A stretch of DNA of 39,102 nucleotides, from positions 1 to 39,102 of the forward strand of contig JAOACF010000008.1 in NCBI GenBank assembly GCA_026417995.1, in the 5' to 3' direction. The DNA is from Negativicutes bacterium (GTDB lineage: Bacteria; Bacillota; Negativicutes; Sporomusales; JAOACF01). The position numbers were made by a program, and so were the translations under genes. The notes under the pieces were generated by a model. The model made no database searches. It had not been told where the DNA came from and saw nothing but the letters and a program-made list of their open reading frames with translations. This document shows positions 1 through 39,102 of this stretch, in pieces (position 1 is the stretch's first letter; each line of letters opens with the position of its first letter).

Positions 1-14
1 CGCCTTTGGTATGG

Positions 15-1073
15 TTATTCACCGGTTAACCTCCTTTCTGCAGCTTCTGGATCTAGATATGGCGTCTGGACTTCAACCAGTTCTTTCCCTAAACGCCATA
101 GCGCTCTGCCGGGAGTGTCCGGCAAGTCTGCTGCGTGGACACTATCTAAGATTATTTTTGAGTTAATACTATCGGCCACTTGGAAACACAGCCGCCCCCG
201 GAAATTGGCCTTGCTCTGTCCAAAACGTTTAAATGTGTTTGCGTCTGGTCTTTGTGTCGCCGCTATGATGCAGATGCCCGATGACCGGCTGAGCCTTAAA
301 AGCGTTTCCACGTCGTCCTGGCTATTCTCGTCATTCAGTTCCGCCAGCTCATCAATTACCAGCACGACATATGGCAGTGGCCCATGTTTAGCATTATATT
401 TGGCTATATTGACGCATTTAGCATCTTTTAGCAGCCTTTGCCTGCGCCGCATCTCTGCAACTAGCCTTTGTAGCGTTCGCGCAGCTCCTTCATGGTCAGT
501 GACCAAGAAAGCGTGATTTTCCAGGTAGTTGTATTCTGACATTTTCAAGTCAATCAAAATGATTTCGGGTCGGACAGGCAGATGAATTAGCGAGTTCACA
601 ATCACGTGGATTGCATTTGACTTACCGCCGCCCGTGATGCCGCCAATGAGAAGGTGCGGTATATCGGCAAGGTCTACGACGATTAACTCCTGGTGCGTAT
701 AACCGATCGGGATTGGGAGTACCCCATGCTTCGGATAGTCCCAGTCATATTCGTACCGCGATTTTAGCCGTTGCGTAACCACTCTCACTAATGCCATTTT
801 GCCGCTATGGATAATATCGACCGTACTATGGAGCCCTATCGCGTCTCGGAAATATTCGCGCCGGGCGGCGAAGTCGCGAAAACTGATTCCTGCGGGCAAC
901 TCGTAGTAGAAATCATACCCCAGTGCAGTTTTTTTGCGACTGTGTAATTGCGGCCGCTTTTCTTCTGCCCAGATCGCTTCGATGACTTCTGATATAGCAA
1001 GCGGAACTTCTTGGCCCAGCAGCGGCAAAATGATCTGCCGTAGCTCGTTTTTGAGTTCGGATAGTATATTCAC
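15..1073 (-). CDS. FtsK/SpoIIIE-like DNA translocase ATPase
   Basis: 352 aa; Walker A-like GGITGGGKSNAIH, Walker B-like VLVIDELAEL, ATQRPDA motif typical of FtsK/TcpA; GTG start after GCGAGGTGA. Confidence 0.9.
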   Translation of the reverse strand: MNILSELKNELRQIILPLLGQEVPLAISEVIEAIWAEEKRPQLHSRKKTALGYDFYYELPAGISFRDFAARREYFRDAIGLHSTVDIIHSGKMALVRVVTQRLKSRYEYDWDYPKHGVLPIPIGYTHQELIVVDLADIPHLLIGGITGGGKSNAIHVIVNSLIHLPVRPEIILIDLKMSEYNYLENHAFLVTDHEGAARTLQRLVAEMRRRQRLLKDAKCVNIAKYNAKHGPLPYVVLVIDELAELNDENSQDDVETLLRLSRSSGICIIAATQRPDANTFKRFGQSKANFRGRLCFQVADSINSKIILDSVHAADLPDTPGRALWRLGKELVEVQTPYLDPEAAERRLTGE

Positions 1074-1176
1074 TGAATATTCACCTCGCTTTCGTTTTTT
1101 GTTTAGTTTAGTTCAAATATATGACATATCTGTATAATTTAATGCTTATTTTGGTTACTATATTACAAAAAATATA

Positions 1177-1193
1177 GCCCCCTATTCGGGGGC
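1177..1193 (-). terminator. Intrinsic terminator after the XRE gene
   Basis: GCCCCC-GAATA-GGGGGC stem-loop then TATATTTTTTG on the minus strand. Confidence 0.75.
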
Positions 1194-1379
1194 CTCGAAT
1201 AAATCTTCGATACGACAATTTAGTTTTTTAGCAATTATCCATGCCCACTCCAGTGACGGCTGAATCTCCTGGCGTTCCCATCTTGAATATTGGTTTTTGT
1301 TGGCGCCTAAGAAAGCAGCAAACTCCGTCTGGTTCATCTCCATCCGATGCCGCCAGGATTTCAATTTATTTTTTAGCAT
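1182..1379 (-). CDS. XRE-family HTH regulator
   Basis: 65 aa; MNQTEFAAFLGANKNQYSRWERQEIQPSLEWAWIIAKKL is a helix-turn-helix pattern. Confidence 0.85.
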   Translation of the reverse strand: MLKNKLKSWRHRMEMNQTEFAAFLGANKNQYSRWERQEIQPSLEWAWIIAKKLNCRIEDLFEAPE

Positions 1380-1463
1380 AATACCATCCTTGCAGGATAT
1401 ATTGGCTTTTTATGGTAATTCTATTTTTTGATAGAAAATTCCTTTTGGGGTATTAAACAAAAA

Positions 1464-1493
1464 CAAAAAAGCCCGGCAGCCGAAGCCACCGGG
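1464..1493 (-). terminator. Intrinsic terminator at the end of the lysis/late operon
   Basis: Minus strand: CCCGGTGGC-TTCG-GCTGCCGGG (9 bp with two G-U pairs) followed by CTTTTTTGTTTTTG. Confidence 0.8.
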
Positions 1494-1507
1494 AACCTAA
1501 GGAGGAG

Positions 1508-1900
1508 CTATTTACTTATCAGATAACCGGTAACACCAATCCAGAGCAGCCGCTCCGCTTTCCGGGCGGCTCGTTCTTTTTTAATTGCTGATTGCGCCTC
1601 GCGCTCTAACGCGTCTAAGGACTTGCTGGCTGTCTGCAATGAGTTCTGCATTTGATTTATTAATTGATTGGCTCTCTGCAAGTTCAGATCGGACTGCGCT
1701 AATGCTTTGTCGGCTGCTGCCAATCTCATTTCCAACAGACTGACGTTGCTGCTCAACTTCGTCAAGTTGCTCTCTAGCCTCGTCAGCTCGCTTTCCGAAA
1801 TCAGGAACATTGGCTCCTGATTTTGCGCCGAACATGTACCCGGCCACGACAGCGCAAACAAGCAACAAAGCAATAATGATAATAGTCTTTTTGTCCACAC
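1508..1900 (-). CDS. Putative outer spanin-like or exported coiled-coil lysis protein
   Basis: 130 aa; N-terminal export signal (LLSLLLCCLFALSWPGTCSAQ), long coiled coil; last gene of the lysis cassette. Confidence 0.6.
   Translation of the reverse strand: MWTKRLLSLLLCCLFALSWPGTCSAQNQEPMFLISESELTRLESNLTKLSSNVSLLEMRLAAADKALAQSDLNLQRANQLINQMQNSLQTASKSLDALEREAQSAIKKERAARKAERLLWIGVTGYLISK
1581..1898 (-). CDS. Putative inner spanin (Rz-like)
   Basis: 105 aa; GTG start 2 nt inside the 1508-1900 ORF in another frame; single N-terminal TM (IIIIALLLVCAVVAGYMFGA) plus coiled coil. Confidence 0.6.
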   Translation of the reverse strand: MDKKTIIIIALLLVCAVVAGYMFGAKSGANVPDFGKRADEAREQLDEVEQQRQSVGNEIGSSRQSISAVRSELAESQSINKSNAELIADSQQVLRRVRARGAISN

Positions 1901-2068
1901 TTATAGCACCAGCTTTGCAAAAATGATACCGGCCACAAAGCCGGCTCCAATGTCGGCCAGGCTCCAGCCTAGCGCGGTAAGCTTGCTTTCCGCCTGCTCC
2001 GCCTTATCGGCGAGCTTCTCACTTGAGCGCCCCCAGGTTCTCAGTCTTTCCGCTAACCATCTAAACAT
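1901..2068 (-). CDS. Small membrane protein of the lysis cassette
   Basis: Read manually: MFRWLAERLRTWGRSSEKLADKAEQAESKLTALGWSLADIGAGFVAGIIFAKLVL; strong AGGAGG RBS; stop abuts the GTG of the next ORF. Confidence 0.75.
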   Translation of the reverse strand: MFRWLAERLRTWGRSSEKLADKAEQAESKLTALGWSLADIGAGFVAGIIFAKLVL

Positions 2069-2073
2069 TTGTT

Positions 2074-2589
2074 TCAACCTCCTATCCCATTTTGTTGGTA
2101 CCAGATTGCCTTACCCCGAATAATGTCTCCGCCCGGACTGCGATCATTATCAGACAAAAACAAGAGATCCCACCGCTCACAAGTTGTCGCCGGTCCGTAA
2201 CCGTCAATATCGGCCTGCTCGGCGTGAGTGCGAACCGCCGCAATATCAATCGGCAACCCAAGTTCCTCACAGAGGATGGCGACTACCTGCGCCATTGTTT
2301 CGACCTGCTGCACAGTCGGCGGCTCCGGGCCCAAGCTATTCGTATTGCCGTTGTAGCAGCAGAGGATGGCAACCCCCACGCTGCCAGTGTTTTGCCGCCA
2401 GGTGTGAGCTAAAGTTTGCGTCAGTGAGCTTGCGGCTGTATAGAGCGAACCGTCAGCATCGATATTGACATGATAGTCAGGAAATGGCTGGCCGTAATGC
2501 CCAGCAGTCCAGTGCAGGAATATACGATCAATCTGTCCGCGCGCTTGTCTAGCCATCATCCGGATGCCGGGCAATGTTATTTGACGCAT
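2074..2589 (-). CDS. Endolysin, N-acetylmuramoyl-L-alanine amidase (PGRP/Amidase_2-like)
   Basis: IFLHWTAGHYGQPFPDYHVNIDADGSLY...LAHTWRQNTGSVGVAILC; start moved to MRQITLPG by the GAGGAGGTACACAAAATG RBS. Confidence 0.85.
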   Translation of the reverse strand: MRQITLPGIRMMARQARGQIDRIFLHWTAGHYGQPFPDYHVNIDADGSLYTAASSLTQTLAHTWRQNTGSVGVAILCCYNGNTNSLGPEPPTVQQVETMAQVVAILCEELGLPIDIAAVRTHAEQADIDGYGPATTCERWDLLFLSDNDRSPGGDIIRGKAIWYQQNGIGG

Positions 2590-2842
2590 TTTGTGTACCT
2601 CCTCTCGAAAATGGATTAACCGGGATACCATTAAAAGGCCTTCCCGGCATTACGCCCCACGGACTATTTAAACCGCTATTCATGCCATGGATCGCACCCA
2701 CAAGCCAAGCAAGCGTGTCCAAATCACGCATAGTAAAACGCTGCTCGACCAGCGAGTTATATACCCATGCACTAAGATAAACGGCAATAAAAAACACCGA
2801 CAAAAAGTGGTCGGCGATCGCGTCTTTAATCCTTTCCCACAT
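2549..2842 (-). CDS. Putative holin
   Basis: 97 aa with two hydrophobic segments, upstream of and overlapping the endolysin. Confidence 0.55.
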   Translation of the reverse strand: MWERIKDAIADHFLSVFFIAVYLSAWVYNSLVEQRFTMRDLDTLAWLVGAIHGMNSGLNSPWGVMPGRPFNGIPVNPFSRGGTQNASNNIARHPDDG

Positions 2843-2846
2843 TAAA

Positions 2847-3077
2847 TCACTTCCCTGCGGTATGCTGATAAAAAGCCCCGGCCAGCATCGCTACCGCCGC
2901 CCACAGACAGGTGATATGAAACCACTGTGACCTTAGCCGTTCCCTGAATGTCGGGACGTGCTGGCAAGCATCACATTTTCCGTCTAGCTTTTTTTCAATA
3001 TCAGACAACTTAGAATTAAAATGTTCCTTTAAACCGTCAATCCGCTCAACGATCACAGCGATCTGATCATTGCTCAA
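2847..3077 (-). CDS. XhlA-like phage membrane protein
   Basis: 76 aa; N-terminal coiled coil and one C-terminal TM; position in lysis cassette. Confidence 0.5.
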   Translation of the reverse strand: MSNDQIAVIVERIDGLKEHFNSKLSDIEKKLDGKCDACQHVPTFRERLRSQWFHITCLWAAVAMLAGAFYQHTAGK

Positions 3078-3092
3078 CTTTTACCGCCCCTC

Positions 3093-3305
3093 TCATCTCA
3101 ATTTTCTGCCTATGCTTTCTTTGCTTTCCCGGCAATGATCCCGTTGCCAAAAGAAGATCCCGTTTATGATGTTTGACGCCCAGAAGTCGCCCTTGCGCCG
3201 CAAATGATAGGCCCTGCTCGACAATGTTTCGTCTGGGTGTCCGCCCAGGATCGTGTTTAGTAGTTGATCCAGGGCAATCAAAAGGTTCTTAACATACTGA
3301 AACAT
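3093..3305 (-). CDS. Conserved phage protein of lysis regions
   Basis: 70 aa; LDQLLNTILGGHPDETLSSRAYHLRRKG...FFWQRDHCRES resembles a small protein common in proteobacterial prophages (recalled, not searched). Confidence 0.55.
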   Translation of the reverse strand: MFQYVKNLLIALDQLLNTILGGHPDETLSSRAYHLRRKGDFWASNIINGIFFWQRDHCRESKESIGRKLR

Positions 3306-3322
3306 GGATCTGCAACCTCCTT

Positions 3323-3781
3323 TTACTCAGGAAGGACCAGGGGTGGCAGCTCAGATATTAACTGTTCAACAGTCGGCGTTTCCCGCTGGCCGGACAGGAC
3401 GGCGTCAAGTTGCTCATAACAGTATGCCCACACTGCGGACCGCCAAGCGCGGAAGGCGACGCCCTCGGCCTGGAATTTAGGCACAGTTGGTTCCTCAGCG
3501 TAAGTGACTGCGGAAAGAAGATTATCATATCCCTTCGCCCTAGCTTTTGTATCCATGTGCGCCTGAACAGCGTCAGTCATTGCTTTCATAAGCGCTGCTT
3601 GTTGTTCTTCTGGGGTTGGCTCTGGTGGGCTAGGAATGGGCTCCGGCTCAATCTCGCGCCAAGCGTGAGCTTTATATACATAGCGGTAAAATGGAAATTC
3701 GTAGTCTGGGTTTGTTACGCCCTCAATCGTAGTAATTCGTGCTCCGTGCTCGTCCAATAATTCTATTCTCAATATCACCAC
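3323..3781 (-). CDS. Tail fiber assembly/chaperone-like protein
   Basis: 152 aa directly downstream of the tail fiber gene; Pro-rich linker and conserved C-terminal segment. Confidence 0.5.
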   Translation of the reverse strand: MVILRIELLDEHGARITTIEGVTNPDYEFPFYRYVYKAHAWREIEPEPIPSPPEPTPEEQQAALMKAMTDAVQAHMDTKARAKGYDNLLSAVTYAEEPTVPKFQAEGVAFRAWRSAVWAYCYEQLDAVLSGQRETPTVEQLISELPPLVLPE

Positions 3782-3784
3782 CCC

Positions 3785-5221
3785 CTATATAATCGCATTA
3801 AGTGTCCACCCAGGCGACCCCGCTTCACCTGGGTATGACCCTGTTGACGCTGCTCCGCCACTAACATTTTTAGTACCTGTATCGGTAATATTACTTGCAA
3901 AGAAGGCGATACAGCCGCCGCCTCCACCGCCTCCGCCGCCAGTATACGTAACATGCCCGGGTGCCCCGCCTTGCTGTCCAGAGCAGTCAATACTTCCAGT
4001 AAAAATTATTGTTTTCGCAGCGATTAGAACCCCCGCTCCGCCATCCCCCCCTTTACCAGCGGTTGGATTACCTTGAACATCATTGTATCCACAACCCCCA
4101 GCAGAACCATAAAAGATTGGGCTTTCCATCAATGCACGTCTAATGGCGGAAGCACTAAGAGATCCAGTGGTAGCAAGCACGGGTAAGTTCATGTAGTTTA
4201 TTTGTGGTGTAGGTATCGGCGGTTCATACCCTATTTCACGAGTATATCCAGGATCTAAGAATAATGAGTGACCCAAAGACGATACGGTAGCACTGTTGGT
4301 TGTACCCAGCCTACCATCATAACAATACATAAAAGATGCATAACTGTGCGGGGATGCAATTACAGAAGGCCCAGGAAGCATAGTCAGTCCAGGATTTGTG
4401 CTCGATGTTCTGCCGTTTCCTCTACCACCGCATCCACATCCATATCCGTGCATTGCCTTCTTTTTTGAATAATAAAGAGTTATTGAGTTATTTATATCAG
4501 TTGCGTAAGATATACCATTGTTAACTCTACCCACAATACTCCCCGCTATTGTAACTGTCCCTGTTGCTCTAATTATTAAGCATCCAATATTGGGGTCAAC
4601 CGTTAATGTATGTCCAGCATTAAGTGTAAAATCTGTATAAAAATGTTCTCCACCAAGTGTTAAGTTGCCTGTGCTATTAAACGGCCCTTCACATCCATCA
4701 CCGAGGTATTTCCAGCGGGGAGGGACGTTGAAAGCATCAGCAGATATAATACCATTTGCATCAACCGTTATACCTGCCCCGATAATTACGCCGCCCAGCG
4801 TAGTCGTCGTTGCCGGAGCCAACCCCGCCCCCGCAGGCATGCATAGTCTTTTTGCCGACGTGGCACGCCCGATGAAAACCTTTGTTGGCGTAGTTCCTAT
4901 TGTTCCGTTCGACTGGCAATAATAAAGGGTGTTTGCGGCGATTGTGTCATCCGTAAACACCCCAGCGATCCTGACCTGACCAAGTGTGCCATTGGCATAC
5001 TCACAGATGCCAATTACGTCCGTTGAGCCTAAAGCAACTGTCCCGTTGCATAATTCCCAACGATTGTTTGCAGTATTCCACTTGACGACCTTACCTCGGG
5101 ACACCCCTGAGGCAATAGGAGCGCTATCATCAATAAGCTTACAAGCTTCGTCATTGGCAAACAGTTGAGCGACTATTGCCGCTCCCGTGTCGTCGTTTAA
5201 TGGCGTAGTTGTCTTAAACAT
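3785..5221 (-). CDS. Tail fiber / Gly-rich receptor-binding adhesin
   Basis: 478 aa; downstream of J; repeated Gly-rich stretches near the C-terminus; RBS AGGAGGGG. Confidence 0.75.
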   Translation of the reverse strand: MFKTTTPLNDDTGAAIVAQLFANDEACKLIDDSAPIASGVSRGKVVKWNTANNRWELCNGTVALGSTDVIGICEYANGTLGQVRIAGVFTDDTIAANTLYYCQSNGTIGTTPTKVFIGRATSAKRLCMPAGAGLAPATTTTLGGVIIGAGITVDANGIISADAFNVPPRWKYLGDGCEGPFNSTGNLTLGGEHFYTDFTLNAGHTLTVDPNIGCLIIRATGTVTIAGSIVGRVNNGISYATDINNSITLYYSKKKAMHGYGCGCGGRGNGRTSSTNPGLTMLPGPSVIASPHSYASFMYCYDGRLGTTNSATVSSLGHSLFLDPGYTREIGYEPPIPTPQINYMNLPVLATTGSLSASAIRRALMESPIFYGSAGGCGYNDVQGNPTAGKGGDGGAGVLIAAKTIIFTGSIDCSGQQGGAPGHVTYTGGGGGGGGGCIAFFASNITDTGTKNVSGGAASTGSYPGEAGSPGWTLNAII

Positions 5222-5233
5222 ATAACCCCTCCT

Positions 5234-5265
5234 GTTTCAATTCACGCGCCCGCACGGGGTGCGAC
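5234..5265 (-). CRISPR. Solitary type I-C-like CRISPR repeat unit (no array)
   Basis: Minus strand GTCGCACCCCGTGCGGGCGCGTGAATTGAAAC, 32 nt; type I-C length, stem-loop and ATTGAAAC 3' end; no second copy seen in the window. Confidence 0.85.
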
Positions 5266-8200
5266 TAAAATCCGATCGCAACGATATCAGTAATGCCGGA
5301 AACTTCTGTTGATCCATTAAATAGTTGGACTTTAAATCCTGCATTTGTTTCAAGTGTTTTCTGCGGAGTATACGCATTGTTTGATGGCGTAACCACAATC
5401 GCGGGCTTAAAAATAAATGGCGGATTAAACGTGATATCAACTCCGCCCACCGGTACCGCAACATTTTCAATCTTCAATGTTTGCGTTTTAGCAGACACCA
5501 CGATTTTAACATCTCTAAGCATCCCGCAGCGATTGACCCCACACACTGTGAAACGTATTTTGAAATACCGCAGACTGATTAACCCGCTCGTCAAGAGTTT
5601 CCAATCGCTCCAGTCAGTGCCGTTAACTGACGTCTGGATTTCGTACAAGCTCGGCGCGTCAGGCGTAACAAACCATGTTTCCTCTGGCGCGATCAAAACC
5701 TGCGCAACTTTGCCGATGTCGATAACGTCTCCAGTTATGGTATAGGTGCCAACAGTCGGGCTCAATAGCCGAGTGCTCTGTAATGTCGACCACGGCATGG
5801 TCATTATTGCCGTATAAGTCAAAGCCGTTTTCTGTACTGTAAATGTTCCAATAGCGGCGTAATCTCCGGTAATTGTCCGATTGCCATCGTCATAACTGTA
5901 ATACTCTAAAACCTTCTCCTTTTCTGGCATTGTGTCAATTGTAATGACATCGCTAATCGGATTTGCGGAATAGCCATAGTGGTTATAAGCAGCAGCCCAA
6001 TAACGATGAGTACCTTTATAGGCCGGCGCGGTTGCTTCATCATTTCCGGCAGCGCCCCGGCTGACCAATTGCGCACTTTCCCAACTATCGCCTCGCCGAA
6101 ATTCGATGCCGATAATATTGGTATTTGCATAGTCCGCGCTCGCCAGCTTGAGAGAGAACAACACCTGCGCCGCCAGCACTGACACAGCAAAATATGTAAT
6201 GTCAGGCGGCGGCGTTCCTATTCCAGAGCCAGGATCGACAAAAACATAATTCATTGTCGTTGCCGTTCCTGCGTTGCCAAAGATGTCGAGGGCAACCACG
6301 GAAACCTCATAGAGCTTAAACAAAATTACCGGTATCGAAATACTCGTCTTGTCCGCGCCAACCTCGCCCACTTTCTGGCCGTCGATCAGTATCCGAGCGC
6401 CGTTATACAGCCGCGATGGCGTCCATGTGATGTCTAAAAACAGATCATCGCCACTCACCCTACCAGATACCGCGACATTCGTTACCGCATTAGCCGCGCC
6501 TGAGTAGTTGATGACCGGAATATCCGTAGCTTCGGAGTAGACCTCTGGGATATATTCTAAAGCGGTTAATTTTCGTCGCATGTCGCCGGAACGGGTTAAA
6601 TATAGCAAGCGTAAAGGCTTCGTAACCATATTGACCAAACCGAATGAGTAGATATCGTCTCGTTTCGGCAGCGTTTCAAATGGTTCTTGCATTGTTACTA
6701 TATCTGTTTCTGTGTTTACCGTGACGCCCTTTACCGGCACCTCAAGCAGCCTGTCGTCCTCAAGCCGGATCGCCAGTGCGTAGGCTTTCCCTGGTTCTAG
6801 CAAAACCATCCTGTCTAATCTCACTTCATCAGTTATATGGTCAGTAACAATCCTCTCCACGCTGACTATTCGCCCGCTCTGCCCCCATTCGGGAACATCA
6901 TGCGCGAAGTTCACAACATCGCCTACCTGACACGCCAGCGCGTCAATATCGGCTTCCCAGGAGCAGGTACGAATTAGGTATTTATTTAGCTTCAGACGAT
7001 ATTTCCCGGCCCGATAAGCCTCGCTAACAGTTGTTACCCCCGGCAGAGTTATTTGCGCAACAACAGGGACGGCATCCACGCTATCATAATCATCGCCGTA
7101 TACCGTAAGAACGTCCCGCTGATAGCCCTTATCTTTATTAAAAAACGTGATTTCTATGGCATTTGCCCGGTCTTTAAGAGGCAGAAATTCCTCTTGGAAC
7201 GTGTTTGGCACGATATTTCCCATCGTAAACAGCATGACCGGATCGCTCGGCTTGTCGCAAACGGCTGAAAACCTGGTGCCTTTCAAAACAATCTTCCCGC
7301 GTCCGCAAATTTCAATATTCCTAAGGGCGCCCCACAAGTCAGAAATGCTATCGAGGATGATATTCACTGTGCAACGCTTTTCGCCTGTTTGTGCATCAAT
7401 CACATAGTCGCAGAATTCCGCCCAATCGACGAAGGCTTGATAATCCATTCTGCTGGCCGGAACACCAAACACGGTAAATTCGTCCAGATCGGTTTGAACG
7501 TTTTTAAGCAGCTTGCATCTGTGGATCAAATCGTAGCAGGCCCACGCCGGGTTAGTGGCGGGCTTTAAAACATACTGCTGTGTGTTCGCATCCCAAACAT
7601 TGACATAGTTTCGTTTCTGCAGCCAGGTGATGTTCGGGATGCTGCCGGACAGTTGGTCAGTCGCTAATGCCTTGATACCGACGAGTACTTTACCCGGACG
7701 GGAAAAATCGTCATAAATAATGTGGCTAAGCTCCGACCAGTACACTCTTGTTGCGTAGTGTTGAGGGTCTTCGCCAGACTTGTAAGTGCATTGCAAGCGA
7801 ACTTCGTAGCGGCCAATGGGAAGATTATCAATACGAAACGCTTTGCGGTAAACTCCGGAATTTTTGGCTGCCGTAATTTCCCATTCAGCCCAGTCTTGCC
7901 ATGCTGTTCCTTCTTTACGGTATTGAGCTAAGATTTTTACTGTAGCATTTTTCTTGCGGCCTTTATCATCGATGAAATATAAGCCATATGGAAATTCCAA
8001 TGTAACCCTAAGTCCCTGGCCGCCGTTGCCGTCGGTGATGCGCGTCACCCATGAGCCGTCAACTAAAAGTTCGGTACCAATATCCTGATTAGCAAATGTA
8101 TCGTTGAAATTCTGAATTACCGTTTGGTCATTTGTTCCCAACCGAGTTTCAACGATTATATCTTTATAATTGCTGACAGGCTGGTCATTAATGAGTATGT

Positions 8201-8825
8201 CGCTAATTTCATCTACGGGGCCCTCGCCGCCGCATAACAGTAATTTTAAATACTGCTTATCGCCATCGGACTCGATATCGTAAGCGACTATTTGACCGGC
8301 AGTACGAACCGTGCCATATGTAATTGCAACGGGGTTTCCCTGTCCTTGCATGGACTGAATTTTCCCCCACGAATATGTGGGGCTGTCCTGTTGGTTTTCG
8401 ATTTTGGGCGGCGGAAACAGGTGATTGATAACCATACCGCCAAGCACCATAGTCGCTGTGGCCGCTAGCCTTCCAGCCATCGTCAGCTTCGCGCCGGCAG
8501 CGCCAAATTTGGCTCCAGATACAACATTGCCTACACCTGCAGACACGAACATTAAAGCTACACTTGCCAATATTTGCAATATGTTTTTCTTCCCGCCGGA
8601 TTTCCCGACTACCGGACACACGCCCACGAAATCCCCTGGCAAGGGGGTGATTGTCGTATACTCTGCCGGCTCAATTGTCCGCCCGTTATGGCATACAACC
8701 AAGTCCTCTAACTTCATTCCCAAATCCGAAACATACGAAAAAAGCGGCTGCCCCGTACAGGCAGTAGGCTTAATTTCCCGTTGGTGAGGTTTAAACGGAT
8801 TTCTTAGTATCGCTAAATTTATCAT
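5265..8825 (-). CDS. Tail tip / host specificity protein, lambda gpJ-like
   Basis: 1186 aa; gpJ-like N-terminus (NPTYSWGKIQSMQGQGNPVAITYG-type region), Fn3-like C-terminal region; follows K/L/M-like genes. Confidence 0.9.
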   Translation of the reverse strand: MINLAILRNPFKPHQREIKPTACTGQPLFSYVSDLGMKLEDLVVCHNGRTIEPAEYTTITPLPGDFVGVCPVVGKSGGKKNILQILASVALMFVSAGVGNVVSGAKFGAAGAKLTMAGRLAATATMVLGGMVINHLFPPPKIENQQDSPTYSWGKIQSMQGQGNPVAITYGTVRTAGQIVAYDIESDGDKQYLKLLLCGGEGPVDEISDILINDQPVSNYKDIIVETRLGTNDQTVIQNFNDTFANQDIGTELLVDGSWVTRITDGNGGQGLRVTLEFPYGLYFIDDKGRKKNATVKILAQYRKEGTAWQDWAEWEITAAKNSGVYRKAFRIDNLPIGRYEVRLQCTYKSGEDPQHYATRVYWSELSHIIYDDFSRPGKVLVGIKALATDQLSGSIPNITWLQKRNYVNVWDANTQQYVLKPATNPAWACYDLIHRCKLLKNVQTDLDEFTVFGVPASRMDYQAFVDWAEFCDYVIDAQTGEKRCTVNIILDSISDLWGALRNIEICGRGKIVLKGTRFSAVCDKPSDPVMLFTMGNIVPNTFQEEFLPLKDRANAIEITFFNKDKGYQRDVLTVYGDDYDSVDAVPVVAQITLPGVTTVSEAYRAGKYRLKLNKYLIRTCSWEADIDALACQVGDVVNFAHDVPEWGQSGRIVSVERIVTDHITDEVRLDRMVLLEPGKAYALAIRLEDDRLLEVPVKGVTVNTETDIVTMQEPFETLPKRDDIYSFGLVNMVTKPLRLLYLTRSGDMRRKLTALEYIPEVYSEATDIPVINYSGAANAVTNVAVSGRVSGDDLFLDITWTPSRLYNGARILIDGQKVGEVGADKTSISIPVILFKLYEVSVVALDIFGNAGTATTMNYVFVDPGSGIGTPPPDITYFAVSVLAAQVLFSLKLASADYANTNIIGIEFRRGDSWESAQLVSRGAAGNDEATAPAYKGTHRYWAAAYNHYGYSANPISDVITIDTMPEKEKVLEYYSYDDGNRTITGDYAAIGTFTVQKTALTYTAIMTMPWSTLQSTRLLSPTVGTYTITGDVIDIGKVAQVLIAPEETWFVTPDAPSLYEIQTSVNGTDWSDWKLLTSGLISLRYFKIRFTVCGVNRCGMLRDVKIVVSAKTQTLKIENVAVPVGGVDITFNPPFIFKPAIVVTPSNNAYTPQKTLETNAGFKVQLFNGSTEVSGITDIVAIGF

Positions 8826-9213
8826 AGTTCACCCACCCCGGTATGTAAAATCCCTCAATGCGGCGCCGCCAAACAGGACTTTCAATTCTGTCGATATTAA
8901 CGCCCACGCGCTCGCGGGTATGAATAAACCTGCCGCCACCGATATAAACGCCGGTATGGTTGCAAAATATGGGCGAATTAAAGCGCATAACTACTAAAGC
9001 CGGTACCGGAACATTAGGCCAACGACATTCAATCCAGTTTGGTTTTGCTTCCGCTATTTGGCAGTCAATTCTGGTCGCATCCTCGCAGGAAATTTTGTAA
9101 TCCGGCAGATCAATGCCGTATTTTTTAAACACCCACTGCGCAAGGCCGTAGCAATCCATACCGGTTAAGTCCCGGCCGCCGTTAACAAAGGGGACGCCGA
9201 TTAAATTATGCAT
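8791..9213 (-). CDS. Tail assembly protein with NlpC/P60-like domain (lambda gpK-like)
   Basis: MDCYGLAQWVFKKYGIDLP...CNHTGVYIGGGRFIHT; start moved to MHNLIG by GGAGGCATCTATG. Confidence 0.85.
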   Translation of the reverse strand: MHNLIGVPFVNGGRDLTGMDCYGLAQWVFKKYGIDLPDYKISCEDATRIDCQIAEAKPNWIECRWPNVPVPALVVMRFNSPIFCNHTGVYIGGGRFIHTRERVGVNIDRIESPVWRRRIEGFYIPGWVNYDKFSDTKKSV

Positions 9214-9823
9214 AGATGCCTCCGGCGGGGATCGCGGGCTCTCCCCCAAAGCGTACCGAATTTCCCCGCTGCCGACAGTGGGCAAGTGTTTTATTGCAAG
9301 CAGGATAAGTTGCCTTAACCGCCGCGGAAACCCCGCATTCAATTCCCCCATAAGTAAACGGACAAAAGTCTTTTAGATACCTGCGCTCCGGCACCCTGCG
9401 CCGCGATGGATCGTCTCCGCCCAGGATAAAATATACCCACTGCGTGTCCGTCTTGGTTGCTACGACGGTAAATGTTTCTTCGATTTCAGGGTCTGTAAGG
9501 TCTAAATGCTCTGAATGAACCACCCGCAATGTTACCGATGCGCCTATACCGCCGTTACTCTCTTCGAGATAGCGCTGGATAGTACGCAGCACGTTGCTGA
9601 CTTTTACCGTGACCTGCGGTAACTCTCCTTTACTGTCTTCAGATACATCTTCAAGCTCAAATGGAAATGCGATCCAGGTTTGGCCGTTCCAGATGATGTC
9701 TTCGGTATTCCGGCAAATGCGAATAATAGTAGTGCCGATCGCAATCTCTAAGAGCACCAGCCAGGCGCCATCAGACGAGAGTTTGTTTTTCTCCAGAATT
9801 GCTGCAACTGAGAGGTTACGCAT
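9206..9823 (-). CDS. Minor tail protein, lambda gpL-like
   Basis: 205 aa; C-terminal Cys pattern CPFTYGGIEC...YPACNKTLAHCRQRGNSVRFGGEPAIP; position between M-like and K-like genes. Confidence 0.85.
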   Translation of the reverse strand: MRNLSVAAILEKNKLSSDGAWLVLLEIAIGTTIIRICRNTEDIIWNGQTWIAFPFELEDVSEDSKGELPQVTVKVSNVLRTIQRYLEESNGGIGASVTLRVVHSEHLDLTDPEIEETFTVVATKTDTQWVYFILGGDDPSRRRVPERRYLKDFCPFTYGGIECGVSAAVKATYPACNKTLAHCRQRGNSVRFGGEPAIPAGGIYA

Positions 9824-10169
9824 TTTTCTTTACCCCTCGTATAGTTATTTCTCCGGAATACCCATAAATGGTAAACTGAAAAGGTGATATGCTTACGATT
9901 TTTACAATGTACACTGTGCCAACCGTCGGGTCGGGATGCGTCCACTCAAACTCAACACTGCCTACTTTGACCTGTGCGAGAAACTCTTTGAGCAGATCAT
10001 ATTTAGCTTTAGGTAAATTTTTAAATCTTAAAACAAAGCTTTCACGCATTCTCGTATATCGCGGCCTAGTCTGTTCACTACCATCTTCGAACGGCGTACG
10101 TATTGTCGGGTCTTCAGTTATATGATCAAGCGGAAAGCTCGGGATAATCGAAGCAGGCCATATTAACAC
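9816..10169 (-). CDS. Minor tail protein, lambda gpM-like
   Basis: 117 aa; position between tape measure and gpL-like gene; RPRYTRMRESFVLRFKNL. Confidence 0.75.
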   Translation of the reverse strand: MLIWPASIIPSFPLDHITEDPTIRTPFEDGSEQTRPRYTRMRESFVLRFKNLPKAKYDLLKEFLAQVKVGSVEFEWTHPDPTVGTVYIVKIVSISPFQFTIYGYSGEITIRGVKKNA

Positions 10170-10173
10170 AACA

Positions 10174-12864
10174 TCACCTCATCCTTTGAGCTACGGTGCC
10201 AGCAAGTGCATCACCGAAGCCACCCTTGTTTGTATAAGCAGCACTTACAACGACATCGAGAATATATGTTTCCCCATCAAAACGGCTTTCCTCCCGATCA
10301 ACTTTCAATTTTTCACCGGAATTATTGATTACATTTACAGTAACCTTCGTTTGGCTGGCTCCGAGCATTTGCGACATCTGCGCCGGCGTTTTGATACTGC
10401 CAGGCACGGAGGGGACAAAGAACTCTTGCTCCCGTTCATTAATCATGTAAAGATGTCCGGGATAAACCGGGCCTCCACTAGCACGATGCTCTGGCTCTGC
10501 TATATATGTCCAGTAATCGTTCCCGGTAGTTCGGGCACGCGCAGAACCTCCACCGCCACCGCCACCGCCACCTCCACCGCCGCCAAACATGTCGCCTAGC
10601 AATCCAGTAAACCAGCTTCTTATTGGCTGCATGATATACTGCTGATACACAATTTCAGCGAACATGCTAATAATCGAGTTTTTGAGATCGAGAATAGTTC
10701 CCTTAATCCCTTCCGACATCGTTTCTGCGCCGGTCATCATGGCTTTAAAGTGACCGCTGGTCGCGGAGTTAATATCATCCCATGTACTGACCATCAAATT
10801 TTTATAATTGTATTGCTGGTTTTGGATCTCTTGGATTGCTAGGCCGGCTGCAGTAGCGATATCGCGACTGCCGATTTCATTAAGCTTCTCAATCGCTTCT
10901 GCTTTTTCGCGCTCAAGCCGAATACGCTCAGCTTTGTTCTCCTTCGCCTTAACGATCTCGGCATCCAGCGTCTTGATCTTGGCTTCCAACTCTTTGCGGT
11001 TCAGCGCGTCGATTTCAGATTGCTTTTTCCCTGCGAGAATGCTTAGCAGCGAATTATGTTGAACGTTTAAATCATACTGACGCAACAAGCTATCCCGAAC
11101 AGCGTTTTCTTTTTCCTTCTCAGCTTCTTTTTTCTTCGCTGCAGCCCAGGCGTCGGCTGCAGCTTCGTCACCTGTCGCTTTCCAGCGCTCTTCCCGTTCT
11201 TTTTCGATTGCTTCCAGAGCCGCCCCATACTTAGCCTCGGCAGCCGACTTTTCATCCCCGATGATTTCAGCATTAATCTGGGATATTTCGTTCTGCAAGG
11301 ACTTCAAAGCCCGGGTCTGTTCATCGGTATACTTCTTGGTCATTGCATCATTGTATTGCTGCATTAAGCTTTCTAAATCGGCGGTATCAATACCGTATTC
11401 CTTAAACTTGGCCGCCTTAACCGCCAGCTCGCCTTGCATCTTTTCTACTTCATCGGCGACTTTGAGCAATTGATACGACAAAGTAGTTCCCGTTTCTTGC
11501 GCAATTTTTTCCTGCAGGCTGCGAAACATATTATCGAGCTTATTTTGAAGTTCCTGACGCTCTTGCTCAGGATCCTTGCCGCCCTGCTTAATTGGATCGC
11601 GCAGCCCTGGCGATGTTGCCGCATTTTTAAGTCGCTCCGCCTCAAGTTGCGTTTGGAGATACTCACGCTTGGCCGGTGAGTTCATGGTATCAAGATAAAG
11701 GCTATCACCTTTTAAACTCCAGGCTTGGCTTTGGTTTTCTTGATAGGCAGCATACTCTTCCGGCGTCATCTTCCGCCAACCGCCCAAAGCATCCGGCGAT
11801 TTAACGCTATATTCGGTTCTCCACCCGCCCTGGCCGTCACGAACGCGGTCAGCCCGGATCTCTCCGCCACCGCCGTAACCGGGAACACGGTTACTCGCAT
11901 CTATGTGCTCATTAAGCTTTAGTGTGGCAAGCGCAATTGTTGTTGCAAGAATTCCCCAGGGGCCAGCCAAAGCGCCTACACGCAAGCCCATTGTTTCTAA
12001 AACTTTAATGGCTTTTTGGCTTGTGTATATCCATAAGCCTACTTCAACAGCGTTTGTAACAATAGCGACTGTACTCTTACGTGTACTCTCATCCCATAGC
12101 AGGTATTTATCAATTAAGTTTTCAACTGTGGTCAGCTTCTGATCCATCACCGGCAACAAATCATTGCCGATAGCTGTCGAGAGTTTATGCGCAATACCGG
12201 TGGCGCTATTTAAACGCCGCTCAAAGTTTTCCCATGCAGCGGTTGTTTCGTTATTGATAATCAAGCCTTGTTTCTGAGCTTTATCGGTAAGTTTCTTGAT
12301 CTGTTCATCAGTCAGGTTGAGCATATCGTTGATCTTATAACCTGACCTACCGAATAATTCCATCTGTATTCGGGTTTTCTCAGCGCCGCCTTCCATCTCC
12401 CGGAGGTAGGCGGCTGTCTTACGATATATTTCATAGGAGTTTTTGCCTTCTAAGTCCTGAAGAGTAAATCCCATGCGAGAGAAGATGTCATTGGCTTTAT
12501 CACCTTGCTTTTTCATCTCGTCAATGGATTCTGAAATCTGCCGGCCGAATTTGGCGAAATAGCCTGCCGCCTCTTCAGTCGCAACCCCAGTGTATTTTCC
12601 AATTACTAAAAGTTTAGACGCATCTTCAGCGGCCGCGCCCGTAGCATCGGCAACCTCATCAACAGCAAGCGCCCAGTTTTTGGCGGCTCCGGCAAATTGC
12701 GATACATACTGAAACACCGCTGGCGCGCCTTCCAGCAGAAGGTATGCATCCCGCAGTTTGGTCAGTTCGCTGCATAATGTTACGGCACTTTGCTTTATCT
12801 GTTGAAACGTCCTCGATGAAGTATCCTTTGCAGACACCTCGATCTGTACTTTTTTGCTCGCCAC
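10174..12864 (-). CDS. Tail tape measure protein
   Basis: 896 aa; long helical/coiled-coil regions; C-terminal poly-Gly then ASGGPVYPGHLYMINEREQEFFVPSVPG. Confidence 0.9.
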   Translation of the reverse strand: MASKKVQIEVSAKDTSSRTFQQIKQSAVTLCSELTKLRDAYLLLEGAPAVFQYVSQFAGAAKNWALAVDEVADATGAAAEDASKLLVIGKYTGVATEEAAGYFAKFGRQISESIDEMKKQGDKANDIFSRMGFTLQDLEGKNSYEIYRKTAAYLREMEGGAEKTRIQMELFGRSGYKINDMLNLTDEQIKKLTDKAQKQGLIINNETTAAWENFERRLNSATGIAHKLSTAIGNDLLPVMDQKLTTVENLIDKYLLWDESTRKSTVAIVTNAVEVGLWIYTSQKAIKVLETMGLRVGALAGPWGILATTIALATLKLNEHIDASNRVPGYGGGGEIRADRVRDGQGGWRTEYSVKSPDALGGWRKMTPEEYAAYQENQSQAWSLKGDSLYLDTMNSPAKREYLQTQLEAERLKNAATSPGLRDPIKQGGKDPEQERQELQNKLDNMFRSLQEKIAQETGTTLSYQLLKVADEVEKMQGELAVKAAKFKEYGIDTADLESLMQQYNDAMTKKYTDEQTRALKSLQNEISQINAEIIGDEKSAAEAKYGAALEAIEKEREERWKATGDEAAADAWAAAKKKEAEKEKENAVRDSLLRQYDLNVQHNSLLSILAGKKQSEIDALNRKELEAKIKTLDAEIVKAKENKAERIRLEREKAEAIEKLNEIGSRDIATAAGLAIQEIQNQQYNYKNLMVSTWDDINSATSGHFKAMMTGAETMSEGIKGTILDLKNSIISMFAEIVYQQYIMQPIRSWFTGLLGDMFGGGGGGGGGGGGGSARARTTGNDYWTYIAEPEHRASGGPVYPGHLYMINEREQEFFVPSVPGSIKTPAQMSQMLGASQTKVTVNVINNSGEKLKVDREESRFDGETYILDVVVSAAYTNKGGFGDALAGTVAQRMR

Positions 12865-12898
12865 ATCATCACCCCCCTTATTTCACTGGAAATAATTA

Positions 12899-12907
12899 TG
12901 ATATAAT
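12899..12907 (+). promoter_or_regulatory. Extended -10 promoter for the plus-strand moron
   Basis: TGATATAAT 45 bp upstream of the ATG; RBS GGAAAGGAG follows. Confidence 0.65.
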
Positions 12908-12951
12908 AAAATCAAAACAAATTTACCCAGATCGCGGAAAGGAGCATTGAA

Positions 12952-13284
12952 ATGAGAGATAATCTTTATTCAACTGCTGCTAAAAAATCTCCCGTAACCG
13001 GATTCGGCCGCGGACTTTTAAAAGGATTACTTTTCGGGATGTTATTCCTTACGGCGGGTTTTTTCTTATACATTATCGGCTTTAATTATGTCGGTTGGTT
13101 CTGCATGATTTTCGGCATCATTCTTCCGTTTATCGCCCCACTAGCAGGAGCAGCAAACAATATACACGGCGAATGCCCTTACTGCTCAAATGATATAAAC
13201 GCAATACCCAAAAACAACGCGATTATTTGTAGAACGTGCAAAAATACTATTATCGTAAAAGATGGGCGACTCTGGTCGATATAA
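12952..13284 (+). CDS. Moron-type membrane protein with C-terminal zinc-ribbon-like domain
   Basis: 110 aa; two hydrophobic segments, then CPYCSNDINAIPKNNAIICRTCKN; opposite strand to surrounding tail genes. Confidence 0.8.
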   Translation: MRDNLYSTAAKKSPVTGFGRGLLKGLLFGMLFLTAGFFLYIIGFNYVGWFCMIFGIILPFIAPLAGAANNIHGECPYCSNDINAIPKNNAIICRTCKNTIIVKDGRLWSI

Positions 13285-13291
13285 AATGCGA

Positions 13292-13314
13292 GGCGGCTTA
13301 CTTAGCCGCCTTTT
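13292..13314. terminator. Intrinsic terminator
   Basis: GGCGGCT-TACTT-AGCCGCC followed by TTTTCTTG on the plus strand; also contains the stop of the minus-strand ORF 13298-13558. Confidence 0.75.
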
Positions 13315-13558
13315 CTTGTGTCTTTTTCATAGTGTAGTATTCAAGCTCCCGGATCTTCTCAAACAGTGCTGGCGTTATTTCTAGGCCGTAGATCTCAGCC
13401 ACGGTGTGCAGAGCGTTGTAATCTAACCCCACCGGGCCGTCAAATCCCATACGCCACTGCGTATTTACCCGGCACCACAGCCGCCAGGCCGGAACATTTT
13501 CTGGCAGAAGATCGGGCATTCGATCTGGGCAGTTTTCGCACTCGGTCTGAGATGCCAA
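13298..13558 (-). CDS. Tail assembly chaperone, frameshifted portion (gpT-like / DUF1799-like)
   Basis: 86 aa; in the -1 frame relative to the upstream gpG-like ORF; probably expressed as a G-T fusion. Confidence 0.75.
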   Translation of the reverse strand: MASQTECENCPDRMPDLLPENVPAWRLWCRVNTQWRMGFDGPVGLDYNALHTVAEIYGLEITPALFEKIRELEYYTMKKTQEKAAK

Positions 13559-13614
13559 TGAGCGGTGAGCTTCGCAATAAGCTGCACCGCCCCCTATGTG
13601 CCACTCCCAGACCT

Positions 13615-13899
13615 CTAGGAGTTTTTTGTCTCGATATCTCCCGGCAGCCTAATGCCGTATGTTTTTCTGAAAGTTAAGTCGCATAAATCATTGAGCGCAT
13701 CGCAAGGAACCTTACTAAAATCATGTCCTTTATAGATGTTATCTAAAATCCAATCGTGCATCTCTGCTGTCAGTCGCACAGGGTTTACTCTTTTATTACC
13801 GTCCATGAATACGGGATCAAACCCGGATGCACGGAAGGCCTTGAGTTCTTCCCTTGTCATTGCCCGAGCCTCAGGAATCTGGTAATTACCGTTATCCAC
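13615..13899 (-). CDS. Tail assembly chaperone, gpG-like
   Basis: GTG start after AAGGAGAGGAACATT; ends just after slippery A_AAA_AAC; located between major tail protein and tape measure. Confidence 0.75.
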   Translation of the reverse strand: MDNGNYQIPEARAMTREELKAFRASGFDPVFMDGNKRVNPVRLTAEMHDWILDNIYKGHDFSKVPCDALNDLCDLTFRKTYGIRLPGDIETKNS

Positions 13900-13912
13900 A
13901 ATGTTCCTCTCC

Positions 13913-14869
13913 TTATGCTGTCGTGTACGATGCCTGGGAATTAATGAGTGTTGCCACAATCACTGAATTGCCAACACCTGATTGATAGAACGCACGGTAC
14001 GGCAGTTCAATTAATATGCCTTTGCTGCCGGATATGCCGGGCGAATTCCGTTCGTAAATGACCTCTTCCATGAAGAATTCCAGGCTATGCGTGCCATTTG
14101 TCAGCTTCAGTTTTAAACTGCTGGTTGTATCGTTAATAGCTTTATCTAGTAGTGTTTTATTTTTGAAAAAGGCGCGAATACTGCCGGACACTTGCACCAA
14201 ACCTTCGGCTATGCCAGCGCGCGTGCCCTGGCCGCCAATCGCGTAATAATCGCCGTCAAGACCGAAATCAATGTTCAGACTTGCGCTGACAATAATCGCG
14301 GAAGCGGCGCCGCCTTCTTCTACACTGCCTTGAAAGTTTGAAAACTTATTGCTTGCCGTGCTTGTTAAAGAGCTGTCAAACGAAGCAGCGTTAACAGTTT
14401 CTGTGGCACCTATAATGTCGATGCTGCCTGTTAGCTCTCCATCACCGCCAAGCTCCATAGAAAACTTGGATACCTTGCAGCCGTTATACAAAAAATAAGC
14501 TCCCGCATCCGGAAGCTGCCGTTCCACTAGGAAGGAAGGCATGTCATCATTCACTTTGAACACGTGAGTATACGGGGCTCCTGTACCGGTTGTCGTCGGT
14601 GCGCCGAACATGGCTGCTAGCAGATAACCGATAGGGATTTCCTGTATCGGCACCACTAGCCCGCCGGACACATCAATATTACCACGCCCCGGCCGCACCG
14701 GGTCGCGACGGCCAGTAATTGTGGCCGGCTCTATGATATTTTGCTTAGCGCTCAAAGTCTCGCTGTTAATCGGCAGCAAAATTCCGTTAGGACTTACCGG
14801 GGTTTGACCGTACGTGGTTTCAAAGCAAAAGCCGATTTGGCCTTTACTGCCTCTGGCTGTAACTGTCAC
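13913..14869 (-). CDS. Major tail (tube) protein
   Basis: 318 aa; GQIGFCFETTYGQTPVSPNGILLPINSETL...; beta-rich, correct gene order. Confidence 0.85.
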   Translation of the reverse strand: MTVTARGSKGQIGFCFETTYGQTPVSPNGILLPINSETLSAKQNIIEPATITGRRDPVRPGRGNIDVSGGLVVPIQEIPIGYLLAAMFGAPTTTGTGAPYTHVFKVNDDMPSFLVERQLPDAGAYFLYNGCKVSKFSMELGGDGELTGSIDIIGATETVNAASFDSSLTSTASNKFSNFQGSVEEGGAASAIIVSASLNIDFGLDGDYYAIGGQGTRAGIAEGLVQVSGSIRAFFKNKTLLDKAINDTTSSLKLKLTNGTHSLEFFMEEVIYERNSPGISGSKGILIELPYRAFYQSGVGNSVIVATLINSQASYTTA

Positions 14870-14888
14870 ATGATTTCACCTCACTGTG

Positions 14889-15365
14889 TTAATATTCAAT
14901 CGTCGCTCCAATGGGCGGTGTAATATCAATCTCTAAATCCATGCGCCCGGGGATCTGCGGGAAAAACTCAACCGCCTCAAGATCATAAAATACCCGTGAC
15001 ACCGGATTATCAGACGATGCTTCTGCCAGCGCTCCCCAGATTAATTGCCCTAAATGGTCAGATTCAAAAACGCCTGGATATTTCACAATCCCAGGCGTTG
15101 ACGTGTCTACTGTTTCATTCACGATTGACCAACCTACAGATGCCCGATAGGTAAAAGTGTCCTGTTCTAGTCCCTCATCTTTGTTGCCGGGAAACAGTAT
15201 TATCACTGGACAATCCTTTAGCGTTGGCGGTTTTTTCTGATTGAAGCCAATATATATCATTGGTTCTTTGCCGTATGTTTCGAGACAAAAATCTCTGATT
15301 GTGGTATTTGTAGCAAGAATATCCGCCCATTTTTGCATAATGGAAGACAGGGTGATTGTTTGCAT
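14889..15365 (-). CDS. Tail terminator/completion-like protein
   Basis: 158 aa; gene order. Confidence 0.6.
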   Translation of the reverse strand: MQTITLSSIMQKWADILATNTTIRDFCLETYGKEPMIYIGFNQKKPPTLKDCPVIILFPGNKDEGLEQDTFTYRASVGWSIVNETVDTSTPGIVKYPGVFESDHLGQLIWGALAEASSDNPVSRVFYDLEAVEFFPQIPGRMDLEIDITPPIGATIEY

Positions 15366-15373
15366 AGCTCACC

Positions 15374-16003
15374 TCATATACTGGCCGCCCAAGAAAAGCC
15401 GCCGCCTCGTACCCGGTAAATTGCTTTCGGTTTTTTCGGATCGGAGCGGGTGCTTTGGCCTGTCCAATAATCGAAGATTTTTTGTTCAAAATATTTCGGG
15501 ATAATGGGTTCTAGCACCTGATACATTGGATCGTAAGTAGGCCTGGCCGGTATTTTTACCTCATTGGTCGCTTTGGATATTGGTATCCCGGCCGCCCAAA
15601 ACATTCGCCGCATCTTGGGCGTAATAACACGACTATGCCCGCCTTCCTGCATTTCGCCGAGCCACTGAGCACTATCCGATAGCCAGCCAATAATAACGCT
15701 TCCCGAGCCGTCTTTGCCAACGTTTTTTTTGTCGTAGCCAACGGCTTGTAGTAACTTTCCAAGCGGCCTATACGTTCTAAACGACTTACGGCCCATTAAC
15801 TCATCAATAGCCCGACGGCGTTTAGCAGTCATGCCTTTAGCGTATGAATGCCCGCCCGGAGCCCGAGAACGGATGCCTTTTTTGACTTCCTGCTGCACCA
15901 TCCATCCGGTTGACTTTAATGCCCAACGGCAATAGTTCGGGTTATTCTTTGCAATATCAGCAAGCCATGGTGTCGCCGTATCGAGTATTCTTACCGGCTC
16001 CAT
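15374..16003 (-). CDS. Minor tail / neck protein, gpZ or HK97 gp10-like
   Basis: 209 aa; ALKSTGWMVQQEVKKGIRSRAPGG; gene order. Confidence 0.65.
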   Translation of the reverse strand: MEPVRILDTATPWLADIAKNNPNYCRWALKSTGWMVQQEVKKGIRSRAPGGHSYAKGMTAKRRRAIDELMGRKSFRTYRPLGKLLQAVGYDKKNVGKDGSGSVIIGWLSDSAQWLGEMQEGGHSRVITPKMRRMFWAAGIPISKATNEVKIPARPTYDPMYQVLEPIIPKYFEQKIFDYWTGQSTRSDPKKPKAIYRVRGGGFSWAASI

Positions 16004-16007
16004 GCCA

Positions 16008-16337
16008 TCACCTCAACGGAAAAGCGCTTTCGTTGGCAATGCACTCCACCTGTTGCATCGCTAGATCACTCTCAATCACCCGCAGCACTTCCCAGCGCTT
16101 GCCCTTGTGGACAATTATGTCGCCGGCAGCGGGCTGCTGCACGTCGCTGACTGCAATCCAAAACTGCGCCCGGTCTGCGCTGCCTTCAGACGAGATTGTG
16201 TTCCCTTTGATGTTACTGGCACCAATCTCCGGAATAGCAACGATATTAGCTTCGTTATATTGAATAACTTCCGCAAATTCGTCTTGGCTTAAAAATACCG
16301 CCGTAGTATCGGCAAGTATTTGATCTTTCAACCCCAC
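16008..16337 (-). CDS. Head-tail connector-like protein
   Basis: 109 aa; gene order, beta-rich C-terminus (GDIIVHKGKRWEVLRVIESD). Confidence 0.55.
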   Translation of the reverse strand: MGLKDQILADTTAVFLSQDEFAEVIQYNEANIVAIPEIGASNIKGNTISSEGSADRAQFWIAVSDVQQPAAGDIIVHKGKRWEVLRVIESDLAMQQVECIANESAFPLR

Positions 16338-16344
16338 AAAATCA

Positions 16345-16375
16345 CCCCTTTCAGGGGAGGGGCCATAAGGCCCCT
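16345..16375 (-). other. Tandem mRNA hairpins downstream of the decoration-like gene
   Basis: AGGGGCC-ATAA-GGCCCCT (16358-16375) next to CCCCT-TTC-AGGGG (16345-16357); no good U-tract. Confidence 0.7.
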
Positions 16376-16701
16376 TAACCGATTTTTACTTTTGCAACAG
16401 TTCCCGCCAGCGCTTTAGCTTCAACGCACCAGCCGGCCGGGGTATTGTCTGTAGCTGTCTTGGTCAGCACACCATTCGTAGCATCCCAATACAGTGCCTC
16501 GCCAACCGCAAACGCGGCGTTGTTGACTGCAGGAAGCTCGTACACCCCCGTCACAGCGACAGAACCGATTCCGCTGACAGGAATATCCTCCAGCGCTACA
16601 CCAATGCGAGTAACAAGAGGAACAACGTCAAGATAACCTAATGCCGATGCGGCGGTATAGTCGATTACTTCGCCTTTTTGCACGAAAACAGCTTTACTCA
16701 T
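16375..16701 (-). CDS. Capsid decoration-like protein (DUF2190-like)
   Basis: 108 aa; VFVQKGEVIDYTAASALGYLDVVPL...FAVGEALYWDATNGVLTKT. Confidence 0.8.
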   Translation of the reverse strand: MSKAVFVQKGEVIDYTAASALGYLDVVPLVTRIGVALEDIPVSGIGSVAVTGVYELPAVNNAAFAVGEALYWDATNGVLTKTATDNTPAGWCVEAKALAGTVAKVKIG

Positions 16702-16729
16702 GTTTACACCTCCAAACTATTTGTTAGAA

Positions 16730-16749
16730 GGGGCCTAATATTAGGCCCC
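16730..16749 (-). other. 20-bp perfect palindrome between capsid and decoration genes
   Basis: GGGGCCTAATATTAGGCCCC; includes the capsid stop codon. Confidence 0.75.
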
Positions 16750-18642
16750 CGGGTTTTTGTACAGTCCGCGATAGTCAAGCACGGTTACGCCGTAGTCGAT
16801 GTAAATTCTCCACTTCATGCCGAGGACGTCAAAAGCGACTTGGGATTCAATAACAGGAGACTGTTGACCATTAAGGTAAGTAACCTCTATGGTATCGACC
16901 AGACCGGCCTGAGCGGCGAGATACCAAGCTTTATCACTATATTGATCCAGTTCGGCGTCGCATACCGGTACCAACCGGCCAACAAACGGGTTGCGCACAT
17001 TGGCGTTGTTCCCCGCCGGATCGGCGATACTGGTGAGCAGTTGCTCCGTTTTAGTTTCGAGCGCCGCAGGGATAAGGATAAACTTTGGCGCGATGTTTAA
17101 TGTTTCTTCGCCGCGAATATTTTTCTGCTTACGCATTGCTTCGCGGCCAGCTCCAAGAGTTTCAACTGAAGGAGCGGCGCCCGAGCCGGCAAGGTTACCG
17201 TGCGGGGCGGTAAAAATCCCTGAAGTAGTTGCTAACTTTTTGTAAACCAGTTTGTTAATACCTCGCCGGGCAGCAGCGGCATATCGGGCCGGCAGACGGG
17301 TTAATGCGCTCAAATCGTCATTGATAATTGCCTGACGGCTTAAGCTCCAGGAACGGCCAAAGGTCAGCACGGACTTTTTGGCGCTTTCTTCTTTAACCTC
17401 GTCGTGCTTGAATTCACCGTTAGTAGTCATCTGCTGCAGCTCGCCGGCTTCGGACAGTCGATAGTGAGTTGCCTCTTTAAAGTCAGGATTACTGCCGGTA
17501 CCGGTCCACGCTTCAAACGTAGTCTCAGCTGCAGCATATCCTTCGCTCAGCGACTTATTGGCCGCATTGGAAAGAATACCCGCAAACGCCCCTGCGCCGG
17601 TCAGCGCTTCCCTGATTAGCGCCTGATCGTCAAGATACCGGGCTTTAGTATTGCCTGCGCGCTCAAGGCACTCGATCATAAGATCGCGCAAACGCATGCT
17701 GCGCAGTTCTGTTGCGCCTTCAGCAGGCTTTTCAATACGCACTCCGCCGCGCAGCAGGATTGCGTCTGAAGCTGCACGGCTGAATTTTACAGCGTCCTCT
17801 TCCCCAACGCTTGCCCGTGCGGTTTCAGTAGGCTTGTTAATTTGCTTGAGTTGGCGAAGCACTTCGGCCTGCACTTCCGCCAAGGAGCGGCCGTCACTGA
17901 TAAACGGACCGGGGTCAACATTAAAATCACGGCAGAGAGCCGTAATCTCGGCGCAGCGCTTGCGCTCAGCTTGACGCTCTGCCTCTAAATCCACACTAAC
18001 CGCACTGGGAGATGCGGCAGCAGGCGGCTGATTGCCTCTTACCTCTGGTTGTTGTTGGTTGTTCGGAATAGTCATTCTACCATCTTCCCCCTCTTCATTT
18101 TCATCAATTTGTCTTCCAACGCCTACACTATCATCGGCAGGAACGGAAACGATGCTGATTTCAAGCGGCGTCCATCGCAAGGCAACATAAGCGGGCCCCA
18201 CTACACGGCCGCTCGAGGATGTTTTCCCTCCTGCAACCTCTTCCCAACTGTCTACGGAGTAGCCCACACTCACCCCGCGCAGCGTACCTGACTTAACTTT
18301 TTGCCAAATCAGTTCAGCTTGCTCATCATCATCAAACTGAACTTCTGCATAACCTTTTCTTTGCTGCTCATCAATCCAGCAACGAAGTATCTTGCCTAGC
18401 ACTGCGTCGCGTCGATGATTGAACAACAAAACACCCAGGCCGTTTTCAAATCTTGACAGATTCACAGACTGGGCGTCTATCTGTAAAACTTCGGATCCAT
18501 ACCACCTGCCTACTGGCTGCTCAGATGCAAACGACAGCGTTACCGTTCGGCTATCTTCGTTAATAGCTTCAACATTAATCGTCGTCGCTTCCCTGACCAT
18601 TCTTTGCGCTACCGGTGGCTGATTGCGCTGAGACTTTGGCAC
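16741..18642 (-). CDS. Prohead protease-major capsid protein fusion (HK97-like)
   Basis: 633 aa; N-terminal protease-like LLFNHRRDAVLGKILRCWID...TLRGVSVGYSV, C-terminal capsid-like region. Confidence 0.85.
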   Translation of the reverse strand: MPKSQRNQPPVAQRMVREATTINVEAINEDSRTVTLSFASEQPVGRWYGSEVLQIDAQSVNLSRFENGLGVLLFNHRRDAVLGKILRCWIDEQQRKGYAEVQFDDDEQAELIWQKVKSGTLRGVSVGYSVDSWEEVAGGKTSSSGRVVGPAYVALRWTPLEISIVSVPADDSVGVGRQIDENEEGEDGRMTIPNNQQQPEVRGNQPPAAASPSAVSVDLEAERQAERKRCAEITALCRDFNVDPGPFISDGRSLAEVQAEVLRQLKQINKPTETARASVGEEDAVKFSRAASDAILLRGGVRIEKPAEGATELRSMRLRDLMIECLERAGNTKARYLDDQALIREALTGAGAFAGILSNAANKSLSEGYAAAETTFEAWTGTGSNPDFKEATHYRLSEAGELQQMTTNGEFKHDEVKEESAKKSVLTFGRSWSLSRQAIINDDLSALTRLPARYAAAARRGINKLVYKKLATTSGIFTAPHGNLAGSGAAPSVETLGAGREAMRKQKNIRGEETLNIAPKFILIPAALETKTEQLLTSIADPAGNNANVRNPFVGRLVPVCDAELDQYSDKAWYLAAQAGLVDTIEVTYLNGQQSPVIESQVAFDVLGMKWRIYIDYGVTVLDYRGLYKNPGA

Positions 18643-20134
18643 TAATCATTCCTCCTTCCATTGAAATTCCGTATTTATTTTCGAGTTCTTTGATATATGC
18701 CAATTCACGGGCGCGCTGTTCTAATACTTCGCGCCAGTCGTAGCCGGTACGGGCGCAAACACCGGCAAGGTTATCTTGACCTGTAGTAATAGCCATTTCA
18801 TTTGCCTTAATCTCTTTCACCGGGTCAATCCAACTCCAGCCGGGAGCTATCCAGCGATGCCGCAGATACTTAGCTTTGTTCTGCCAAAAGTCCGGGATAC
18901 TAAGTTCACCCGACAGTACAGCGCTAATAATTACTTCCGTGTACACTTCGCTAAGAAAATGGTCGATGAGCCACTGTTGCCAATCTTCATATGTGCGCTG
19001 GTCTTCTAAAAGCCCTTGTCTTGCACTTGAGTAGTTAACTTGGCTCATATCCCGACTGGTAGCCTCATAGCTTAACCCTTGACCGGCTCCCATTAGCCGC
19101 TGGTAAAGAGACACAAACTCTTTTGTGTTCGCAGCTTGACCGGCCGGGACTACCGCGCTAACGTCATCGCCCGGCTGCAGTTCCATAATCATTCCGGGAC
19201 TAAGTTTTTTGCGCTTATAGCCTGTCTTAGGGTCATAGTCTTGACTGGTCGCAGTAGTATTAATGCCGCGTCCAAGGCTTCCGCTTGGCACCGAACGCTT
19301 TATAAAAGCGCTTAAGCTTGCCAGAATTTTCTCCTTAATGCCAACAGCGTCTAAATATTCTTCCGTGTCATTAGCCCTGGCGATAGCCGGTGCCAGATCG
19401 GATATTTCCCTAATCTGAGACGGAAGCGTTTTGCGGAACAAGTATATCACCCGGTTCGCTGGTATGCGTTCGGTTTTACCTGTAAACCAGCCATCAGGTG
19501 AAAACAGTTTTAGATGATACGCGACCGGCTTTTGCTGGCTGTCGACTTCAATCCCGTTAACAATCACGTTTGTCCCGTTCCGCGTCATACCGCCACTGTC
19601 AAGATCATCGACTTCGCGTGCCTGCAGTTGAAATGGAAACCGCTTGTTCCCGGAATAGGTTTTGATAAACAAAATGCCGCCGTCTACTTTCGTGCGGCGG
19701 ACAGCCATTTTGCACTGCTCCCAAAACGCCAAAACGCCAGTGGTATCGCAATTGCGCGGCTTTTGCCATTCTTCAAATACAGCTTCTAACTTGGCGTTGA
19801 GATCTTCATCGCCAGTATTTGCCTGCACACGAAAACCTGTCGCTACAACATTACGTTCCAACACGCCGATAATACCACCGGCAATATCGCTGTTGCGCTC
19901 TAAATGGCGACCTCTGGCACGAATAAAATCGCGCTGCGGTTGGTTGATTTGTTCGGACTTGGCGTTGATAGGCACCCATCCCTCGGATCGACGGTCAATA
20001 TCGCCGGCCGTATATGCCCCCCGGATGGCATTGCGCCAAGCCATTCGGAAGTATCCCCACCTGGGGCTTAACCAGGCAGCAGCACGATCCAAAATATTCC
20101 CTTTCACATCAGGTGAACGTTGTTTTTCTTCCAC
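18575..20134 (-). CDS. Portal protein, lambda gpB family
   Basis: 519 aa; RARGRHLERNSDIAGGIIGVLERNVVATGFRVQ; SYEATSRDMSQVNYSSARQGLLEDQRTYEDWQQWL. Confidence 0.9.
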   Translation of the reverse strand: MEEKQRSPDVKGNILDRAAAWLSPRWGYFRMAWRNAIRGAYTAGDIDRRSEGWVPINAKSEQINQPQRDFIRARGRHLERNSDIAGGIIGVLERNVVATGFRVQANTGDEDLNAKLEAVFEEWQKPRNCDTTGVLAFWEQCKMAVRRTKVDGGILFIKTYSGNKRFPFQLQAREVDDLDSGGMTRNGTNVIVNGIEVDSQQKPVAYHLKLFSPDGWFTGKTERIPANRVIYLFRKTLPSQIREISDLAPAIARANDTEEYLDAVGIKEKILASLSAFIKRSVPSGSLGRGINTTATSQDYDPKTGYKRKKLSPGMIMELQPGDDVSAVVPAGQAANTKEFVSLYQRLMGAGQGLSYEATSRDMSQVNYSSARQGLLEDQRTYEDWQQWLIDHFLSEVYTEVIISAVLSGELSIPDFWQNKAKYLRHRWIAPGWSWIDPVKEIKANEMAITTGQDNLAGVCARTGYDWREVLEQRARELAYIKELENKYGISMEGGMISAKVSAQSATGSAKNGQGSDDD

Positions 20135-20146
20135 TCTTTACCCTCC

Positions 20147-20347
20147 TCATCGATAATAGGCAACGGTATATATACCGTCACTGTTTTCAGCCGCAGCAAT
20201 TTCCTGCTGCAGCTGCCTGCGTTCGCGGTAAAGCGTTGCCAAGTCGCCGCGGCGAATGAGCCTATTTCCTATACGATATTCTTGCGCACCGTTTTCAATC
20301 TTTTGGATTGCAAGATTAATTTGATCCATTTGTTCTTGCAATGTCAT
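20147..20347 (-). CDS. Head-tail joining protein, lambda gpW-like
   Basis: 66 aa; RLIRRGDLATLYRERRQLQQEI; between TerL and portal; ATGA overlap with TerL. Confidence 0.75.
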   Translation of the reverse strand: MTLQEQMDQINLAIQKIENGAQEYRIGNRLIRRGDLATLYRERRQLQQEIAAAENSDGIYTVAYYR

Positions 20348-22152
20348 TCAAGCCAATCCTCCTTCACCTTTATCCATTCCTGCTCCTCGCGAACGGAATA
20401 AGCCGGCTCTTGCGCTGGTAAATCTTCCAGATATCGCACATGGAGCAAATCAGCAGCAAGTGCAGCATATACCTCACAGTCTAAATAATGGTTGGGTGTT
20501 GCCGATGTCTTCTGTTTCCATGTTTCAACTTCTTTGTTGCCCTTACGCTCACGCACCCGATGTTCTGATGTTAATTGAGTTGCATAATCAAGATCACAGT
20601 CGGCATGCACCATAAAGCACCCCTCCCCGGTATCCCGGTTAAGTCGGGCGGCAATCATATTCTTATACTGATCAGTATCTAAGATATACAACGTTTGGCC
20701 ATGAAACTTAGACCCCGGACTGTCTATCGATGTTTTACGGTATCGCTGCAGCATTGGATTAGAGCTGCCCTTAACCGGTACCGCCCAATCCTGGTTCATC
20801 AAGCAAAATTCATAAACAGTTTCAGTGTCGTAACCGGAGTCAATCGCACAGAGGTTAACCACCCAGCGCAGCTCTCCATTCTGATCCGGCCAGCGGCGGT
20901 TCATTATCTTCTCCAAATCAGCCCAGGCTTCAACTTCGCCATGTGCAATGTTCTGACTTGTCATGCGCGCCCCCCAGGCCCTGATTGTCCAGTACATGCG
21001 ATTAACCTGCACGTCTACGCCAGCCGTCAAAAGCTGTGCATACTCCGGCACTACGCCGGCAGGGATATTTGTTTGCCTGCTCATCACCAGATCACTATCC
21101 AAACTGGCCGCTTTTTCTTCCCAAGGCTCAGCTAACCAAGAATTAACAAAGTTCATTAAATCTTCCGGAGTGTCTTTTGAAGCGAGAAATTTTGCCGCCA
21201 CATCGCCAAAAGTTAACCAGGGCGAATAAATCGAACTAAGGTGAAACCCGACTGACCGCACGCGGCCGATCGGCGTGTTCTCAGGTACCCATTCCCCGTT
21301 GCGCAGCATCTCCATCTTATGCCGGTCGTCTATGCGCTGGCCGCAGCTAACGCACTCATACCACGCCGCATAACGGACAAGCTGCGGATCCCGCATATCC
21401 TGCGGCCATTTAACTTGCTTAAAATCAAGCTGCTGCCGGCTGCCGCAATGAGGGCACGGGACGTGATACTTAAGCTTTAAATCTGATTTTAAGTAAGCTT
21501 GCCAAATATTACCGTGTTTTGTGGTTGGTGTCGACACCTTAACAATCTTGCGATTATAGAATGTCTTCATACGCTCTTCTGCCAGCGCCAAGGGGCTTGC
21601 TTCTTTTCCGGACCACTTCGGGTATTTATCAATCTCATCAAAAAAGACGTACCGGACAGGCCGGGACGCCAAGTTTGAAGGCGAATTTGCACCAACGAGC
21701 GCGATATAGTTGTTTGTAAATTGCAGCTCAAGCTTTTCACTGGCACGTCTATTAAACTTCTCTGCCACTGCTGGCGAAAGCTCGAACATTGGGATAAGCC
21801 GGTTTTCACTAGCAAACTCTGCAAGCTTATCGGTCGGATAAACGATAACAGCCGGGCCCGGGTCCTGGTCAACGGCATAACAAAGCATGTTATATTCTGC
21901 CTCGGTCTTTCCAAGCTGGCTGCCGGCACAAAAAGTGATCTCCTCAATGCCGTCTTCGCAGAATACATCCATGATTTTGCGTAAATACGGGGTCCTTTCT
22001 GTTTTCCATGCACCTGGGGAAGCGCTAGATTTTTCATCAAGTATTCGGTTCTTATCAGCCCATTGAGATACTGTCAACTTCTCAGGCGGTTTAAATACAC
22101 AAAAAGCGTCAGCGATATAAGGAGGCCAATTACTTGCGCTGTAAGAATTCAC
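20344..22152 (-). CDS. Terminase large subunit, lambda gpA family
   Basis: ADKNRILDEKSSASPGAWKTERTPYLREIMD-type N-terminus; CAGSQLGKTE; VFFDEIDKYP. ORF extends to 22257, start uncertain; GTG at 22152 is one option. Confidence 0.9.
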   Translation of the reverse strand: MNSYSASNWPPYIADAFCVFKPPEKLTVSQWADKNRILDEKSSASPGAWKTERTPYLRKIMDVFCEDGIEEITFCAGSQLGKTEAEYNMLCYAVDQDPGPAVIVYPTDKLAEFASENRLIPMFELSPAVAEKFNRRASEKLELQFTNNYIALVGANSPSNLASRPVRYVFFDEIDKYPKWSGKEASPLALAEERMKTFYNRKIVKVSTPTTKHGNIWQAYLKSDLKLKYHVPCPHCGSRQQLDFKQVKWPQDMRDPQLVRYAAWYECVSCGQRIDDRHKMEMLRNGEWVPENTPIGRVRSVGFHLSSIYSPWLTFGDVAAKFLASKDTPEDLMNFVNSWLAEPWEEKAASLDSDLVMSRQTNIPAGVVPEYAQLLTAGVDVQVNRMYWTIRAWGARMTSQNIAHGEVEAWADLEKIMNRRWPDQNGELRWVVNLCAIDSGYDTETVYEFCLMNQDWAVPVKGSSNPMLQRYRKTSIDSPGSKFHGQTLYILDTDQYKNMIAARLNRDTGEGCFMVHADCDLDYATQLTSEHRVRERKGNKEVETWKQKTSATPNHYLDCEVYAALAADLLHVRYLEDLPAQEPAYSVREEQEWIKVKEDWLE

Positions 22153-22651
22153 CTTTGGCAAGCTGGCCAAGCGCGTTTTGCACCGCATTATCCACCACCT
22201 TCTTCGCCTCCAGGGCAACATCGGGATCAAATGTATTGAGTTCTGTCGCGATCTCATGACCGATGGCCAGCAAAGCGCGCTTTAAAACAGTAAATAATCG
22301 CTTTAAATCTTGGGTAACTTCCGCAGTCGCGACATACTCACCACGCTGTACAGCCAGCTTGATTGCTTCCTGTGCGGCCTTTGCTTCGCGGTAATTAGCT
22401 TCTGCCATCAACTTACGTGCCTCAGGGCTGAGGTCGCCAGCTTTAGCGCCATATTTCCACTCTACGAGCTTTTTTATGTCCCATTTACCATAGCCTTCTT
22501 TAGGGGCACCGCGCTTTTCCCAATCTGAAAGTGTTTGAGCGCTCACTCCAAAAAATGCGCACGTTTCTGACGTACCGCGAATCCACCAGTCCTCTGGCTT
22601 TTTTAGCAATGTGTCCTTGGTAGATGTACTGTTACGTTTTTTTTCTGCCAT
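22130..22651 (-). CDS. Terminase small subunit, Nu1-like
   Basis: 173 aa; TSETCAFFGVSAQTLSDWEKRGAPKEGYGKWDIKKLVEWKYG; adjacent to TerL. Confidence 0.85.
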   Translation of the reverse strand: MAEKKRNSTSTKDTLLKKPEDWWIRGTSETCAFFGVSAQTLSDWEKRGAPKEGYGKWDIKKLVEWKYGAKAGDLSPEARKLMAEANYREAKAAQEAIKLAVQRGEYVATAEVTQDLKRLFTVLKRALLAIGHEIATELNTFDPDVALEAKKVVDNAVQNALGQLAKGEFLQRK

Positions 22652-22744
22652 AAAAGTTTCAACCCCAAAAAATGGTTTTTACGGAGAAAATTTCCGCGGC
22701 GCGCCCGACCCCTGATGCCGGCCCCCTCGCGGAAGGACCCGCAA

Positions 22745-22966
22745 TCACTTGAGCACCCCTGTCACTCTGTCTGACCTGTACCCGCCCTGACCCGGCCGGC
22801 AATTTGGAACAAACGGAGGCTTCATTAGCTGCTGATAATCAGGCTCCGACTTACCCCTGCGCCTGGTGACGCATAGGTTATCTACGATACCAATCTGTTT
22901 AGCCGTACAGCACTGATCTCGATTATGCCTGCATTTTTCGTTGTCGCATAATACCACAGTAGCCAT
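22745..22966 (-). CDS. Small Cys-rich protein (DUF1540-like)
   Basis: MATVVLCDNEKCRHNRDQCCTAKQIGIVDNLCVTRR; RBS GGAGGTGATCGTC. Confidence 0.65.
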   Translation of the reverse strand: MATVVLCDNEKCRHNRDQCCTAKQIGIVDNLCVTRRRGKSEPDYQQLMKPPFVPNCRPGQGGYRSDRVTGVLK

Positions 22967-22990
22967 GACGATCACCTCCGTAATGGTAAA

Positions 22991-23021
22991 AGAAAAAGCC
23001 GCCTACGAATGTAAGCAGCTT
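22991..23021 (-). terminator. Intrinsic terminator at the late-operon entrance
   Basis: Minus strand AAGCTGCTTAC-ATTC-GTAGGCGGCTT (11 bp with G-U pairs) followed by TTTC. Confidence 0.8.
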
Positions 23022-23043
23022 TAGATAATTATTCCACAATACC

Positions 23044-23072
23044 ATATTATCACGGCAAATTTGCCATGTCAC
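23044..23072 (-). promoter_or_regulatory. Candidate late promoter with palindromic spacer
   Basis: GTGACA-N17-TAATAT on minus strand; spacer contains GGCAAATTTGCC (23054-23065). Confidence 0.55.
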
Positions 23073-23080
23073 TGTCATCT

Positions 23081-23614
23081 TTATGACATGTCCATTATGC
23101 TGTCCATACCAAAGATTAAGGCGCTTAATTTTTCACAAGCATCACGGATATCACGATAACATGTGCGCTCCTCAATCCCCTCACGCCGCATAATTTCAGC
23201 CATTTCAACGTTTTCGAAATAATACGCACTCAAAACTCTATACCGCCTTTTATCTTCTTCCCTCTTTGATTTTTCACAATAAACCGCATAGAGATCTAAC
23301 ATAGTGTCAATATGTGTCAAGATGATGTAAGTGCGAGTAACCGATTTTTTTATAGATTCGATATATGTTTTACTATCAAACCTTTCCATTGCATCCAAAA
23401 TATCTATAGCGTTTTCAGTGGTTTGTTGGAGACTGTAAACTGATCTGCTACAATGTTCTTTAAGAAGATGATAATTTTTTAGCAGCAACCTAGTATTACG
23501 GAGTCGCTTATCGTGTCGCGATTTGACTTGCTTTTTTCGCTGTTCCTCCATATACTCGATAGCTGCTTTGACGCCAGTTTCTGCCGCTAATGTCACGATT
23601 TGGTCTTTGTTCAT
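23081..23614 (-). CDS. ArpU/RinA-like late transcription regulator (sigma-like C-terminal region)
   Basis: 177 aa; RYRVLSAYYFENVEMAEIMRREGIEERTCYRDIRDACEKLSALIFG; last gene before the terminase region. Confidence 0.7.
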   Translation of the reverse strand: MNKDQIVTLAAETGVKAAIEYMEEQRKKQVKSRHDKRLRNTRLLLKNYHLLKEHCSRSVYSLQQTTENAIDILDAMERFDSKTYIESIKKSVTRTYIILTHIDTMLDLYAVYCEKSKREEDKRRYRVLSAYYFENVEMAEIMRREGIEERTCYRDIRDACEKLSALIFGMDSIMDMS

Positions 23615-24021
23615 CTTACTCCTCCCGTGGGCTGCACGATCATTCGCCCTGTATCATATCTCTTGCGCAGTTCTCGCAGACACATAATCAGTACATCAGT
23701 AAAATCGTTCAGACATTGCTTTTCAATATCGTATTGCTCCTGCGACATCCAACCCCGAAATCCCTGCGGGTCAATGATTGGCTTTACCACAAAACCAAAC
23801 TGATCATCACGCACTAAATTGGCGCCGACGCGCCTGATATAGTCAAGCCGTTCAAATAGTTGTTTGTTCGGTGTTACCGTATCAGCTATTATGAAAAGCT
23901 CCAGCCACAGATGACTATCCGCCGGCGAATATGGATATTGATCACGGTACACTCTCCCGAAATGATTGAGCACTGCCTCATGATGTTTTGGGTGTTGCTG
24001 AATGAAGTCGTATAGCTCCAT
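23611..24021 (-). CDS. Hypothetical phage protein
   Basis: MELYDFIQQHPKHHEAVLNHFGRVYRD...; RBS GAGGAGTGACTACC; ATGA overlap with next gene. Confidence 0.65.
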   Translation of the reverse strand: MELYDFIQQHPKHHEAVLNHFGRVYRDQYPYSPADSHLWLELFIIADTVTPNKQLFERLDYIRRVGANLVRDDQFGFVVKPIIDPQGFRGWMSQEQYDIEKQCLNDFTDVLIMCLRELRKRYDTGRMIVQPTGGVR

Positions 24022-24039
24022 GGTAGTCACTCCTCTTCT

Positions 24040-24326
24040 AGTTGGTTCAGTTGGATCATAGTTGGGTCAAAAGTTGGATCAAAAAAATCCAGTATTTATA
24101 AGGCTTCGTTGGCATTTGAACCAACTGATACAACCAATTTTACAAAAAACATAGTTATAGAAAATATACCTTGTTGATATGGTACCTTTATAAGGTGGCA
24201 TGGTGGTTTTACTCTGTATATATAAATATTAGTTGGATCAGTTGTATCAATCCTTATAAATATAGATATATCAAGGCTTTGCGCTGAACCAACTTTGATC
24301 CAACTTTGATCCAACTTGATCCAACT
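24040..24326. repeat. Iteron-like cluster of about 12 AGTTGGATCA-type decamers in both orientations
   Basis: Copies at 24040, 24049, 24060, 24072, 24231, 24240 (plus) and 24117, 24126, 24285, 24296, 24307, 24317 (minus). Confidence 0.9.
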
Positions 24327-24329
24327 TTT

Positions 24330-27278
24330 TTAAAATTCAGCCTTAACACGTATTAACCAAGGCTGTACACCATTGATACGTTTATGCTTAATGCCGAAGG
24401 TTTGCTTCTCGCCAACCTGAGTTACCGGTATTCGCCTCTGCTCCGCCCATCGGCGGAATATTTTTTCCGGTGCATACCCCTGCTGCCGCATGGCCATAGC
24501 TAGCTCGGTTTTCAAAATATAAATATAACTGTCCTCGGTGTAGCCGACAATCGCCGCAGCAGTTTTGGCATATGTCCCAAACCGGCCTTCGTTGGCCGCA
24601 ATCCAGCCCTGCAGCCACTGCCAGGCACGCTCCGAATCGTCAGCATCCTCCCGGGTAACGAGCTGCGCGATGATATATTCCGCCATCTGTACTGCCGCAT
24701 AAGATGCGGCTGATTTTTCTTCGCCGAAGATCCACATGCCAGCGAGTTGATCGGCAAGCGCTACACAGGCAATGGCGTCCAAGTGTGCATCGATGCGCTC
24801 CGGATATTTCTCGCGCAGCCGGCACCGCATGCCGTCATAGACCTGCTGGATCTCAGTGTGGTTGACGGCCAGCAGGTTTTCGATGAACAACTTGCCGGCA
24901 TGACCGTAATTTTTATCAGTTACCCTGTATATGTTACTGGCAAATAGCTGATCATCGGCCAACGGCCCGCCGTAGATCTCCATTACGCGGGTAACAATCC
25001 CGCCTTTTGTATGCTCATTGATTAGCGGGTTTTCACCATTCATAATGACAACTGTGCGCCAAGTGGCAGTCTGCTGTAGCCCGGTTCCGGTGCCGCGACG
25101 GCGTCCCTTGCCTTCTGACAGCATGTAAATAATCGGATCAACTACATCCTGCTTTTTCTTGTCGCTTAGCGTCTCGTACTCGTTAATGCCGAGCGGCAAA
25201 TCAGTGCACAGCGCTGCTGTCCGTTCGATACCGGTCTGCGACGAATTGGCAGTAATCTTGAGCGTTCCTGGGTGGCCCCAGACGGACAGCGCAGCATATA
25301 GCGTAGCAGTCTTACCGTCACGGCTTGTTCCCCAATTATGGATTGCAAATATCCGTTGCCCAACGAGCTTAAGGAGCGGCGCGGCAAAGCTGGCTGCGAG
25401 GATAAAACGTGCCTTCGGCCTGGTTCGCAACAGTTGCATGGTCTGCAGCCATATTTGATAGTCGCCTTTTGTTCCGAAACCGCCGAGCACTTCCTTTGAC
25501 GCCTGGTCATCCACGTCCAGCACGTAGTTATTATTGAGCCCTGGACAAACAAATTCACTGTCATGGCTACGCCAACCGAGCTTGGCTACACCCAGTCTGT
25601 TGGCGATTAAATCCGCGTTGCTGGCCTCCAGCGCCGACAGCCACTTGCTTAAGTTCTTCGCCATTTCGGAATTGATAGTCAATCCATAGTCCGCCATGCA
25701 CATAATCTTGCGAGCATCAAAGATGGTTGATTTTGGCAGGACAACCGGTCGCCAGGTTCCTCGATGGTCTCGGAATATGACAACCGCTTTTTCAGTCTGA
25801 GTATCAATGTTGTAAATGCGTTCGGCAATTATTACCGGCGTATAGGACGCTTCCTGATACGTTTCGCCTCGATCTGATACCCGTTTAAGCATGATCTTCC
25901 CGGTTTTATTAAATATCCAGGACACATAGTTGGATGTACTTTTCGGCATTCGGAGCCGAACAGGAATATCAGATATATATTTATCTGCGTCCGGAGGCGG
26001 CTCAGGCTCCTGGCTGTTATCAGGTTCAACTATTTCTTCTGCTATGGCGGCCGCCGTCTCTCGCCGCGCCTTAGCCATCTCCTGACGCAAAGTGTTTTTG
26101 TTAAGCTGTCCGCTGCAGCGCTGAAAAAACACGTCAAACTCAGCCGGTGCCTGTTGCTTGAGCATGTTAAGCGCTGTAAGTATCTCAGGTTGATAGACAA
26201 CTTCCGGAGTTGGCACGGCAATCGACCGCACCAGGGCGCGTGCTTGCGGCAGTTTACCTAAGGACCACCCGCAAGGGGCCTGCACTCCGCAGCCGCCAGG
26301 CGGGCATCCCTGAAACCCGAGATGCCGGCGTATGTACTCACAATTTTGAGGATTCATCTGCTGCAAGCATTCGTCTATTTTTTTGTCACAGTCGTGCGGG
26401 TTATATCGTACCGGGTCCATGGCTGAAACCGCGTGTGCGGCCTGAATACCGTCATTGGCGCGCACTATGTTTGTAAGCGCTGCCAACCATTCCCCATAGG
26501 ATATTGTTTTTGCGTTTAACTGTACATGCTGCATAAACATGCAGTTGTGGAGCATATACGCGGCGGGACCGTCTGTTGGCCTGCGTTCAAACGACGTTTT
26601 GCGCTCCCGGCCATGATCCGCCGCCGAAATCGTATTGATTACCGGGATTTGATCAAGCAAATCTGACGGGTTATAGCGATAATCCGAAACTTCAATGACC
26701 TGCGCCTGGACCGGCGGCATTTTGGGTTTATAATTGAGCGTCCCCGGAACGCGCATAACGCGGTCGATATTAGATGTTGTGTCAAGATGCCAGCCTACCG
26801 CACCGGCTCGCTGGCGAATATATTCCTGCAGGCGCGCTAGCAGCTCCTGCGCCTGTTTTTTCTCCTCTGGCGTGTCGAAATACCAGCACTCGGAAAATAG
26901 CCACCAGGCATGAATGCCGTAGCCAGTCCAGACGATTATCGAAGGAGGAATATGTTCGGGCAAGAGGCTCATGGCCTCCTGCACCGAACGGGGAAGGTTA
27001 TCTCTCGCGTGAGCGCCGGGAGAGTAAATATCGATATCTACCCAAGCTGCCGGGAAGCCAATGATGTCGGCTTCCGCCCACTTATGATCGACGCTCTGTG
27101 CGGCAATGCCCGGCGAAAAATATATGTTAAGACCAGTAAAGCCGTTGATAATGTTCTGGACTTTCCGGAAATCGCTTACCGGTATCGACTTGGCCCGCTG
27201 CTTAGGGATTGTGAATATCTGTGTGTAGCCGCGCTCTGCGTACTCAAATATTTTTGACAGAAATTGTGTTGCGTCCAC
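24330..27278 (-). CDS. Replication protein: primase-polymerase-like N-terminus fused to DUF927-like helicase/ATPase
   Basis: 982 aa; WVDIDI, TGYGIHAWWLFSECW, DRVMRVPGTLNYK; later GQRIFAIHNWGTSRDGKTATLYAALSVWG and LPLGINEYETLSDKKK. Confidence 0.8.
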   Translation of the reverse strand: MDATQFLSKIFEYAERGYTQIFTIPKQRAKSIPVSDFRKVQNIINGFTGLNIYFSPGIAAQSVDHKWAEADIIGFPAAWVDIDIYSPGAHARDNLPRSVQEAMSLLPEHIPPSIIVWTGYGIHAWWLFSECWYFDTPEEKKQAQELLARLQEYIRQRAGAVGWHLDTTSNIDRVMRVPGTLNYKPKMPPVQAQVIEVSDYRYNPSDLLDQIPVINTISAADHGRERKTSFERRPTDGPAAYMLHNCMFMQHVQLNAKTISYGEWLAALTNIVRANDGIQAAHAVSAMDPVRYNPHDCDKKIDECLQQMNPQNCEYIRRHLGFQGCPPGGCGVQAPCGWSLGKLPQARALVRSIAVPTPEVVYQPEILTALNMLKQQAPAEFDVFFQRCSGQLNKNTLRQEMAKARRETAAAIAEEIVEPDNSQEPEPPPDADKYISDIPVRLRMPKSTSNYVSWIFNKTGKIMLKRVSDRGETYQEASYTPVIIAERIYNIDTQTEKAVVIFRDHRGTWRPVVLPKSTIFDARKIMCMADYGLTINSEMAKNLSKWLSALEASNADLIANRLGVAKLGWRSHDSEFVCPGLNNNYVLDVDDQASKEVLGGFGTKGDYQIWLQTMQLLRTRPKARFILAASFAAPLLKLVGQRIFAIHNWGTSRDGKTATLYAALSVWGHPGTLKITANSSQTGIERTAALCTDLPLGINEYETLSDKKKQDVVDPIIYMLSEGKGRRRGTGTGLQQTATWRTVVIMNGENPLINEHTKGGIVTRVMEIYGGPLADDQLFASNIYRVTDKNYGHAGKLFIENLLAVNHTEIQQVYDGMRCRLREKYPERIDAHLDAIACVALADQLAGMWIFGEEKSAASYAAVQMAEYIIAQLVTREDADDSERAWQWLQGWIAANEGRFGTYAKTAAAIVGYTEDSYIYILKTELAMAMRQQGYAPEKIFRRWAEQRRIPVTQVGEKQTFGIKHKRINGVQPWLIRVKAEF

Positions 27279-27298
27279 GATTTACCTCCTTGGGGCCG

Positions 27299-27682
27299 TT
27301 ACCGCAGGATGTTAAGCGCATCCTCCACCGATCGCGGAATGCCAGTTTTTGCTCCAAGCTGCCGCATCTGTTCGAGAAAATTAAGCTGCTTCGGAGTAGG
27401 TTTGCGGTTTTGGGTTTTTACTTCCAGGAAAGCGGCCGCCGCGACTAACTGTCCGACGTGTTCCGGCGAGATTATTATCGGTTGAATAACTAACAGGTCA
27501 GAAAAACCTTCCGGCAAGCCGGTTTGAAATGGACGGGGATTATAAATCGTGATTGATCCGTCCAGGTTGCGTTGAATGCGTTCTCCTTGCCATGCTTGTC
27601 CTACGTTGGTTCGGAATGACACGCCTAACCGTTGCCTGGATATTTCAAAGCGAATTTGGTTCTGCAGATCGTGTTCGCGCAT
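27299..27682 (-). CDS. VRR-NUC domain nuclease
   Basis: MREHDLQNQIRFEIS...GFSDLLVIQP...AAFLEVKTQNRKPTPKQLNFLEQMRQLGAKTGIPRSVEDAL. Confidence 0.85.
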   Translation of the reverse strand: MREHDLQNQIRFEISRQRLGVSFRTNVGQAWQGERIQRNLDGSITIYNPRPFQTGLPEGFSDLLVIQPIIISPEHVGQLVAAAAFLEVKTQNRKPTPKQLNFLEQMRQLGAKTGIPRSVEDALNILR

Positions 27683-27840
27683 CAACCGCGGCCTCCATCT
27701 CGATTTTTCTTTTCAAATTCCTGGGCTTTCATAATATGAGAATATATGTTTCGCGCACACATCCGGCAGATTTCGATATAGTAGCCAGGAGCGATTTCGA
27801 TTGTATAGCGATTGACATGAATACATCTAACTGTTGTCAT
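27682..27840 (-). CDS. Small Cys-containing hypothetical protein
   Basis: Read manually: MTTVRCIHVNRYTIEIAPGYYIEICRMCARNIYSHIMKAQEFEKKNRDGGRG; RBS AGGAGG; TGATG overlap with VRR-NUC. Confidence 0.6.
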   Translation of the reverse strand: MTTVRCIHVNRYTIEIAPGYYIEICRMCARNIYSHIMKAQEFEKKNRDGGRG

Positions 27841-27849
27841 AGCAACCTC

Positions 27850-28005
27850 CTAATGCCGGCAATCCGGGCCCTGATCGCTATCAATGCCCCCGTGCGAGCA
27901 GTCGTGTGTTTCATGCATTTTAGCGATTGCGCATACGGCAAAAATCATAAAAGCCAACCCGGCGCTGATCCACGCCGTTATCGGCAGCCAGTACCACTCA
28001 ACCAT
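27850..28005 (-). CDS. Small membrane protein
   Basis: MVEWYWLPITAWISAGLAFMIFAVCAIAKMHETHDCSHGG; RBS GGAGGGATTAAC. Confidence 0.55.
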   Translation of the reverse strand: MVEWYWLPITAWISAGLAFMIFAVCAIAKMHETHDCSHGGIDSDQGPDCRH

Positions 28006-28006
28006 G

Positions 28007-28144
28007 TTAATCCCTCCGGCTTTGGATATTAAGACATACGGATCCGAAACAAGGAATGTCTTCCGGATAAGGCTCACCATGGCAGACTCCGTTTTGATTG
28101 TATACACAGTTGGTCTCTGGACCGTGGATACATTTATCTAACAA
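28007..28144 (-). CDS. Cys-rich small protein
   Basis: Read manually: MLDKCIHGPETNCVYNQNGVCHGEPYPEDIPCFGSVCLNIQSRRD; TTG start after GGGGAGGAG. Confidence 0.5.
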   Translation of the reverse strand: MLDKCIHGPETNCVYNQNGVCHGEPYPEDIPCFGSVCLNIQSRRD

Positions 28145-28171
28145 TGTTTTTCTCCTCCCCACCGTGGGCGC

Positions 28172-28537
28172 TTACACAGCGCCCACTAATTTCCCCAAAG
28201 CTTCGACGGCTGTTTTAATCTGACCGTACTCTGTCTCCAACGCATAAAGCTCAGTCTTCAAAGCTGATATCCGTTGATTTATTGCAGTTTCGCGCTTACT
28301 TAACATTTTGAGTGATACTGCGATTACATCAAACTCGTTAGTCGCTGTTGTTTCAAGTTGGCTTACAGTTTCGACTATGGAAGTGCCGGCGTTCGCGGGG
28401 ACTGTGGCGACCTCCTCTGTCTGTGCCACGGAGGTTTCCGCCGGCGTTCGCGGGGACTGTGGCGACCTCCTCTGTCTGTGCCACGGAGGTTTCCGCCGGC
28501 GTTCGCGGGGACTGTGTGGACGTATCCTGCTCATCAC
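28172..28537 (-). CDS. Out-of-frame C-terminal coiled-coil part of the preceding gene
   Basis: Shares the 55-bp repeat; in frame with 28353-28847 only if one repeat copy is removed. Confidence 0.5.
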   Translation of the reverse strand: MMSRIRPHSPRERRRKPPWHRQRRSPQSPRTPAETSVAQTEEVATVPANAGTSIVETVSQLETTATNEFDVIAVSLKMLSKRETAINQRISALKTELYALETEYGQIKTAVEALGKLVGAV

Positions 28538-28847
28538 TTTTGCATCTATGAAGCCCCATAGCCGTTAACCTGTTATACAGCGTAGGATCGCTCTTAAACC
28601 CATACATACGCTTGATAGCTTGCTTAGATATGCCGCGACTAAGCAACAGTTCGGCGTCTTCCTTAGTCAGATCGGCAGGTTCCATCTGGCGGGCTTTATC
28701 TAGAGATATATTCAATCTCAAGCACTCCGCGGGAGAAGGTTGCCTGGTTACGCATTTGCTTGGCTCGGTCATTCTTATCGCCCTTTCTCTCATTTCTTTT
28801 GACAGCAACGGCCTCTCTGGCTTGTTGACATTAACGTATCTGCCCAA
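28353..28847 (-). CDS. HTH-like regulator, C-terminus frame-shifted by a tandem repeat
   Basis: LLSRGISKQAIKRMYGFKSDPTLYNRLTAMGL is HTH-like; tail NLRGTDRGGRHSPRERRHFHSRNCKPT is an alternate-frame reading of the repeat. Confidence 0.55.
   Translation of the reverse strand: MGRYVNVNKPERPLLSKEMRERAIRMTEPSKCVTRQPSPAECLRLNISLDKARQMEPADLTKEDAELLLSRGISKQAIKRMYGFKSDPTLYNRLTAMGLHRCKSDEQDTSTQSPRTPAETSVAQTEEVATVPANAGGNLRGTDRGGRHSPRERRHFHSRNCKPT
28385..28516. repeat. 55-bp tandem repeat, about 2.4 copies
   Basis: Unit GCCGGCGTTCGCGGGGACTGTGGCGACCTCCTCTGTCTGTGCCACGGAGGTTTCC starting at 28385, 28440 and (partial) 28495. Confidence 0.95.
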
Positions 28848-29151
28848 GAGGAGTCGCCTCCTTGATAAGACGATATGTCAGGCAATTGCCGCTTTGAGCG
28901 TAAAAACACCGATCAGAACACGAATGACATCGCATACTAAGCAGACGGTCAAGAGCGCGTCTTTGCCAGTCAATCATTTCGTCATACTGGTCTTTTTGAA
29001 CCGCCAAGATATTCGGCGGAAATTCTGCCACGCTGTTATCCAACGCTCGGGTAGCAATTCCGGCAAGTTCGGCAATAATTAGTTGAGCTTTTCGATTTAT
29101 AAACCGGCTTTCAATTTTAAGTATCCTATTGATCCGCTCACGGTCGGTCAT
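28831..29151 (-). CDS. Hypothetical protein with C-terminal Cys motif
   Basis: 106 aa; RCHSCSDRCFYAQSGNC. Confidence 0.6.
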   Translation of the reverse strand: MTDRERINRILKIESRFINRKAQLIIAELAGIATRALDNSVAEFPPNILAVQKDQYDEMIDWQRRALDRLLSMRCHSCSDRCFYAQSGNCLTYRLIKEATPLGQIR

Positions 29152-29228
29152 TTCTCACTCCTCGCCTTCACAATCATATAAGCCCAAACCCAGACAGCAG
29201 CAGCTGCGATAATATCCATGATGCTCAT
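29148..29228 (-). CDS. 26-aa membrane microprotein
   Basis: Read manually: MSIMDIIAAAAVWVWAYMIVKARSEK; ATGA overlaps on both sides. Confidence 0.45.
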   Translation of the reverse strand: MSIMDIIAAAAVWVWAYMIVKARSEK

Positions 29229-29470
29229 TGCCGCACCTTCAATCCTCGACGCTTCAACACGCGTTTTATCTTGGCTTGACCCGCTTTTCTGCCTTCATAC
29301 TGTAAGAACCATAGCAGTTGTTCATTTGTCATGCGATACAAGGCGCAATCATAGTTTAGGTCGCCGACAGATAAGCGCAGCGCACTGTTTACCGCCCGCG
29401 CGAACTCTGATTTACAGTCGCCATCAGGTTGAACGGTTTTACAACATGGACATTCCTTTAACTCTTTCAT
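29225..29470 (-). CDS. Hypothetical phage protein
   Basis: 81 aa; MKELKECPCCKTVQPDGDC...; overlaps upstream gene. Confidence 0.55.
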   Translation of the reverse strand: MKELKECPCCKTVQPDGDCKSEFARAVNSALRLSVGDLNYDCALYRMTNEQLLWFLQYEGRKAGQAKIKRVLKRRGLKVRQ

Positions 29471-29727
29471 TGCCGCACCTCCGCAAACTCGCCCTGGCCG
29501 AGCAGGCGATCCATTGTTCGCTTATAAATTGTGTCAGGATGAGCAAGGTGTTCAGCCTCGCGTTTAACCGTATCAATACGGTCATTTAAGTGCTGCATTG
29601 CAGTTACTGCAAACATTTGCTGAATATAAAGCTGTGAAACTTGCTTCGTGAGGTATATCACTGCGCCGATCGTTACCACGTTCATGACGATCAGGCAGAT
29701 AATGAGTTTGTTTTTCATGATCTTCAC
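29467..29727 (-). CDS. Hypothetical protein with N-terminal TM
   Basis: 86 aa; KLIICLIVMNVVTIGAVIYL then coiled coil. Confidence 0.55.
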   Translation of the reverse strand: MKIMKNKLIICLIVMNVVTIGAVIYLTKQVSQLYIQQMFAVTAMQHLNDRIDTVKREAEHLAHPDTIYKRTMDRLLGQGEFAEVRQ

Positions 29728-29762
29728 CTCACTATATAGGCCAGCAGTCGCCGGTCTAATTT

Positions 29763-31151
29763 TTATCCACTTCCGGCGCCGAACGGGATTCTTTTAAGTT
29801 CACACATCTTACGAACCCAATGCGGCGAATAGCCTCTCTGCATTGCGATCTGCTCAAGGGTTACCACGTTTCTAGCTTGGCGCACTTCCTCTTTTCGTTT
29901 GCGCTTCTCTAATTCAATGACTTCGGCCAGTTCACCGGCGCGCTGTTTAGGTGTGTTGTCACGTTCTTCAACCTGGTAAACATGTGTGCAATACGGGCAT
30001 ACCGGAGCAGGCCTATGGGCGCCAAAACACTTCGGACATTGTTTGAGCGGAAATTCTCGTTTCTCGCCAGGACGTTTTTTGTTGTTTTCCAGGGACCATT
30101 CCCGGTCTTCATCCGGCAAACCGTGCCGGTACAGGTTCCCTACATGGTCAATAATGATGGCTATCTTCTCTGGGTTCTCTTTATCCGGACGCATTGCGCG
30201 CATTGATTGCTGAATGAACAACGTAAGTGACTGAGTAGGCCTGGCCAGAATAACAGCTTCCATTGCCGGCACATCGAACCCCTCGCTGATCAAATCAACG
30301 TTGCATAATATTTTTATCGATCCGTTCTTAAAATCATTGATTGCCGCCTTACGGGCAACGTCCGGTGTTTCCCCGTCAATGTGCAGCGCCGGTATTCCCG
30401 CCTGGCGAAACATCTCCGCCGTATGCTGGCTGTGGGCCAAGCTTGCGCAATAACATACTGCCCTGGCCCCCGGCGCCAGGCGCTGATACTGATCAATCAG
30501 GTCGCCGATAATTTCTGACTTGTCCATTCTCATGGCAACTTCAGATTGAGCAAAGTCGCCGTATTTAACCCGAAGCCCTTCAAGGTCGGCGGCTACCGGC
30601 GGCGCGTAGTATTTAAACGGGGAGAGATTTCCCGATGCAATAAGCTCCTTAACGGTTGGGCCCATAATCAAGCTTTCAAAAATATCGCCCAGACCGTCAC
30701 CTCCCATCCGCGCCGGTGTAGCTGTCAGTCCTATCACAAATGCATCCGGGTACAACTGGAGCAGTTTCCGCCAAGTGTTCGCCGTTGCGTGATGAGCTTC
30801 GTCAAGAATGATCAACTGTGGCGGTGTTATCTTATCAGTGCGCCGGACGATAGTTTGGATACTTCCGATTTGGATCTGCTCATTGACAGTCATGGGGTAA
30901 CCGGCAGCAATAATTCCATGCGGAACACCCATGGCGCTGAATGTTGCAGAAGATTGATCAATCAGTTCCTGCCGGTGCACGACAAACATAGTGTTGTTGC
31001 CTTTCAGTCGAGCCTGGGCGCTCATGTAAGCCATCAGTACGGTTTTCCCAGCACCGCAAGGGGCAACAATACAGGTACGTTGTTTCCCGTTTTGGAATTC
31101 CAGCCTGGCGCCTTCTATGAGTAGCTCTTGATAGTCACGAAGTTCAAACAT
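29763..31151 (-). CDS. Superfamily II DEAD/DEAH-box helicase (SSL2/Res-like)
   Basis: APCGAGKTVLMAYM, ILDEAHHATANTW, GLTATPARMGGDGLG; C-terminal CPKC/CPYC ribbon and HTH-like tail. Confidence 0.9.
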   Translation of the reverse strand: MFELRDYQELLIEGARLEFQNGKQRTCIVAPCGAGKTVLMAYMSAQARLKGNNTMFVVHRQELIDQSSATFSAMGVPHGIIAAGYPMTVNEQIQIGSIQTIVRRTDKITPPQLIILDEAHHATANTWRKLLQLYPDAFVIGLTATPARMGGDGLGDIFESLIMGPTVKELIASGNLSPFKYYAPPVAADLEGLRVKYGDFAQSEVAMRMDKSEIIGDLIDQYQRLAPGARAVCYCASLAHSQHTAEMFRQAGIPALHIDGETPDVARKAAINDFKNGSIKILCNVDLISEGFDVPAMEAVILARPTQSLTLFIQQSMRAMRPDKENPEKIAIIIDHVGNLYRHGLPDEDREWSLENNKKRPGEKREFPLKQCPKCFGAHRPAPVCPYCTHVYQVEERDNTPKQRAGELAEVIELEKRKRKEEVRQARNVVTLEQIAMQRGYSPHWVRKMCELKRIPFGAGSG

Positions 31152-31244
31152 TGGTACCTCCAGGGTAAGAAATAGCCCGTCCTAGACATAAATACCAGAA
31201 CGGGCTATTTGCGGTTGTTAGCCGACTGTGTATGTTACTGCAGA

Positions 31245-31787
31245 TTAAAACGGCGTTTGGCGTGGCGGTTGAGCGGGAGCAGGCTGCGGCTGGTATTGCT
31301 GAGGGTATCCCTGCGGCGCTGGTACAAAACCCGGTAGTGGCGGCTGCGGGGCTGGTGCAGGAGACTGATACTGCTGAGCATACCCCTGCGGCGCTGGATA
31401 CGGCGCCGGATATCCCGGCTGCGGCGGATACTGTGGCGGCATCGGCGGTTGATATTGCTGCTGATATCCCGGCAGTTGCTGTTGCTGCGGAGCCGGTTCG
31501 ACATAACTCATGTCATTTACGATTAGCGTCCAAGAGCGCCGTTTTTGCTGTGTTTGCTGATCCGTCCACTCGTCTTCCTCCATGCGACCGGCAACGACAA
31601 GGCGATGACCCTTTTCGGCTTTGGCAATGTTCTCGCCGACTTTACCGAACGCGGTGCAGCGAAAAAATGAAGCCTTTTCGCCGCGGTTATCAGCCAGAGT
31701 AAAATGAGTATACGTGCTTTTACCGTCTTGGGACGTTTTAACCTCCGGCTTGTCCGTCAAGCGGCCATATACTGTAATGCTGTTCAT
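31245..31787 (-). CDS. ssb: Single-stranded DNA-binding protein
   Basis: MNSITVYGRLTDKPEVKTSQDGKSTYTHFTLADNRG...FFRCTAFGKVGENIAKAEKGHRLVVAGRME; Pro/Gln-rich tail. Confidence 0.9.
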   Translation of the reverse strand: MNSITVYGRLTDKPEVKTSQDGKSTYTHFTLADNRGEKASFFRCTAFGKVGENIAKAEKGHRLVVAGRMEEDEWTDQQTQQKRRSWTLIVNDMSYVEPAPQQQQLPGYQQQYQPPMPPQYPPQPGYPAPYPAPQGYAQQYQSPAPAPQPPLPGFVPAPQGYPQQYQPQPAPAQPPRQTPF

Positions 31788-31789
31788 AG

Positions 31790-32788
31790 TTATTGCCCTC
31801 CCGTTTTTTGTTGTACGTAAGTTTTGAAGTCATTCATGAGCGTATAGCATTCTTCGGTTGTAAGTTGCCCCGGCGTCCGTCCGAAACGCTGCTGAATATA
31901 TGTCGGTACACCATTGAGATCCCACCCTGCCTGCTGCCAATACCAGACAATTTCTGCCTCGTAAGCCGAGAAACCGTAACCGGATTGTTGCGGCGCCGGC
32001 TGCTCGAACGGTAGAGCAATCTGCGGCGGGCATTGCGGCTGCGCGAACTGGTAAATGTTCGGTTGATACATTTGAGGCTGATAGTAATTCGGCTGAGCAT
32101 CAACGCCCTGCTCTAGCCAAGCGATTAGCTGTGCGCCCGTGCCTTCATCCGGAATAAAACACTTACCATCGAAAAGCCTGGTTCGATCTTTGCCAGCCGT
32201 AGCGGTATGCTGATAGTTGTCCATATCAAGCACAACGGTAAATTCATATTCAAGCCCAGCGCGCTGCACAGGCTCCATACCTTTTTTGACCGGAATGACT
32301 TTGCCTTTTTCATCTTTCTCAAGATCATAGGCTGTCTTGGCCCGCATGGTGACGATAATATGCAGCGGTGATTGCAAGATGGTGTCAATTAGCCGGTTGT
32401 GCATGGGTGTAGCTTCGCGCCAGCCTGAAGTAAACGCGCTTTTCCCGCCGCTTCGTTTATCTACTTCATCAAGAATGCCGCCTTCCTTTGCCCAGGCATG
32501 AGACAGGCTGTCAATGATCAGGATATTATAGCCGGCAGTTTCAGCCTCTTTGATAGCGCCGATATATTTGTCTACCGAAAATGGCGGTGCGATTTCGGCA
32601 ACATCGTAATCAGCAATATCGCAATAAAGTTGTCCGCTACCGTTTTCAGTATCGATTAAGGCAATTTTTCCACCCATTCCCTTCGCGATTTTAAGTGCCG
32701 AATAGGTTTTTCCCGAGCCGCTGGGACCGCAAAGAGCTAGCTTTAGCTTCGCCTTTCGCCGTTCGGCTTTTTTGAATACACTGCTCAT
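31790..32788 (-). CDS. Sak4-like RecA-fold ATPase
   Basis: LALCGPSGSGKTYSALKIAKGMGGKIALIDTENGSGQLY; LIIDSLSHAW; next to SSB. Confidence 0.8.
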   Translation of the reverse strand: MSSVFKKAERRKAKLKLALCGPSGSGKTYSALKIAKGMGGKIALIDTENGSGQLYCDIADYDVAEIAPPFSVDKYIGAIKEAETAGYNILIIDSLSHAWAKEGGILDEVDKRSGGKSAFTSGWREATPMHNRLIDTILQSPLHIIVTMRAKTAYDLEKDEKGKVIPVKKGMEPVQRAGLEYEFTVVLDMDNYQHTATAGKDRTRLFDGKCFIPDEGTGAQLIAWLEQGVDAQPNYYQPQMYQPNIYQFAQPQCPPQIALPFEQPAPQQSGYGFSAYEAEIVWYWQQAGWDLNGVPTYIQQRFGRTPGQLTTEECYTLMNDFKTYVQQKTGGQ

Positions 32789-33903
32789 TCCACAGCCTCC
32801 TGACTTACGACTTCATATGCAATTTTGTTTGCTATGAGATAATCCTTAAAGCCTTGGGCTTGAAAAAAATCAATGCCCGGCAGTTTCAACACAACATTCC
32901 ATTTGGTTGGTTTGGGACTATACGGCTGTTGCGCGGGAAACTGGATTGGCGGCATTGCCGGTGGCGCAGGCTGAACCGATGGCGCAGCCTTTGCCGTTTC
33001 CGCGCGTTCTATTGCCAACTGCGCTGCACGATCCTCGCGCTCCCGGCGTTTTTCCACTTCGGTTTCAATGTAGGCTTTTAAAGCCATAATATCCATCGCA
33101 TCAATGCGGCTTTCGATTTCTTCAAACTTGAGCGGCGTCGCGAGGCCGGCACTCAGCTGCTCGCACATAAATTTCGCCATCTCGATTTTCTGTTTTCGGA
33201 AAAACTCAGCTTCCCGCTCTTTCGTCTGGATATCCAGAAACCAGGCGGCTTTCATTTCGATTTCCTCAATAATTTCCTTTTTGGTGATTGTCCGATTGAG
33301 CCATCTGTCCGCAATAGCAATCTGGCTGCTATATTTTCCCTCCAGACCAAGTTGACGGGCCACTTCGTTGATGATCTCTTGAACCATCAGGGCTTTTTCT
33401 TCCCGGCGCTTATTTTCGTAGACCTCCAGTTGCTCCTTAATGGGACGCTCAACCGACTCAACCAGGGCAAGCAGTTCTTTTATCTGTAGTTCAAATTCGG
33501 CGTACGGCTTTTCAAGCTCACGTTTTACTTGCAGCCTGAATTTGCCGATTTTTGTTCGTAGCGAGGCAATCTCTTTCTGGGTTCTTTCCATGTCTTTGAG
33601 ATTGTCATCGTTTACAACCAGGCCAGTGTAGCGTTCGATCTTGCCAGCAAGAGACTGTTTGATCTCGTCAAAGTTCCACTTGAATTCTTGAACGATTGAC
33701 AATGTTTTGGGCTCCAGGTCGATAGCTGCCGGTAAGACCGTAGCCTCGTTCACGTTTTCGGTAGATTCGTTCACGATTTCAGCCGTTTTTGTTATGGTTT
33801 TCGGCTTATCGTTCACGGCTTCAGGCATTTTCGGTACGTCTAGGCCTGCGGTAATGGCCTGAACGGTGCCGGTGATGCCGTCTGTTTTTTTATGTCTAGC
33901 CAT
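32785..33903 (-). CDS. DUF1351-like phage protein
   Basis: YTGLVVNDDNLKDMERTQKEIASLRTKIGKFRLQVKRELEKPYAEFE; start at MARHKK with GAAAGGTGG RBS. Confidence 0.75.
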   Translation of the reverse strand: MARHKKTDGITGTVQAITAGLDVPKMPEAVNDKPKTITKTAEIVNESTENVNEATVLPAAIDLEPKTLSIVQEFKWNFDEIKQSLAGKIERYTGLVVNDDNLKDMERTQKEIASLRTKIGKFRLQVKRELEKPYAEFELQIKELLALVESVERPIKEQLEVYENKRREEKALMVQEIINEVARQLGLEGKYSSQIAIADRWLNRTITKKEIIEEIEMKAAWFLDIQTKEREAEFFRKQKIEMAKFMCEQLSAGLATPLKFEEIESRIDAMDIMALKAYIETEVEKRREREDRAAQLAIERAETAKAAPSVQPAPPAMPPIQFPAQQPYSPKPTKWNVVLKLPGIDFFQAQGFKDYLIANKIAYEVVSQEAVE

Positions 33904-33948
33904 TTTCGCACCACCTTTCATGCATAATCGGCATAAACTCGGGGTAAA

Positions 33949-34107
33949 TTAGGAATACGGATGGGCTTGTCCTTTCGACAGCGTAAAAAATATTTGCAGT
34001 CTGGCTTGGTTGACTAGCCGGCGGACATTTTCCTTGCTGGCCACCACCAGGCGGTTTGCCTTCGGGTCATAGATAACTTTTTCACAAAAATCAATAACCT
34101 TCGCCAT
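33949..34107 (-). CDS. Small hypothetical protein
   Basis: Read manually: MAKVIDFCEKVIYDPKANRLVVASKENVRRLVNQARLQIFFTLSKGQAHPYS; overlaps upstream gene end. Confidence 0.5.
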   Translation of the reverse strand: MAKVIDFCEKVIYDPKANRLVVASKENVRRLVNQARLQIFFTLSKGQAHPYS

Positions 34108-34603
34108 TCTGCTCACCATCTTTCAGCCAGCTATGCGTAAAGCCATAGCAGCGAATGTTTTCCTTTCCAATCCATACGCTTCTGCTATATCGTGTATAAC
34201 CATTGCTTTCGACCCAGCGTCCAAAGCCATCGTCTTTTTTAAGTGACGCAATTAGCTGTTCAACTGGAATCTGCTGCTCTGTCGCCCATTTTTGCACTTT
34301 AGTCACAGGAACAAATACATAGTCTCCCTTTTCCATTCCGATATCTTTACCTTTAGTGACGATCCAGCGACGCAAGTTGTCTACCCACTGGGATTGCCGG
34401 TCTTGCTGAAGCGAGACTTTGATATTCAATCTGTCAATAGCTTCTTCCAGCACGGCTACGACCTCGTCTAACGTTGCCCCTGTTTCCTCTTGCGCGATGC
34501 GCAGCACTTCGACGAACATGCGATATCTCTCTCTCGGAAGCAGGTTACGGCTTAGCCGATGCGCAGTAATTGTAGCGCGTTCAAGTACTTTGTAATTACT
34601 CAT
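34091..34603 (-). CDS. Hypothetical phage protein
   Basis: 170 aa; operon context. Confidence 0.6.
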   Translation of the reverse strand: MSNYKVLERATITAHRLSRNLLPRERYRMFVEVLRIAQEETGATLDEVVAVLEEAIDRLNIKVSLQQDRQSQWVDNLRRWIVTKGKDIGMEKGDYVFVPVTKVQKWATEQQIPVEQLIASLKKDDGFGRWVESNGYTRYSRSVWIGKENIRCYGFTHSWLKDGEQNGEGY

Positions 34604-34670
34604 ATCATCACCCTGTTGCTTTTTTAATTTGACTGTTTTACAATTAACTTAGGTAATTTTTGTTAGGCCG

Positions 34671-34766
34671 CTATATGCGGTCTTTTTCTTTTGCGCCCAA
34701 GCTTAGGCACTCATCCGGGATGCAGAATTTCTTACGCGGGCACCGGTTACAGTTCAACTTTTTCAC
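34671..34766 (-). CDS. 31-aa Cys-rich microprotein
   Basis: Read manually: VKKLNCNRCPRKKFCIPDECLSLGAKEKDRI; RBS AGAGGGGGT. Confidence 0.4.
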   Translation of the reverse strand: MKKLNCNRCPRKKFCIPDECLSLGAKEKDRI

Positions 34767-34772
34767 CCCCTC

Positions 34773-34886
34773 TCACTGAAACCAAATGCCGCGCCCGACG
34801 GATAACCCGATATGGAACGCGATATATGTACACGCCAAGATGATCGCAAAGAACGTCACCTTGTCGTCTAACCGGGATTTAGTCAC
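34773..34886 (-). CDS. 37-aa membrane microprotein
   Basis: Read manually: VTKSRLDDKVTFFAIILACTYIAFHIGLSVGRGIWFQ; RBS GAGAGGAGAGG. Confidence 0.45.
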   Translation of the reverse strand: MTKSRLDDKVTFFAIILACTYIAFHIGLSVGRGIWFQ

Positions 34887-35002
34887 GTTAGCCCTCTCCT
34901 CTCCCATGGTTGTCCAAATTATTTGTAAAAATTTTATAAATCAACTAATTTAGACGGCTAAATTCGACACTAATGGGTAAAAATTTTTGCGGCCAGGCCG
35001 CA

Positions 35003-35179
35003 TCAATCAGGAAACACCCATTTTACGCTCTGCGTCCAGCAGTCCCAGAACACTACCATCTCGCTGCCGGTCTTATCGATCAGCCGGCGACCGTAAGGGA
35101 ATAGCGGAAAATCCTCGACAATTACGGAACCAGGTGCAAAATTGTCAGCGATGAATTGCTCGACTGCTGCGCCGGACAT
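35003..35179 (-). CDS. Small hypothetical protein
   Basis: Read manually: MSGAAVEQFIADNFAPGSVIVEDFPLFPYGRRLIDKTGSEMVVFWDCWTQSVKWVFPD; RBS GGAAGGGGG. Confidence 0.5.
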   Translation of the reverse strand: MSGAAVEQFIADNFAPGSVIVEDFPLFPYGRRLIDKTGSEMVVFWDCWTQSVKWVFPD

Positions 35180-35334
35180 TCCCGCACCCCCTTCCCGGCT
35201 CGTTTGCTCAGCGCATAAACAATAGCGTTGGCGATGTTTTCAGCTTCGCTGTCAGGCAGTTGGTCCAGAGGGCACATGATGCCGTTGACTTTAAACCCCA
35301 GGCACGTAAAGGTTATCTCTTTCTGCTTCACCAC
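35122..35334 (-). CDS. Hypothetical protein
   Basis: 70 aa; RBS GAGGTGATGA; overlaps 35003-35179. Confidence 0.45.
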   Translation of the reverse strand: MVKQKEITFTCLGFKVNGIMCPLDQLPDSEAENIANAIVYALSKRAGKGVRECPAQQSSNSSLTILHLVP

Positions 35335-35345
35335 TCATCACCTCG

Positions 35346-35561
35346 CTACAATCTATGCCGGCCTCTCTCGTTCCAGAATTCTAATAACATTTCGGTATAG
35401 TCCACCGCCCAGGCAGACGCTTTAGGGTACAGCTCCTGCGGCACATCATCGAATTTCTTTAACCCGAATTGACAGCATATCTCACGTTTTAAGATCACGA
35501 CTTTGCTGCGCAGTCTGGCCTGTTGATAATCAATAAAGGTCACAAACTCGCGCTTGGTCAT
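35346..35561 (-). CDS. Hypothetical protein
   Basis: 71 aa; RBS AAGGAGGCCCC. Confidence 0.55.
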   Translation of the reverse strand: MTKREFVTFIDYQQARLRSKVVILKREICCQFGLKKFDDVPQELYPKASAWAVDYTEMLLEFWNERGRHRL

Positions 35562-35626
35562 GGGGCCTCCTTACAGGTTTTTTGTACCTCCCGTCGAAGT
35601 TTGACGCTGGAAGGGAGGTGATGACA

Positions 35627-35941
35627 TTGGGCGAATATGCAAAAGATCTTTATTCCCACATAATCAAAACCATTAAGGTAAAAGAGAAACGTCTTACTGA
35701 AAATCAAGATTTGCGTGTTACCCTTCTCCACTATCCGGATCTTGAGATAACTGAGATAGGTCGCCTAGGAAACGAATACCTATTCTTTTCTGGGGTTTCT
35801 CCTGAATCTGGCGATACCACTCTTCTCCTTCCTGCCGAACCGACTCCAGTAAGGATTGATGTAGTGGATCGCAAGGCTGTGTCGCAAACAACAGCAAGAA
35901 AGCGAATTGGATTTTGTGGAGACGTCTCAACAAATCAATAG
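35627..35941 (+). CDS. Plus-strand accessory protein of unknown function
   Basis: About 104 aa; GGGAGGTGATGACA-TTG start analogous to the 36085 gene; overlaps minus-strand ORF 35718-36008. Confidence 0.5.
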   Translation: MGEYAKDLYSHIIKTIKVKEKRLTENQDLRVTLLHYPDLEITEIGRLGNEYLFFSGVSPESGDTTLLLPAEPTPVRIDVVDRKAVSQTTARKRIGFCGDVSTNQ

Positions 35942-36008
35942 TCTCATCAATCTTTTCTTCACCCCCGCTACCGCTGTCACCGGTGGCGGTTTTTTGTTGC
36001 TCGTCCAT
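35718..36008 (-). CDS. Minus-strand hypothetical protein with MDxQQKTATGDSG N-terminus
   Basis: RBS AAAGGAGGTGAGTGAG-ATG; N-terminus shared with 36410-36667. Confidence 0.5.
   Translation of the reverse strand: MDEQQKTATGDSGSGGEEKIDETIDLLRRLHKIQFAFLLLFATQPCDPLHQSLLESVRQEGEEWYRQIQEKPQKRIGIRFLGDLSQLSQDPDSGEG
35971..36000. repeat. 30-nt duplicated terminator/start-codon cassette, copy 1
   Basis: CCGCTGTCACCGGTGGCGGTTTTTTGTTGC, identical to 36630-36659. Confidence 0.9.
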
Positions 36009-36058
36009 CTCACTCACCTCCTTTGTATTGGGTAGGAAATTAATGGATTTTGCCGAAG

Positions 36059-36081
36059 TATCACCTCGAAGGGAGGTGATA
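36059..36081 (+). promoter_or_regulatory. SD-sequestering hairpin upstream of the DUF2513-like gene
   Basis: TATCACCTC-GAAGG-GAGGTGATA, perfect 9-bp stem containing the Shine-Dalgarno. Confidence 0.75.
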
Positions 36082-36084
36082 GTC

Positions 36085-36456
36085 GTGAAATTAGATCTAG
36101 ATTTGATGCGAAAAATTTTGCTGACAATTGAAGAGAAAGCCGTTTTTGGTACTTACTTATCACTGAAAGACTTAACTGACGATCCTGCTGAACATCCTAA
36201 GTACGCTTATCATGTTATGCTTTTGCTGGACGATGACCTAATAGTAACTGCACAAGCACCGCTTTTGGGTTTGGGGTATCCGGACTATCCCATTGAACGT
36301 TTAACGATGAAGGGCCACAATTTTTTAAATAATATCCGCGATGACACAGTGTGGAGAAAAGTTAAAGATGTTCTGATAAAAGTCGGCTCTACTGCTTCAT
36401 TGGACATTATCAAGACTGTAGCAAGTCGCATTGTGGCAGATTTAACAAAAATTTAG
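36085..36456 (+). CDS. DUF2513-like protein
   Basis: VKLDLDLMRKILLTIEEK...ERLTMKGHNFLNNIRDDTVWRKVKDVLIKVGSTASLDIIKTVAS. Confidence 0.8.
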   Translation: MKLDLDLMRKILLTIEEKAVFGTYLSLKDLTDDPAEHPKYAYHVMLLLDDDLIVTAQAPLLGLGYPDYPIERLTMKGHNFLNNIRDDTVWRKVKDVLIKVGSTASLDIIKTVASRIVADLTKI

Positions 36457-36667
36457 CTTCCGCCTCAATTGCTGCATCAAATGCATCCCTAAGCCCGTCA
36501 TATTCTGGCATCGGTACCCAAGACGAATTTCTCGCTACAACTTCTGCTAAAGCCTCCTTGTTTTCAATTAGTGCTTTGAGTCGACGATGACACCTGTCTT
36601 TCTTGATATGAAGTTGATATTTTTCACCCCCGCTGTCACCGGTGGCGGTTTTTTGTTGCCCATCCAT
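36410..36667 (-). CDS. Minus-strand hypothetical protein with MDxQQKTATGDSG N-terminus
   Basis: RBS AAAGGAGGTGGAAGGGA-ATG; convergent overlap with the DUF2513-like gene. Confidence 0.55.
   Translation of the reverse strand: MDGQQKTATGDSGGEKYQLHIKKDRCHRRLKALIENKEALAEVVARNSSWVPMPEYDGLRDAFDAAIEAEAKFLLNLPQCDLLQS
36630..36659. repeat. 30-nt duplicated terminator/start-codon cassette, copy 2
   Basis: Identical to 35971-36000. Confidence 0.9.
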
Positions 36668-36750
36668 TCCCTTCCACCTCCTTTTTACCAACGGCGGTAT
36701 TTTAATCTGCTAAACGGGCATACTGTCGCTGTCTAACCGATCAAGAATTG

Positions 36751-36981
36751 TTATGCAGTTTGGTCAGTGGCGGCTGGGTCTGAATCGTTCAGCATCTCGG
36801 CCACCGATACGCCCAGGGCCGCGGCGAGTTTTTGTAATGTAATACCGCCGGGATTTTTTAATTGGCCGGTTTCGATTTTACTGATAGAGCTTTGAGGTAC
36901 ACCAGATTTTTCTGATAGCTCAGTTTGGCTGAGCCCTCTTAAATCTCGAAAAAACAATATTTTTTGCGCTATTGTACTCAT
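36751..36981 (-). CDS. XRE-family regulator (Cro-like), first gene of the lytic operon
   Basis: MSTIAQKILFFRDLRGLSQTELSEKSGVPQSSISKIETGQ; RBS GGAGGTGGTGAT. Confidence 0.85.
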   Translation of the reverse strand: MSTIAQKILFFRDLRGLSQTELSEKSGVPQSSISKIETGQLKNPGGITLQKLAAALGVSVAEMLNDSDPAATDQTA

Positions 36982-36993
36982 ATCACCACCTCC

Positions 36994-37094
36994 ATTCATA
37001 TTTTGATTATTATTTTATTCAAGTTTGAATGGCTTGTCAATTCATTTTTGAATGGGTTTACTAAAAAAATATGTGCTATAATTCAAATAAGAAT
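36994..37094. promoter_or_regulatory. Operator/promoter region of switch 1
   Basis: ATTCA-N4-TGAAT-type sites at 36994, 37017, 37040, 37081; minus promoter TTGACA-N17-TAAAAT (37040..37012); plus extended -10 TGCTATAAT (37074-37082). Confidence 0.75.
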
Positions 37095-37111
37095 AATATT
37101 TGAGGTGCACA

Positions 37112-37414
37112 ATGGAAATCGGAAAGGCTATTAAGCTAATTCGCGAACAACAAGGATTGAGCATGACCGCACTTGCTAAAAAAGCTGGTATTGGTCAATC
37201 AACCATAAGTCACATAGAAAACGATAATACACAACCCACCTTTGACGTGCTAGAGCGCATTATCACCGCCCTCGGCTATACCCTCTCCGACTTTTTCGCC
37301 GGGGACAAGCCGGAACTGGAGCCTGACCTAAGACGGCTCTTAGACGCGGCTAAACGGCTTACGCCAGAGGAACGGGAAAAGCTAACGGATTTACTAAACA
37401 CGATGAAAGGCTGA
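37112..37414 (+). CDS. XRE-family repressor
   Basis: MEIGKAIKLIREQQGLSMTALAKKAGIGQSTISHIENDNTQPTFDVLERII; divergent from 36751-36981. Confidence 0.85.
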   Translation: MEIGKAIKLIREQQGLSMTALAKKAGIGQSTISHIENDNTQPTFDVLERIITALGYTLSDFFAGDKPELEPDLRRLLDAAKRLTPEEREKLTDLLNTMKG

Positions 37415-37420
37415 TTAAAA

Positions 37421-37792
37421 ATGGAACAAATTTTAAAAGAAATACTCAGTGCTGTTAAAAGCTTAGACAATAAAGTAAGCGATATTGATAAGCGTCTCAA
37501 TAATCTTGAAACTGACGTCACTGAAATTAAAACCGATATCGCAGGCATGAAAACTGATATCGCAAACCTCGAAGGACAAATGATAGAAACCAATCAGATT
37601 GTCAAAGCCCTGCTTCACCGTAGTGAAGAAACCGACGCCAAACTTGAAAGTTTAGCTGTGAATACCGCCAGCCGCTATTCTGTTGAACGCCTTGAAAAAG
37701 CGATTGACCGCGTGGCAACCGACATGAACTACTTAGTTCGTAAATCCGTTGAACATGATGACGATATTCGCGAACTGCGCCGGGCGAAGTAA
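37421..37792 (+). CDS. Coiled-coil protein of unknown function
   Basis: 123 aa heptad-rich; 6 nt after the XRE gene. Confidence 0.7.
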   Translation: MEQILKEILSAVKSLDNKVSDIDKRLNNLETDVTEIKTDIAGMKTDIANLEGQMIETNQIVKALLHRSEETDAKLESLAVNTASRYSVERLEKAIDRVATDMNYLVRKSVEHDDDIRELRRAK

Positions 37793-38059
37793 CTACCCCG
37801 CCTGCTCCATCGCCGCCGGCCCCGGCTCGACTGTCGCCGCCTGGTCGTCGTGCGGCTTTACGCCACAATCTCGGTCAAAAAAAATCGTCCAATCAAATCC
37901 CAGTGCCTGTCCAATCTTTTGAGCTATTTCTGGACTTGGCCTGCGGCGCCCGTTTACTATTTGCGTAAAATATGAGCGCTCAATCCCAATTGAATTTGCA
38001 GCTTTTTGGTGCGTTAATTTTTTGTTATGCAACACTTGCTCTAACCATACTCTTTTCAC
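37793..38059 (-). CDS. XRE-family regulator
   Basis: LTHQKAANSIGIERSYFTQIVNGRRRPSPEIAQKIGQAL; RBS GGAGGTGAGAAA-GTG. Confidence 0.85.
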   Translation of the reverse strand: MKRVWLEQVLHNKKLTHQKAANSIGIERSYFTQIVNGRRRPSPEIAQKIGQALGFDWTIFFDRDCGVKPHDDQAATVEPGPAAMEQAG

Positions 38060-38073
38060 TTTCTCACCTCCTT

Positions 38074-38186
38074 GTGGCGTAAAGCTACTTTCACTATTTA
38101 TTTTAGTGGCATATCGCTACAATGTCAACAGATTTTTAAATAAAATGTATCTTTTCGCCGCAGGCATTTTTGTGGCGTACTGCAAC
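38074..38186. promoter_or_regulatory. Operator region of switch 2: three GTGGC-N5-GCWAC sites
   Basis: GTGGCGTAAAGCTAC 38074, GTGGCATATCGCTAC 38106, GTGGCGTACTGCAAC 38172. Confidence 0.8.
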
Positions 38187-38214
38187 ATCTATAATATACT
38201 TAAGAGGTGTTGTC

Positions 38215-38616
38215 ATGCTTGGCGAAAAACTTAAATCATTAAGGGAACAAAAAGGAATAACCCAGCAAGAAATGGCTGATATATTAGGAATTGCTCGCGG
38301 CACATATGCACATTATGAAATAGACCGGCGCGAACCTGACAACGCCACCCTCGCCCGCCTGGCCGACTTCTTCGGCGTCACAACCGACTATCTCCTCGGC
38401 CGCACGGACAACCCTTCCGACCCCAACGCCGAAGCAATCGCTAAAATTGACGACGCCCTGGCTGGCGACCCCGAACTTCTCGCCTTCTGGGAGGAAACAA
38501 AAAAGCGCCCTGACCTGCAATTGTTCTTAAAACAAGTCAAGAGCGCAACGCCGAAGGCGATTAAACAGATGATCGCCATCATCAAGGCTATCGAGGATGA
38601 GGAAGCAAACGAGTAA
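38215..38616 (+). CDS. XRE-family repressor, CI-like
   Basis: MLGEKLKSLREQKGITQQEMADILGIARGTYAHYEIDRREPDNATLARLADFFGVTTDYLLGRTD. Confidence 0.9.
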   Translation: MLGEKLKSLREQKGITQQEMADILGIARGTYAHYEIDRREPDNATLARLADFFGVTTDYLLGRTDNPSDPNAEAIAKIDDALAGDPELLAFWEETKKRPDLQLFLKQVKSATPKAIKQMIAIIKAIEDEEANE

Positions 38617-38639
38617 AACAAAAACCGCCCGAAGGCGGC
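38614..38639 (-). terminator. Intrinsic terminator for the HicB-like gene
   Basis: Minus strand GCCGCC-TTCG-GGCGGTTTTTGTTTT. Confidence 0.8.
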
Positions 38640-38642
38640 TAT

Positions 38643-39011
38643 CTATTTCTTCAAAGGTCTACCAATACCAGACGACAATAAGTACGCTGTCAACTGGTTT
38701 AAACTTACGTTTTCTTCTTTGGCCTTGCGTACCAGATCACGATGCAAAGATTTTGGCACCCTAACAACAAATTTGCCACTGTAATCTTCTTCACTGTTAA
38801 CCGGCTCAGGTATGGTAATGCCTTCTTCCAGGGCGCATTCAATCCATGCCCGCATGGCATCGTTAATCATGCGCACAGTATCTTCCAGTGTTTCACCCTG
38901 AGTAATACAGCCAGGCAGTTCAGGCACTACACCAACAAAGCCGCCCTCCTCTGCTGGAATTATTTCAAAGCGATAAGGGAGAGACAGGTAGTACTCAAGC
39001 TCTTTTTTCAT
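38643..39011 (-). CDS. HicB-family antitoxin with C-terminal DNA-binding region
   Basis: YRFEIIPAEEGGFVGVVPELPGCITQGETLEDTVRMINDAMRAWIECALEEG; FVVRVPKSLHRDLVRKAKEENVSLNQLTAYLLSSG. Confidence 0.85.
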   Translation of the reverse strand: MKKELEYYLSLPYRFEIIPAEEGGFVGVVPELPGCITQGETLEDTVRMINDAMRAWIECALEEGITIPEPVNSEEDYSGKFVVRVPKSLHRDLVRKAKEENVSLNQLTAYLLSSGIGRPLKK

Positions 39012-39102
39012 TATTCATCGTCCTCCTCATAGAAATCACCCAGTAAGGCGAGTGCTTTCTCGATATAAATTCGCTTCACGTGCGGACGGTCATGTGGTAT
39101 GG
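39011..39102 (-). CDS. 3' end of an upstream ORF, translationally coupled to HicB
   Basis: Read manually: ...IPHDRPHVKRIYIEKALALLGDFYEEDDE; TAATG overlap; truncated by the window. Confidence 0.4.
   Translation of the reverse strand, partial: IPHDRPHVKRIYIEKALALLGDFYEEDDE

Follow-up and report, generated by a model that had tools for sequence, protein, structure and literature searches.

A solitary type I-C CRISPR repeat between gpJ and a putative tail fibre gene in a phage contig, a candidate RNA anti-CRISPR

The window analyzed in this work, by which we mean the whole stretch of 39,102 nucleotides, is a 39-kb phage contig with genes for a terminase, a portal, a head protease, a tape measure protein, J, an endolysin, a helicase, and an SSB, as well as repressor-like genes. 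Its right end (38643-39011) carries a HicB-like antitoxin, matched in both Pfam and PHROG. The contig was binned in a 2.65-Mb, 89%-complete bin, and is best explained as a siphophage of the temperate type that was binned together with a host of Negativicutes type. On the minus strand, direct reading of the sequence and matches to array repeats place a solitary type I-C CRISPR repeat of 32 nt at 5234..5265, which reads GTCGCACCCCGTGCGGGCGCGTGAATTGAAAC from 5265 to 5234. It follows gpJ, the central tail fibre gene (5265..8825, minus strand, 1186 aa; PHROG_31, E=7.5e-151; Pfam FNIII-A_GpJ and Phage-tail_3), with which it has one base in common, base 1 of the repeat being the final G of the TAG stop codon of gpJ. 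The 12 nt from the repeat to the next ATG (5222..5233, minus strand) read AGGAGGGGTTAT and contain a strong Shine-Dalgarno (SD) sequence. The ATG opens a 478-aa ORF (3785..5221, minus strand) with distant partial similarity to sequence near the J of a relative (L169). Since this ORF has no family match in PHROG or Pfam, its designation as a putative tail fibre or receptor-binding protein derives from its position after J. A first-pass annotation of this DNA had given the sequence, strand, and coordinates of the repeat exactly as we re-read them, had placed it from the last G of the gpJ stop codon to 12 nt before the ATG, and had described it as lying in the sense orientation of the late genes, which direct reading and the ORFs confirm. 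The gap between the two genes measures 43 nt and not 44 bp as it had stated, and of the two tail genes that it named, gpJ is backed by PHROG and Pfam whereas the tail fibre is assigned by place.

Judged by its full-length match to array repeats, the 32-nt element is a CRISPR repeat of type I-C. It is 31/32 identical to GTCGCACCCCGTGCGGGTGCGTGAATTGAAAC, the array repeat of Peptoclostridium acidaminophilum plasmid EAL2_808p, which occurs there in 68 copies adjoining cas7c. The phage copy departs from it only at position 18, where C in place of T disrupts one stem pair; A6 and the TGAATTGAAAC tag are as in Peptoclostridium. The phage repeat is also 30/32 identical to array repeats of a Negativicutes MAG, Pelotomaculum, Desulfosporosinus, and others, and 29/32 identical to those of two order-mates, i.e., the Negativicutes themselves hold I-C arrays with repeats at 29-30/32 identity. 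The database comparison proposed in the first-pass annotation thus returns type I-C matches at 29-31/32, and the I-C repeat form that it had given is right. It had listed two departures from that form. The A-C mismatch in the stem is real, whereas the TGAATTGAAAC tag is a normal variant, because it is present in a real I-C array, that of Peptoclostridium. Among 383 genomes of the class, no TGAATTGAAAC I-C repeat of the searched pattern (with C18 fixed) was found except in this window, no named phage record has a full-length match to the repeat, and Rfam has no match in the window.

GC-rich hairpins are common between genes, and one may ask whether the resemblance arose by chance or belongs to an ordinary hairpin or terminator. 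We consider this hardly credible in view of the full-length match at 30-31/32, which has blastn E-values against the window of 2.9e-9 for the Negativicutes/Pelotomaculum array repeat and 1.2e-11 for a viral mini-array repeat, and an E-value of 3e-6 against 7.3 Gb of plasmids. In shuffled sequences there was no match to the repeat at up to 3 mismatches, and with these E-values we rejected a chance match. We rejected a terminator as well, since no T-run follows the hairpin.

The repeat occurs as a single copy. No other 32-mer in the window comes closer to it than 13 mismatches, in agreement with the earlier statement that it has no partner there, and the 2.65-Mb bin holds no second I-C repeat within 3 mismatches of the degenerate pattern. 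Hence, we rejected a hidden array, and neither the definition of a CRISPR array or mini-array (two or more repeats with spacers) nor that of an ordinary array remnant with further repeats, an outcome that the first-pass annotation had named as refuting its reading, describes what lies in the window and the bin. We then used SRUFinder-type criteria for solitary repeat units (SRUs), taken from PMC10651486. The identity to known repeats (30/32 and 31/32) exceeds the thresholds of ≥90% identity over ≥90% of the repeat, and the blastn-short scores, 48.1 bits for the array repeat and 56.0 bits for the viral mini-array repeat, exceed that of ≥41.1. The 100-bp flanks contain no full or partial repeat (local identity of 47% and 50%), and the element is intergenic, between the gpJ stop and the next ATG with the last stop-codon base in common. 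The repeat passes those published SRU criteria that were applied.

In type I-C systems, Cas5 (Cas5d/Cas5c) recognizes the hairpin together with the single-stranded 3' part of the repeat and cleaves at the stem base, so that a tag of 11 nt remains (PMC3890593). The phage repeat has this layout, with a stem of positions 3-9 and 15-21 and an 11-nt 3' tag, TGAATTGAAAC, and in its stem A6 faces C18. At the same stem position, 45 of the 48 other viral repeats have a Watson-Crick pair, 2 have a G-U pair, and 1 is mismatched. The predicted free energy is -9.0 kcal/mol, against -12.8 kcal/mol for the Peptoclostridium repeat, and the predicted probability of the hairpin in its native context is 0.003-0.27, depending on the flank, against a median near 0.85. 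As the two bases might still be held together by an A+.C wobble, the mismatch weakens, and does not exclude, recognition by Cas5c. We also considered that the repeat might sequester the SD sequence. In one of the folds, CCCC pairs with the SD region. This fold does not outdo shuffled sequences (z=+1.53), and most SD bases are open in longer context, and we rejected this idea. The same A6.C18 mismatch is found in the Syntrophaceae MAG UBA6252, in a solitary I-C repeat one base away from the phage repeat (L021, 5517-5548), which is followed downstream by an asparagine-synthase-like ORF and whose surroundings are not obviously those of a phage.

Published candidates for RNA anti-CRISPRs (Racr) mostly, though not always, come with a cognate type I-C system in the host. 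We found no Cas1, no Cas5d, and no I-C array in the 89%-complete bin, and Cas5d is present in half of 28 genomes of the order. The true host of the phage may not be the bin. A protospacer-like site in the helicase gene of the phage (30183..30215, minus strand) matches a spacer in the I-C array of an order-mate (G013) at 25/33 positions, with the first 17 nt perfect and TTC immediately 5'. The score of this match alone is modest, because reversed spacers reach 32.2 bits compared with its 36.2 bits. It gains weight from the PAM and the coding pattern, the residues IQQSMRAMR being unchanged despite the spacer mismatches. A second spacer of the same array matches a J-bearing prophage region of another one (G011; 30/34, TTC). 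These spacer matches are suggestive of I-C systems of the order meeting relatives of this phage. In the array of an Ignavibacteriae MAG (L025, 5820-5853), the first spacer is made up of 14 nt of other sequence and 20 nt that read as the reverse complement of the array's repeat type; its source would be an array or else a repeat-bearing element, perhaps the solitary repeat of a phage.

We located the J ends and the sequence that follows them in 14 order-mate prophage regions and in 22 IMG/VR loci that a J alignment had retrieved. The repeat is absent from all of these ~36 related J junctions, a count that is approximate, given the near-duplicates among the loci and a few fused or split J genes. 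The junctions are short and often have an SD sequence. Conservation in related phages, the lack of which the first-pass annotation had named among the findings that would refute its reading, is thus missing, and we rejected the repeat as a feature of the phage family. It looks like a recent addition in this phage lineage. In IMG/VR, neither J alone nor the tail-fibre protein led to a close relative of this phage.

Solitary I-C repeats are found on other viral contigs. In IMG/VR, a single scan with a degenerate pattern yielded 74 stretches bearing I-C repeats; once arrays and duplicates were removed, at least 48 non-redundant solitary ones were left. An SD sequence and a start codon follow within 60 nt in the sense direction in 11/48, compared with 8.65% of random positions (p=0.002). 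On the antisense side, 7/48 are SD-adjacent (sense 11 vs antisense 7, p=0.48), and the orientation bias is therefore weak. Imperfect stems occur in 2/11 of the SD-adjacent repeats and in 1/37 of the other solitary repeats (p=0.13, not significant). A few repeats lie in tight gaps like that of our phage: between minor-head and tail-fibre-like genes (L105), after a tail-fibre gene (L104), by a terminase (L098), and between unknown genes (L111 and L063). The one in L105 (6177-6265, IMG/VR 3300027796_000087) is immediately followed by a terminator-like hairpin with a T-run and then by the tail-fibre-like gene, and it looks like a repeat situated at the 3' end of a structural-gene transcript. On other IMG/VR contigs an I-C repeat recurs in two or three identical copies, for the most part separated by hundreds to thousands of bases: 3300031673_000079 (9272, 11329, 11926), 3300020171_000101 (141, 22832, 22895), 3300020195_000003 (12625, 13203), and 3300032156_001598 (5351+, 18939-). 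Several of these copies are directly upstream of genes, and multi-copy decoys or repeat-flanked gene cassettes are possible. A similar spacing is seen in a 3.4-kb contig of a Clostridia MAG (L045, JAQVYD010000131.1), where solitary I-C repeats stand at three dispersed places on the minus strand (offsets 0, 615, 1192), ~600 bp from one to the next.

The closest known system is RacrIC1 from a prophage of Bifidobacterium pseudocatenulatum, which lies 11 nt downstream of acrIC5, shares a bicistronic RNA with it, and acts as an inhibitor of a type I-C system (PMC10651486). As in our phage, it is a single I-C repeat in a phage context without cas genes, placed shortly after the preceding stop codon and on the same transcript, the latter being a prediction for the repeat studied here. 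It differs in that it follows acrIC5 and has demonstrated inhibition, whereas the repeat studied here lies between gpJ and a putative tail fibre gene, is a candidate from sequence, has no visible promoter, and has one broken stem pair. The Peptoclostridium repeat, which shares 31 of its 32 bases including the tag, differs by its place in an array with spacers and adjoining cas7c, and by its intact A6-T18 pair. A phage mini-array in IMG/VR (L088) has virus-borne repeats of the TGAATTGAAAC type, the first of which is 31/32 identical to ours, but it has several repeats with spacers and our phage has one.

The explanation that we find best, and to which we give about an even chance, is that a captured I-C repeat acts as a low-grade Racr-type decoy in late mRNA. 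The phage would have acquired a lone type I-C repeat that came to lie between gpJ and the tail gene that follows. Presumably co-transcribed with J, the repeat would be part of the late J/tail-fibre mRNA and, in hosts whose type I-C system matches it, would serve as an RNA mimic. Cas5c would bind it there, perhaps cutting the mRNA, and Cas5c, together with Cas7 spreading along the attached mRNA, would be drawn away from real crRNAs, to the benefit of the phage. In favor of this explanation are the near-identity to the 68-copy array by cas7c, the agreement with the SRU criteria, the tight placement between two ORFs in the sense direction, the viral solitary repeats, some of them in tight structural-gene gaps, the spacer match in the helicase gene, the I-C arrays with similar repeats in Negativicutes, and the published precedent of RacrIC1. 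Against it are the loss of a stem pair, the low predicted hairpin probability, the absence from related J junctions, the lack of Cas1, Cas5d, and I-C arrays among our findings in the bin, and the small orientation preference of viral I-C repeats. In addition, we found no promoter-like match within 250 nt upstream of the repeat and no acr gene beside it, both of which count against a working Racr. The main functional worry is the late placement, since virion genes are expected to be expressed from their operon only at a late stage of infection, too late to save the incoming genome. The first-pass annotation had called the repeat a Racr candidate, and as a genuine solitary I-C repeat in the sense direction it has what defines a published one; as a working Racr it is set back by the missing promoter and acr neighbor, the weakened hairpin, the late operon, and the bin in which no Cas5 or Cas1 was found. 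A Racr function is plausible, and the repeat remains a candidate.

A drifting relic ranks a close second to this decoy. It is possible, if somewhat less probable, that a single I-C repeat was recently captured, has no function, and is now losing its structure, one stem pair having gone already; its place between a stop codon and an SD site would explain why it is tolerated. A match of 31/32 is what a recent capture would leave, and the one transition that sets it apart from a real array and breaks a stem pair, the ~36 J junctions that lack the repeat, and the absence of a promoter and of a detected I-C system in the bin all fit, as does the occurrence of solitary I-C repeats away from clear phage genes (the Syntrophaceae repeat above). 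On the other hand, viral contigs commonly carry solitary I-C repeats, such units can be functional (PMC10651486), and the 32-nt unit is whole except for one base.

Two further readings give the repeat another role. It could be a Cas5c-dependent switch of processing or translation, where a cut at the stem base parts J from the tail-fibre mRNA and Cas5c held on the 11-nt tag blocks tail-fibre translation in I-C hosts. The predicted cut at the hairpin base (PMC3890593) falls directly before the SD, and the SD-adjacent sense placement of viral repeats exceeds that of random positions. However, any intergenic element would be expected to show such an SD enrichment, the antisense side comes near to it, the repeat is not conserved in relatives, and such regulation would be fragile, many hosts being without the regulating enzyme; we regard this switch as improbable. 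Still less probable, to the point of being very doubtful, is a one-repeat crRNA-like guide, in which the repeat and the tail-fibre start as "spacer" would act against competing phages with the same gene. The order is correct, with the repeat preceding a sequence of spacer length, and because the repeat precedes this "spacer" the phage's own locus lacks a PAM. Phage mini-arrays against rivals are known and provide a precedent (PMC11656645). However, a second repeat is absent, and no close relatives of the tail-fibre gene were found. The downstream sequence, which the first-pass annotation had also viewed as a "spacer", has no match in IMG/VR, the phage collection, or the rest of the bin.

Solitary repeats are already established as anti-CRISPR RNAs, and what is unusual here is the placement between two virion genes; the candidates tested so far were chosen for a nearby promoter, and several adjoin acr genes. 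This raises the questions of whether a repeat embedded in an mRNA can act, at what stage of infection, and whether cutting by Cas5c alters late gene expression. A more general idea, which we put forward as a long shot, is that phages place single, slightly destabilized I-C repeats directly before the SD sequences of structural genes, so that each late mRNA would also serve as a Cas5c sponge or Cas5c would gate the translation of tail fibres. If such a late-operon class is real, the assembly of virions would be coupled to the presence of type I-C immunity in the host.

Follow-up and report, generated by a model that had tools for sequence, protein, structure and literature searches.

The replication origins of SaPI/PICI islands are located immediately 3′ of the rep gene (PMC6092414, PMC7581432), and carry an AT-rich region between two sets of iterons that has been proposed as the site of melting; the rep-ori segment of an E. 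coli PICI replicated on a plasmid (PMC6092414). In the case of SCCmec, the C-terminal domain of Cch2 binds to repeats situated 3′ of its gene, where the putative origin lies (PMC7581432). A different type is represented by plasmid pRN1, of which the AEP primase needs a GTG motif on the template and the origin is a stem-loop located 3′ of the gene, even though point mutations of the GTG motifs were tolerated in one study, with replication kept (PMC3869888, PMC4234260, PMC8076596).

The window analysed in this study, the whole stretch of 39,102 nucleotides, is one complete contig of a 2.65-Mb assembly (236 contigs) and carries a complete-looking tailed phage. For the segment 24040-24326 the initial annotation had proposed a candidate replication origin beside the primase-helicase, and its reading as an origin of SaPI type is now supported by the homology of Rep, the position of the array 3′ of rep, a layout conserved among relatives, and co-variation of the repeat word with the helix-turn-helix (HTH) of Rep. 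Taken together, this segment is very probably the origin of the tailed phage, its decamers presumably being bound, as in SaPI/PICI islands, by the C-terminal winged HTH of Rep.

Re-examination of the sequence bore out the starts and strands of all twelve decamers as first described. When both strands of the 39,102-base window were searched for AGTTGGATCA with up to one mismatch, 11 sites were detected, every one of them (11/11) inside the array, and the twelfth decamer, GGTTGTATCA at 24126 on the minus strand, carries two mismatches. When the same 299 bp were shuffled with dinucleotides preserved, the best decamer reached a maximum of 4 copies (mean 2.4; 40 shuffles) versus 11 observed, and only 3 exact copies of the decamer are present elsewhere in the 2.65-Mb assembly. 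The sites had been described as two inverted clusters; the inverted arrangement holds, but the number of clusters is four, two outer and two inner, in mirror symmetry about position 24183. The distal outer cluster (24040-24081, plus strand; four decamers spaced by 9-12 bp) is followed by a 35-bp spacer (24082-24116; GC 0.31, containing AATCCAGTATTTATAAGGCTT), an inner pair with 9-bp spacing (24117-24135, minus strand), a 95-bp centre (24136-24230; GC 0.25), which is the predicted region of melting and priming, a second inner pair with 9-bp spacing and a one-base overlap (24231-24249, plus strand), another spacer of exactly 35 bp (24250-24284; GC 0.31, containing AAGGCTT), and the rep-proximal outer cluster (24285-24326, minus strand; four decamers spaced by 10-11 bp). 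The centre, with six iterons on each side, corresponds to the AT-rich DNA noted earlier between the arms, the GC content being 0.33 for the array region and 0.48 for the window. As also noted earlier, only 3 bp separate the array from the stop codon (24330-24332) of the 982-aa rep gene (24330-27278, minus strand), and all the iterons are intergenic. No Rfam family was found in the window, and GC skew was uninformative, being negative nearly throughout the window with nearly all the recognised genes on one strand.

The rep product consists of an N-terminal AEP primase, an MCM-like DUF927 helicase and a C-terminal HTH, as judged from PHROG 8841 and 2478, PF06048, PF18662, the PDB profiles 8tch and 5dgk, and Foldseek. 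The model of the AEP primase/polymerase domain (residues about 1-210; 26649-27278, minus strand; pLDDT 80.9) gave the cyanophage S-2L PrimPol 6zp9 (E 3e-8) and RepB' 3h20 as the best Foldseek matches. Both the DUF927 helicase domain (residues 458-738; 25065-25907, minus strand; PF06048, E 6e-47) and the Cch-type HTH, which is the predicted reader of iterons (residues 880-966; 24381-24641, minus strand; PF18662 or HTH_56, E 1e-9), exceed the curated Pfam cut-offs, and this combination of a DUF927 core with HTH_56 is that of the SaPIbov1 Rep/Cch helicase family. The C-terminal 543 residues match, over nearly the whole length, the PDB profiles of SaPIbov1 Rep (8tch, E 3.6e-58) and SCCmec Cch (5dgk, E 2.5e-35), and the predicted fold of the same residues (pLDDT 88.8) retrieved 8tch and 5dgk as the first Foldseek matches.

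The locus agrees well with the SaPI/PICI origins in that the initiator is homologous to SaPIbov1 Rep including its C-terminal DNA-binding domain, the iterons lie immediately 3′ of the initiator-helicase gene, likewise in the relatives described below, and two sets of iterons surround an AT-rich region; in the SaPI-like PT1028 (L047), the spacing of the four clusters is the same. It differs from them in the iteron word, in the fusion of Rep to an AEP primase, in the ACC...GGT centre (see below), which PT1028 is without, and in its residence on a phage that encodes capsid, portal, tail and terminase proteins. PICIs are small satellites without full virion genes of their own, and the element in the window is not a PICI because terminase, portal, capsid/protease, tape measure, tail fibre J and endolysin are all present. 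The order of genes before the array is endolysin, tail fibre J, tape measure, minor tail, neck, capsid/protease, portal, and large and small terminase, and that after it is rep, a small endonuclease/Holliday-junction-resolvase-like gene, DEAD-type helicase, SSB, Sak4-like ATPase, DUF1351 and a CI/Cro-like regulator. The contig ends carry an FtsK/SpoIIIE-like gene on the left (15-1073, minus strand) and a HicB-like antitoxin gene on the right (38643-39011, minus strand). The gene next to the array (23611-24021, minus strand) is without family match or assigned function; since its probable start is the ATG at 24021, preceded by a Shine-Dalgarno sequence around 24030-24034, the distal iteron cluster lies just upstream of its leader. 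A product with a similar start (MxLYDYI...) is encoded after the array in L010, L011, L019, L029, L049 and L050, and this gene may be part of the replication module.

SCCmec Cch (5dgk) shares the helicase and HTH family with the window Rep, whereas the Cch2 helicase belongs to a D5-like family and the Cch2 origin carries only three short iterons. In lambda the iterons are located inside gene O, and the O protein is not a helicase, the host DnaB being borrowed; iterons and an AT-rich stretch are common to both phage loci, but the initiator of the window is itself the helicase and its iterons are outside the coding sequence. The protein ORF904 of pRN1 resembles Rep in combining AEP primase, helicase and winged helix in a single polypeptide with the origin 3′ of the gene, and the central element of the window possibly carries a primase-recognised motif, as GTG is in pRN1. 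On the other hand, pRN1 is without described iterons, the ORF904 helicase belongs to SF3, and the pRN1 origin is a stem-loop of about 100 bp, whereas the window centre contains no significant inverted repeat (p 0.68). Several relatives do have one, and a perfect central hairpin was rejected as a general rule, since roughly half of the loci, the window not among them, gave a significant result.

Relatives of the helicase-plus-HTH half of Rep, with 20-58% identity over that half, were sought in the order and the class, in IMG/VR and GTDB genomes, and in named phages and plasmids; single-protein scans of viral and genome contigs gave no relatives, but alignment queries of the contigs did find them. 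Conservation of the repeats, which the initial annotation had named as a check, was observed for the plan of the array, with the word differing among loci. In most relatives the rep gene is followed directly on its 3′ side by an array that keeps this plan while using another word. Counting the window, the plan was recognised at 33 loci, which come from Negativicutes, further Bacillota, Synergistota and phages; the SaPI-like PT1028 is one of them, as are two isolated phages, THSA-485A and FP_Epona. The words, not listed exhaustively, include GTTAGACAA, GTTGGACAA, GTTGCGTCA, CTTGGTTCA, GTCGGTTCA, GTTGGTCT and GTTAGTTCA, and further GATAGTCC, GTGGGTACC, GTGGGAACC, GTAGGATAC, GTGGTACA, GTTGTCCC, GTTGAAGC and TGTAAGAC. 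Four loci (L020, L023, L037 and L039) carry no array directly 3′ of rep, and the viral loci L068-L083, which have only the primase part in common, encode other helicases with no comparable arrays directly 3′ and were set aside as a test. A 39.8-kb plasmid of Eubacterium callanderi (p1_EUCAMar, L112) carries phage-like genes and a DUF927 Rep, followed 3′ of rep by GTTCCCG/GGGAACT repeats, a word near that of PT1028.

Throughout the 33 loci, for which the iteron registers and inner pairs of the relatives were chosen partly by eye, the inner pairs are mutually inverted, with a spacing of 8-9 bp between their sites (65 of 66 cases), and the start-to-start length of the centre is 87-150 bp (median 105). 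The gaps between outer and inner sites form two groups, 43-48 and 52-57 bp, that differ by roughly a helical turn, and a few others measure 33 or 64-68 bp; the phasing of the gaps is best at 10-10.5 bp (R 0.70), nearby periods scoring too. The distal outer sites differ in number and orientation (RRRR, FF, RF or RFF); strict mirror symmetry is therefore restricted to the window and some relatives, and the inner pairs form the constant core. In L018 and L060 the distal arm is forward instead of reversed, and extra forward iterons are present 60-100 bp past it, about 357-388 bases from the rep stop. Such variation of the outer clusters next to constant inner pairs, as if the roles differed, together with four outer copies per side, which may exceed the needs of a minimal hexamer-loading site, could mean that the segment is an origin and a control site at the same time, where Rep on the outer clusters would block transcription through the region or pair origins, limiting the copy number. 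Autoregulation and handcuffing by the initiator are known for iteron plasmids, but copy control is less needed by a lytically replicating phage, and this added role is conceivable though rather doubtful.

For the origin itself, the work on SaPI/PICI and SCCmec Cch2 suggests by analogy the following order of events. The C-terminal winged HTH of Rep would bind to the 12 decamers, and the mirror-image array would seat two Rep assemblies, presumably hexamers, each occupying one half (an outer cluster, its 35-bp spacer and an inner pair) and facing the other across the AT-rich centre. Melting of the centre and unwinding in both directions could then be the work of the MCM-like DUF927 motors, and hypothetically the fused AEP primase might lay the first primers on the exposed centre. 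An AAGCCTT-like element (AAGGCTT or AATCCAGTATTTATAAGGCTT in the window) was recognised in the inner-outer spacers of 10-16 of 29 loci per side and strand, versus 1-2 expected from shuffles. Besides the window, it is present in L009, L010, L011, L018, L048-L050 and L060; the two copies of the window (in 24082-24116 and 24250-24284) have the same orientation, which breaks the mirror symmetry. This element, the spacer GC of 0.31 and a spacer length phased to about one helical turn would also fit a scheme in which loading and melting take place separately on each half, with the AT-rich spacers opening first and the centre serving as an assembly gap; we regard it as unlikely, given that the centre is still more AT-rich (GC 0.25) and that in PICIs it is the region between the iteron sets that was proposed to melt (PMC6092414).

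The clearest evidence for co-variation of the iteron word with the HTH comes from sister pairs of loci. Between L018 and L060 (helicase 91% identical, HTH 75%), GTTAGACA is replaced by GTTGGACA through an A to G change at position 4, identical across the copies; between L019 and L029 (helicase 99%, HTH 90%), GTTAGTTC is replaced by GATAGTCC with the same two positions altered in nearly all copies; and in the pair L011/L050 (helicase 93%, HTH 68%) the copies also changed in concert. After control for helicase distance, iteron distance was correlated with HTH distance in the close set (n=10, r 0.32, p 0.02) and in the larger sets (n=24, 0.16, p 0.008; n=35, 0.14, p 0.004), much of the word-HTH correlation being due to shared ancestry because, in the wider sets, helicase distance correlates independently with iteron distance. 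A single genome, G016, harbours two elements (L013 and L017) about 55 kb apart, with related Reps and unrelated words, GTAGGATA and TTATTACA. That the decamers are instead operators of an unrelated transcription regulator controlling the late operon from 24021, and only incidentally near rep, is highly improbable: although the distal cluster immediately precedes the leader of the next gene, a Cro/CI-like phage regulator is encoded at 36751-36999, and the array contains one weak promoter-like match (a number also reached in shuffles), operators usually comprise far fewer sites than the twelve present here in four mirror clusters, relatives keep the array 3′ of rep with a word that co-varies with the Rep HTH, and the same position and layout make a working origin in PICIs (PMC6092414).

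With the array read as the phage origin, its centre deserves separate description. The window centre carries outward ACC.../GGT... elements, ACCTT at about 24168 and 24184 and GGTGGCATGGTGGT at 24194-24207, and loci with the AEP primase of the window type have ACC on the left and GGT on the right when read along rep. In 25 such loci, which are related to one another and represent fewer than 25 independent cases, GGT triplets in the centre averaged 4.6 outward versus 0.64 inward, outward exceeding inward in 24/25, and the values for 7 loci with a DnaG-type (CHC2) primase were 0.57 and 0. The strict pattern ACC..ACC...GGT..GGT had no match in the plasmid loci L110-L112, a result that carries no meaning because the window's own centre was missed as well. 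In L031 the centre holds a GC-rich inverted repeat of alternating purine and pyrimidine (CGCACACATGCGCGC...), as opposed to the AT-rich centres elsewhere. The sister group of the window in the helicase tree is L019/L029 (support 98/93); the N-terminus of L019 is PF09250 Prim-Pol in place of the AEP type of the window, that of L029 is off its contig, and their AT-rich centres are unrelated to that of the window (0 outward versus 1 inward), altogether one well-placed swap of primase. A candidate second swap, L104 versus L108, is equivocal with regard to both its centres (7/0 versus 2/0) and its tree support (82/60). Since the central ACC...GGT element tracks the primase type and is absent from the nearest helicase relatives with a swapped primase, we hypothesise that it may be the start site of the primase; such a priming role is plausible because the AEP primase of pRN1 needs a GTG motif and has its origin 3′ of the gene, though mutations of the motif were tolerated there. 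By extension, and quite tentatively, such origins might follow a code of three parts, iteron word with HTH, spacing with helicase, and central ACC...GGT with N-terminal primase, in which a swap of primase is accompanied by a swap of centre.

The kind of system described here is already known as the SaPI/PICI origin. What appears to be new, later phage reports in subscription literature or preprints being possible, is its spread in full tailed phages, the co-varying set of iterons and HTHs, and the centre linked to the primase. Predicted origins of SaPI/PICI type are common in complete tailed phages and prophages of the present set, so that a single family of replicons seems to serve both PICIs and phages. 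The relatives provide natural pairs of near-identical initiators with different words, such as L018/L060 with the one-base change in all copies, and these pairs, along with the genome carrying two elements of different words, allow direct tests of how origins are recognised, of incompatibility and of interference between prophages residing in the same host. If the centre is indeed the start site of the primase, this would help to decide at which place the first primer is made by AEP primase-helicases, and the matched pairs could be used to test how initiators of this family find their own origin.
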